Shown: in pieces, positions 1 through 44,193 of the stretch
How positions within the stretch are numbered: position 1 is the stretch's first letter
Layout: every line of letters begins with the position of its first letter
NCBI GenBank assembly: GCA_021160725.1
Contig: JAGHCA010000005.1
Span: 1-44,193, forward strand
DNA: 44,193 bases
Direction of reading: 5' to 3'
From: Dehalococcoidia bacterium
GTDB lineage: Bacteria > Chloroflexota > Dehalococcoidia > GIF9 > AB-539-J10
Notes under the pieces: model-generated
What the model was told of the DNA's origin: nothing
Seen by the model: only the letters and a program-made list of their open reading frames with translations
Database searches by the model: none
Program-made: the position numbers and the translations under genes

Positions 1-3
1 TAT

Positions 4-125
4 CTAAGCTCCAAGTCCTGAACAAATTCAAAATCCCAAATTCAAATATCAAACCTTTTTTTTGAATTTTAGTCATTCGTGCTGCGGTATTGCTTAGGGC
101 TTGGGATTTGGTGCTTAGGATTTAA
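4..125. repeat. AT-rich dispersed repeat, copy 1
   Basis: Non-coding AT-rich segment made of short runs such as CCTGAACAAATTCAAAAT on the left and GCTTAGGATTT on the right, around a central TAGTCATT. The same left arm, centre and right arm recur at 18568-18699 and 31493-31620, and in two separated halves near 5.66 and 5.9 kb. The arms are roughly inverted copies of each other, so the element could fold into a long imperfect hairpin. It encodes nothing. It fills the end of the window downstream of the hypothetical gene ending at 140. Confidence 0.65.
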
Positions 126-139
126 GCCGTGGTGTGCTC

Positions 140-484
140 TTACTTGCTTGCTGCTTTAATTCCGATACCAATCCCCAGGGGCACAGCAACTTCGGTCAAG
201 ACTTTCTGGATGGCTTCCTTGAGAGATTTCTTCTGTTCTCTGGTAATTTGATATCGAGTTTTTACCAGACGGGCTATGATATTGGCTGCCTCGAAGTGCA
301 GGTCGATTCGCTCTGGCTGCTCTTGTAGAAGTTCCCTGAGCTTTACTCTGAGAAGGGCGATTTCCTCGTCAATCCCTTCAATATGAGAAGCTTCTTCCAA
401 CTCGAGTTTTTCCGCCTCATCCAGAGCCTGGCTATAGAAACCCCGTGGTCTAACTTTTCTTTTGCCTTTTTCTTCTGCTGTCAT
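140..484 (-). CDS. Hypothetical protein, helical, 114 aa
   Basis: Not recognised as a named family. The protein is highly charged and predicted mostly helical: a basic N-terminus (about residues 6-14), a long acidic helical stretch with heptad-like leucines (about 25-60), and a hydrophobic, glycine-rich C-terminus (LTEVAVPLGIGIGIK, about 96-110). There is no signal peptide or clear membrane span. Its start overlaps the end of the upstream hypothetical gene (450-743) by 35 nt on the same strand, and both lie downstream of the PiT transporter, so they may be co-transcribed. A role in phosphate uptake is possible only by position. The composition looks like a real protein. Confidence 0.55.
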   Translation of the reverse strand: MTAEEKGKRKVRPRGFYSQALDEAEKLELEEASHIEGIDEEIALLRVKLRELLQEQPERIDLHFEAANIIARLVKTRYQITREQKKSLKEAIQKVLTEVAVPLGIGIGIKAASK

Positions 485-743
485 AACAGTTATGGGGTTC
501 CTGAAGACTTGTCCTCAGCGGAGTCGAAGGATTCGCAGAATTTTTAGTGGTTTTCACCGAGGCTTTGACCAAGCCGTATACGAGGACATGAGCTGCCAGG
601 TAGTAATCCTGCTTCTGGAGAGCCGCCGGCAGTAGTTTCACCGTCCAATCATAGCACAAGTGTTCTATATCGGCAAAGGAGTTTTGTCGCTTCAAAGGGC
701 AAGCTTCAGGAGCGATGCTGTAATCCAGCCGAGAGCAGCGCAT
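450..743 (-). CDS. Hypothetical protein with repeat-derived C-terminus
   Basis: Unrecognised small soluble protein of about 97 aa. The start is uncertain: an ATG at 743 (MRCSRLDYSIAPEAC) overlaps the end of the PiT gene by 52 nt and lacks a good Shine-Dalgarno, while a GTG at 794 would add 17 residues inside PiT. The central part (CYDWTVKLLPAALQKQDYYL, then AAHVLVYGLVKA) reads like a conserved helical domain. The last 30 or so residues (STPLRTSLQEP onward) are translated from an intergenic-repeat-like sequence at about 505-540 and are basic and low in complexity. The natural C-terminus was therefore probably nearer residue 65. Confidence 0.45.
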   Translation of the reverse strand: MRCSRLDYSIAPEACPLKRQNSFADIEHLCYDWTVKLLPAALQKQDYYLAAHVLVYGLVKASVKTTKNSANPSTPLRTSLQEPHNCYDSRRKRQKKS

Positions 744-1708
744 ATAGGGAAGGTTAAAATCCAAGCCAGCACGATATTCCTGGTTATCCCCCACCTTACT
801 GCGGAAAGGCGCTTTGTAGCACCCACTCCCATTACCGCTGCTGTGGCACAGTGAGTGGTGCTTACGGGAATGCCCAGGCGCGAAGCCGTCTCAATGACAG
901 TAGCCGCTGTGGCATCGGTAGCAAAGCCATGGATGGGTTGCATGGTGGTAATCTTCATTCCCACAGTTTTAATAACTCGCCAACCGCCCATAACGATACC
1001 CGAGCTAATGGCTAAAGAGGATACGATTATTACCCACCACGGGATATTGTCCCAAATCTCAACCCGTCCGGTATGAATAAATAGTGCCAGGGTGATGATA
1101 CCAATGGGCATCTGGCCATCATTCTTGCCATGGCTATAGGCTAAAAAAGCAGTGGTAAGCCATTGCAGACGGCTAAAGATAGCTCTCATCCTGGATGGAG
1201 CGTTTCGCCGAAATGCCCAGAGCAGGATAATCATAAGTACAAAGCCACCGATGAAGCCCAGGGTGGGAGCAGCAACCACCGATATCCCAATCCGCTGCAG
1301 AACACCCCATATTACAACTTCCCAACCCAGCACCGCTGCCCCCGCCGTTGCCAGCCCGGTAACAAAACTATGGCTAATACTTACCGGCAGACCCAGGCGA
1401 GTGGCTATAGTCCCCCAGATGATAACCGTGACCAAAGCGGCAACCATGATCAAAAAAGCAGTAATCTCTGGTAAAGCTTTGATTATTTCGGGGTCTAGGA
1501 TTCCCTTGCCGATGGTTCTGGCAACCTCCAGACCGGTAGAGGCACCGGCGAATTCACAAAAGGCAGCCAGTATTATAGCGTTTCGAGGAGAAATAGCTCT
1601 GGAGCCAACGGAAGCAGCAACGCTATTGGCTGCATCATTAAAACCATTAACTATGCCGAAGCCGATGGCTGCCGCAATTACCAAAATGAGCAAGACGAGC
1701 TCAGGCAT
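692..1708 (-). CDS. pit: Inorganic phosphate transporter, PiT family
   Basis: Integral membrane permease for low-affinity phosphate (metal-phosphate) uptake driven by H+ or Na+. The 338 aa length is normal for bacterial PiT. Both family signatures are present: NGFNDAANSVAASVGSRAIS near residue 21 and the inverted-repeat partner STTHCATAAVMGVGA near residue 283. A central SHGKNDGQMPIGI segment follows the cytoplasmic loop. About ten hydrophobic spans are visible. The ATG overlaps the stop of the upstream DUF47 gene by 8 nt, the usual pair in which a PhoU-like DUF47 protein accompanies the transporter. Sequence and context agree. Which ion drives transport cannot be read from the sequence. Confidence 0.93.
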   Translation of the reverse strand: MPELVLLILVIAAAIGFGIVNGFNDAANSVAASVGSRAISPRNAIILAAFCEFAGASTGLEVARTIGKGILDPEIIKALPEITAFLIMVAALVTVIIWGTIATRLGLPVSISHSFVTGLATAGAAVLGWEVVIWGVLQRIGISVVAAPTLGFIGGFVLMIILLWAFRRNAPSRMRAIFSRLQWLTTAFLAYSHGKNDGQMPIGIITLALFIHTGRVEIWDNIPWWVIIVSSLAISSGIVMGGWRVIKTVGMKITTMQPIHGFATDATAATVIETASRLGIPVSTTHCATAAVMGVGATKRLSAVRWGITRNIVLAWILTFPICAALGWITASLLKLAL

Positions 1709-2333
1709 GCTTCAATACTATACCTTCGAGGACATTGGCGACATCTTCGCCCCGGTCGGTGGCACTTTCCAGGTGGTCGTAGATTTCCCGCCATTTAATT
1801 ACCTCACAGGCATCGAGATGGCAAACCTCGAATAGCTCAGCCAGAGCGGCATGGTCCACATCATCGGCCTCGTTTTCCAGAGTATTAATCTCTACGCACT
1901 GCTTGATAATCCTTGGGAACTGGTCATGGCGGCGTAAGCAAGGCATGGCTTCATTCAGCTTGTGTGTGACCCTGGCTACGATTCGGGCTAGCTGCCGGGC
2001 TCTTTCCGTGGGTTGGGCAATACGGTACAGGCAAGCTGTTCTACCCGCAGCCTCAATGAGGTCCATTACATCATCCAGACTATGGGCGAGGAGAGTAATA
2101 TCCTCTCTGTCAATAGGAGTAACAAAGGTGCGATGCAGCCTCTGTATTATGTCATGGGTTATAGTATCGCCTTTATGCTCCAAATCCTTAAGTTGGCTGG
2201 CTTTCGCCTCCACATTTTCATAGTTGTCAAAGAGGTCAACCAGCATTTCCGCCGCGGCAACCAGATTGCTCGTGTCCTGTTCAAACAGGTTATAAAATTC
2301 CATATCTCTGGGAGTCAGGAGAAATTTAACCAA
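1701..2333 (-). CDS. DUF47 (PhoU-like) Pit accessory protein
   Basis: Cytoplasmic all-helical protein of 210 aa in the DUF47/PhoU-like family that regularly precedes PiT transporters and is thought to modulate them. Visible hallmarks are the N-terminus VKFLLTPRDMEFYNLFEQ, the AAEMLVDLF helix, DLEHKGDTITHDIIQRL and the TPIDREDITLLAHSLDDVMDL motif characteristic of the family. The start is taken as TTG at 2333 because GAGGTG lies a few bases upstream and the resulting N-terminus fits the family. An ATG at 2300 would remove the conserved first residues. It overlaps pit by 8 nt, implying translational coupling. Confidence 0.88.
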   Translation of the reverse strand: MVKFLLTPRDMEFYNLFEQDTSNLVAAAEMLVDLFDNYENVEAKASQLKDLEHKGDTITHDIIQRLHRTFVTPIDREDITLLAHSLDDVMDLIEAAGRTACLYRIAQPTERARQLARIVARVTHKLNEAMPCLRRHDQFPRIIKQCVEINTLENEADDVDHAALAELFEVCHLDACEVIKWREIYDHLESATDRGEDVANVLEGIVLKHA

Positions 2334-2426
2334 AGTACACCTCTGTCAATACATACTCTCCATCTTCACAATCCTCTCAGCCCTGTCTGGAATTATATAT
2401 CATACCCCAGGAGATTTCCACAGGCT

Positions 2427-3770
2427 CTATCCCTCTTTCTGTGACTCCCTCCACCACTTCCTCAGCCTGGACGAAATCTCCTTTTCATAGCCCTGGTCAC
2501 TGGGGATATAATAGCGTTTTTCCTTAAGAGAAGGCGGCAGGTTCTGTTGCCTGACGAAATGGTCGGGGTAATCGTGGGCGTATTTATAGCCCTTCCCATA
2601 TCCCGTCTTGCGCATCAGCTCGGTTACCGGGTTGCGCAAGTGGAGTGGCACAGGTTCATTGCGGCCATGCTGTATATCCTGTTGGACGCGTGAATAAGCC
2701 TGATAAAGCGAGTTGCTTTTGGGAGCGGTTGCCAGGTAAACCACTGCTTGCGCTAAAGCCAGGTTGCCTTCGGGTAAACCCACGAAATGCACTGCCTGCT
2801 GTGCGGCTACTGCTATTACCAGTGCTTGAGGGTCGGCAACGCCAACATCCTCGGATGCAAAGCGCACGAGGCGGCGGACGATGTAGAGAGGGTCTTCACC
2901 GGCTTCGAGCATACGTCCCAGCCAATATAAGGCAGCATCCGGGTCGGAACCACGTAGCGATTTATGCAGTGCCGAAATCAGGTCATAATGTTGGTCACCA
3001 CTCTTGTCATAGAGCAAAGCACGGTGCTGCAGTGACTGCTCAACAGCCGACAGGTCTATTGACCGCAAGCCCTCGCTGTCAGGCACAGTAGCAAACGCTG
3101 CCATCTCTAAGGCGTTCAATGCCACACGAGCATCCCCATTGGATGCGGTTACCAGGTGATTAAGGGCTTCCTCGCTTATGCCAATCTGAAATTTACCCAA
3201 TCCTCTTTTTTTGTTCTTCATGGCTCGCTCCACAATGAGTTTGACCTCCTCATTGCTGAGCGGGTTTAATTGGAAAACCCGGCAGCGAGAGAGGAGCGGT
3301 GCGATGACTTCAAAGGAGGGGTTTTCCGTAGTTGCTCCAATAAAAGTCACTGTGCCACTTTCCACGAAAGGTAATATGACATCCTGTTGTGCCTTATTAA
3401 AACGGTGAATCTCATCAATGAAAAGAATGGTTCTCTGACCTGATAGTTTTAGTCTTTTCTCGGCTTCCCCAATAACATGTCGCAAATCAGCCACACCGGC
3501 ACTGACGGCGCTCAAAGAGCTGAATTGTGCTCTGGTGATATTGGCGATAATGTGAGCCAGGGTTGTCTTGCCGCTGCCCGGCGGTCCCCAGAAAATCATG
3601 GAAGGTAGCTGGTCTGCCTCGATACATTTTCGGAATACCCGTCCCGCTGCAACTAAATGCTCCTGCCCCACGAACTCGTCGAAAGTCTGCGGCCGCATCC
3701 TTGCCGCCAGGGGCATACTGTGAGGCAAATCCTTTTCCTCAGGCAAGTCGAAAAGAGGCATCCTGTCCAT
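2427..3770 (-). CDS. rarA: Replication-associated recombination protein A (AAA+ ATPase)
   Basis: RarA/MgsA clamp-loader-like AAA+ ATPase acting at stalled replication forks and single-strand/double-strand junctions. The 447 aa protein begins MPLFDLPEEKDLPHSMPLAA then RMRPQTFDEFVGQEHL. Walker A is GPPGSGKTT (about 62-70) and Walker B ILFIDEIHRF (about 115-124). Sensor 1 is GATTENPSFEV, and the arginine-finger region is APLLSRCRVF. The C-terminal tetramerisation part with HLRNPVTELMRKTGYGKGYKYAHDYPDHF is typical of the family. The start is M1 or M4, with little Shine-Dalgarno support. A CATAAT box 9 nt before the ATG hints at a short leader. It appears to be an independent gene between the phosphate genes and the AMMECR1 gene. 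Confidence 0.95.
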   Translation of the reverse strand: MDRMPLFDLPEEKDLPHSMPLAARMRPQTFDEFVGQEHLVAAGRVFRKCIEADQLPSMIFWGPPGSGKTTLAHIIANITRAQFSSLSAVSAGVADLRHVIGEAEKRLKLSGQRTILFIDEIHRFNKAQQDVILPFVESGTVTFIGATTENPSFEVIAPLLSRCRVFQLNPLSNEEVKLIVERAMKNKKRGLGKFQIGISEEALNHLVTASNGDARVALNALEMAAFATVPDSEGLRSIDLSAVEQSLQHRALLYDKSGDQHYDLISALHKSLRGSDPDAALYWLGRMLEAGEDPLYIVRRLVRFASEDVGVADPQALVIAVAAQQAVHFVGLPEGNLALAQAVVYLATAPKSNSLYQAYSRVQQDIQHGRNEPVPLHLRNPVTELMRKTGYGKGYKYAHDYPDHFVRQQNLPPSLKEKRYYIPSDQGYEKEISSRLRKWWRESQKEG

Positions 3771-3789
3771 TATTGGTAATTATGACCTA

Positions 3790-4305
3790 TTACTTGAATC
3801 TTCTCACTTGGAAGCGATAGAGCTTAACTGGCTCACCGACTGATATGCCTGCCTTGAGCCGGCAAATGGTTATCTGATCTTCGACACTATCTACGCCCTC
3901 CAAATCGGGCAGCAGAAGACCTCTTTTCCAGCCACTCTCCACGATAACGCCGTATTTTTTGTGGTCAAGCTGGCTGATATCTGCGACTGGCTCAGGTTCA
4001 GTGAGGATATCTACGTTATATTCCAGGGCATCAAGCTCAGATGCAGTCACCGGAGGAAAGCGAGGATCCTTGGTAGATGAGCTAATAGCATTGGCAATGA
4101 TTTCTTCAGCAACATTTTCCCTGGTTGGCTCGAAGGTGCCGATGCATCCTCTTAATTGTCCATGCTTGTGAAGGGAAACAAAAACCCCCGCCCGCTCTTT
4201 CATTTCTGGAGTTAACTCCTTCGGCTCGGGTATTTTGCCCTCCCGGACATAGCTTTCCACCGTTTCTTTAGCCAGTTTCACTACAGGATGAAGTTCCCCT
4301 GCCAT
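3790..4305 (-). CDS. amrA: AmmeMemoRadiSam system protein A (AMMECR1 domain)
   Basis: AMMECR1-family protein of about 171 aa, whose biochemical role is unknown, encoded beside a MemoRadiSam radical SAM enzyme as in many bacteria and archaea. The family motif [19 protein letters not shown] (about 95-113 of the chosen protein) is intact, and [10 protein letters not shown] precedes it. The open frame extends upstream to 4419. The extra 38 residues (with [15 protein letters not shown]) come from an intergenic repeat, and ATG at 4305 has GGGAGGGAG about 6 nt upstream, so that start is preferred. The radical SAM gene lies about 290 nt upstream on the same strand. The third partner, the Memo-like protein B, is absent from this window. 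Confidence 0.88.
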
Positions 4306-4365
4306 AAGCATCTCCCTCCCCACTCCCTTCCCTCTCCCCAGATGGGAGAGGATCAAGGTGAGGGT
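4306..4365. repeat. GC/CT-rich hairpin repeat upstream of amrA
   Basis: Low-complexity C/T-rich sequence with an 8-bp stem: CCTCTCCC at 4331-4338 pairs with GGGAGAGG at 4344-4351 around a 5-nt loop. Read on the minus strand it is open and adds a Leu/Gly-rich tail to the amrA frame, the usual appearance of a dispersed intergenic repeat translated in frame. It also supplies the purine-rich GGGAGGGAG that serves as ribosome-binding site for amrA. Confidence 0.55.
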
Positions 4366-4428
4366 GGCAACCTCCGTAGTTGTCCTGATTACATCGGGGC
4401 TGCCCAATAAAATTGACAAACACTGCTT

Positions 4429-4572
4429 AACTATCTCCCTTAAGATTAAGGATTCTCTCTTCCAACATCCCTCTTAAAATAAGGGAGATAAAGGGGGTTA
4501 TGAGTGTTTCTCAGCCACCATCAGCTATTTATTCATAACTCTCCCTTCCCCCTCTTATCTTAAGAGGGGGAC
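4429..4572. repeat. Cluster of CCCTCTTA-type hairpin repeats
   Basis: Intergenic block between amrA and amrS containing three related small hairpins. CCTTAA/TTAAGG has a 2-nt loop near 4438-4451. An imperfect CCCTCTTA/TAAGGG lies near 4469-4485. A perfect 10-bp stem with a 3-nt loop (CCCCCTCTTA against TAAGAGGGGG) spans 4548-4570. The last one lies 21 nt after the amrS stop on the minus strand and could act as a transcription end, but no T-run follows it. A related hairpin occurs at 37357-37375. No coding sequence is seen here. Confidence 0.6.
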
Positions 4573-4591
4573 CTTAAATAGGAATCTAAAA

Positions 4592-5602
4592 TCAAGTGCG
4601 AAAATTAAGCTCAGCTCCACAGAATTTACACTTCGAGCTATCTAGCCCTACTACCTCAGTGTCATAGCCAATACGACGAACGACTGTTTTGTCACAAGAA
4701 TAACACACGGTGTTTTCATACTCGTGCCCCGGCACATTGCCCAGATAGACAAATTTCAGCCCGGCGTCTTTTCCAATCTTATATATCCTTTCTAAAGTGG
4801 ATAACGGGGTGGCTGACAGGTGGGTAAATTCGTGCAGGGGGTGGAAACGGGTTACATGCCAGGGGGTAAGTTCGCCCAGGTTATCTCGAATCCAAGTAGC
4901 AATGTTCCTGAGCTGCTCTTCATCGTCGTTCATCGTCGGAATGATATTGGTCACCACCTCAACATGCATATTCCATTTTTCTTTAGCTCGCCTGGCGACG
5001 TCCAAAATGCCTTGCCACTGAGGAATCTTGGCTAGCTGCCGATAGAACCCGTCGGTGAAGCCCTTGACATCCACCCTCCAGGCATCAAGCCAGGGACCTA
5101 TGGTATCCAGAGCCTCGGGCGTGGCATAGCCATTGGTCACGTACACAGTGTAGAGATTATTTTCTTTAGCCAGCCTGGCTGAATCCAGGGTGTATTCAAA
5201 CCAAACCGTCGGCTCATTGTAGGTCCAGGCAATGCCTGCGCAATTGTATCTCTTGGCTAGCTCTATCTCTTTTTCCGGGAGCAGTTGCTGTGAATCTCGT
5301 GGCATATCCACGCAGGAAATTTCCCAGTTCTGGCATCCCTTGCAGTGGAAATTACATCCCCAGGTGCCTAGTGAGAAGGCATAGGTGCCGGGGAAGAAAT
5401 GAAACAGAGGTTTCTTCTCAATATGGTCGGCCGCCATCGAGGATATCTCGGCATAATTCATGCTATACAGCTTACCATCCCGATTGATGCGCATGCGGCA
5501 GAGGCCAACCATACCTGGATTGATAAGGCACCTCCACTGGCAAACATGACACCTCACGCGGCTGCCAGGGAGTGTCTCATAGAGCATCGCCTCCCTTTCC
5601 AT
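4592..5602 (-). CDS. amrS: AmmeMemoRadiSam system radical SAM enzyme
   Basis: Radical S-adenosylmethionine enzyme of the pyruvate-formate-lyase-activating-like family (336 aa), substrate unknown. The 4Fe-4S cluster motif is CNFHCKGCQNW in the context SLGTWGCNFHCKGCQ (about residue 78-92). An N-terminal CHVCQWRCLINPG...GLC cluster of cysteines and a C-terminal CYSCDKTVV...CKFCG pair suggest extra metal sites. WTYNEPTVWFEY and YVTNGYATPEAL are typical of this subfamily. The start ATG at 5602 follows a GGAA-type ribosome site; an internal ATG five codons later is possible. It precedes amrA on the same strand, separated by about 290 nt of repeats. Confidence 0.9.
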   Translation of the reverse strand: MEREAMLYETLPGSRVRCHVCQWRCLINPGMVGLCRMRINRDGKLYSMNYAEISSMAADHIEKKPLFHFFPGTYAFSLGTWGCNFHCKGCQNWEISCVDMPRDSQQLLPEKEIELAKRYNCAGIAWTYNEPTVWFEYTLDSARLAKENNLYTVYVTNGYATPEALDTIGPWLDAWRVDVKGFTDGFYRQLAKIPQWQGILDVARRAKEKWNMHVEVVTNIIPTMNDDEEQLRNIATWIRDNLGELTPWHVTRFHPLHEFTHLSATPLSTLERIYKIGKDAGLKFVYLGNVPGHEYENTVCYSCDKTVVRRIGYDTEVVGLDSSKCKFCGAELNFRT

Positions 5603-5944
5603 CCCTTATCATTATATCATTATAGGCTGCTTCGATATAATCACAGTGCGGAATATCATTTCCCACTAAATCCCAAACACAAATACCAGACAATACCAAA
5701 GACTAAAATACTAATGACCGCGCAATAGGCACTAAGTCATTGCATGGAATTCCCCCCTTTTTGGCATTCTGGGTCCCGTTTTATGGGAACGGTGCAACCT
5801 CGCGGTGGGGCATGAAATTGCCACGCTTCGCTGGCAATGGCGCGGGTGCAGCAAAAGCCCAAAACGATTTGGAAATTTGAATTTTGATATTTGGATTTGG
5901 TTAGTCCCTGATTAAACCGTGGGTCGCATTTTGGAATCTGGAAT
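5603..5944. repeat. Gene-free interval with nested dispersed repeats
   Basis: No gene is seen in these 342 nt. The left half of the AT-rich repeat (CACTAAATCCCAAACACAAA through CTAATGACC) lies at 5663-5720. Its right-half sequence (GGAAATTTGAATTTTGATAT and following) lies at about 5866-5910. Between them is a GC-richer element (about 5740-5862) with a 7-bp stem ATTGCCA/TGGCAAT at 5817-5823 and 5832-5838 around the loop CGCTTCGC. In the copies at 18.6 and 31.5 kb the two halves are close together, so this copy looks split by the second element. Confidence 0.55.
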
Positions 5945-7522
5945 CTAGTTCTTGTCGATATACACCCTTCTTAGGTCGGGAATACCCAGAGGACTGAGTT
6001 CGTAGCCTTTGATATAGGGCTCCACCAGGATATAGTTGGCACCATGGAACAGGGGGAGGCAAGGAGCATCATCAACTACTAGTTGTTCAGCTTGCTGGTA
6101 CATAGCCAGGCGGAGGGCCTCATCTTGTTCTATAGCTGCCTGGTCAAGCAAAGCATCCAGGGTGGAGTTGCTGTATTCGGAGAGGTTAACTTCGCTTCCG
6201 GTATAAAAGAGAACATCCAGGAAATTATGTGGGTCGGGGTAGTCAGCTATCCAGCCCATTACGAACATCTCATCCTTCTCTTGTTTCAGGTTATAAAGGA
6301 AATTCTCTGATTCTAGTTGCCTCACCGAGATTTCCACGCCGAGATTTTGCTGCCATTCCTGGATGATGGCACCCAGGTAACTGGGAATGCTATTGCCATA
6401 GCCATTAACAGTCAGGGTGATGGGGGGCAAGTTCGAGGCATCTCCGTATTTCGAGTCGGCGATGAGCTCTTTCGCCTTTTCCACATCGTAGTCCAGTCCT
6501 TCGAGAGCTTCGTTATAGCCGGGCATGCCCGGCGGCAAAATACCACCAGCTTCACTTATCATGTCCCTTAATATCACCTTAGCGATGTGCTCTTTATCCA
6601 CAGCGTGACAGAAGGCACGACGGACATTGACGTCGTCGAAAGGAGGTTGGGCAGTGTTGAAGCCAATATAGTAAAGGCTAAGCTCGGGGGTTACGGCTAA
6701 CTCGGAATAAAATGGGCCAGTCTCATCACTCGCTCGGTCAATGTAGGGTAAGTAAACAGAAACGACATCAATTTGCCCTGTCTCGTACAGGGTCATGGGC
6801 ATACCAGACAGAAGATAGACGACCTGTTCCAGTTTAGCCGGCTCACCGTAATAAATCTGGCTGCGTTCCAAAATCAACCGCTCTCCTGCTTGCCATTCCT
6901 TTAGCTTAAATGGTCCTGTCCCGTCTGGCTCTCGCCACCAGTCCTCCCCGGATTCCGCATTAGCCCTATCAACCACAAAGGCGGTAGGATAAGCCAGCTT
7001 GTTCAAGAAGTAAGCCTTGGGGGCATCAATGGTAACCCGAAGTGTATAGTCATCAAAGACTTCAACCCCTGAGATTTCCTCCGCTTCTCCCGCCAGCATA
7101 TCCTTAACACCAACAATATCGCCCAGATACGTAGCTGCTGTGCCAGAGCCAGTATCGGGGTGGCAGGCTCGCTCCCAGGAGTATTTGAAATCGGCGGCTT
7201 TGACTTCCCTACCGCTATGAAATTTCACCCCCTGGCGCAGGTGGAAGGTGTATGTTTTGCCATCGGGGCTTGTCTCCCAGCTCTCAGCAATATCGGGCAC
7301 TATGTTCAGCTCATGGTCAAGACGAACCAAGCCAGAGAAGATATGCATGACGTAGGTATGAGAAGACATGTCGGCAGAAATCGCCGGATCAAGCGTTATG
7401 GGGCCGCTATCCCAGAGGCGGAGGACGCCCTGGCTGCTGAAAGGCAGGCAGGCAGTTGAAGGTAGAGAAAATAAGGCGAAGACGAGAAGACATAATAATG
7501 CAAGCTGCCAGATTCTTTTCAT
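5945..7522 (-). CDS. Peptide/oligopeptide ABC transporter substrate-binding protein (family 5)
   Basis: Extracytoplasmic solute-binding protein of the DppA/OppA type (SBP family 5), 525 aa. The N-terminus is a signal sequence (KRIWQLALLCLLVFALFSL) followed by PSTAC. Cys25 could be lipidated, although the -3 position is Ser rather than Leu. After this come LDPAISADMSSHTYVMHIFS, the SWETSPDGKTYTFHLRQGVK motif of the family, and FNTAQPPFDDVNVRRAFCHA. The start overlaps the DUF1893 stop by 4 nt (ATGA). No permease or ATPase genes are present nearby, so this is an orphan binding protein that must work with a transporter encoded elsewhere, or act as a sensor. Its ligand cannot be deduced. Confidence 0.9.
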   Translation of the reverse strand: MKRIWQLALLCLLVFALFSLPSTACLPFSSQGVLRLWDSGPITLDPAISADMSSHTYVMHIFSGLVRLDHELNIVPDIAESWETSPDGKTYTFHLRQGVKFHSGREVKAADFKYSWERACHPDTGSGTAATYLGDIVGVKDMLAGEAEEISGVEVFDDYTLRVTIDAPKAYFLNKLAYPTAFVVDRANAESGEDWWREPDGTGPFKLKEWQAGERLILERSQIYYGEPAKLEQVVYLLSGMPMTLYETGQIDVVSVYLPYIDRASDETGPFYSELAVTPELSLYYIGFNTAQPPFDDVNVRRAFCHAVDKEHIAKVILRDMISEAGGILPPGMPGYNEALEGLDYDVEKAKELIADSKYGDASNLPPITLTVNGYGNSIPSYLGAIIQEWQQNLGVEISVRQLESENFLYNLKQEKDEMFVMGWIADYPDPHNFLDVLFYTGSEVNLSEYSNSTLDALLDQAAIEQDEALRLAMYQQAEQLVVDDAPCLPLFHGANYILVEPYIKGYELSPLGIPDLRRVYIDKN

Positions 7523-7944
7523 TGCTCACCTTCAGCAAAAAAAGACTGCAACGCCGCAAACAATTCAGAGGGCTTCTGGCAGCCTGCTGCCATCTTCTCA
7601 AACGGACACAGGTCTGTACCATCATAGTTAGAGATATGCGGGACTATGCTCTTAGTATTGATGGTAACCCCTTGCTCCCTCAACATATCAAGAGCCCCCT
7701 GGCTTGCTATGCCAGCATATACTGAGTTTATACGGGCTTGAAGGCAAAGCATCGCTACGGCTGAGCCCACTATCCGGTCAGCCAGCGCAGCATTGTACAA
7801 ACTTTTTCCCATACTCTGAACAGCCTGGAAAAGAGGCGCTACTCCGCTCTCCTGAGAACTGAACAGGACGTGTCCTCCCTTCACTATAACGAGATTCAAA
7901 TTTTCTTCCTCTAGAAGAGAACGAGCCAATTCTATGTCTTCCAT
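7519..7944 (-). CDS. DUF1893 domain protein
   Basis: Small cytoplasmic protein of 141 aa matching DUF1893, a deaminase-fold-like family of unknown role. Visible family features are LARSLLEEENLNLVIVKGG near the N-terminus, LADRIVGSAVAMLCLQARI (about 54-72), and the C-terminal NYDGTDLCPFEKMA with a conserved cysteine. The ATG at 7944 is preferred because GAGG lies 9 nt upstream. A TTG at 7959 would add five residues but overlap that site. It sits between radC and the solute-binding protein, overlapping the latter by 4 nt, so translation is probably coupled. The neighbours do not share an obvious pathway. Confidence 0.8.
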   Translation of the reverse strand: MEDIELARSLLEEENLNLVIVKGGHVLFSSQESGVAPLFQAVQSMGKSLYNAALADRIVGSAVAMLCLQARINSVYAGIASQGALDMLREQGVTINTKSIVPHISNYDGTDLCPFEKMAAGCQKPSELFAALQSFFAEGEQ

Positions 7945-7967
7945 GTTACCGAACCTCAAACTGTCAG

Positions 7968-8657
7968 TTAAAACAGACCCTTATCCTTCAAGCTTAGGTA
8001 GCTCTTGTCACAAACAACGATGTGGTCAAGGACATCAATGCCTATGATTTCGCCAGCTTTAGCCAGCCGCTTGGTTAGCTCGACATCCTCTTTCGAGGGC
8101 TCGGGGTCGCCTGAAGGATGATTATGTACAAAGATTACCGAAGCAGCGGAGGAAGAAACCGCTTCCTTAAACGCCTCTCGAGGATGAACAATGCTTGTAT
8201 CCAGGCTGCCTATGGAAACTGGCATGCAGTTTATTAACCTGTTTCTAGTATCAAGGCAAAGTACCAAAAAATGCTCCTTCTTCTTGCCTTTCAACTGGCT
8301 CCTTACTATGGCAACCACATCCTCCGGGGACAGGAGCGCCGGCCTGGGTTTCTCACCGACATCGGCTTCCAGCCTTTTACTCAATTCAAAGGCAGCTTTA
8401 ATCTGTGCAGTCTTGGCCGGTCCCATGCCACTTATCTGCATCAACTCCTCCACAGAGGCATTGGCAATGCCTCTGAGATTGCCAAATCGACTTAACAGTT
8501 TCTGGCTGGTCACCATGACTGATTCACCTTTGATGCCTCGACCCAGTATTAAGGCTAAAATTTCCTGGGCGGATAGAGCTTCGCTGCCCAATTTTAGCAG
8601 CCTCTCCCTGGGACGCTCACTGAGGGGCAAATCGCGCACAGTAAACGAGTTCTTCAT
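7968..8657 (-). CDS. radC: RadC family protein (UPF0758, JAB/MPN domain)
   Basis: Full-length RadC (229 aa): an N-terminal helix-hairpin-helix part with ISGMGPAKTAQIKAAFEL (about 75-92), then a C-terminal JAB1/MPN-like metalloprotease-fold domain with HNHPSGDPEPSKED. His178, His180 and Asp184 form the expected metal site, with VLDHIVV near residue 209. The name implies DNA repair, but experiments on the family have not fixed a repair role, so the activity is open. It is in a closely spaced minus-strand series (21 nt after the peptidase gene and 23 nt before DUF1893). A second protein made only of the N-terminal domain is encoded at 41468-41761. Confidence 0.92.
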   Translation of the reverse strand: MKNSFTVRDLPLSERPRERLLKLGSEALSAQEILALILGRGIKGESVMVTSQKLLSRFGNLRGIANASVEELMQISGMGPAKTAQIKAAFELSKRLEADVGEKPRPALLSPEDVVAIVRSQLKGKKKEHFLVLCLDTRNRLINCMPVSIGSLDTSIVHPREAFKEAVSSSAASVIFVHNHPSGDPEPSKEDVELTKRLAKAGEIIGIDVLDHIVVCDKSYLSLKDKGLF

Positions 8658-8677
8658 AGCTTACTTTAGATGGTTGA

Positions 8678-9913
8678 TTATCCGGACGGCCTTCTCCATG
8701 TCCGCCTCGCCACAACCCTAGCACCCCATAAAATCAATACTGTGGCTAATGCTACTGACACGGCAATCAAAGCAGGATGATATTGCCGTGTTTTGCTTGC
8801 AACGACAATCTGAGATGTCAGCGTTGCTCGCCAATTAGTATCAAGGCCTTCTATATCAAAACCGTAAACCTCGGTCAAAGCTTCATCATAAGTAGCACCT
8901 TCTTTTAAAAGAGTCAACAAATCGAGCATCCTGTACTGTCCGTAATTATCCAGGAGATACTCTACAAGGCTATAGCTCTGAGCATAGGAGAGTAAAGCTT
9001 TCTCACGCTCGGCAGAAAATGGGCTACACAAACTGCGCACAGAAATAAGCTCATCTTCCTGTACGGCTTCTTCCAGTCGGGCGCGATATTGAGGATCAAG
9101 TTCACCCTCATTATACATAGCTAACCCTTCGTCAAGCCAGAGAGGAAGCTGCCCGTAGGGACTGAAAGTTGCCTGATGAACAACGAGATGTGTTAACTCG
9201 TGAACCAGTGCCCTCTTGCCCCAATCAAGTTCGCTCGGTGGAATACCAATAGCAATTGTACTAAATGCAGTAAAGGCAACTCCGCCAGTCCATTCTTGAG
9301 GAAAAATCATGGCTTCCTGTAAATCAGTGGTAGAGGCATAGATGTATATTTTTATAGGTCTTTCTGGATAAGTGCCAATGTCCTCAGTCAGTCTGGCAAG
9401 CCCTTCCTCGCAAGTATCCATCAATTCCTGAGCAAAGAAATCACTTCCCTCATACCAGAAAAGAGTCAGCTCGCTACCCTGAGGTATAGTACTGGTCAAG
9501 CTCCGCCAGGAAAAACGGTCGTCGTCGAAGTACATTATCTCGGGGGAGGTCTCAAATCTGTTCCCGTCAACATCCTCAATCATCCACCAATATGTGACTT
9601 CAGCGCCAGGGGGCAAGCTCGCATTCCTCATATCCCATACCCAGTTAGCCTCTATACTGCTTGCTGGAGTAAAATCAGCCCAACCTTCACTGATAACTTC
9701 AGCGTAGTTCATCCTATCCACCTGGTAACAAAGTCGGACATCAATGATATCAGCAGAGCTTTCAGCTTCAAGAGTGAACACAGCGCGGCTGGGAAAATCT
9801 ATCTCCACATCGCTCGCTAGAACTGTGATATCACTATCATCTCCGGCTGCGACGAGGGTGGGGCTTAAAAGCATAAGAAGCACCAAAGTTATTAAGACGA
9901 TGCGTTTAATCAT
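8678..9913 (-). CDS. Membrane-anchored peptidase, MA-like zinc metalloprotease
   Basis: Probable secreted or surface zinc peptidase of 411 aa. Residues 5-23 form a signal sequence. A beta-rich N-terminal domain (about 30-130) is followed by the gluzincin core: HELTH at 238-242 and LWLDEGLAMYNEGE (about 258-271), whose Glu262 would be the third zinc ligand. A hydrophobic span (about 381-400) followed by Arg-rich residues anchors the C-terminus, leaving the catalytic domain outside. The substrate is unknown. The start overlaps the prfB stop by 4 nt (ATGA), so it is translated in the same operon, although its function appears unrelated to release factor 2. Confidence 0.85.
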   Translation of the reverse strand: MIKRIVLITLVLLMLLSPTLVAAGDDSDITVLASDVEIDFPSRAVFTLEAESSADIIDVRLCYQVDRMNYAEVISEGWADFTPASSIEANWVWDMRNASLPPGAEVTYWWMIEDVDGNRFETSPEIMYFDDDRFSWRSLTSTIPQGSELTLFWYEGSDFFAQELMDTCEEGLARLTEDIGTYPERPIKIYIYASTTDLQEAMIFPQEWTGGVAFTAFSTIAIGIPPSELDWGKRALVHELTHLVVHQATFSPYGQLPLWLDEGLAMYNEGELDPQYRARLEEAVQEDELISVRSLCSPFSAEREKALLSYAQSYSLVEYLLDNYGQYRMLDLLTLLKEGATYDEALTEVYGFDIEGLDTNWRATLTSQIVVASKTRQYHPALIAVSVALATVLILWGARVVARRTWRRPSG

Positions 9914-11008
9914 TTCCCTACTTTAGACCGAAGGTATTCAGTGATAAATCCATCCAGTTCTCCATCTAACACAGCTTCGGCATTATGAACCTCGTAATCG
10001 GTGCGGTGGTCCTTCACCATTTTGTAGGGGTGAAGAACATAACTCCTAATTTGATTTCCCCAACCCGCTTCAATGCGCTCGCCTTTTAGCCTGGCTCTTT
10101 CCTCCTCTTTTTTCTCTCGGTCCAGCTCCAGGAGGCGAGAGTAGAGTATTTTCAAAGCAGCTTCCTTGTTTTGGTGCTGAGACCTCTGACTCTGACAAGT
10201 AGCTACTAACCCTGTGGGTAAGTGAGTTACCCTGACAGCGCTGCTTGTCTTCTGCATGTGTTGTCCACCAGGACCACTGGATCTGAAGGTATCTATTCTC
10301 AATTCTTCGGGGTTAATCTTGACATCTTCTGTCTCTTCAGCCTCAGGGAGAACTTCGACCAGGGCAAAAGACGTGTGGCGGGCGTGGTCAGCATCAAAAG
10401 GGGAAAGTCTCACTAACCTGTGCACCCCATGCTCACCTTTGAGAGCACCATAAACACAATCTCCCTTAATCTCTACGATAGCGCTTTTGATACCGGCTTC
10501 TTCTCCGGGGGAGACATCTAGGACTTCAGCTTGATAATCATGCCGCTCCGCCCACCTCAAATACATCCTGAGCAACATGTTTGCCCAATCTTGAGACTCC
10601 GTACCACCGGCACCAGCATGAAGGGCGAGCATGGCATTTCGACTATCGTAATCGCCAGTAAAAAGCTGCCGACTCTCCAACTGTTCAAACCGTGAGTTCA
10701 GCTTTTTTAGCTCCAGTTGTATCTCTTCTTGCAAGGAGTAATCTTCCTCTTCCATAGCCAGGTTAATCATTTCCCGGAGGTCGGCAGCTTTCTTCTCCAG
10801 TTCACGCCAAGCGTTGACCAAACTCTTCTTGCTGCTGAGTTTCCGCATGACAGCCTGAGCTTTAGCCGGGTCACTCCAAAAATCAGGTTGGGCTGATGCT
10901 GCCTCTATCTCGGCAATTTCCTTTTCCTTGCCAGAGATGTCAAAGGTGCACCATGATGTCTGAGATTTGGCGAAGCAATGCTTCCAAATTTTCCTTCTCT
11001 TCTTGCAT
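9910..11008 (-). CDS. prfB: Peptide chain release factor 2 (programmed frameshift)
   Basis: Release factor recognising UGA and UAA. The long open frame starts only at 10848, but reading back from ATG 11008 (preceded by GGAGGGATAA) gives 22 codons ending CTT TGA C. A +1 shift at CTT then enters the main frame at Asp23, for a 365-residue protein, the normal size. The recognition tripeptide SPF is at about 202-204 and the catalytic GGQ (SGPGGQHMQKTSSAV) at about 247-249, matching known RF2 numbering. The in-frame UGA allows autoregulation: low RF2 favours frameshifting. It lies 52 nt downstream of nfi and overlaps the peptidase gene by 4 nt. Confidence 0.95.
10939..10954 (-). other. RF2 +1 programmed frameshift site
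   Basis: On the minus strand the sequence reads ATG GTG CAC CTT TGA C. CTT TGA C is the invariant RF2 slippery site; the UGA occupies 10942-10940. GGTG at 10952-10949 can pair with the anti-Shine-Dalgarno and stands exactly 3 nt before CTT, the spacing needed to stimulate the shift. The pairing is weaker than the AGGGGG of E. coli. Confidence 0.93.
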
Positions 11009-11060
11009 TTATCCCTCCTGCATTCATGATATGGTCAACCATATAAATCTCGGTATGCTT

Positions 11061-11774
11061 TTACCTGTCATCATGATCAAACTCACTCCGATGGGAGTCT
11101 GGCTCGAAGACTAGTCTGCCCGCGGCAGCAAGGTGAGCCAGGCGGGTAGGTTCAGGAAGCCTATAACCCCGGCAGCATTTTATCACCCATTGTAAAGCCG
11201 ATGCTAGGTCAATTCTGTGACCCACGGAGACATACACTGGCTTTACTCTTGTTTTAGTCCTTAACGCTGCTCCAATAAGCTTCCCATTATCAAGTAGTTC
11301 AGCATGAGAGCCAGCTTCTTCTCCGACTGTCTGATGCCGGCCACAAAGGATAGATTTCGCACAGCCTATAGTAGGCAAATCGAGAAAAAGTCCCACATGT
11401 GAGGCAAGCCCGAATCTACGAGGATGAGCGATCCCTTGGCCATCAATCATAATAAGGTCGGGAGCATTACATACTTTTTTACAAGCAGCCAGAATCAATG
11501 GGCTTTCTCTAAAAGACAATAAGCCAGGAATATAAGGAAAGTCAATCTTATCTTCAGCTATCTCCACCTCGACTATGCTGAACTCAGGATAACGGAGAAT
11601 CACCACTGCTCCTCTGGCTACACCCTGAGTATCAGGAGCAGAGATGTCAATACCGGCGACAAGGCGCGGCTTAATAACTCCGTTTTCAGTTACCACCCTT
11701 TTTGCCAGGCTCAATTGTATTTCTCTAGCTTGGGCTGTGCTCACCTCCCACCCGTGTAATGCATACACCCTCAT
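11061..11774 (-). CDS. nfi: Endonuclease V
   Basis: Endonuclease V cleaves DNA (or RNA) near deaminated bases such as inosine. The 237 aa protein shows the family motifs: LVAGIDISAPD with the first catalytic Asp, YIPGLLSFRESP, LIMIDGQGIAHPRRFGLASH with the second Asp, and GCAKSILCG. VSVGHRIDLASAL comes near the end. The frame opens at 11798, but the ATG at 11774 is preferred. A perfect TATAAT on the minus strand (11787-11782) ends 7 nt before it and there is no Shine-Dalgarno, so the transcript would begin at or next to this ATG. It heads the series nfi-prfB-peptidase-radC-DUF1893-SBP and diverges from the ATPase operon. Confidence 0.93.
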   Translation of the reverse strand: MRVYALHGWEVSTAQAREIQLSLAKRVVTENGVIKPRLVAGIDISAPDTQGVARGAVVILRYPEFSIVEVEIAEDKIDFPYIPGLLSFRESPLILAACKKVCNAPDLIMIDGQGIAHPRRFGLASHVGLFLDLPTIGCAKSILCGRHQTVGEEAGSHAELLDNGKLIGAALRTKTRVKPVYVSVGHRIDLASALQWVIKCCRGYRLPEPTRLAHLAAAGRLVFEPDSHRSEFDHDDR

Positions 11775-11781
11775 GTCTTGA

Positions 11782-11787
11782 ATTATA
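11782..11787 (-). promoter_or_regulatory. -10 box of nfi (leaderless arrangement)
   Basis: Perfect TATAAT on the minus strand, separated by 7 nt from the nfi ATG at 11774. A poor -35 match (TTTGCT) lies 17 nt further upstream. Transcription would start at about the first base of the start codon. Confidence 0.55.
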
Positions 11788-11861
11788 GAGCATTTCACTT
11801 TGGTAGCAAACTCTGAGGCTGTTGATATGTAAGGAATATGGATACTTACGAGGGTATCTGT

Positions 11862-11890
11862 TTGGCAAGAAAAAACAGTTTTGCTATAAT
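11862..11890 (+). promoter_or_regulatory. Promoter of the V/A-ATPase operon
   Basis: TTGGCA (11862-11867), a 17-nt spacer, and a perfect TATAAT (11885-11890) form a near-consensus sigma-70 promoter. Transcription would begin near 11897, leaving an untranslated leader of about 107 nt before the first ATPase gene. The leader contains ACCGG (near 11918) and CCGGT (near 11979) that could pair, but no known regulatory RNA was recognised. Confidence 0.75.
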
Positions 11891-12003
11891 CGCAGATGTA
11901 ATAAAGTCGTTAGTTACCGGAATGATTATCTGCCCGATTGTGGAACAGCTTATGTGCAAACCTTGTCTGGGATCAACCCGGTGAGCTACTGAGGAGATGT
12001 ATT

Positions 12004-12315
12004 ATGCCTGAAAAAATCGCCAGTAGTGTAGAAGTCATCGAGCTCGAAGCTGAAAAGATGCTCGAAGAGGCAAGGACCAGAGCCAACAAAATTCTCCTTG
12101 AAGCCAGAGAAGAGGCTAGGAAAATACTTGCATCCCCGTTGCCTCTCGATGCGGTAAAAGCTGAATATGACAAGATTGTGAGTAGAGCTAGAGCAGAGGC
12201 TGATGAAAAAATCAGGGACTCTGAGAAGAAAGCTGCTGAAATCGGCATCAATGCTGATAAGAAAGCAGGAGAGATTACGGAGCTCATGGTAAATCTTGTT
12301 ACGGGCAAACGTTAA
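12004..12315 (+). CDS. V/A-type ATP synthase subunit H (peripheral stalk)
   Basis: Short coiled-coil subunit (103 aa) of the peripheral stalk that pairs with subunit E to hold the A3B3 head against the membrane sector. Nearly the whole chain is a charged helix with repeated Glu/Ala/Arg heptads (EAEKMLEEARTRANKILLEA), broken once by ASPLPLDAVK. The frame is open from 11938, but ATG 12004 is chosen because GAGGAG lies 8 nt upstream. It is the first gene of the operon, and subunit I starts 1 nt after its stop. The position before I is the same as in methanogen operons, which supports the assignment of this low-complexity protein. Confidence 0.8.
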   Translation: MPEKIASSVEVIELEAEKMLEEARTRANKILLEAREEARKILASPLPLDAVKAEYDKIVSRARAEADEKIRDSEKKAAEIGINADKKAGEITELMVNLVTGKR

Positions 12316-12316
12316 T

Positions 12317-14305
12317 ATGATACCTCTAATAGTCAATACACCGGATCCTATGGCTAAAGTCAGGGTATTGACTACCAAGGACTATTCCACCAAAACCCTC
12401 AAAACTCTGCATACTGCTGGGGTGCTTCATGTTGAAAAAAGTGAGGAACTAAAGCCTGTAGACAAAGAAGCCATTGAAAAGGAACGAGGGGAAGTCGGTG
12501 AATTACTAACAAGCATTAACGATATCTTATCTTACATACCAGAAGGGGAAACAGTATCGCCAACAGAGGATGTGGGGGTTATATATACCAGGCCTCTGAG
12601 TGAAATTGACAGCGAAGTGAGGTTACTGTGTACTAAGCTCAGCAACATGCATCAAAAAGCCGCCAAACTCAGCGAGGAGGTTGAGAAGCTACAAGGACTA
12701 AGCAAGTATCTTAGCTCTCTGGAGCCGCTGGCTGATATTAGATTGAGGGATTTAGATTTTTCTGGAAGTTATCTTTTCTCCCGGGTTTTCATTCTTCCCA
12801 ATGAGGCATATCAACTTCTATACCACGAGATTAAGGATTACCTGCTTGACAGCAATGCTATTACGTTAGAAAACGAAACCATCTTCTATATAATTGCCAG
12901 GGTTAGAGACCAAAAAACTGTCGAGTCTGTGGTTAGGAGTGGCGGTGGCGAGATTCTACAGATACCGGAAGCCGATTTGACGGTTCGTGAATTTCTTGAA
13001 GTGACCGACGGTAATATTCACAGTCTTGAAGGAGAGCTGGCAGAGCTTCATGCCGAGATTGAAAGGAAGACCAGGGAGAATCTAGAAGAGCTCGTTCTTT
13101 TCAGGGAGGCGCTATCAGCAGAAACTGAAAGGTTAGCGGTTTTAGAAAAGGCCTGTGAAGCAAAATATGTCACTTTAATTGAGGGATGGATTCCAGAGAA
13201 TAATATTGAGGATACAATTTCCGAGCTTAAAGAGAACATAGACTTTGTGTTCGTTGATACGAGGAAACCAGAACAAGCAGAAGAACCACCCACCAAATTG
13301 AGGAATATAGGTGCTCTTAAACCGTTCGAAGTCTTGGTCAACATGTTCGGTACACCAAAGTATAGAGAATGGGATCCCACACCGCTAACAGCCTATTCAT
13401 TTGCAGTCTTCTTTGGTCTTATGCTTTGTGATGTTGCCTATGCTATTGGCATTATACTGGCTGCGAGATTTTTAATACGTAAATTTGTTGATGATCCCTA
13501 TTCTGAGGGTTACAGGTTATTCCAGCGAGTGCTTTATATCAGTGGAGGAGTGGCTCTGGTGCTCGGCTTATTGACCGGGAATTACCTCGGCGATGTATAC
13601 TACTTGCTGTTTGGGGTTGACAGCGTATTGCATTTGGGGCCTGTCAGAGAATGGCTTACTGATCCTATTTCTTTCATAATCCTTTCTATTATACTGGGGC
13701 TTATTCATGTAAACACAGCTCATATGATGGCATTGATTGGTGGGGTGATAAAAAGGGACAAAGGCATAGTGGTCAACAAGATTGCACTCTTTACGCTCCA
13801 GATCTTTGGCATCCCTATAATTCTGCTGTGGTTATTCAATATATCGCTGCCGGTAAGCCCAGGCGTGTACACCATATTTTTGTATATTGTGGGAGCCAGT
13901 GTAGTAGCTATAGTAGTGTCATCTTTCATGCAGCGAGGTGGTCTGGGAGCTATCTTCTGGATTTTTGACCTGACCGGTCTTCTTGGCGACGTAATGTCGT
14001 ATGCCAGACTGGCAGGAGTTGGTCTGGCTACATTCTACCTGGCGTCGAGCTTTAATATGCTGGCGAAGTTGTTCTCCGGAATGATACCCGGCGTGATCGG
14101 AGTCATACTAGGAGCTATCCTGGCAATTGTAGTTCTGGTCTTCGGGCATCTTATCAACCTGGCTCTCAGCGGTATCGGTTGTTTCGTACACTCCTTAAGA
14201 TTATGCTTTGTTGAGTTCTTATCCAAGTTTTACGAAGGTGGTGGTGAGGTATATAGTCCGTTCAGATTGAAGACGCGACCTGCACTTATAAAAGGGAAGG
14301 CTTAA
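12317..14305 (+). CDS. ntpI: V/A-type ATP synthase subunit I (membrane a subunit)
   Basis: Large stator subunit that forms the ion half-channels against the K ring. From ATG 12317 it has 662 aa. The N-terminal 330 or so residues are cytoplasmic and partly coiled coil (MHQKAAKLSEEVEKLQGL). The rest holds about seven to eight membrane spans. The essential arginine is in SYARLAGVGLATFYLAS in the penultimate helices, with GHLINLALSGIGCFVHSLRL and FVEFLSKFYEGGGEVYSPF closing the protein, all typical of the family. An ATG at 12350 gives the family-like N-terminus MAKVRVLTTKDY and is an alternative start. A frame-compatible TTG at 12296 is unlikely. Confidence 0.93.
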   Translation: MIPLIVNTPDPMAKVRVLTTKDYSTKTLKTLHTAGVLHVEKSEELKPVDKEAIEKERGEVGELLTSINDILSYIPEGETVSPTEDVGVIYTRPLSEIDSEVRLLCTKLSNMHQKAAKLSEEVEKLQGLSKYLSSLEPLADIRLRDLDFSGSYLFSRVFILPNEAYQLLYHEIKDYLLDSNAITLENETIFYIIARVRDQKTVESVVRSGGGEILQIPEADLTVREFLEVTDGNIHSLEGELAELHAEIERKTRENLEELVLFREALSAETERLAVLEKACEAKYVTLIEGWIPENNIEDTISELKENIDFVFVDTRKPEQAEEPPTKLRNIGALKPFEVLVNMFGTPKYREWDPTPLTAYSFAVFFGLMLCDVAYAIGIILAARFLIRKFVDDPYSEGYRLFQRVLYISGGVALVLGLLTGNYLGDVYYLLFGVDSVLHLGPVREWLTDPISFIILSIILGLIHVNTAHMMALIGGVIKRDKGIVVNKIALFTLQIFGIPIILLWLFNISLPVSPGVYTIFLYIVGASVVAIVVSSFMQRGGLGAIFWIFDLTGLLGDVMSYARLAGVGLATFYLASSFNMLAKLFSGMIPGVIGVILGAILAIVVLVFGHLINLALSGIGCFVHSLRLCFVEFLSKFYEGGGEVYSPFRLKTRPALIKGKA

Positions 14306-14323
14306 AATAGGAGGTATAAATAA

Positions 14324-14791
14324 ATGATAGATCCAATCGCATTAGCTAGTATTGGTGGGGCAGTGGCGTTGATTGCTGGTTTAGTTGGTTCAGCTATCGG
14401 GATTGCCATTGCTGCATCGGGTGGGCTGGCTACATTATCCGAGGACCCTCGGCAGTTCAGGAATGTGCTGATACTAGCATCATTGCCGATGACGCAGTCC
14501 TTTTACGGGCTAATAGTGCTCATCCTTGTATTAACGAGCGTGCTTCCCAATATACCTGCCGAGGGCAGTGCTGGCACTGTGGCTCTTGGTGTTAGTCTTA
14601 TATCCGCTTTCGCTTTTGGTTTTTCAGCAGTGTATCAGGGTATGGTTTGTGCCTCAGGTATCGCAATGTTACCTAAGACCGGAGGGAAAATACTAACCAG
14701 TTCTATGATGTTGGCAGTCTTTGTTGAGCTGATAGCTGTTCTCGCTCTGGTGTTCACAATAATGGCATTTACCCTGCTTGGTCTTATGTAG
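14324..14791 (+). CDS. ntpK: V/A-type ATP synthase subunit K (rotor ring, Na+-type site)
   Basis: Rotor-ring proteolipid of 155 aa with four hydrophobic helices, i.e. a fused duplicated hairpin with one ion carboxylate, Glu135 (AVFVELIAVL). The first hairpin has LPMTQSFYG (L54, T57, Q58, Y61) and the second AVYQGMVCASG (Q105). These match the Na+ ligands described for Enterococcus hirae NtpK (L61, T64, Q65, Y68, Q110, E139), so Na+ coupling is predicted. A clear AGGAGG ribosome site precedes the ATG. The high glycine content (GGAVALIAGLVGSAIG) is typical of ring packing. The ion specificity is inferred from ligands only. Confidence 0.92.
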   Translation: MIDPIALASIGGAVALIAGLVGSAIGIAIAASGGLATLSEDPRQFRNVLILASLPMTQSFYGLIVLILVLTSVLPNIPAEGSAGTVALGVSLISAFAFGFSAVYQGMVCASGIAMLPKTGGKILTSSMMLAVFVELIAVLALVFTIMAFTLLGLM

Positions 14792-14800
14792 AGGTGCTTT

Positions 14801-15388
14801 ATGGGAATGGATAAGATAAAGGGCGCTATCATCTCCAAGGTCGAGACGGAAGCTAGCGAAATAATAAATGATGCTAAGGAGAAAGCACACGAGGAGATAG
14901 AGAAGGCTAAAAGACAGCGCGAAGCGAAGTTCGAGACAGTGAGAGACAAAATACTAATGGAGGCAGAGGAGGAAGCTGTGAGAATTTTGGCCCGAGCTTC
15001 TATAAAAGCGCGGCAGCAGCTATCGAGTGCGAAAGCTGACACTATTGCCAAAATAATTGATGGGGTGCGGGAGGAATTGTCCCGAATTGCAATCGGTGAA
15101 AGCTACTTTCTAAGCTTGATAAGGGAAGCTGTGGAGGGACTCGGCGTAGATAAAGCCAGGATTTACGTTTCCCCAAAAGATGTAAGCACCGTAAAAAAAC
15201 TTCTTGAAGCGGATAAGGAATTTTCTGGCAAGATATTGGAGGTCAGGGAGTCCAATTGCCTGGGAGGGGTCATAGCTGAGGATGTCGAGGGCAAGCTCAC
15301 AATAGATAATACTTATGAAACCAGGCTAGAAATGCTGCTACCAAGGATATTGCCAGAGATAAGTAAGCAACTCTTTGAATCTCCGTAA
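14801..15388 (+). CDS. ntpE: V/A-type ATP synthase subunit E
   Basis: Peripheral-stalk subunit of 195 aa. The N-terminal half is a long charged helix (EASEIINDAKEKAHEEIEKA) that would form a coiled coil with subunit H. The C-terminal half is an alpha/beta globular domain that contacts subunit B, with RIYVSPKDVSTVKKLL and the family-typical SNCLGGVIAEDVEGKLTIDN followed by TYETRLEMLLP. It lies 9 nt after ntpK and 9 nt before ntpC with ribosome sites in between, consistent with one transcript. Length and order (after K, before C) are as expected. Confidence 0.92.
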   Translation: MGMDKIKGAIISKVETEASEIINDAKEKAHEEIEKAKRQREAKFETVRDKILMEAEEEAVRILARASIKARQQLSSAKADTIAKIIDGVREELSRIAIGESYFLSLIREAVEGLGVDKARIYVSPKDVSTVKKLLEADKEFSGKILEVRESNCLGGVIAEDVEGKLTIDNTYETRLEMLLPRILPEISKQLFESP

Positions 15389-15397
15389 AGGAATGCT

Positions 15398-16441
15398 GTG
15401 CCTAGTATAAACTATGCATTTATATCGTCTTACCTGAAGGGGCAAGAAGCCAGGCTGGTGACTTCTGAGCATGTAGATAGCTTGCTAACAACGTCTAGCA
15501 TACAGGATGCCTTGGCAACTGTACGGGAGACCGATGTAGGAAGCTATCTGGAAGAATTGCCTGTTAGGACCTTTGATTATCTAGACGAATGCCTGTGGAA
15601 ATATCTTGCACAACGCTTGGCTTACATAGAGTGGTTCAAGCTCGTGCCGCAGGATGTGATGAAGACATTGAGGGCATATAGAGTGAAGTACGACATCTTC
15701 AATATCAAAGCTGCTTTGGCAGGCATTGTGGCTGCCAAGAGAGCCAAAATGATACCAATGGGGGTAATCCATAACAATGGATTACTTGATGAACTTTTTA
15801 ATGCTGAAAGTGTAGGTGATATCATCCAGCTACTTATCAAGTGCAAACTGGAAGACTATGTACCTATCATGGAGCAATACAAGACATATGAAGGCAAAAA
15901 GTCGAAGCTCCAATTCATCGAGATTGTGACTAAGCTAGACGGTGAGTATTATAAAAACATGCTAAATATGGCAAGAGGAATAAAAGATGGCTCTATCCTT
16001 ACTAAAGCCTTTGGCTTAGTGATAGACCTAACGAACCTGCAAATTATCTCAAGAGCTGTAATTGGAGGTGAGGGGCTCCAGGCTGCCGAATTTACTATTG
16101 CTGGCGGGTACGAAATTGCAGATGACACTATTAGAGAGATACTATCTCTTAAGATATCTGACATGCCCACCAGGCTGGAGAATACTCAATACTCAGATGT
16201 GGCAAAAGAAATATTAATTAGCTATGATAAAACCAGAAGCATCACGGCTGTAGATGAAATTATCGAGAAGCATAAATTCAGAATGCTGAAGGAAGTTTTA
16301 GCACCCAGGGTGCTATCCCCATTAGTGTTGTTCTGGTATTTAATCCTGAAAGAAGTTGAAATACGCAATTTGAGGCTAATTCTAAAAGCAGTAGAAGATG
16401 GTGTTCCTGTTCAGGAAATAAGAGATTATTTGGTGTTGTGA
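15398..16441 (+). CDS. ntpC: V/A-type ATP synthase subunit C (central stalk base)
   Basis: AC39/V0-d-like subunit of 347 aa that caps the K ring and couples it to the D/F rotor shaft. The all-helical protein starts with INYAFISSYLKGQEARLV and shows the three-fold helical repeats of the family, such as DYVPIMEQYKTYEG and KAFGLVIDLTNLQIISRA. It ends with PLVLFWYLILKEVEIRNLRLI, the conserved C-terminal signature. The start codon is GTG at 15398 with AAAGGA about 5 nt upstream. Its stop is followed after 1 nt by the subunit F start, implying coupled translation. Confidence 0.92.
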   Translation: MPSINYAFISSYLKGQEARLVTSEHVDSLLTTSSIQDALATVRETDVGSYLEELPVRTFDYLDECLWKYLAQRLAYIEWFKLVPQDVMKTLRAYRVKYDIFNIKAALAGIVAAKRAKMIPMGVIHNNGLLDELFNAESVGDIIQLLIKCKLEDYVPIMEQYKTYEGKKSKLQFIEIVTKLDGEYYKNMLNMARGIKDGSILTKAFGLVIDLTNLQIISRAVIGGEGLQAAEFTIAGGYEIADDTIREILSLKISDMPTRLENTQYSDVAKEILISYDKTRSITAVDEIIEKHKFRMLKEVLAPRVLSPLVLFWYLILKEVEIRNLRLILKAVEDGVPVQEIRDYLVL

Positions 16442-16442
16442 C

Positions 16443-16796
16443 ATGATGCCTATCCGACACTTAGATATAGCTGTCATAGGTGATGAGGAACTGGTCAACG
16501 TACTGAGGTTGGCTGGTATCAGCAAGTATTACATGATAAAAGGCGACCATGAAATCCGTGAAAATGTGAGGAAAGCTCTAGCTGAGTTGCTAGCCGATCC
16601 TGATGCAGGCATAGTAATTATATTGGAGGACTATGCAGAATATGTTAAGGATCTTGTGGCCCAAGTTAAGAAAGGGAAAGGAATCACCCCTGTAATCGTC
16701 GAAGTTCCATCGAAATTTGGCACAAAGTACCCGGATGTTAGGGAATATTACAGAGCACTTATCAGAGAATCTATAGGGTTTGAAGTGGAAATTTGA
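16443..16796 (+). CDS. V/A-type ATP synthase subunit F
   Basis: Small Rossmann-like subunit (117 aa) of the rotor shaft, binding the D subunit. The N-terminus HLDIAVIGDEELVNVLRLAG and the middle AGIVIILEDYAEYVKDLV are typical, with PVIVEVPSKFGTKYPDVREYY and a final helix (RESIGFEVEI) that would reach into the head. Tandem ATG codons at 16443 and 16446 make the exact start ambiguous by one residue. It overlaps nothing, lies 1 nt after ntpC and 29 nt before ntpA, and a GGAGG ribosome site precedes the latter. Confidence 0.9.
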   Translation: MMPIRHLDIAVIGDEELVNVLRLAGISKYYMIKGDHEIRENVRKALAELLADPDAGIVIILEDYAEYVKDLVAQVKKGKGITPVIVEVPSKFGTKYPDVREYYRALIRESIGFEVEI

Positions 16797-16825
16797 AATT
16801 ATATCGAAATTAGGAGGTTGAAGAA

Positions 16826-18571
16826 ATGGGCAAAATATGGAGAGTTTCAGGTCCTTTAGTTATAGCCGATGACATGAAGGGTTCCCAGGTTTATGAAGTT
16901 GTTGAGATAGGTGAAGAGGGACTTGTCGGTGAGATAGTAGGACTGGAAGGAGATAGGGCAATAATTCAAGCCCACGAGGATACACTGGGATTGGAAATAG
17001 GCGAGGTGGTGATAGGAACGGGAAGAATCTTAAGTGTGGAGCTGGGTCCTGGACTCGTGGGTTCTATTTACGACGGACTACAGAAATCTTTGCTTGCCTT
17101 GGGTGAGGATATTGGCCCGTTCATAAAACGAGGTGTCAAAGCCTCAGCACTTCCCCGCGATAAAAAATGGCAGTTTATACCTGAAGTCAGGATAGGGGAT
17201 GCTGTTAGTCAAGGAGATATTATAGGTATAGTTCCTGAGACCAACCTTATAGAGCATAAGATAATGGTGCCGGCAGGGATCAAAGGCACGATAAAGGAGA
17301 TACGCAAAGGTGATTATACTGTGGAAGAGCCTGTAGCGTGGGTGGAACATGATGGGGAAGTAAAAGAGCTGACGATGATGCAAAGGTGGCCGGTAAGAAA
17401 GCCCAGGCCCTACAAGCAAAGGCTCGATCCTTCGGGCTTGCTCACTACCGGCATGCGCATTTTAGATTACATGTTCCCGCTGGCTCTTGGTGGCAAAGCT
17501 TCGATACCCGGAGGCTTTGGTACTGGGAAGACTGTTGCCTTGCAGCAGTTAGCCAGATGGGCACAGACGCATCTCAACATCTACGTTGGCTGTGGCGAAA
17601 GAGGCAACGAGATGGCGGACGTGCTTTATAGCTTTAGGCAACTCAAGGACCCAAACACAGGAAGATTGTTACAAGAGAAAGAGATCTTCTTAGCTAATAC
17701 CTCAAACATGCCCGTTGTGGCCAGAGAAGCAAGTATTTTTGTGGGCATTACTATGGCCGAGTATTTTCGTGATATGGGTTACGACATTTTGTTGGTTGCT
17801 GATTCAACTTCGAGATGGGCTGAGGCTATGAGGGAGATGAGTGGGAGACTTGAGGAAATGCCAGGGGAAGAAGGATTTCCTTCGTATATGGGCTCCCGAC
17901 TTTCATCTTTCTATGAAAGAGCAGGAATGGTTGAATGCGTGGGCAATCCTGAAAGAAAGGGGTCGGTAACAGTAGCCGGTGCTGTGAGTCCTCCTGGAGC
18001 CGATTTCAGTGAACCGGTAACCCAGAACACGCTTAGAATAATAGATGCTTTGTATTCCTTGGATGTTTCGCTGGCAAACAAGAGACATTTCCCAGCTATA
18101 AGCTGGCTCACCAGCTATAGCCTTTATGTAGACGCAGTCAAGGATTGGTGGAATGAGCGAGATCCGGGCTGGGAGAATACCAGAGCCAGTGCCCTGAGAG
18201 TATTGCAGCAGGAGGCTGAACTGGAGGAAATTGTCAGACTCGTAGGTCCCGAAGCTTTGCCCGAAAGTGATAAACTATTGCTTCTTATCGCCAGGATGAT
18301 ACGTGAGGATTTTCTTCAGCAAAGTGCCTACCATGAAGTTGATACCTACTGTGTGCCAGCAAAAGCCGGACTTATGCTTAAAACCATCATGAAGTTTTAT
18401 GAGCTAGCTCAGGAGATGTTAAATTCGGGAGTGGGTATTGAAAGCATCCGCTCATCACCGGTGGTGTACAGAATCTCCAGGATGAAGGATATACCCAACG
18501 AGAACTTTGAACAGAGTGTTGGGGAATTGTGGTCGGAAATGGAACAAATTATGGTGAATCCTAAGCACTAA
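16826..18571 (+). CDS. ntpA: V/A-type ATP synthase catalytic subunit A
   Basis: Catalytic ATP-binding subunit, 581 aa, the usual length with the extra 'bulge' domain of V/A ATPases (about 115-185). The P-loop is GGFGTGKT at 229-236, followed by GCGERGNEMADVL containing the catalytic Glu. VADSTSRWAEAMREMSGRL and GSVTVAGAVSPPGADFSEPVT are the family signatures for nucleotide coordination. The N-terminal barrel starts KIWRVSGPLVIADDM. AGGAGG lies 8 nt upstream of the ATG. The gene is followed by a 140-nt gap holding an AT-rich dispersed repeat before subunit B. Confidence 0.97.
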   Translation: MGKIWRVSGPLVIADDMKGSQVYEVVEIGEEGLVGEIVGLEGDRAIIQAHEDTLGLEIGEVVIGTGRILSVELGPGLVGSIYDGLQKSLLALGEDIGPFIKRGVKASALPRDKKWQFIPEVRIGDAVSQGDIIGIVPETNLIEHKIMVPAGIKGTIKEIRKGDYTVEEPVAWVEHDGEVKELTMMQRWPVRKPRPYKQRLDPSGLLTTGMRILDYMFPLALGGKASIPGGFGTGKTVALQQLARWAQTHLNIYVGCGERGNEMADVLYSFRQLKDPNTGRLLQEKEIFLANTSNMPVVAREASIFVGITMAEYFRDMGYDILLVADSTSRWAEAMREMSGRLEEMPGEEGFPSYMGSRLSSFYERAGMVECVGNPERKGSVTVAGAVSPPGADFSEPVTQNTLRIIDALYSLDVSLANKRHFPAISWLTSYSLYVDAVKDWWNERDPGWENTRASALRVLQQEAELEEIVRLVGPEALPESDKLLLLIARMIREDFLQQSAYHEVDTYCVPAKAGLMLKTIMKFYELAQEMLNSGVGIESIRSSPVVYRISRMKDIPNENFEQSVGELWSEMEQIMVNPKH

Positions 18572-18699
18572 ATACGAAATCCTAAACAATATCAAAATTC
18601 AAAGCTCGAATGACCAAGACAGAAAGAGAGTTTTGAATTTTGGAATTGGGATTTGGAATTTGTTTAGGATTTAGAGCTTGGATATTGGGATCTCTCGAA
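18568..18699. repeat. AT-rich dispersed repeat inside the ATPase operon
   Basis: Copy 3 of the AT-rich element: CTAAATACGAAATCCTAAAC on the left, CGAATGACCAAGAC in the centre, and AATTTGTTTAGGATTTAG on the right, so the two arms are near-inverted. It occupies almost all of the space between ntpA and ntpB and overlaps the last bases of ntpA. Translation of its right arm creates a spurious 24-residue extension of the ntpB frame. The downstream AAAGGAGGG ribosome site is untouched, so B should still be translated. Confidence 0.7.
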
Positions 18700-18711
18700 A
18701 GGAGGGCTCTT

Positions 18712-20109
18712 ATGGATTTGTCATCACTGTATGTTAAAGAAGGAAGAGCAATCAGCAGGGCTAAGGGCTCTTTACTCGTAGCTGAAAGCATTCCTGGTAT
18801 AAAATTCAATGAAATAGTTGATGTCCAGCTGGGGAATGGTGAGGTCAAAGGTGGCCAGGCAATAGACATCAGTAAGGAGGCAACCATAGTCCAGGTATTT
18901 GGTGGAGTCAGCGAAGTGGACCTTGCCAGAACTAAAATAAGGTACAAGGGCGAAACTTTAAAGCTGCCAGTATCCGTTGACATTTTGGGGAGAATCTTTA
19001 ACGGGATGGGAGAGCCGATAGATGGAGGCCCACGGGTGGTAGCCGAAGATTACTTGGATATTAATGGTGAACCTATAAATCCTACACTTCGCCAGCCTCC
19101 AGCAGAGTTTATTGAAACGGGAATTTCAGCGATAGATGGCTTGAACGCATTAGTTAGAGGACAGAAATTGCCCATATTTAGCGGCTCAGGGCTGCCACAC
19201 AACCGAATTGTAGCGCAGATAATAAGGCAAGCAACTGTAAAGGGCAGGGAAGAAAGGTTTGCTATAGTATTTGCTGCTCTTGGTATCAGTTACGATGATG
19301 CCTCCTTTTTCATGAGAAATCTCGAGAGGACGGGTGCACTGGAGAGGGCTGTAGCATTCATCAATACAGCATCGGATCCTGTTATCGAACGAATATCAAC
19401 ACCAAGATTGGCCTTAACTGCAGCCGAGTATCTAGCATGGAAACAGGATATGCATGTACTGGTTATACTGACCGACATGACTAATTATTGTGAAGCTCTC
19501 CGCGAACTTTCTTCTATGCGTGAAGAGATACCTTCCAGAAGAGGATATCCTGGCTATATGTATACCGACCTGGCTACGATGTATGAGAGGGCAGGCAGGA
19601 TTTCTCAGAAAAAAGGTTCAGTAACTATAATGCCTATTTTAACCATGCCCGACGACGACATAACACATCCCATTCCCGATCTTACCGGCTATATAACTGA
19701 GGGGCAGATTGTCCTTTCCCGAAATCTAGAAAGAAAAGGGATATATCCGCCAATAGATGTGTTCTTATCTCTTTCCCGAATGATAAAAGAAGGGATTGGG
19801 CCGGGTAAGACCAGAGAGGATCATAATAATGTCTTTATGCAATCCTATGCTGCTTATGCAGAAGGATGTTATCTCAGGGAGATATCCACTATTATTGGTG
19901 CTGAGGCGTTAGGTGAAAGGGATAAAACATATTTGACTAACGCAGACGAATTCGAGAAAAAATTCATAGCTCAAGGCGAGCGGGAAAAAAGAACGATAGA
20001 AGACACCTTAGATATAGCTTGGGAGCTATTTTCAGCACTGCCTGAAGAAGACTTGAAACTAATTAAAGAAGAGTTCATTAAAAAATATCTTCCTAAATAT
20101 CGGGGGTAG
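18712..20109 (+). CDS. ntpB: V/A-type ATP synthase regulatory subunit B
   Basis: Non-catalytic nucleotide-binding-fold subunit, 465 aa, alternating with A in the hexameric head. The N-terminus [19 protein letters not shown] is normal for the family. Typical segments follow: [21 protein letters not shown] with [14 protein letters not shown] in the position of the degenerate P-loop, [17 protein letters not shown], and [21 protein letters not shown]. The chosen ATG follows AAAGGAGGG; the upstream extension to 18640 is repeat sequence. Subunit D starts 17 nt after its stop. Confidence 0.97.
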
Positions 20110-20126
20110 AATCAGGTGCAGAGGAA

Positions 20127-20756
20127 ATGCCGGAATTAATTAAAGTTAGACCAACAAAAGTTGAGCTGGTAAAGCTAAAGCGCAAGCTTTCCTTAGCTCA
20201 AAGAGTACAGAAGATAGTAAAGGATAGACTATCCATACTAACCATGGAATTCTTACAGACTGCGAGAGAGACAGCGGAAGCTAAAAGAAACCTAATTGAT
20301 GCATTAACCAAACTTTATAGAGCATTATCAATCGCCGCTGGGTATCATGGATATATAGTCCTGGAAAAAGAACTAATAGCTACTGAGTCTGATTTAAAAG
20401 TCACTGCTGGCTCAAGAAACATCGCAGGTGTGCGAGTTCCATCTTTCGAGCTTGCGGACACTCCCAGCAAAGTTGGGATGAGAGGATATAGTCTGGTGGA
20501 CACATCATCGTGGTTGGATCGTGCGGCAGAGTTATCTGAAGAAAACCTTAGAGCTATTATCGAATTGGCTGAACTTCAGCAGAATTTTGAATTGTTGGCA
20601 ATGGAAATAAAGAGAACAAAAAGGATAGCCAATGCCCTGGAGTATATAGTAATCCCGGGACTACAGGTAACGATAAATTACTTAAACATGAAATTTGAGG
20701 AAAGAGATAGGGAAGAGAAAGCACGATTGAAACGTGTGAAAGTTCTGGTCGCTTGA
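20127..20756 (+). CDS. ntpD: V/A-type ATP synthase subunit D (rotor shaft)
   Basis: Central rotor-shaft subunit of 209 aa forming the long antiparallel coiled coil within the A3B3 head. It begins IKVRPTKVELVKLKRKLSLA, the typical N-terminal helix (with the TK.EL..LK..L pattern), and ends with NALEYIVIPGLQVTINYLNM plus a charged tail (EEREREEKARLKR-like). A globular beta insertion (ASRNIAGVRVPSFEL region) sits in the middle. It is the last ATPase gene of the operon, followed after 10 nt by the UPF0216 gene. No separate subunit G gene of the archaeal type was seen downstream. Confidence 0.93.
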   Translation: MPELIKVRPTKVELVKLKRKLSLAQRVQKIVKDRLSILTMEFLQTARETAEAKRNLIDALTKLYRALSIAAGYHGYIVLEKELIATESDLKVTAGSRNIAGVRVPSFELADTPSKVGMRGYSLVDTSSWLDRAAELSEENLRAIIELAELQQNFELLAMEIKRTKRIANALEYIVIPGLQVTINYLNMKFEERDREEKARLKRVKVLVA

Positions 20757-20766
20757 GTATAGTCTG

Positions 20767-21252
20767 ATGTCCAAGCTATTACAAGATGAAGTTACCCCAA
20801 TGCAATCGGGACAATCTCCCTATGAAAAGATGCTTCAGAATTGCTTGAGAGGCGAACTAAGGATAGTAAATGCTGGGTTGCCACAGAGTCAAAAAAGGCT
20901 ATCGGACTTACTGAACGAGAAATATCCTTATGTGATATGTAACGACGGCAGTACACATTTATTTAAGAAGACTGAACTTGAATATCTTGCTGGCATGATA
21001 GATGCTGAGGAGCAAAAAGCGTTGCTATTGCCCATGCTCATAGCGCTAGGGGCAGATCAAGCTGAGGCAACCATCTCGATTCTATCGGGATGCGAAGGAA
21101 AAGTAGAGGAGAAAATCGTGTCAAAAGCGCTTGACATGCCGGTCACATGCGATGAAGCAAAGATCAGGATATATAAACCACAACTAGCATTGCTAAGGAG
21201 GAAGTTGAAAACAACGACAGTATATGTATTCTCTCCCAAAATCGTGACTTAA
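20767..21252 (+). CDS. UPF0216 (DUF61) family protein
   Basis: Protein of 161 aa resembling UPF0216/DUF61, known mainly from archaea and without an assigned function. The recognisable core is LRGELRIVNAGLPQSQKRL (about 27-45), then LLNEKYPYVICNDGSTHLF (48-66) and KKTELEYLAGM, which follows the family pattern N..LP...K.L.dLL...P.V..rDGs.H.F...EL..L. The ATG at 20767 is 10 nt after the subunit D stop, so it should be on the ATPase transcript. Its C-terminal half (EEKIVSKALDMPVTCDEAKI and beyond) is less clear. The family call is from memory of the motif pattern. Confidence 0.7.
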   Translation: MSKLLQDEVTPMQSGQSPYEKMLQNCLRGELRIVNAGLPQSQKRLSDLLNEKYPYVICNDGSTHLFKKTELEYLAGMIDAEEQKALLLPMLIALGADQAEATISILSGCEGKVEEKIVSKALDMPVTCDEAKIRIYKPQLALLRRKLKTTTVYVFSPKIVT

Positions 21253-21288
21253 ACTATCTGTTTACAGTGCAATTTTCGCAAAAAGCCA

Positions 21289-21317
21289 TTGACAAACATT
21301 TGCACTTAAGCGATAAT
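21289..21317 (+). promoter_or_regulatory. Promoter of rpsP (near-leaderless)
   Basis: TTGACA (21289-21294), a 17-nt spacer and GATAAT (21312-21317) form a strong sigma-70-type promoter. The rpsP ATG is only 11 nt after the -10 box and no Shine-Dalgarno lies between, so the leader would be about 4-5 nt at most. Confidence 0.8.
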
Positions 21318-21328
21318 CACTTTATAAA

Positions 21329-21598
21329 ATGGTTAAAATTAGATTACGCCGAATGGGGAGGAGAGGCAGACCATTCTACCGAGTGGTAGTGGCTGATAGT
21401 CGCTCTCCCCGTGATGGTAAATTCATTGATAATATCGGTTATTACAATCCTCTGACTGATCCCGCAACTATCAACATTGATGGAGAAAAAGCTTTGAAAT
21501 GGCTTGGATATGGAGCTCAACCTACAGATACAGTGCGCAGCTTGCTCGCCAAATTAGGCATTATGGATAAAATTAAGCCGACCTCAGGCCAAAGCTAA
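21329..21598 (+). CDS. rpsP: 30S ribosomal protein S16
   Basis: Small-subunit ribosomal protein, 89 aa, with the diagnostic N-terminus [20 protein letters not shown] and [20 protein letters not shown], so the start is certain. A strong promoter just upstream leaves almost no leader. khpA follows after 16 nt with a GGAGG ribosome site. The usual downstream partners rimM and trmD are not present here. Upstream is the ATPase operon, ending 76 nt before. Confidence 0.98.
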
Positions 21599-21614
21599 CT
21601 GTTAAGGAGGCGAA

Positions 21615-21842
21615 ATGAAAGACCTGCTGGAATACATTATTAAAGCCATTGTGACAGAACCTGGCGCAGTAAAAATCACTGAGGAAAATGGTGATGACGG
21701 ATTGCTAATTAAATTGGAGGTCGCTCCCGATGACAAAGGAAGGGTCATCGGCAGGCAGGGACGCGTAGCTCAAGCACTACGAACACTACTTCGTGTAAAA
21801 GCAGCTAAAGAGGAAACGAGAGTCAGACTGGAAATTGTGTAA
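21615..21842 (+). CDS. khpA: KH-domain RNA-binding protein KhpA
   Basis: Single KH-domain RNA-binding protein of 75 aa, in the KhpA (YlqC) family, whose conserved location is directly after rpsP. The GxxG loop appears in GRVIGRQGRVAQALRTLLRV (about 44-63), followed by a final beta strand (RVRLEIV). Known KhpA proteins bind many RNAs and affect cell elongation in Firmicutes; its role here is not established. AAGGAGG precedes the ATG. A weak 6-bp hairpin (TGAGAA/TTCTCA, 21850-21868) follows the stop. Confidence 0.93.
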   Translation: MKDLLEYIIKAIVTEPGAVKITEENGDDGLLIKLEVAPDDKGRVIGRQGRVAQALRTLLRVKAAKEETRVRLEIV

Positions 21843-22152
21843 TCAGTATTGAGAACAGTCAATTCTCAGGGGTTGCTAATTCCTGGCTTTCTAAACACCC
21901 TCGCTCATATTTTTCCCAGTAAGCTGGTAACCCTGAAGCTTCAATCTCTAACTTCTGTCTCTTTTCATCAACTCTCCCCAGTTCCAAGGATGAATTCACA
22001 GGGGGGGAGTGAGACCATTGCTCAAGCAATTTAAAATAAAACTGCAAAATGCTTGACGGTGTGGAGAGTGCTATACTACGACTAAAATTCGAATCTTAAG
22101 GGTGAATATTTAGATTTTTTCAAAATCCATAGTTTAAAGCCTCGGATTTAAG
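21843..22152. other. Gene-poor interval between khpA and recO
   Basis: These 310 nt contain no confident gene. A minus-strand frame (21859-22047, TTG start) would give a 62-residue protein of natural-looking composition, with ELGRVDEKRQKLEIEASGLP and AYWEKYERG, but it lacks a ribosome site and no family is recognised. It could be a remnant. A TGC-TATACT (22069-22077) resembles an extended -10 box that might serve recO. No tRNA-like fold was found. Confidence 0.4.
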
Positions 22153-22968
22153 GTGGATATACCCCGACGTTATCAAACACAAGGCGTCATCTTAAGACAA
22201 ACTAAGCTAGGCGAATTCGATAAGATTCTCACTATCTATACTCCAGAATTTGGCAAACTCAGGGCAGTGGCTAAAGGAGCTTGCCGCCCCAAGAGCAAGT
22301 TGGGTGGCAATGTAGAACCATTGACACATAGCTTGATGTTGCTGGCTAGGGGGCGGAATCTCGATATTGTTACCCAGAGCCAGACAATAAATGGTTTTCT
22401 GGCTTTAAAGAGCGATCTATGGCGTATAGCCTGTGGCCTTTATATCTTGGAGCTTATGGATTCCTTTACTGTAGAGGGTGGTGCGAATCCTCCTTTGTTT
22501 GATTTATTGCTCGAAATCCTGAATCAGTTGAGCCAGCCTGAGAGTAATGAGACTACCTTGCGGTATTTTGAGCTACATATTCTTCACTATCTTGGTTATC
22601 GCCCACAGTTGCTCCGGTGTGTTAGCTGTGATTTGCCACTCAAGCCGATAGTCAATTTTTTCAGTCCTGGCAAGGGGGGGCTTCTGTGTCCTCACTGTGA
22701 GTCTGAAGAAAATAGCCGTTACGAGCAAATCGGAGCAATTTCATTAAGATCATCCATTCCTCTTTCGGTCGAGGCTTTGAAAGTTCTTCGTTTGTGGCAG
22801 AGTTGTGACTATACTACTGCAAAGCGGGTCAGAGTAAAACCGGAATTATCCTGGGAGTTGGAGCAAGTATTGCACGAGTATATAAGATATATTTTGCAGC
22901 GGGAGCTTAAATCGCTGGCTTGGCTTAAAGAGGTAAAAAAAGAAATCAGCCATATAAGCAGCACTTGA
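22153..22968 (+). CDS. recO: DNA repair protein RecO
   Basis: Recombination mediator of the RecF pathway, 271 aa, which anneals single strands and helps load RecA with RecR. It begins with an OB fold (YQTQGVILRQTKLGEFDKIL, then TIYTPEFGKLRAVAKGACRP), continues with a helical domain, and has a zinc finger from CVSC (about 156-159) and CPHC (about 176-179). The start codon is GTG at 22153, after AAGG. Its terminal codons overlap the -35 element of the trkA promoter. Confidence 0.93.
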   Translation: MDIPRRYQTQGVILRQTKLGEFDKILTIYTPEFGKLRAVAKGACRPKSKLGGNVEPLTHSLMLLARGRNLDIVTQSQTINGFLALKSDLWRIACGLYILELMDSFTVEGGANPPLFDLLLEILNQLSQPESNETTLRYFELHILHYLGYRPQLLRCVSCDLPLKPIVNFFSPGKGGLLCPHCESEENSRYEQIGAISLRSSIPLSVEALKVLRLWQSCDYTTAKRVRVKPELSWELEQVLHEYIRYILQRELKSLAWLKEVKKEISHISST

Positions 22969-22993
22969 CAATCATATTGGGGAGGATTAAAAT
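22965..22993 (+). promoter_or_regulatory. Promoter upstream of trkA-trkH
   Basis: TTGACA (22965-22970), exactly 17 nt, then TAAAAT (22988-22993): a near-consensus sigma-70 promoter overlapping the recO stop codon. It would give trkA a leader of about 165 nt (about 23000-23165). Confidence 0.7.
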
Positions 22994-23165
22994 CGCTGGA
23001 CGATTAGCTGCAGTGAGACAGCGAAGTAATATAAATGGAGAGTGTCTGGTATTCTGAATCAACCTTCAAGCTTATTCATCCGCTGATTTGAGGCTTCCAT
23101 TATCAGCAATAACCCGTTGAATTATTGAAAGTTTGACAAAGTTATCGCACTATTGAAGGGAAGTA

Positions 23166-23822
23166 ATGTATATTGTAATAGCAGGATTAAGCGATATAGG
23201 AAAGTGTTTGGCAGAACTTCTTGTTAAGGAAGGGAATGAAGTAGTGGTTATAGACCGGGACCCAGCGAGATGTGCTGAATTAGCAAATGTTTCTGAATGT
23301 ATGGTAATCACGGGAGATGCTAGCCAGAGGGCTGTTCTCGAAGAAGCGCGAGTCAGGAATGCCTATGCCTTTGTAGCCGCAGCTGGCGATGACTCGGAGA
23401 ATTTGATGCTTTGTATGGTAGCCAAGGAGATCGGGGTAAAAACGGTGATTTCCCTCGTAGATGCTGAAGAGCATGAGGAAACCTTCGAACAGGCTGGGGT
23501 TACTTTGCAGGTTAACCCTCACATGGTGGCAGCCGAATACATCTCCCGCCTGATTTCACAGCCATATGTGAGGGATTATCTCTCTTTCGAAAGAGCAGAG
23601 ATCTTCGAAATAGAAATTGAAGAGGGCATGAAATGCGTTGGGAGAAGTATTTCTGAAATAACGACTCCGAGCGGGGTAAAGGTCCTCGTGGTGCAAAGAG
23701 GGGGGAAGTATCTGGATGAGAGTAGTAGGATACAGCCTAGAGATTGGCTGGCTCTTATTGTGAATCGGGAATCTACCAAAAAGGGGACTGAGTTCATGAA
23801 TAAATGGTTCACCAAAGGGTAA
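23166..23822 (+). CDS. trkA: Trk potassium uptake regulatory protein TrkA
   Basis: Cytoplasmic NAD(H)-binding RCK protein of 218 aa that gates the TrkH channel. An N-terminal Rossmann domain (IVIAGLSDIGKCLAELLVKE, then VVVIDRDPARC) is followed by GDASQRAVLEEARVRNA and a C-terminal TrkA_C domain (about 140-215). The dinucleotide motif reads G7-L-S9-D-I-G12, with Ser replacing the usual middle Gly. The length corresponds to a single-unit TrkA rather than the duplicated E. coli form. GAAGGGAAG precedes the ATG. The last 19 nt overlap the start of trkH, so expression is coupled. Confidence 0.93.
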   Translation: MYIVIAGLSDIGKCLAELLVKEGNEVVVIDRDPARCAELANVSECMVITGDASQRAVLEEARVRNAYAFVAAAGDDSENLMLCMVAKEIGVKTVISLVDAEEHEETFEQAGVTLQVNPHMVAAEYISRLISQPYVRDYLSFERAEIFEIEIEEGMKCVGRSISEITTPSGVKVLVVQRGGKYLDESSRIQPRDWLALIVNRESTKKGTEFMNKWFTKG

Positions 23823-25231
23823 GGTTAACCCTCCATATCATTGGCTCGTTTCTAAAATACTTCGCCTTAGCCTACATTATTCCTTTATGTGTAGCTATTT
23901 ACTCTGGCGAGAACTGGCGCATTTACCTTTATGCGCTACTGATCACTCTCGGTATCGGACTGATTCTTGAATTTAGATTCAAAACCGAGCGGGTAATAGA
24001 GCGTGCCGACGGTTTTATCATAGTAGCCTCCACCTGGCTCTTCATTCCCCTTCTGGGCACATTCCCTTATGTGTTCCCCCCTGTGGGACTGGGCTTTCTC
24101 GATGCCTTTTTCGAGGCCATGTCAGGGTTTACTACTACCGGTGCTACCATACTAAAGGTGGTAGAAGAATTACCCAGGAGTGCACTTTTATGGCGTAGCC
24201 TTACGCAGTGGCTGGGTGGAATGGGGGTAGTAACTCTATTCATAGCTATTCTACCGAGGTTGGGAGTGGGAGGTTCTCAGCTTTTTGATCGTGAATTTCC
24301 CGGCGCTATGCCCGAAAGAATTCGTCCCAGATTCAGAACCACGGCAAGGCTTCTCTGGGCGATTTACGCAGGCTTTACTGCTGTTCAGATAGCGCTCCTT
24401 TATTTTCTGGCCAGGCTTTCACTCTTTGACTCAATCTGCATCACCTTCGCAACTATGCCTACCGGTGGATTTACTCCCACCACGGCAAGCATTGGAGCCT
24501 ATGCTAATCCCTTAGCAGAATACATAATCATGGCCTTTATGCTTCTGGCTGGAGTTAATTTTCTTATTCATTACCATGTTTTGAGGGGAAATTTCAAAGT
24601 ACTTAGAAATGAAGAATTCAGGCTTTATCTGATTATTCTGGCGGTCGCTATATTTTTAGTAATAATTTCGCAAGGTTTTACCGCATATAGGGAGGGAATG
24701 TTTCAGGCAATCTCAATCATGACTACTACTGGCTTTGTTACCGCTGATTTCGGTGCCTGGCACTCCAGCGCCAGAATAGTGCTTCTGACTTTGATGTTCA
24801 TTGGAGCCTGCGGTGGTTCTACCGGTGGGGGAATTAAAGTCGTGCGGGCTTTAGCCCTGATGAAACATACCGGAGTGATGATGAAGAGGGCTATTTCTCC
24901 CAAAGCTGTAATTCCGATGAAGCTTAACAAGAGACCTCTCCAGGAGGGAGTAATTCGGGATATAATCTCCTTCATCTTTCTCTATCTCTTTATAGCCGTT
25001 ATAGCTTCCATAGCACTTTGTTTCTTGGGGCTTAATCTGGAGACAGCAATTTCAGCAGTGGCTGCTACTTTGGGAAATGTGGGGCCTGGCTTGGGTGGTG
25101 TGGGTCCAACTTCGAATTATGCCTGGCTCTCTGGTGCAGCCAAGGTCATCTTGATTATTTGCATGTGGTTGGGACGGCTGGAATTGTTTACTGCTCTTAT
25201 GATATTTTCTCCTCGCTTTTGGAAAGGCTAA
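23804..25231 (+). CDS. trkH: Trk potassium uptake transmembrane protein TrkH
   Basis: Integral membrane K+ (or K+/Na+) channel-like subunit, 475 aa, with four membrane-pore-membrane units. Filter segments are visible in FTTTGATILKVVEELP, ATMPTGGFTPTTASIG, TTTGFVTADFGAWHSS and ATLGNVGPGLGGVGPT, with the linkers SLTQWLGGMGVVTLF and GACGGSTGGGIKVVRAL. The ATG at 23804 lies inside the end of trkA. The first residues are basic then hydrophobic. It pairs with TrkA to form the complete uptake system. Confidence 0.95.
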   Translation: MVHQRVRLTLHIIGSFLKYFALAYIIPLCVAIYSGENWRIYLYALLITLGIGLILEFRFKTERVIERADGFIIVASTWLFIPLLGTFPYVFPPVGLGFLDAFFEAMSGFTTTGATILKVVEELPRSALLWRSLTQWLGGMGVVTLFIAILPRLGVGGSQLFDREFPGAMPERIRPRFRTTARLLWAIYAGFTAVQIALLYFLARLSLFDSICITFATMPTGGFTPTTASIGAYANPLAEYIIMAFMLLAGVNFLIHYHVLRGNFKVLRNEEFRLYLIILAVAIFLVIISQGFTAYREGMFQAISIMTTTGFVTADFGAWHSSARIVLLTLMFIGACGGSTGGGIKVVRALALMKHTGVMMKRAISPKAVIPMKLNKRPLQEGVIRDIISFIFLYLFIAVIASIALCFLGLNLETAISAVAATLGNVGPGLGGVGPTSNYAWLSGAAKVILIICMWLGRLELFTALMIFSPRFWKG

Positions 25232-25285
25232 TCAAGCTACGGTAGAAGTTCAAAGAAGATTTAGGTTATACTTTGTAACAGTTTC

Positions 25286-26101
25286 ATGGTCAAAGTTGCG
25301 TTCCAGGGAGAAAGAGGTGCATTCAGCGAGGATGCCGCGGTAAAGCTTTTTAGCGGGAACATTGATGTTTTGCCTTGTAGGCGGCTGAAAGAGGTTTTTG
25401 AACTTGTATCGCAGGATAATGTTGAATTTGGGGTAGTTCCTGTTGAGAACTCTCAAGCCGGCAGCATCAACGAGGCCTATGATTTGTTATTGGCATATCC
25501 TCTCAACATCTTTGCTGAAGTCATTATCAAAGTAACCCATTGTCTGATGGCTTTGCCCGGAGAAAAACTGGCTGATATAACAACGATTTATTCCCATCCT
25601 CAAGCCTTAGCGCAATGCGATGAGTTTTTAAGTAAACTAAAGGTTGAAATCATACCTAGCTACGATACTGCGGGCAGTGCCAAAATGATAAGAGAGAAAA
25701 GGTTGAGGAACTGTGCTGCCATAGCTAGCAAAAGAGCAGCCGATATTTATAGGCTGGAGATTCTGGCAACGGAAATTGAGACTAATGTCAATAATTACAC
25801 GAAATTCGTAGCTATCTCAAAGCAGAAAGCTAAACCTGCACAGAAAAATAAAACCTCTCTTGTTTTTATTGCTGCACATAAGCCCGGAGCTCTATACAAG
25901 ATTCTGGGCATCTTCGCCACTAGGAATATAAATTTGGCAAAATTGGAATCCAGGCCAAGCAAAGCTAAGCCCTGGGAATATGTTTTTTATGTTGATTTTG
26001 AGGGTCACCTTGATGGCGAAGTTTACCAGGAAGCTATGCTAGAGTTACAGAAAGAAGCTACTTTTGTTAAGATACTTGGGTCCTATCCTCAGGCCATCTG
26101 A
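25286..26101 (+). CDS. pheA: Prephenate dehydratase
   Basis: Converts prephenate to phenylpyruvate in phenylalanine synthesis. The 271 aa monofunctional enzyme starts VKVAFQGERGAFSEDAAVKL and has the catalytic NNYTKFVAIS (TKF motif) near residue 170. A C-terminal ACT domain begins KTSLVFIAAHKPGALYKIL, with the phenylalanine-binding ESRP motif (LAKLESRPSKAKPWEYVFYV). No Shine-Dalgarno is visible. A TATACT (25267-25272) ends 13 nt before the ATG, suggesting a very short leader. No other aromatic gene is nearby. Confidence 0.95.
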   Translation: MVKVAFQGERGAFSEDAAVKLFSGNIDVLPCRRLKEVFELVSQDNVEFGVVPVENSQAGSINEAYDLLLAYPLNIFAEVIIKVTHCLMALPGEKLADITTIYSHPQALAQCDEFLSKLKVEIIPSYDTAGSAKMIREKRLRNCAAIASKRAADIYRLEILATEIETNVNNYTKFVAISKQKAKPAQKNKTSLVFIAAHKPGALYKILGIFATRNINLAKLESRPSKAKPWEYVFYVDFEGHLDGEVYQEAMLELQKEATFVKILGSYPQAI

Positions 26102-26123
26102 AGCGATTTAGACTCTAATCGTT

Positions 26124-26171
26124 ATTGCCAATCTGCCCCTGACTCAATCAGGGATCTCGGGATGTGGCAAT
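26124..26171. terminator. Nested hairpin between convergent pheA and HIT gene
   Basis: ATTGCCA (26124-26130) pairs with TGGCAAT (26165-26171), and inside it CCCTGA (26137-26142) pairs with TCAGGG (26148-26153). It lies 23 nt after the pheA stop and before the end of the opposing HIT gene, as a bidirectional terminator would, but no clear T-run follows on either strand. Confidence 0.4.
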
Positions 26172-26275
26172 CTAAAAAAGATTAACGAGCTTGTTCCTAA
26201 GCGTATACAAGGAATCTAGCTCTGTTCAATGACACAATACAGCTATTTTTATAGCATACTACAGCAGGTTGGCAA

Positions 26276-26755
26276 CTATTCTTGTAACTTCGCTCTTAGT
26301 CTTTTGTATGTAGAAATCAGGGCTTCCGATATGACTTTGGTATCAGATAACACCGGCATAAAGTTGGTATCGCCTTCCCACCTGGGTACTATGTGTGTAT
26401 GGATATGTCCTGCTATTCCGGCTCCGGCCACCTTGCCTACATTCAAGCCGATATTGAAGCCATCTGGCTTCATTACCTCTTTCAGAAGCCCCAGGCCTTT
26501 CTTGACGATATCAAAATGTTCTTTTGCTTCCTTATCTGTCAAGTCCTGCAAATTAGCTATATGCCGATAGGGGACAACCATTAAATGCCCTGGGTTATAG
26601 GGGAAGGCGTTCAGGATTATGAAGTTGTGTTGACCGCGATAAAGGATAAAATTTGCCTCGTCGTTATTTTCCTTGGGTTTCTGGCATAAAATGCACCGGC
26701 TTTCTGGGGCTCTTTGTATATATTCTATTCGCCATGGCGCCCAAAGATATTCCAT
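26276..26755 (-). CDS. HIT family hydrolase (Ap4A phosphorylase-like)
   Basis: Nucleotidyl hydrolase/transferase of the histidine-triad superfamily, 159 aa. The N-terminus EYLWAPWRIEYI is shared with bacterial HIT proteins related to Ap4A phosphorylase and FHIT. CILCQKPKEN supplies two cysteines for a zinc site. HLMVVPYRHIANLQDL and the active-site triad HIHTHIVPRW (about 122-131) are intact. It probably acts on dinucleoside polyphosphates or AMP conjugates; the substrate is not defined. It stands alone on the minus strand between pheA and ffh. Confidence 0.9.
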   Translation of the reverse strand: MEYLWAPWRIEYIQRAPESRCILCQKPKENNDEANFILYRGQHNFIILNAFPYNPGHLMVVPYRHIANLQDLTDKEAKEHFDIVKKGLGLLKEVMKPDGFNIGLNVGKVAGAGIAGHIHTHIVPRWEGDTNFMPVLSDTKVISEALISTYKRLRAKLQE

Positions 26756-26839
26756 CGAACCTATATAGTATGCTGATTCTGGATTAAATGCAATGGTTTT
26801 TTGGTTTGGGATGAGAAATTATGAATGTGGCACAATGAG

Positions 26840-26869
26840 TTGACTATGCGATTTAGCTAGGCATAAAAT
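26840..26869 (+). promoter_or_regulatory. Promoter of ffh
   Basis: TTGACT (26840-26845), an 18-nt spacer and TAAAAT (26864-26869). The ffh ATG is 14 nt after the -10 box, so the leader would be only about 7 nt. Confidence 0.55.
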
Positions 26870-26883
26870 ACTCGGGGGCTGAC

Positions 26884-28224
26884 ATGCTTGAAATCTTGAC
26901 CCAAAAACTGACCAGTGTATTTGAGAAGCTTGGCAGGAAAGGCAAGCTGAACGAAGCTGACGTTGACGAGGCTTTACGCCAGGTACGGCTGGCGCTGCTG
27001 GAGGCAGATGTAAATTTTAAGGTAGTCAAGGAATTTTTGTCCAGGGTGAGAGAACGTGCCATTGGCTCTGAAGTATTGCACAGCCTGACGCCAGCCCAGC
27101 AGATTATTAAGATTGTCAATGAGGAATTAATTGTTGTCTTGGGTGGTGAGCCTGGCCGTTTAGCTTCGGTTCCTGAGCCACCCGCGGTTGCTTTGCTCGT
27201 GGGATTACAGGGCTCTGGTAAAACCACTACAGCGGTGAAGCTAGCTGTTCAGCTCAAACATCTAGGACAAAGACCTCTATTAGTAGCTGCTGATACTCGT
27301 CGACCCGCTGCTATTGAACAACTAACATTGCTGGGTGAGCAACATGATATTCCAGTATATAGTGAGAATCCTAACGTAGCAGCAACAACAATTTGCCAGC
27401 GTGCTCTGAAGCAGGCTAAGGAAAGGGGAATGACCTGGGTTATAGTGGATACTCAAGGACGCTTGCATGTTGACCAGGCTATGATGAAGGAATTGGCTGA
27501 TATCAAGTCTCTGGTACGACCTGCAGAGGTATTGCTTACGGTGGATGCTATGATTGGCCAGGATGCTGTAAGAGTAGCTCAGGAATTCCACAGTCGCATC
27601 GGGCTCACGGGGCTCATTCTGACGAAGATGGATGGGGATGCTCGGGGGGGAGCCGCTCTTTCTATTAGATTTATCACCGGGGTGCCCATCAAATACCTGG
27701 GCACGGGTGAGAAGATGGATACTCTGGAAGTATTTCATCCCGACCGTTTAGCGTCTCGTATTTTGGGTATGGGTGATATGCTCACCTTTATCGAGCGGGC
27801 TGAGACGGCTTTTGACCAGCAACAAGCAAAGAATTTGGAAAGAAAAATGCGCAGCGGGGATTTTGACCTTGAAGACCTCCTCAGCCAAATGCGGCAAATT
27901 TACAGGATGGGTTCCTTAGGGCGGCTGGTGGAGATGATACCGGGCTTCTCCAAATTCGCTTCTCAGTTGCCAGATGCCGAGGGGGAGAAACAGTTAAAAA
28001 AGATAGAAGCTATTATTCTGTCTATGACTAGCGAGGAAAGACGTAATCCAGCCATTATTGATGGCAAACGGCGCGCCCGTATTGCTCAGGGGAGCGGCAC
28101 TACATCCAAGGATGTTAATCAACTTCTTAATCAGTTTCGTGAGATACAAAAGTTGACTAAGTCATTAACGCATGGCAAGTTACCTAGAAAGATGGGTAAT
28201 ATATTTGATATTCCCTTAAGATGA
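26884..28224 (+). CDS. ffh: Signal recognition particle protein Ffh
   Basis: GTPase of the signal recognition particle, 446 aa, which binds signal sequences of nascent membrane proteins and 4.5S RNA. N domain at about 1-85; G domain with GLQGSGKTTTAVKLA (P-loop 107-114), AADTRRPAAIEQL, TKMDGDARGGAALS and GTGEKMDTLEVFHPDRL. The M domain with MRQIYRMGSLGRLVEMIPG and KRRARIAQGSGTT binds RNA. The G3 motif reads DTQGR (189-193) instead of the usual DTAGR. No 4.5S RNA gene was found nearby. Its stop is 2 nt from the stop of the opposing rpoD. Confidence 0.96.
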   Translation: MLEILTQKLTSVFEKLGRKGKLNEADVDEALRQVRLALLEADVNFKVVKEFLSRVRERAIGSEVLHSLTPAQQIIKIVNEELIVVLGGEPGRLASVPEPPAVALLVGLQGSGKTTTAVKLAVQLKHLGQRPLLVAADTRRPAAIEQLTLLGEQHDIPVYSENPNVAATTICQRALKQAKERGMTWVIVDTQGRLHVDQAMMKELADIKSLVRPAEVLLTVDAMIGQDAVRVAQEFHSRIGLTGLILTKMDGDARGGAALSIRFITGVPIKYLGTGEKMDTLEVFHPDRLASRILGMGDMLTFIERAETAFDQQQAKNLERKMRSGDFDLEDLLSQMRQIYRMGSLGRLVEMIPGFSKFASQLPDAEGEKQLKKIEAIILSMTSEERRNPAIIDGKRRARIAQGSGTTSKDVNQLLNQFREIQKLTKSLTHGKLPRKMGNIFDIPLR

Positions 28225-28226
28225 AA

Positions 28227-29702
28227 TCAATCCAGATAGCCTTTGAGCTTTCGGCTACGGGTGGGATGACGTAACTTGCGTAGAGCCTTGCCTTCAATCT
28301 GGCGTATTCTTTCTCGAGTTACATCGAATTCTCTGCCCACCTCTTCCAGGGTTCGAGCATGTCCGTCTTTAAGGCCAAACCTAAGCTGGAGCACCTTTTT
28401 TTCTCGTTCGGTAAGTTCATCAAGCACTTTATCTATTTGTTCTTTGAGCAGCTGGTGTGAAGTGGCTTCAGTCGGTGCTAAGCTGGTGCGGTCTTCAACG
28501 AGGTCACCTAGACGGCTATCAGCATCTTCGCCAATGGGCATGTCTAGTGACATTGGCTCACGGAAAAACAAAGCCATGACCCCTTCTACTTTTTCTGGGG
28601 GTATATTCAGGCGGCTGCCAATTTCTTCGTAAGTTGGTTCGTGTCCAAGTTCTTGAATTAACTGCCGAGTTGTGCGTAGCAACTTGTTAATTGTTTCCAC
28701 CATGTGTACTGGGATGCGAATGGTACGGGACTGGTCGGCTATAGAGCGAGTGATACCCTGCCTGATCCACCAGGTGGCATAAGTGCTGAACTTGTAGCCT
28801 TTCCTATATTGAAACTTATCTACGGCTCGGATAAGGCCAATATTTCCCTCTTGGATAAGCTCAAGTAGGGGCATGCCATGCCCGATGTATTTCTTGGCTA
28901 TGCTCACTACCAGGCGTAGGTTTGCTTCAGTGAGGTGCTTTTCTGATGCCTTTGCTTCAGTCTTTATCTTCTCAAAGTAAGCTTTGAACTCATTGCTATG
29001 AGGCTCGATTTGAGATAGGAACTCCTCGCTAGTCGAGAGGGTCTTCAACTTTTGCCATGAAATTTTATCTCGAGCCAGGAGCTCTAGCACCTGTGGGGGC
29101 AGCAGGTGACTGTTTATGGAGAGATTTACGATGGCTTCTTCGGCTGCCGTGTTTCCTTTGCCTATTCCTTTCGCGGTTGCTGCTATTAACGATGTGTCTA
29201 TAACATCATCGATGGCGGAACGCAGTTTAGGATTCTTGATTGTCGTTACCACATCGTCGGAGGGCTTGATACCAATATGCTCTTCGATAATCTGAACAAC
29301 GGGAGCTGCTTTGGATAATTGGGAAATTACGTGAATAACTATATCAACAGGTGAAGGAAATTTCTTGTGTTTTCTGAAATGGTTATCTTCGATTTTTTCT
29401 AAGCTTCTGCCCAGCTCTATCTTCCGACATAGAAACTTCTCTTCTTGGACGTTGAGAAGTGGTACTCTGCCGATTTCCTGAAGATACATACGAGCTGAGT
29501 CGTCAATTGCATCATATTCCCCTAGCGGTGGTGGAGGCTTGATTTCTTCAACTTCCTCATGGAGTAATTCTTCGTTCCCTTCACTTTCTTCAGTTTCCTC
29601 AGCTGCGGTGGTATCCTCCACTTCAGCTTCACCGCTGAGTAAGTCTTCAGCTACTACTTCATCACTATTCAGGTTGATGTTTCCTTCTTTTATTGAATCC
29701 AT
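28227..29702 (-). CDS. rpoD: RNA polymerase primary sigma factor RpoD
   Basis: Housekeeping sigma-70 factor of 491 aa. An acidic, low-complexity N-terminus (about 1-60) is followed by region 1.2 ([17 protein letters not shown]) and region 2 ([35 protein letters not shown], then [16 protein letters not shown]). Region 3 and region 4 follow, ending [20 protein letters not shown] and a conserved [10 protein letters not shown] tail. A non-conserved insert of about 140 residues separates regions 1.2 and 2. It overlaps the end of dnaG by 13 nt, the classical dnaG-rpoD arrangement. The near-consensus -35/-10 promoters in this window fit such a factor. Confidence 0.97.
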
Positions 29703-31486
29703 GGTTTTTTCCCTTTTTTAACAAAGATGTCCTGAAGTTGTTGTCCGGATTTTATATCTTGCTCATCTAGTTTGGACAACTCCGAGCTTGTCCCGCCCTT
29801 TTCTCTCGCCAGCTCAAGCATCGCCTCCTTCTCAGTTTCTAATTTACGAAGAAGCTTCTCCTGTAGGCGGAGAATACAATCGCTCAAAATAGAGTGCCGT
29901 TTTTGTTCGCTTTCACGTACGATTGGCGGAAAATTTTCGTTCAACAAATAGTATAAATGTTCTAATAGGCCACTGTCAAATTGACTTTCAAGGGTCGAGA
30001 TTTCAGGAGAACGCTGCCATCCGACGAAAATCTCCCGATTTTCTGTACATTCGAAGTACTCGGGGGATAATGATAGCTCTTGAGCTAAGGGACGAAGGTC
30101 TGGGTACTGAAGGAGAAGTGCCAGGCAGTATTCTTCAACACGGCTGGACCCAAGCTGGCGGGCAAGACGAGATTGTTCTGTTGGCTTGCTAAGTTGAGGC
30201 ATTGCTCTGGCAGTCTTTAATTTCTGTAAGGCAGCTTCTATATTCGACGTTTTGATTTTTAGCGCACGAGCTAGTTTCTCCACATAATGGAATTTTTGTG
30301 TGGGATCCTTTATTTCATAAATTGAGGGCAGGAGTTTTTCTACAGCCAGAGACTTGTCCCTGGCTTTATTGATATCCACTTTGCTTAGTACAGATTGGAA
30401 GGCGAAGTCCAGAATAGGCATGGCTTGTTCTACCAGCTTCTCCCAAAGGGCAGGGTTCTCGCTTATTACCTCGTCCGGGTCCTTGCCTTGAGGTAATAGG
30501 ATAACATTTGCTTCAGCATTGGAGTAAGCTAATATGGCTCTGCCTCGTAGAGTAGCTTCTTCTCCGGCAAGGTCGGCATCGAGCGCCAGAGTTATGTTAT
30601 TAGTTAGTCTTTTAATTCTTTCTACTTGCCTTTCGGTTAAAGAAGTTCCCATTGAACCAACTACATTTTGCCAATCGTGCTGGTGAGCAGTGAGAACATC
30701 CATGTAGCCTTCTACGATTATGGCGAGGTTTTTCTTTCTAATGGCAGATTTAGCCTTATCAATGCCATACAAGATGCTACCCTTATCGAAAATTTGTGTT
30801 TGAGGGGAGTTGATATATTTAGGCAGTGAGTCATCTAAAACTCTAGCCCCGAAACCGGAGACTCGACCCCGGTCATCGCATATAGGAAACATCAGCCGAT
30901 TGCGAAATCGATCGTAACTACCGCCTTCATCCCTCTCGATTATTAGACCAGCTTCTATCAGCTCCTTTTCTGTGTAACCTTTACCCTGCAGGTAATTCTT
31001 AAGGGCTTCCCAGGCATCGGGGCTGAAACCGAGACGGAACCCTTTGATGATCTCGTGTTTGACATTTCTTTTTGACAGATAGCTTCTCGCAGCCTCGCCT
31101 GCCTTGGTGTTCAATAGTAGATGGTGATAGTATTCAGCGGCTGATTCATTAATTTGAAATAATCTCTCTTTCTTCTCATCCCTAGCCTTGTCCGATGTCT
31201 CAATGGGGCTTAAAGTTATGCCTCCCTTTTGAGCTAGGAGGCGAAGAGCTTGGCCAAAATCGATGCCCTCTTTTTTCATGATAAAAGAGAAGATATCGCC
31301 GCCAGTCCCACAGGCGCCAAAGCAATGCCAGCTTTGTTGCTCAGGAAAAACGAAAAAGGATGCATGCTTCTCACTGTGAAAGGGGCATAAGCCTTTGAAG
31401 TTACGCCCCGCTTTTTGCAGAGTAACGTACTCGGAGACAAGCTCTACTATATCTAACCTCTGCTTTATCTCTGTGATTACGCTCAT
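29690..31486 (-). CDS. dnaG: DNA primase
   Basis: Synthesises RNA primers for replication; 598 aa. The N-terminal zinc domain is [20 protein letters not shown] followed by [15 protein letters not shown]. The catalytic TOPRIM core has [16 protein letters not shown] and [17 protein letters not shown], plus [20 protein letters not shown] in the polymerase domain. A C-terminal helicase-binding domain (about 430-598) is divergent. The start is the ATG at 31486, the canonical N-terminus ([20 protein letters not shown]). It precedes and overlaps rpoD. Upstream is an AT-rich repeat. Confidence 0.96.
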
Positions 31487-31492
31487 TTAGTA

Positions 31493-31620
31493 TAAATTCC
31501 AAATCTTAATATCTAAATCCTAAACAAATTCGAGTTTCTAAATTCAAACCCTCTCATATTTTAGTCATTGGGTTTGGATATTGTTTAGCATTTTGTATTT
31601 AGTGTTTAGGATTTTCTCTT
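31493..31620. repeat. AT-rich dispersed repeat, copy 4
   Basis: Intergenic copy between dgt and dnaG: left arm with TCTAAATCCTAAACAAATTC, centre TTTTAGTCATTGGG, right arm with TATTTAGTGTTTAGGATTTT. The arms are near-inverted as in the other copies at 1-125 and 18568-18699. Confidence 0.7.
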
Positions 31621-31635
31621 TATTGTGTCTTACCC

Positions 31636-32685
31636 TTACGTATTTAGTTCCTGGGATATTTCTTCAGCTAATCTTAGCGCATATTGGTCGGTCATCCCGG
31701 CAATATAATCAATGACTTTGCGTTCCCTGCCATCCGGCAAAGAGGTAAACTCTCGAGGTAGGCTATCCTCGTGCTCCAGGAAATGAGAATATAACAGGCG
31801 CAGTGCCCTTTCTGCTTTTACTGCATCCTCACCCGCCAAGCTGGGATAATATACTTTGTCAAATAGAAACTGGCGGAGTAGGTTGGTTGCCCTGAGGATA
31901 TCGGGGCTCATGCCTATAGTTGGGTTGGTTAAATTGCCATTGCCACTGACAGGCCAGGAGCAGTTTATGATGTCACAAACCATGGTATTAATTCGCTGTG
32001 AATGCTCCTGTCCCAGAGTTGCTACTACTGGCTTGGGCAAATCATTATGAGAGATAATATGAGCTCTTATGGCATCTTCGACGTCATGGTTAACGTAGGC
32101 CACGATATCGGCTATCTTGCATATTTGACCCTCCAGAGTATTGACATTTCCCCATTCCGCTCCTAAGATCTCAGCTTGCCCCTTGGAGTGATTGAGGATG
32201 CCGTCTCGTACTTCCCAGGTGAGATTTAACCCTTGTCCCTCCTTCTCCAGTAAGTCAACTACTCGTAAGCTTTGTTCATTATGCTTGAATCCGCCGTGAT
32301 ACAACTCATTTAAAACCTTCTCGCCTATATGACCAAAAGGCGTATGTCCCAGGTCGTGTCCCAAGGCGATAGCCTCCGTGAGGTCTTCGTTGAGATTTAG
32401 AGCTCGGGATATAGTTCTGGCTATTTGAGATACTTCCAGGGTATGAGTAAGCCTGGTGACATAATGGTCACCCAGGGGAGCAATAAAGACCTGTGTCTTA
32501 TGTTTCAACCGACGGAAAGCCTTGGAATGGATAATGCGGTCACGGTCGCGTTGAAAACTGGTCCTTATGGGGCATGGCTCTTCCCATTTCAGCCGACCAC
32601 GACTGAACTTACTCTTAGAGGCATAAGGGGAAAGGGCTTCCTCCTTCTTCTCTGTTTGCTCGCGTATACTGGGTTTGTTAACCAT
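31636..32685 (-). CDS. dgt: Deoxyguanosinetriphosphate triphosphohydrolase-like protein
   Basis: HD-domain dNTP triphosphohydrolase of 349 aa that removes triphosphate from dNTPs, influencing nucleotide pools. The metal-binding HD motif is visible in LTHTLEVSQIARTISRAL and AIALGHDLGHTPFGHIGE, with IADIVAYVNHDVEDAIRA further on. RTSFQRDRDRIIHSKAFRRL is typical of the family start. No Shine-Dalgarno precedes the ATG; instead a TATAGT on the minus strand (32697-32692) ends 6 nt before it, so a leaderless transcript is plausible. Neighbours are the broken ppsA and dnaG. Confidence 0.93.
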   Translation of the reverse strand: MVNKPSIREQTEKKEEALSPYASKSKFSRGRLKWEEPCPIRTSFQRDRDRIIHSKAFRRLKHKTQVFIAPLGDHYVTRLTHTLEVSQIARTISRALNLNEDLTEAIALGHDLGHTPFGHIGEKVLNELYHGGFKHNEQSLRVVDLLEKEGQGLNLTWEVRDGILNHSKGQAEILGAEWGNVNTLEGQICKIADIVAYVNHDVEDAIRAHIISHNDLPKPVVATLGQEHSQRINTMVCDIINCSWPVSGNGNLTNPTIGMSPDILRATNLLRQFLFDKVYYPSLAGEDAVKAERALRLLYSHFLEHEDSLPREFTSLPDGRERKVIDYIAGMTDQYALRLAEEISQELNT

Positions 32686-32752
32686 AGAATCACTATAAAC
32701 ACAGTAAGTCGAGGTAAAATCTTTGATTTATAGAAGCGGTGTCCTCACACGC

Positions 32753-34609
32753 TCACGTGCCTTTTCTTTTGCTTCTTGACTTTATCCTATCTTCTACCGC
32801 TGCAATATTTAGCCTCGTCGACAATATCACATCCGGGTTCAAAGAAATTGAATCTATTCCACATTCAACTAAGTAGTCGGCAAATTCGGGGAAATCACTC
32901 GGTGCCTGCCCACATATCCCTACCTTTCTCCTTGGTTTATGACGGTGTGCAATATCTATGACTTGTTTTACCAGTCTTTTTACCGCTTCATTCCTTTCAT
33001 CAAATATGTGTGCCACGAGTTCGGAATCCCTATCTAAACCAAGAGTTAACTGTGTTAAGTCGTTCGACCCTATGCTGAACCCGTCAAACACACTGGCGAA
33101 CTCTTCAGCTAAAATCACATTTGACGGTATCTCGCACATCACATACACTTCCAATTCGTTTTCTCCTTGCGCTAAGCCAAACTCTGCCATGGCTTTTATC
33201 ACTTTTCTCCCTTCCTCTGGCGTTCGGCAAAAAGGAACCATCACCTTCACATTGGTCAATCCCATTACATCTCTTACTTTCTTTATTGCCTGGCATTCTA
33301 AACCAAAGGCAGGCTTGAATTTTGCATCATAATAGCGAGATGCTCCTCTCCAGCCTATCATTGGGTTTCTTTCCTCCGGCTCATAGCGATATCCACCGAC
33401 TAAATTGGCATATTCATTTGTCCTGAAGTCTGAAAACCTGACGATGACCTCGTTGGGATAAAACCCTGCCGCGATCTTCGCTATTCCCATTGCCAGGGTG
33501 TCAATGAAAAACTCCCTTTTATCCTCATATGATGCGCTTCTCTTATCTATCTCTTCAATTACTTTTGCCAATTTCTCGTCAGTACGTGCTGCTTTTTTCA
33601 GTTCAGCATATTCTATAAGCGCCATAGGATGTATGCCGATATAAGAGTTGATGATGAACTCTTCTCGGGCTAATCCCACACCGTCATTGGGAATTTGGCT
33701 TTGAATGAATGCACCATCGGGAATGCCGAAGTTCATCATTATTTTGGTATCGGGTCTGGGGAGCTTACTCACCTCGATTTCCTCTATCCTGTATTTCAAT
33801 TTTCCTTCGTATATCTTACCCCTACCCTGGGAACAATCTACAGTAACTTGCTTGACCTTCCTCAAGACCTCTGTTCCTTTGCCTGTGCTAATTACACAGG
33901 GTACTCCCAGCTCCCGACTGACGATAGCTGCATGGCATGTCCTGCCGCCTTTGTTTGTAACTATGGCGCTAGCAACCTTCATTATCGGTTCCCAATCAGG
34001 ATCTGTCATATCAGTAACTAAAACTTGACCCTTCTTGAATTTGTGGATTTCACTACTACTTTCTATTATATTCACCTCGCCTTGTCCTATCCTTGTACCT
34101 ACTGCTTCCCCTGTCAGCAGTAGTTTTCCCGCTTCTTCAAGTACATAAGTCTTGAGTGAAGCCATGTCCATTTGTGAATACACTGTCTCAGGACGGGCCT
34201 GGACTATGAAAAGTTCTCCGGTTACCCCATCCTTTGCCCATTCAATATCCATGGGCGTGTCATAATGTTCTTCTATAATACAAGCCCATCTGGCGAGAGT
34301 TAGAACCTCATTGTCATTCAACGCGAATTTTCTTTGCTCCCCAACCTTGACTTCTTGTTGCTCCGTGCCAGTTCCATCTCCCTTGTACACCAACTTCTTT
34401 TCCTTCGTCCCCAGCTTCTTCTCCACAATGGGACTGAACCCTTCCTTCAGAGTGGGCTTGAAAACGTAAAACTGGTCAGGGTTAACCACTCCCTGTACCA
34501 CATTCTCTCCCAGCCCGTAGGCAGCGGTTATGTACACCACGTCTCTGAAACCTGATTCCGGGTCCATGGAAAATATGACACCGGAGCAGGCTAAATCAGA
34601 ACGAACCAT
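32753..34609 (-). CDS. ppsA: Phosphoenolpyruvate synthase, C-terminal fragment
   Basis: The larger part (618 aa) of a PEP synthase that is interrupted by one TAA. It contains the end of the ATP-binding domain, the phosphohistidine swivel domain (NKGGRTCHAAIVSRELGVPC, His226 of the fragment) and the TIM-barrel PEP/pyruvate site ending with KVGICGQAPSDFPEFADYLV, whose Cys is catalytic. The ATG at 34609 lies two codons after the stop of the N-terminal fragment. GGTGGGGGTG just upstream could support re-initiation. Alone it lacks most of the ATP-grasp fold and would not phosphorylate pyruvate. Confidence 0.85.
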   Translation of the reverse strand: MVRSDLACSGVIFSMDPESGFRDVVYITAAYGLGENVVQGVVNPDQFYVFKPTLKEGFSPIVEKKLGTKEKKLVYKGDGTGTEQQEVKVGEQRKFALNDNEVLTLARWACIIEEHYDTPMDIEWAKDGVTGELFIVQARPETVYSQMDMASLKTYVLEEAGKLLLTGEAVGTRIGQGEVNIIESSSEIHKFKKGQVLVTDMTDPDWEPIMKVASAIVTNKGGRTCHAAIVSRELGVPCVISTGKGTEVLRKVKQVTVDCSQGRGKIYEGKLKYRIEEIEVSKLPRPDTKIMMNFGIPDGAFIQSQIPNDGVGLAREEFIINSYIGIHPMALIEYAELKKAARTDEKLAKVIEEIDKRSASYEDKREFFIDTLAMGIAKIAAGFYPNEVIVRFSDFRTNEYANLVGGYRYEPEERNPMIGWRGASRYYDAKFKPAFGLECQAIKKVRDVMGLTNVKVMVPFCRTPEEGRKVIKAMAEFGLAQGENELEVYVMCEIPSNVILAEEFASVFDGFSIGSNDLTQLTLGLDRDSELVAHIFDERNEAVKRLVKQVIDIAHRHKPRRKVGICGQAPSDFPEFADYLVECGIDSISLNPDVILSTRLNIAAVEDRIKSRSKRKGT

Positions 34610-34612
34610 CTT

Positions 34613-35176
34613 TTACACCCCCACCGATAGGTAAACGCTGAGGTGGTCAAATCCTTTATCTACACGGTAGGAGATTGACCGGTTTGTGAACAAAGATGAA
34701 AAGCAGTCCATGACCTTTCCCACAAGTTCCTCTTCTCCCCGCACATTCAGGTAAGTCGTCTGTTGACCAGCAAATGAAGCAGTGGGCAGGTCTTCAGCAG
34801 TGGCACTGCTTCTGACTGCAACATCAACGTTCCTGCCGTACTTTCTTTCCATCTCGCGATAAGCAGCTCTTATTTCCTCCTCCAATTCTTTAGGGCAGTC
34901 AGAATTTGCTATTAAATCCCTTATCTTTTCGCCCCTCTCTGCCAGGTTTTCCATATTATATGTATCCAGGCCCGCTAAAATGTCCTTGATTTTTGGTTTT
35001 ATGCCTGCTTTCTCTAGCACATACTTATATGCTTCGGCAGTAATGGCGAATCCCGAGGGTACATTTACCCCTTTCTTATCCAGATTTCTTATCATTTCAC
35101 CAAGAGATGCGTTTTTACCACCGACTAAAGCTACATCTCCTGCTCCAAGTTCTTCAAACCATTTCACAAATTTCAT
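34613..35176 (-). CDS. ppsA: Phosphoenolpyruvate synthase, N-terminal fragment (premature stop)
   Basis: First 187 aa of PEP synthase: KFVKWFEELGAGDVALVGGK, NASLGEMIRNL and the ATP-binding VAVRSSATAEDLPTASFAGQ followed by QTTYLNVRGEEE. The frame reads SVGV-stop-KMVRSDLACSG, and related enzymes have Gln at the stop position, so a single CAA-to-TAA change explains it. Both pieces are in the same frame, and joined they give 807 residues, a normal length. GGAGGG precedes the ATG. The gene is either a recent pseudogene, a read-through/re-initiation case, or a sequencing error. Confidence 0.85.
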   Translation of the reverse strand: MKFVKWFEELGAGDVALVGGKNASLGEMIRNLDKKGVNVPSGFAITAEAYKYVLEKAGIKPKIKDILAGLDTYNMENLAERGEKIRDLIANSDCPKELEEEIRAAYREMERKYGRNVDVAVRSSATAEDLPTASFAGQQTTYLNVRGEEELVGKVMDCFSSLFTNRSISYRVDKGFDHLSVYLSVGV

Positions 35177-35304
35177 AGTCCCTCCTCCGATTCGTGAAGT
35201 ATGGTAGTACTCCCCAAATCATTCAACTAAATCCGCTCCTTGCTTAGGAGCAGTAAAACCTGAAAACAGAATTATATTGTATCATTTTCAGCAAGAACGG
35301 AAGA

Positions 35305-35321
35305 AGAGGCAAGATGCCTCT
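35305..35321 (-). terminator. Possible terminator after ruvA
   Basis: AGAGGC (35305-35310) and GCCTCT (35316-35321) form a 6-bp stem with a 5-nt loop, 25 nt downstream of the ruvA stop on the minus strand; a T-rich stretch (TCTTCCGTTCTTG) follows in that direction. A second hairpin, GCTCCT/AGGAGC at 35235-35251, lies upstream of ppsA. Confidence 0.45.
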
Positions 35322-35345
35322 CCTGCTTGGGCCTACTAAGGTCAG

Positions 35346-35927
35346 CTACCCTTTTGCCATCTGCTGCAGCGCCATTTTAATCTTCTCTTCTAAACTTAGC
35401 TCCTTAGAATCTGGAAGCTTGGAGACAGCATTGGTGGCTTCTGTTAGTGAATAACCCAGGCCAGTTAAGGCAGCTATGGTATCAGCACTCTCCTGGCCTA
35501 AGGGCAGGGCTACATCTTTCCACTCCTTTTCCAACTTGCCTCTGAGTTCAACAACAAGCCGGCTGGCAATTTTCTTACCGATGCCGGGCACTTGGCTAAT
35601 GAGGTCGATGTTGCCGCTGCTTATAGCCATAATCAGTTGTTCGGGCTTCAAAGCGGAGAGCAGACCCAAAGCCGCCTTGGGACCAATGCCTGAGACAGAA
35701 ATGAGGTTTTGAAATAAAGCCAATTCCTCGCCGGAGGCAAAGCCATAAAGAGAAACATTATCCTCCCTGAGGTGGAGATGAGTATAGAGGGAAATCTTGC
35801 CTTTAACAGCTCCTAATTGGCTTAAAGTGGAACCGGGGACATATACCTGAAAACCTATCCCACCGACATTAAGGATGATAGAATCGGTACCACGATATTC
35901 CAGTATTCCTTCTAATGTGGCTATCAT
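35346..35927 (-). CDS. ruvA: Holliday junction DNA helicase subunit RuvA
   Basis: Tetrameric Holliday-junction-binding protein, 193 aa, partner of RuvB. The N-terminal OB domain starts IATLEGILEYRGTDSIILNV. Two helix-hairpin-helix motifs follow, LISVSGIGPKAALGLLSAL and ISQVPGIGKKIASRLVVEL. The C-terminal RuvB-binding domain (about 150-193) contains ALTGLGYSLTEATNAVSKL. Its start overlaps the ruvC stop by 4 nt. ruvB is not in this window. Confidence 0.96.
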   Translation of the reverse strand: MIATLEGILEYRGTDSIILNVGGIGFQVYVPGSTLSQLGAVKGKISLYTHLHLREDNVSLYGFASGEELALFQNLISVSGIGPKAALGLLSALKPEQLIMAISSGNIDLISQVPGIGKKIASRLVVELRGKLEKEWKDVALPLGQESADTIAALTGLGYSLTEATNAVSKLPDSKELSLEEKIKMALQQMAKG

Positions 35928-36424
35928 TTTGGCGTATGTTCAGTGAGCCATCGGTTCAGCCGGCTCTGTTGAATGTGGCAAATGGCTACAGCCAGGGCAT
36001 CAGCAGCATCGCTGGGCTGAGGTAGCTCGGAGAGACCAAGCTGGATTCTCACCATTTCCTGAACCTGTTGTTTATCGCTTTGTCCATAGTTAGTGATCTG
36101 CTGCTTTATCCTGGCTGGTGGGTAGTAGTAAACTGGCAATTCCTGGTTGACTGCTGCCAGGATAGCTATAGCCTGTGCTCTGCCGATGGCAAATGCTGAC
36201 CTTATGTTATGGCCGATAAAAGGGTCTTCGATAGCTACTTCGCTTGGTTTATACTTAGCGATAATTTTGCTTAATTCGGCGTATAGAGAACGTAACCTCT
36301 CCTCCATGGGGGTTTGTGGTGAGAGATTAATCACCCCGCAATCTACCATATGTATTTCCTCTTCGCCATCTACTACACCGTAGCCCAAATTGATAGTGCC
36401 GGGGTCAACGCCAAGAGTGCGCAT
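35924..36424 (-). CDS. ruvC: Crossover junction endodeoxyribonuclease RuvC
   Basis: Holliday-junction resolvase of 166 aa with an RNase H fold. The four acidic catalytic residues are in TLGVDPGTINLGYGVV (Asp near residue 6), VAIEDPFIGHN (Glu-Asp), and SDAADALAVAICH (two Asp near the C-terminus). It follows yebC by 1 nt and overlaps ruvA by 4 nt, the common yebC-ruvC-ruvA operon. Confidence 0.96.
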   Translation of the reverse strand: MRTLGVDPGTINLGYGVVDGEEEIHMVDCGVINLSPQTPMEERLRSLYAELSKIIAKYKPSEVAIEDPFIGHNIRSAFAIGRAQAIAILAAVNQELPVYYYPPARIKQQITNYGQSDKQQVQEMVRIQLGLSELPQPSDAADALAVAICHIQQSRLNRWLTEHTPK

Positions 36425-36425
36425 G

Positions 36426-37178
36426 TCAGGTCTGGCTGCTCAGCCTTTCTAGAGTAGTCTCAGCAACATCAATATTGGAAAACACACGCTGCACATCTTC
36501 TAATTCTTCCAGCTGGTCAAGGAAATTCAGGGCTTGAATTGCTTTGTTTTCTTCCAGCAGCACCGTAGTCTTAGGTGTTAGGGAGAGCTCTGCCGAAATC
36601 ACATGTTCTTTCTCCTCAATAACCTTTCTCACTTCTTCTAAATCCTCAGGTTGCGTGTAAATCTCTACATAACCTTTCTCGGTCTTGACATCTTCAGCCC
36701 CGGCATCAATAGCTTGTAGCGCTATTTCTTCAGCATCTTTGGCATCGGTTTCTACGGTGATTACTCCTCTATTCTCGAAGAGCCAGGAGACGCAGCCACT
36801 CTCTCCGAGATTACCACCGTAGCGGGTGAAGAGTCGGCGCACCTCCTGGACGGTGCGATTACGGTTATCGCTCAACGCTTCTACCATGACTGCTATGCCG
36901 TTTGGACCATAGCCTTCGAGTTTCATTTCAATTAAGGCAGATGCATCAGACTCGCCACTGCCCCGCTTTATGGCTCTCTCGATGTTCTCCGAAGGCATGT
37001 TATTATCACGGGCTTTCTGAACTGCTAAACGTAGCTGTAAATTGCTTTCTAAATTGGCTCCGCCTTGACGAACAGCAACCGTGATTTCTCGAGCAAGCTT
37101 GGTAAACAATTGCCCGCGCCTGGCATCAGCTACCCCCTTTTGTCGCTTAATCTGCGCCCACTTAGAATGTCCTGACAT
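36426..37178 (-). CDS. yebC: YebC/PmpR family protein (TACO1-like)
   Basis: Conserved cytoplasmic protein of 250 aa; family members are described as transcription regulators and, more recently, as factors helping translation through proline-rich stretches. The N-terminus SGHSKWAQIKRQKGVADARR and GQLFTKLAREITVAVRQGG are diagnostic, with YGPNGIAVMVEALSDNRNRT and GCVSWLFENRGVI in the middle. AAAGGA lies 5 nt before the ATG, and a TATAAA immediately before that may be the -10. It leads the ruvC-ruvA operon. Confidence 0.95.
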   Translation of the reverse strand: MSGHSKWAQIKRQKGVADARRGQLFTKLAREITVAVRQGGANLESNLQLRLAVQKARDNNMPSENIERAIKRGSGESDASALIEMKLEGYGPNGIAVMVEALSDNRNRTVQEVRRLFTRYGGNLGESGCVSWLFENRGVITVETDAKDAEEIALQAIDAGAEDVKTEKGYVEIYTQPEDLEEVRKVIEEKEHVISAELSLTPKTTVLLEENKAIQALNFLDQLEELEDVQRVFSNIDVAETTLERLSSQT

Positions 37179-37557
37179 CGCTATCCTTTATATCATATTT
37201 TATCACTGCAACACCTAAAAGGGAAAGCAAATATCACGTCGCAAAGCAAACAACTTGACAGCATCGGCAATATCATGCCAAATCTATCGTAATAGGCAGG
37301 TTCTGGAAAACTTCGCCTCTTGGGATAAGAAGGGTTAAGGGTAGTTGTGAAATTCTCCCTCTTAAGGCAAGAGGGGCTAGGGGAGTTACGAACTAAATGA
37401 CAGCATAAATTAGCTGTGAGCTAGTCGCTCGCAGGGGCTGTTTTTTCATTTCCAAAAAGAATAACTTCCTATCGTTTTTAACCACACGCAGCTACACTTA
37501 ACCTTTCTATAATCCCTCCCTAGCTTTGTCCGCCCTTGGGGAAGAAGCCTTGCTTAT
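37179..37557. other. Gene-free interval with hairpin repeat and direct repeat A
   Basis: No gene is seen. A hairpin CCCTCTT/AAGAGGG (37357-37363 and 37369-37375) is related to the CCCTCTTA hairpins near 4.5 kb. GGCTGTTTTTT near 37436-37446 is a plus-strand T-run without a convincing stem. From 37482 to 37535 lies one copy of a ~50 bp direct repeat whose second copy is on the other side of the hic genes. Confidence 0.5.
37482..37535. repeat. Direct repeat A flanking hicBA
   Basis: CCACACGCAGCTACACTTAA and the following ~34 nt match 38086-38135 at about 85% identity, with mostly C/T differences and one 4-nt gap near the end. The two copies stand in the same orientation about 550 nt apart and bracket the hic genes exactly. 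Confidence 0.8.
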
Positions 37558-37778
37558 TCAAAGCTCTAGGAATTTTTCTATGTTTAATCCAGCCTGGCGT
37601 AGAATAGCTCGTGGCGTTCCTTCAGGTAAATCGCCGGGGTGGTGAGGTACTGTAGTACGAGCGCGGGTTTGAGGATTCCACCATATTTACTTCCTTTCGC
37701 CTGACGATCGAAGATGAAACCTGCCTGTCTTAACTTACGGATGACTTCGTCTGCGCTGAAGCCAGCTAGCCTTCCCAT
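37558..37778 (-). pseudogene. hicA: HicA toxin, frameshifted at its catalytic His
   Basis: HicA family mRNA interferase whose reading frame breaks after residue 31. The start GRLAGFSADEVIRKLRQAGF and FDRQAKGS are normal; the frame then runs out to a stop at 37584. In another frame the genuine remainder continues (WNPQTRARTTVPHHPGDLPE, then GTPRAILRQAGLNIEKFLEL) to TGA at 37560-37558. Restoring four bases (CATG) between 37689 and 37688 would give GSHEIWW, the standard GSH motif, so the lesion removes the catalytic histidine as well as shifting the frame. It overlaps the hicB stop by 1 nt. Confidence 0.85.
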
Positions 37779-38023
37779 CAGGATACGCTTACTGGAATAC
37801 GGGCTTCGCCGCTTGCTGGAGCAGCAGCTTGTAGCTTAGGTGGAAGCCCATCACCGTGTTCCAAATAGGACTCTATAAGCTTACGAGCCACATCCTGTGC
37901 AATCTCCAGGGTTTCTGTGACAGTTCGTCCTTGAGCTACCAAGCCAGGCAGCTCTTCACTGGTAGCCAAAAACCCACCTTCTGGTAAGGGCTCCAAGTGA
38001 ACCTCCAGAAATATTTCCCTCAT
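37778..38023 (-). CDS. hicB: HicB family antitoxin
   Basis: Short HicB antitoxin of 81 aa with the partial RNase-H-like fold: IFLEVHLEPLPEGGFLATSE followed by ELPGLVAQGRTVTETLEIAQ, the family pattern, and a short tail without an obvious DNA-binding domain. GGAGGATAA lies just before the ATG. It precedes and overlaps hicA by 1 nt, the hicB-first order. Since the toxin is broken, this gene may be a leftover or may now protect against other HicA toxins. Confidence 0.88.
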   Translation of the reverse strand: MREIFLEVHLEPLPEGGFLATSEELPGLVAQGRTVTETLEIAQDVARKLIESYLEHGDGLPPKLQAAAPASGEARIPVSVS

Positions 38024-38085
38024 GCATTATCCTCCAAAGCTGTTGCCTAAATAGTATATCATATAGCATAATGCTGAGCCTCTCA

Positions 38086-38135
38086 CCACACACAGTTACA
38101 CTTAATCTTTCCATAATCCATCCCCAGTTTCGCCC
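38086..38135. repeat. Direct repeat B flanking hicBA
   Basis: CCACACACAGTTACACTTAA and the following ~30 nt; the second copy of the repeat at 37482-37535, in the same orientation, lying upstream of hicB and downstream of the methylase gene. Just beyond it (38140-38205, minus strand) is a short frame reading ILDPRLRQRLLHQLWQEAIK that looks like the tail of a lost gene. Confidence 0.8.
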
Positions 38136-38231
38136 ATATTATTTTCATTTTATAGCCTCTTGCCAGAGCTGGTGGAGGAGGCGCTGGCGAAGTCTGGGGT
38201 CGAGGATTTATGCCAAATCACAAATTCTTCC

Positions 38232-41200
38232 TCACGAACCCATGATTTGTTTTACCAAAGCGTCTATTTGCCCAAGCTCCTTTTTTAGCTCGGCTTTTAT
38301 TAATCTGCGGGTGTGGCCGATGCTGCGGGATTTTGCCAGTTGCGGGAGCAATTGCTCGACCTTTCGGGTGCATTGCTCGCCGAGTTGGGATAAAGCTCTA
38401 TGGTTTTCGTCTGATGAATTATATTGAGGAATGGGAATTTCTAAAACCTTTTTGTGAATGTCCCTGGGACCCCATAATCCACGGCTCTGCATTGGTTTCA
38501 GGAGTTCATCCACAATGGGGGAATTGAGAACAGTAGCCAAATAATAAGCCTCTTCTTTATCGTCAGTATCGAAATAGTACTCCTTGGATTCAGCCACAAA
38601 CCCCTGTATTTCAATACTTTGCCCCTCCACCTCAAAGCTGACGTGTTTGTCCTCAACCACACAGCTACAGAGGTAGGTGGCTGAGGTGGGATAGAGGACT
38701 TTGTATTTTGCCAGGCGATTCTGAGTCGATAATTTCTTTCGGTAATCAAGCCATTCTTGGACGTTCATTCTCTCAGCCTTCTCCCCTCTCCGTTTCCCCC
38801 ACTCGCCCTGAGCCCTCTCCAGCCAGTTTGCTAGATTCAGAAAGCCCTGACTGCGGGCTTCATCAGCACTGAGAATCTTGAAATGCTTACCCGATGGCAG
38901 AAGGGGCAAAACCACCAGCCTGAAATCCAGTCGGCCAAAGGGAACAATGTCCGTCGATAACAAGGTAGCATAAAGGAAATCCCCCTCGATGTTCCCCTCC
39001 AGCCTTAAGCCCTTATAAGCTGTCTTAGCCTCTTTTTGAGCTCTTTCTGTGGTGGAAACATAAGGCAGCGAGGGGTCGAAACCGAAAACAGGATGTGACT
39101 TTACATCTACAAACCAGAGAGAGCGAGGAACAATAGTTGCACCTTGCTTGAAGTAAGGTTGGTAGAAGCTTCTCAAACCTGTGGTAGGCTTCACCTTTAG
39201 ACTGCTCAGGAAACTTCGCTTTCCCACCTGGGTGACAAAGAGTTCCTCTAAGGTAATGGCGAGTGCCTGCTGTGCCTCCCTTAGAGAGGAGTTCTTGCGC
39301 TCCAGCTTCCCAGAAAATACTTGGCATTTCAGAGGATGCTCGGTCTCAATTCCTCTTTTACCGAAGAAGACGCAGGCGGGAACATTGAATAACGGCTCTA
39401 CCTCCTCCAAATCCCAGATCTCCTCGAAACCGAGGTCGAGCGAGAAATAGGAACGGCGGAAATTATAGTGCTGGTCGGAAGAAAATACGCTTCTGGGTAG
39501 TAGGAAGCCGATAGTTCCTCCTTTCCTAAGATAGAGGTCGGCAGTCCTGAGAAAGAAGAGCGTTGCCAACTCCATGTGTGTTATTAGTTCCGCTTTACCT
39601 GAAAGAAGTCTGTAGTCCTCCACGATTTGCCGCTTGAGAAATTTCTGGTATTCACCCTTCTCCACGTAACGGTAGGAAAGCCAGGGAGGATTGCCCAGAA
39701 CTACATCGAAGTTCCCTTTGAGGAACAAAGGTTTATACAGGTTCTTAAGGATGAAAGCCCAGATGCTGTCCCGCCTTTCCTCTATGAGCTCTTTCATTGC
39801 TACAGCCAGGTCATAAAGGGCAAGAAAGAGGGCCTTATCCGCGGCCATTTTTGGAGATGCTTTCACTATGAAGTTGAGAAATGTGCTTCTATCTCCTCCC
39901 TTCTTGCCAGCGAAATTCCGGGCAAATTCCTTTGATGCCTCAATAGCCTCGTCGTAAAGCCGTGGGTCATGAGTGAGGACTTCAGGAATTATGATTCTCT
40001 TGCCGTCAATTTCCAATTTGAAGCCGGGCAGCGGTGCACCCATCTCCATCTGTCCCTCCATCTGGGGAAGCTTGATGGAGTCGGCGAGGTAAATGGGGAG
40101 TGCTATAGATTTTCTTCTCCTCTTGAAGAGGTCTCCCAAAGCGAGCAGGTAATTGGTCTTGGAGATGATTACTGCTAGTGGATGAATATCTATTCCCACC
40201 ACATTCTCCAGGATATGCTCCAGAGTTTCCCGAGAATCTCCCAGAATATCCCGCTTGTACTTTATGGTCATGTAGAGAAAGGTTCCCGAGCCGCAGGCGG
40301 GGTCAAGAACAGAGAATCGGGGATTCTCCTCCAGTGCCTTTTCCACCATGCGATGTGCAAGCCAATCTGGAGTGTAGTATTCTCCCAAATCATGGCGTGC
40401 TTCTGGGTCAACCAGTTCCTGATAGAGTGCCTTGAGAACATCCTCGAAAAGCTCCTTCAAGTTGTATCTTAAGAGCAGGCTCAAGAGTTTCTTGGAGATA
40501 TCAAAACCGACGGCTCTCACTTTTTCTCGGGCGATCCAGGAGAAAAAGTCCTCTTCGAGGAAATTGGCGATGCGCTGTCCTCGGAAGAACTCTCCATTTA
40601 AAATGCTAGATATTTCCTCGCTTGAAGGAATTGAACTTTTCGCAGTGAGTCGTGCCCAAGCAATTAGTTTTGCCAGTGTTGCCAGATAAGTATGCCTGAG
40701 AAAGAGGTCTTTGCTTCCAATGATGCTTCCGTAAGTAACACGAAGGTACCTCTCCCAGTTTTCATAGATGACCTGAAAGTCGCTTCTACTTTCCACCTGT
40801 TTTAGGGCTTCCTTCAGCAGTCGAAAGGAAAAGAGAAAGGCAGGGCTGTGCATGCCGAAGTCCTGTTCAAATTCTTCAGTTCGCGGTGGGAGGATTCTTT
40901 CCCTGAAGAAGTATCTGTCAAGCCAGAAATATGCTTGGTAAGGTTCTGGAGTTGGCAGTATGAGCTCATCAACCTTTTCTAGCACTATGTCTTCTGGGAG
41001 CAAGGGCTCAGTCAAAGGTTTTTCGGCACCGGGTGAGAAAACCTGGAAGTTTATCCCATCCGCTGCCATGCAGAGGTAATTTATCTTTCTCTCCTCTTCC
41101 TCAGACCAGAGACAGGCGATATATCTTTTGAGCTGCTCTTTAGCCTCTGAAAGCGTCTTCCCTAAGTCCCTCTCAAACTCGATTACCAAATTTCCATAGA

Positions 41201-41471
41201 GGTTATCTACCCGCCCCTTTAACACAATATCCTTACCCTTGCTCTTTACATATTTTTCGACACCGCGGAGATAATCCTCTACAAATTTTGTGTTCACATC
41301 GCCGAATATATCCTTCAGAAGCAGTAGAAATCTCTGGGTTTTGGCCGATTCTGAGCTTAGATGAGAAACCTCCTCAACGTAGTTCTGGATATCCGCCGAT
41401 TTCTGAACCTCAAAGAGGTCACCAAATCGTGATGGTTTCTCAGGTATCTTGGGCAGTTTTCCTCTATTCAT
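38232..41471 (-). CDS. Eco57I-like N6-adenine DNA methylase / type IIG restriction protein
   Basis: Large protein of 1079 aa with an N-terminal region, a central adenine methylase and a C-terminal target-recognition part. Methylase motif I is SVLDPACGSGTFLYM (about 387-401), preceded by HDLGEYYTPDWLAHRMV. Motif IV is VVLGNPPWLSY (NPPW 594-597). Residues 81-117 (LKGRVDNLYGNLVIEFERDL and on) resemble a PD-(D/E)XK nuclease strand pair with Asp89 and Glu98, but Glu100 replaces the usual Lys, so cleavage is uncertain. No separate restriction or specificity gene is adjacent. The start overlaps the stop of the RadC-like gene by 4 nt. Likely a self-contained defence or phase-marking enzyme. Confidence 0.88.
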   Translation of the reverse strand: MNRGKLPKIPEKPSRFGDLFEVQKSADIQNYVEEVSHLSSESAKTQRFLLLLKDIFGDVNTKFVEDYLRGVEKYVKSKGKDIVLKGRVDNLYGNLVIEFERDLGKTLSEAKEQLKRYIACLWSEEEERKINYLCMAADGINFQVFSPGAEKPLTEPLLPEDIVLEKVDELILPTPEPYQAYFWLDRYFFRERILPPRTEEFEQDFGMHSPAFLFSFRLLKEALKQVESRSDFQVIYENWERYLRVTYGSIIGSKDLFLRHTYLATLAKLIAWARLTAKSSIPSSEEISSILNGEFFRGQRIANFLEEDFFSWIAREKVRAVGFDISKKLLSLLLRYNLKELFEDVLKALYQELVDPEARHDLGEYYTPDWLAHRMVEKALEENPRFSVLDPACGSGTFLYMTIKYKRDILGDSRETLEHILENVVGIDIHPLAVIISKTNYLLALGDLFKRRRKSIALPIYLADSIKLPQMEGQMEMGAPLPGFKLEIDGKRIIIPEVLTHDPRLYDEAIEASKEFARNFAGKKGGDRSTFLNFIVKASPKMAADKALFLALYDLAVAMKELIEERRDSIWAFILKNLYKPLFLKGNFDVVLGNPPWLSYRYVEKGEYQKFLKRQIVEDYRLLSGKAELITHMELATLFFLRTADLYLRKGGTIGFLLPRSVFSSDQHYNFRRSYFSLDLGFEEIWDLEEVEPLFNVPACVFFGKRGIETEHPLKCQVFSGKLERKNSSLREAQQALAITLEELFVTQVGKRSFLSSLKVKPTTGLRSFYQPYFKQGATIVPRSLWFVDVKSHPVFGFDPSLPYVSTTERAQKEAKTAYKGLRLEGNIEGDFLYATLLSTDIVPFGRLDFRLVVLPLLPSGKHFKILSADEARSQGFLNLANWLERAQGEWGKRRGEKAERMNVQEWLDYRKKLSTQNRLAKYKVLYPTSATYLCSCVVEDKHVSFEVEGQSIEIQGFVAESKEYYFDTDDKEEAYYLATVLNSPIVDELLKPMQSRGLWGPRDIHKKVLEIPIPQYNSSDENHRALSQLGEQCTRKVEQLLPQLAKSRSIGHTRRLIKAELKKELGQIDALVKQIMGS

Positions 41472-41761
41472 TTGAGTTCTCCGTGAATAACACGCCGGGC
41501 GATTTCGAAGGCGGCGGCGATGCGAATAATTTTAGCATCGCCAAGCCCTTTTATATTCAAGAGCTTTCCCAAAGGCTGGTTAGCCATGCCCTTGAAGCCG
41601 CCGAACCGTTGCAGAATCTCCTCAGCAATCTTTTCCGCTGGTCTGCCTTTAATCCCCGGAGCAATGAGGATGGACAGAAGCTCAGCATCGGTCAATGTTT
41701 CCGCACCAAGCTCTCGGAGCTTGCCACCGGGGTGCTGCCATATTGGGGATTTCCTGTTCAC
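41468..41761 (-). CDS. Stand-alone RadC N-terminal (UPF0758) domain protein
   Basis: Protein of 97 aa corresponding only to the N-terminal domain of RadC: GGKLRELGAETLTDAELLSI, then LIAPGIKGRPAEKIAEEILQ and the hairpin-helix LLNIKGLGDAKIIRIAAAFE. It aligns with residues ~15-95 of the RadC encoded at 7968-8657, but lacks the JAB metal-binding domain altogether. The frame ends naturally in the ATGA shared with the methylase start, so it is not simply cut off. Coupling to the methylase suggests a DNA-binding or regulatory partner; the function is unknown. Confidence 0.85.
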   Translation of the reverse strand: MNRKSPIWQHPGGKLRELGAETLTDAELLSILIAPGIKGRPAEKIAEEILQRFGGFKGMANQPLGKLLNIKGLGDAKIIRIAAAFEIARRVIHGELK

Positions 41762-41783
41762 TTTTAGTCTTCTCTCCCCAAAA

Positions 41784-42812
41784 TCACTTTGCTATGCTTA
41801 GCAACTCCTTTCCATAGGGCTCTCTTATTATACCTTTTTCGGTGATTATGGCAGTTATATAACTATGGGGAGTGACGTCGAAGGCAGGGTTGGCTGCTGT
41901 TATGCCTTGGGGAGAAATGGGTACTCCCTGGACATGAGTTACCTCTTCAGGGCTTCGCTCTTCAATGGGGATTTTGTCTCCCGAGCTTAAGGAAAGGTCA
42001 ATAGTGCTGGTGGGAGCAGCGACATAAAAGGGGATTTTACTTTCTTTAGCCAGTACCGCCAGGGTATAGGTGCCGATTTTATTGGCGACATCGCCATTGG
42101 CAGCAATCCTGTCGGCGCCGACAATGACGCAATCTATTTTCCTCTGCTGTATGAAATAGCCAGCCATGGAATCGGTAATTAAAGTTACCGGGATGCTTTC
42201 TTGCATTAGTTCCCAGGCAGTAAGCCTGGCTCCCTGGAGAAGGGGACGAGTTTCCGTAGCAAAGACGCTAACTTTCTTTCCCTGCTCTTTAGTAGCTTTT
42301 ATGACACCCAGGGCAGTGCCATAGCCAGCGGTGGCTAGAGGACCGGCGTTACAATGAGTAAGCAAGGTGAAACCATCTTTGATGAGCTCGGCTCCCAGCT
42401 GACTGAGCTGCCTGGTTGCGGTTTCTTCTTCCTGGTGAATCCGCTTTGCTTCATTGACAAGCGAATTTTTTATTTCGGCAATGCCATCTCCTCTGGCAGC
42501 CTTCTTCATCCTCTCAATAGCTTGAAAAAGGTTGACCGCGGTAGGCCTGGAGGCAGCAAAAGTTTTTATGACCTGATTCAATTGAATAAGGAATTCATCC
42601 TTGTTTTCTGTCTTAATATCTGATGCCCCCAGAGCTATACCGTAGGCGGCAGCGACCCCGATGGCTGGCGCCCCGCGGACCTTCAATTCCTTAATAGCCA
42701 GAACTACATCGTGGTAATTATCCAGGTCGGCAAAGATTTGCTGGTGGGGAAGCTTGCTCTGGTCCAGTATCCTTAGCCTGCCGCCGAGCCATTCTATTGC
42801 TTTAGCTGCCAT
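41784..42812 (-). CDS. mtnA: S-methyl-5-thioribose-1-phosphate isomerase
   Basis: Isomerises methylthioribose-1-phosphate to methylthioribulose-1-phosphate in the methionine salvage pathway; 342 aa. Typical motifs are IKELKVRGAPAIGVAAAYGI, the catalytic Cys in LLTHCNAGPLATAGYGTALG and the catalytic Asp in GADRIAANGDVANKIGTYTL. The C-terminus has IPIEERSPEEVTHVQGVPIS. The ATG at 42812 has no Shine-Dalgarno; a TATACT on the minus strand (42825-42820) ends 7 nt before it. No other mtn gene is present. An eIF2B-like paralogue is unlikely given the intact active site. Confidence 0.95.
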   Translation of the reverse strand: MAAKAIEWLGGRLRILDQSKLPHQQIFADLDNYHDVVLAIKELKVRGAPAIGVAAAYGIALGASDIKTENKDEFLIQLNQVIKTFAASRPTAVNLFQAIERMKKAARGDGIAEIKNSLVNEAKRIHQEEETATRQLSQLGAELIKDGFTLLTHCNAGPLATAGYGTALGVIKATKEQGKKVSVFATETRPLLQGARLTAWELMQESIPVTLITDSMAGYFIQQRKIDCVIVGADRIAANGDVANKIGTYTLAVLAKESKIPFYVAAPTSTIDLSLSSGDKIPIEERSPEEVTHVQGVPISPQGITAANPAFDVTPHSYITAIITEKGIIREPYGKELLSIAK

Positions 42813-42819
42813 CGCTGTT

Positions 42820-42825
42820 AGTATA
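42820..42825 (-). promoter_or_regulatory. -10 box of mtnA (leaderless arrangement)
   Basis: TATACT on the minus strand, 7 nt upstream of the mtnA ATG. A small inverted repeat, AGAACT/AGTTCT (42837-42842 and 42849-42854), lies just upstream, around the expected -35 region, and might bind a regulator. Confidence 0.45.
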
Positions 42826-42879
42826 ATCTAAAGGATAGAACTAAAGGAAGTTCTGCAAGAGTGTCTGGTAGCACTATCT

Positions 42880-42950
42880 TGTCATTCTCAATCCTTCACC
42901 TTGTGTTGCTCTGAGGGAGCGAAGCGACCGAAGAGTCTCGCTCAGGAAAA
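42880..42950. repeat. Dispersed repeat between mtnA and the synthase gene
   Basis: Read on the minus strand it begins with CTGAGCGAGACTCTTCGGTC and continues through GCTTCGCTCCCTCAGAGCAA to AAGGATTGAGAATGACAAG. This is the style of small GC-rich intergenic repeat common in MAGs of this type. A shorter related stretch, TCCTCAGCGGAGTCGAAGGA, occurs near 511-530 inside the hypothetical gene at 450-743. No gene is encoded. Confidence 0.5.
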
Positions 42951-43021
42951 ACTCCACGAAAAATCTAGACATCTCGCTATTGGTCAGGGTGATAAAATAA
43001 ACAACTTGGCGGAACCAAAAT

Positions 43022-43050
43022 TTGATAACCCCGAAGAATAATGTTATCTT
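43022..43050 (+). promoter_or_regulatory. Possible promoter of the terminal synthase gene
   Basis: TTGATA (43022-43027), a 17-nt spacer and TATCTT (43045-43050), 31 nt before the ATG at 43082. AAAAGG lies about 9 nt before the start codon. Confidence 0.5.
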
Positions 43051-43081
43051 TATCCAACTTGCCAGTTCCAAAAGGCTAAAA

Positions 43082-44193
43082 ATGGCAAAGATTTATTTCA
43101 TAGATGTTACTAATCGCGATGGTGTTCAAACTGCACACCTCGGTCTGTCTAAACTGGAAAAAACCATGATAAATATTTACCTCAACGACATGGGTGTTTT
43201 TCAGTCCGAATTTGGTTTCCCCACGACGAGACATGAATCGCTTTATCTTCAGGCGAACCTGGAATTGGCTGACATGGGAGTCCTGCAACCCATCCGTTTA
43301 GGGGGCTGGATAAGAGCAGTTACCACTGATGTGGAAAGGGCTTTCCAGTTTGTCCCCAATATTAAGCATCTTAATCTCTCTATTTCCACATCGGACCAGA
43401 TGATTCAAGGCAAATTTCAGGGTAAGAAGAGTCGAGAAGATATAGTAAACATGATGGTCGATGCTGTAGAAGCAGCTCGCGCCCATGGGGCTGAAAGCAT
43501 AGGTGTAAATGCCGAGGATGCCTCCAGAACCGAAATAGATTTTCTAATTAGATTTGCCTTGGCAGCCAAGGAACACGGCGCTCACCGACTTAGATATTGC
43601 GATACCCTGGGCTATGATAACCCATTTACTATTTACGAGAGCGTCAAGACGCTGGCGGAGAATGTGGGAATGCCCATTGAGGTTCACTGTCACGGTGATT
43701 TGGGAATGGCTGTAGCTACTTCTCTTGCCGGGGCCAAGGGAGCTATAGACGGCGGTCAAGATGTCTATATCAACACCACCATCAACGGAATTGGAGAGAG
43801 AGCCGGCAATGCTGATCTTGTAGCCTCAGTTCTAGCTGTTACCAAATCCAAGGCATTTGCTGAAAAATACCAACTGGCAGTGCCCATAGACCTGACAAAG
43901 GCTTGGAAAATAAGTAGATTTGCCAGCTATGCTTTCAGAGTTCCCATTCCCATAAACCAGCCTGGTGTTGGAGCCAATGCCTTTGCCCATAGCTCTGGTA
44001 TTCACGCCGATGGGGTGTTGAAAGACCCCGAGAACTACGAGCTGTATAGCTTCGACGAATTAGGTAGAGGTGAGCCTGAGCTTGTAGAGACCGGCAGAGA
44101 GATATGCTCGGGAGAATATAGCGGCATATCAGGCTTCAGTCACATAATGGGCAAGCTGGAGGTATCGTTTGAGGATGCCAGGCAAGCTGAAGA
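43082..44193 (+). CDS. Re-citrate / homocitrate synthase-like protein, partial at window end
   Basis: The first 370 codons of a DRE-TIM metallolyase; it runs off the end without a stop. It starts AKIYFIDVTNRDGVQTAHLG, with the Arg-Asp metal/catalytic motif at residues 12-13. The metal-binding HxH is in IEVHCHGDLGMAVATSLAGA, followed by NTTINGIGERAGNADL and AFAHSSGIHADGVLKDP. The family includes isopropylmalate, homocitrate and Re-citrate synthases. The N-terminus recalls the Re-citrate synthase type known from Dehalococcoides and Clostridium kluyveri, which makes citrate from oxaloacetate and acetyl-CoA. Substrate assignment is an inference. No leu or nif genes are visible here. Confidence 0.8.
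   Translation, partial: MAKIYFIDVTNRDGVQTAHLGLSKLEKTMINIYLNDMGVFQSEFGFPTTRHESLYLQANLELADMGVLQPIRLGGWIRAVTTDVERAFQFVPNIKHLNLSISTSDQMIQGKFQGKKSREDIVNMMVDAVEAARAHGAESIGVNAEDASRTEIDFLIRFALAAKEHGAHRLRYCDTLGYDNPFTIYESVKTLAENVGMPIEVHCHGDLGMAVATSLAGAKGAIDGGQDVYINTTINGIGERAGNADLVASVLAVTKSKAFAEKYQLAVPIDLTKAWKISRFASYAFRVPIPINQPGVGANAFAHSSGIHADGVLKDPENYELYSFDELGRGEPELVETGREICSGEYSGISGFSHIMGKLEVSFEDARQAE

Follow-up and report, generated by a model that had tools for sequence, protein, structure and literature searches.

A stand-alone RadC N-terminal domain paired with type IIG-like restriction-methylases that share an N-terminal tail

A RadC N-terminal domain gene overlapping a restriction-methylase gene

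RadC, a protein found widely among bacteria, lacks a settled function. Its family has a JAB domain and an uncertain role; members are found in mobile elements and also fused to other proteins (PMC5512222, PMC11981726, PMC12458937). The window, that is, the whole 44,193-nucleotide stretch of Dehalococcoidia DNA analysed here (contig JAGHCA010000005.1), carries a gene for the N-terminal half of RadC directly ahead of a large restriction-type gene, between an mtnA-like gene and yebC:

41784..42812, minus strand: mtnA-like gene, the upstream border of an exchange site
41468..41761, minus strand: stand-alone RadC N-domain protein (UPF0758_N, helix-hairpin-helix type), 97 aa, with the signature WxHPGGKL
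41468..41471, minus strand: ATGA stop/start overlap of the short gene and the enzyme gene, putative translational coupling
38232..41471, minus strand: type IIG-like restriction-methylase (family 1), 1079 aa, by Pfam and PADLOC
41424..41459, minus strand: N-terminal tail K5-F16, KLPKIPEKPSRF, shared with the family-2 enzymes linked to the short gene; candidate docking peptide
41172..41207, minus strand: PD-(D/E)xK-like nuclease motif D89-x8-E98-F-E100, with E replacing the usual K
40278..40307, minus strand: methylase motif I, LDPACGSGTF, residues 389-398
39681..39692, minus strand: methylase motif IV, NPPW, residues 594-597
38235..39374, minus strand: C-terminal third, the putative target-recognition region by the type IIG layout
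36426..37178, minus strand: yebC, the downstream border of the exchange site, followed by ruvC and ruvA
7968..8657, minus strand: ordinary full-length RadC (UPF0758_N and JAB), outside the unit

The short gene starts with GTG, and its TGA stop shares the ATGA with the ATG of the enzyme gene. UPF0758_N spans residues 9-79 (Pfam, E 4e-16, above the gathering cut-off) and is the only domain found; Pfam detects no JAB domain in the 97 residues, the chain stopping after the N-domain, and the NCBIfam cut-offs for full-length RadC are not reached. These matches and coordinates confirm an earlier note on this DNA, which had read here a 97-residue UPF0758 domain without JAB, joined through ATGA to a 1079-residue methylase; the separate full RadC that it had placed elsewhere in the window likewise carries both of its domains in Pfam. 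The short protein and this full RadC are 37% identical over 89 aa. A profile of the short protein matches the repeats of topoisomerase V that are of the helix-hairpin-helix (HhH) type (summed E 6e-7), and HHH models, including HHH_5, match the same region in full RadC, so that the short protein is assigned to the HhH domains, a DNA-binding type. Purifying selection acts on the gene (dN/dS about 0.1), and the nearest relative unit, in another genome, has the identical 4-nt overlap and a short protein that is 91% identical.

The 1079-aa enzyme matches N6_Mtase (5.7e-13) and Eco57I (2.2e-11) in Pfam and the type IIG REase-MTase model of PADLOC (2.4e-85), and it has the N6-methylase core with motif I and NPPY/W that marks type IIG enzymes. 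Like enzymes of the BpuSI, DrdV, BseRI and MmeI kind, it is a single chain with a putative nuclease-type N-domain, an N6-methylase core and a C-terminal part; it differs from them in the extra N-terminal tail and the small RadC-N gene upstream, which mark the short-linked subset as a whole, and in having D-x8-E-x-E, a family-1 trait, where they have E-x-K. The methylases of MADS, BREX and DISARM share the N6-methylase core with weak scores, but the window enzyme lies far below their curated cut-offs (58.7 bits against 720 for MAD2, by which MADS is recognised), and none of their partner genes adjoins it.

Two families of enzymes accompany short genes, and they can be aligned with each other in the methylase core only: family 1 comprises the window-type enzymes and family 2 those of the L042 type. 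Their N-terminal regions have no significant profile likeness (probability 2.5%), although the weak alignment still superposes the tails. In family 2, the D, E and K of the nuclease domain are invariant, and this domain is modelled confidently, with the type IIG enzyme BpuSI as its best match among solved folds (E 4.8e-4). The full-length model of the window enzyme is poor (pLDDT 55); its D-x8-E-F-E appears, from the motif, to be a BamHI-like variant of the nuclease site. In the class survey, every short-linked family-1 enzyme has E-F-E, and all 20 other family-1-like enzymes have E-F-K. The K-to-E change was considered as a marker of the pair and rejected, because plasmid enzymes without a short gene, from Methylocystis and Cupriavidus (L315, L316), also have E-x-E; the change is therefore a clade trait.

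A small HicB/HicA-like gene pair, with a HicA match below the Pfam cut-off, lies between the methylase gene and yebC (37584-38023).

Recurrence of the pair across phyla

Among 84 genomes of the order, the short form is present in the window genome and 13 others; these 13 short proteins are 69-91% identical to it, each in a small open frame with a methylase-type gene adjoining, and full RadCs score far below the short forms. A wider search of a one-genome-per-species collection was seeded with the window protein and covers its clade rather than all RadC proteins reduced to the N-domain. It yielded 80 related loci, all with the stand-alone short form, whose frames are only 96-159 aa long (one, L091, with an internal stop). 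By their MAG labels, they belong to Chloroflexota, Nitrospirota, Nitrospinota, Thermodesulfobacteriota, Planctomycetota, Bacteroidota, WOR-3 and others. Across the phylum (400 genomes), members of the short clade score at least 131.9 bits and all other RadC hits at most 71.4, and in a tree that includes the window protein and omits L091, a branch with 100% support splits 80 short proteins from 15 RadC N-domains. The short proteins carry the clade signatures WxHPGGKL and NQP.

Downstream DNA is informative at 74 of the 80 loci and too short at six. A type IIG-type enzyme of family 1 or 2 follows the short gene at 57 of the 74, overlapping it or lying within 15 nt at 43, 446-1483 nt away at 11, and as a fragment at three. 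Another restriction system follows at seven: an N4/N6 methylase with a DpnII-like nuclease (L055, L083), a DrmMI/IIG-like gene (L063, L100), a type ISP-like gene (L073), a type I system (L106) and, as the weakest case, a ResIII helicase (L094). At the remaining 10, no restriction-modification-type gene was found within the downstream DNA examined. At control loci with full RadC, a methylase relative occurs at one of 40 (L020), with flanks of only about 1.5 kb. Upstream neighbours of the short gene vary between phyla.

The link that the earlier note had proposed between short UPF0758 proteins and Eco57I methylases is thus borne out by the neighbourhood survey, which finds the pair across phyla, and relatives have the short form instead of a full RadC in this position; neither of the outcomes that the note had set against its proposal, a short domain without recurrent linkage or a full RadC in relatives, was therefore found. 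The partners extend beyond the Eco57I type named there to two IIG families and sometimes to other restriction-modification types. The note's proposal is supported in part, and its further suggestion, a partner of defence systems that would bind DNA structures, is a candidate role. The short-protein tree implies eight or nine changes of partner, which is only suggestive of frequent partner switching because the tree is poorly resolved.

The spacers of 446-1483 nt hold small genes, often toxin-antitoxin-like. The 11 loci with such genes between the short gene and the tailed enzyme (L039, L044, L045, L053, L054, L059, L067, L071, L075, L080, L086) are mostly from Nitrospirota and Nitrospinota, and the interposed genes include ParE, PIN, PHD-like and DUF4258 types. 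An origin of the short protein in mobile elements was considered and rejected: the protein is absent from 72,556 plasmids and 50,697 phages, and a single partial match was seen in viral contigs.

Exchange of the enzyme at the mtnA-yebC site

The mtnA site holds the short gene with a family-1 enzyme in the window and in G041, the short gene with a family-2 enzyme in G035, G031 and G005, and no unit in some relatives. In G040, a different, tail-less IIG enzyme stands there, and the short gene ahead of it is interrupted by a stop and has lost most of its length; in G013 and G075 only 25-32 codons of the short gene are left, with no adjoining enzyme. These few cases fit a dependence of the short gene on the tailed enzyme in this lineage. 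Remnants reduced to the 5' end of the short gene were recorded at G013:C18:33453-33554, G075:C9:179526-179606 and L222.

An N-terminal tail common to both enzyme families

Short-linked enzymes of both families open with a tail of about 11 residues, [ST]K[LI]xxKxx[RK][IV][PST]. A first automatic motif search had returned the family-2-specific SPFDTTxHKT, which lies further inside the chain and is missing from family 1; the tail segment ahead of it was picked by eye after both families had been viewed, and the test was then redone with a profile built from family 2 alone and applied to family 1. All 13 family-1 partners were scored, with a mean of 19.05 and a lowest value of 7.1, against -0.6+-1.0 for shuffled N-termini (maximum 2.2 of 300), a maximum of 3.5 among 23 relatives without a short gene, and a 99th percentile of 8.9 in 637 other genes. 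These 23 relatives (20 family-1-like and three family-2-like, from the class survey) have no short gene in the upstream DNA examined, and none of them has the tail; nor does any of six plasmid enzymes, from a plasmid collection that also yielded no short protein.

In many family-2 genes, the S/T-K pair of the tail can follow simply from a stop codon that overlaps it. With the stop-forced columns removed, family 1 still scores 13.5, against -0.4+-0.8 for shuffles (maximum 2.6 of 1000), and the relatives without a short gene average 1.1, with a maximum of 9.8. The tail is also retained in enzymes that lie 0.4-1.5 kb away from the short gene, and its codons are not conserved between enzymes, which indicates that the peptide is what is kept. 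In a family-2 model, the tail is predicted to be disordered (pLDDT <50, residues 1-13) ahead of a well-folded nuclease domain. The family-1 enzymes that carry the tail may descend from a single event, and the seven short genes beside other restriction-modification types adjoin genes without a recognised tail.

Short genes without an adjoining enzyme

The partnership is not exclusive, as some lineages hold an orphan short gene under purifying selection. Orphans of Desulfobacterota/delta lineages (L078, L090, L093, L110 and L048/L052) have dN/dS-type ratios of 0.08-0.16. Family-1 and family-2 enzymes were not found in most orphan-bearing genomes, many of which are incomplete MAGs; G703 has a second, complete unit of short gene and family-2 enzyme besides its orphan. 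The complete 1.68-Mb chromosome G697, which carries the orphan L052, contains no restriction-modification gene from the search panel and no convincing tail-bearing protein, the best match being a 104-aa frame unlike any restriction-modification enzyme. Since these orphans are selected without an enzyme, the short protein can also be maintained for reasons other than this partnership. Four of them (L078, L090, L093, L110) are conserved ahead of a gene for a PLP-dependent enzyme, with no restriction-modification gene adjoining.

A candidate docking subunit and competing explanations

We tentatively favour a two-protein, type IIG-like restriction-modification enzyme in which the short protein would be a portable accessory subunit. 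Because the genes overlap, synthesis of the short protein would precede that of the enzyme and be tied to it, and the short protein would bind the flexible tail ahead of the nuclease domain; its helix-hairpin-helix would add to the complex a further hold on DNA, one independent of sequence and possibly directed at particular structures, and this hold would enable or gate cleavage. We regard this role, a docking subunit that lends the enzyme a HhH-type hold on DNA and thereby gates or enables cleavage, as having a little less than an even chance of being right. The broader proposal, that the RadC N-domain is a portable docking subunit recruited in many phyla by unrelated restriction enzymes through a short N-terminal peptide, is plausible but rather doubtful. 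If docking requires the tail only, the short gene could remain in place as one enzyme behind it replaces another. The orphans under purifying selection argue against an obligate subunit role, and the seven short genes beside other restriction-modification types, which have no recognised tail, likewise count against the docking reading.

The short protein could instead be a cap or immunity protein that binds the tail or the nuclease domain and, like an antitoxin, restrains cleavage until the host DNA is methylated. Its gene stands first and usually overlaps that of the enzyme, the shared tail sits directly ahead of the nuclease, toxin-antitoxin genes are common inserts, and a tail-less enzyme is accompanied by a dead short gene; yet the domain is of a DNA-binding HhH type that is not known as a nuclease inhibitor, and orphans are selected with no enzyme to restrain, so that we consider this reading unlikely. 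More improbable still is a controller-like function, in which the short protein or its frame would regulate transcription or translation of the enzyme and the tail would be a by-product of the coupled start. The gene order and the ATGA or 8-20-nt overlaps do suit translational coupling, and the S/T-K pairs that overlapping stops can force in many family-2 genes also speak for this function, but no helix-turn-helix regulator domain of the controller (C) protein kind was found in the short protein, and the tail persists at spacings of 0.4-1.5 kb and in columns outside the overlap, without conservation of its codons.

That one site carries differing enzymes, and that varied restriction-modification types and toxin-antitoxin genes follow the short gene at some loci, could also be expected of a landing platform or hitch-hiker, a selfish or neutral gene that marks a place of exchange; enzymes would recombine in behind it, and the tail would be what is left of the crossover region. 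Such a marker is a poor candidate, however, given that the short protein is under strong purifying selection, tail DNA whose synonymous sites have changed although the peptide is kept, and upstream neighbours that vary between phyla. Least probable, in our estimate very much so, is a role of the short protein in DNA metabolism of its own, for example in the protection or repair of self-cut DNA, with the restriction-modification link secondary: the selected orphans and the homology to the RadC N-domain speak for it, but it leaves the tail common to two enzyme families unexplained, and the short gene decays in relatives that lack a tailed enzyme.

Relation to known systems

Some type II systems likewise consist of two genes, one of them for a distinct specificity or controller subunit; BcgI with its S subunit and the C-protein systems are examples. 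In these, too, a small gene is coupled to a large enzyme gene, but the small protein of the window is not an S subunit, nor is it a controller with a helix-turn-helix. The short protein resembles the RadC (UPF0758) family in its N-terminal UPF0758_N/HhH domain and differs from it in lacking JAB, in forming a clade with its own signatures and in its linkage to restriction-modification genes. In the open-access literature searched, no description was found of a RadC N-domain beside a type IIG enzyme, nor of any partner of this domain. The parts all belong to known kinds; the combination and the shared tail appear to be new.

If the docking reading holds, it would give the N-terminal half of RadC its first concrete function and would define a new two-part type IIG layout, with an exchangeable enzyme and a DNA-gripping subunit that stays in place. 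Some "single-chain" type IIG enzymes in databases would then be lacking a small subunit, which could explain failed expression of such enzymes on their own. A candidate docking peptide common to two enzyme families turns the question of RadC into a test on one peptide and one 97-aa protein.

Two further observations concern other genes. At L226 (G003:C111), a full-length RadC gene (3825-4586) overlaps a 596-aa methylase-type gene (4583-6373), and a gene for a probable specificity subunit comes next; RadC is complete here, so that its pairing with restriction-modification genes is of another kind. In the window, a PPDK-like gene (32753-35176) is split into two ORFs (34613-35176 and 32753-34609) with 3 nt between them, which may reflect a frameshift or an assembly error.
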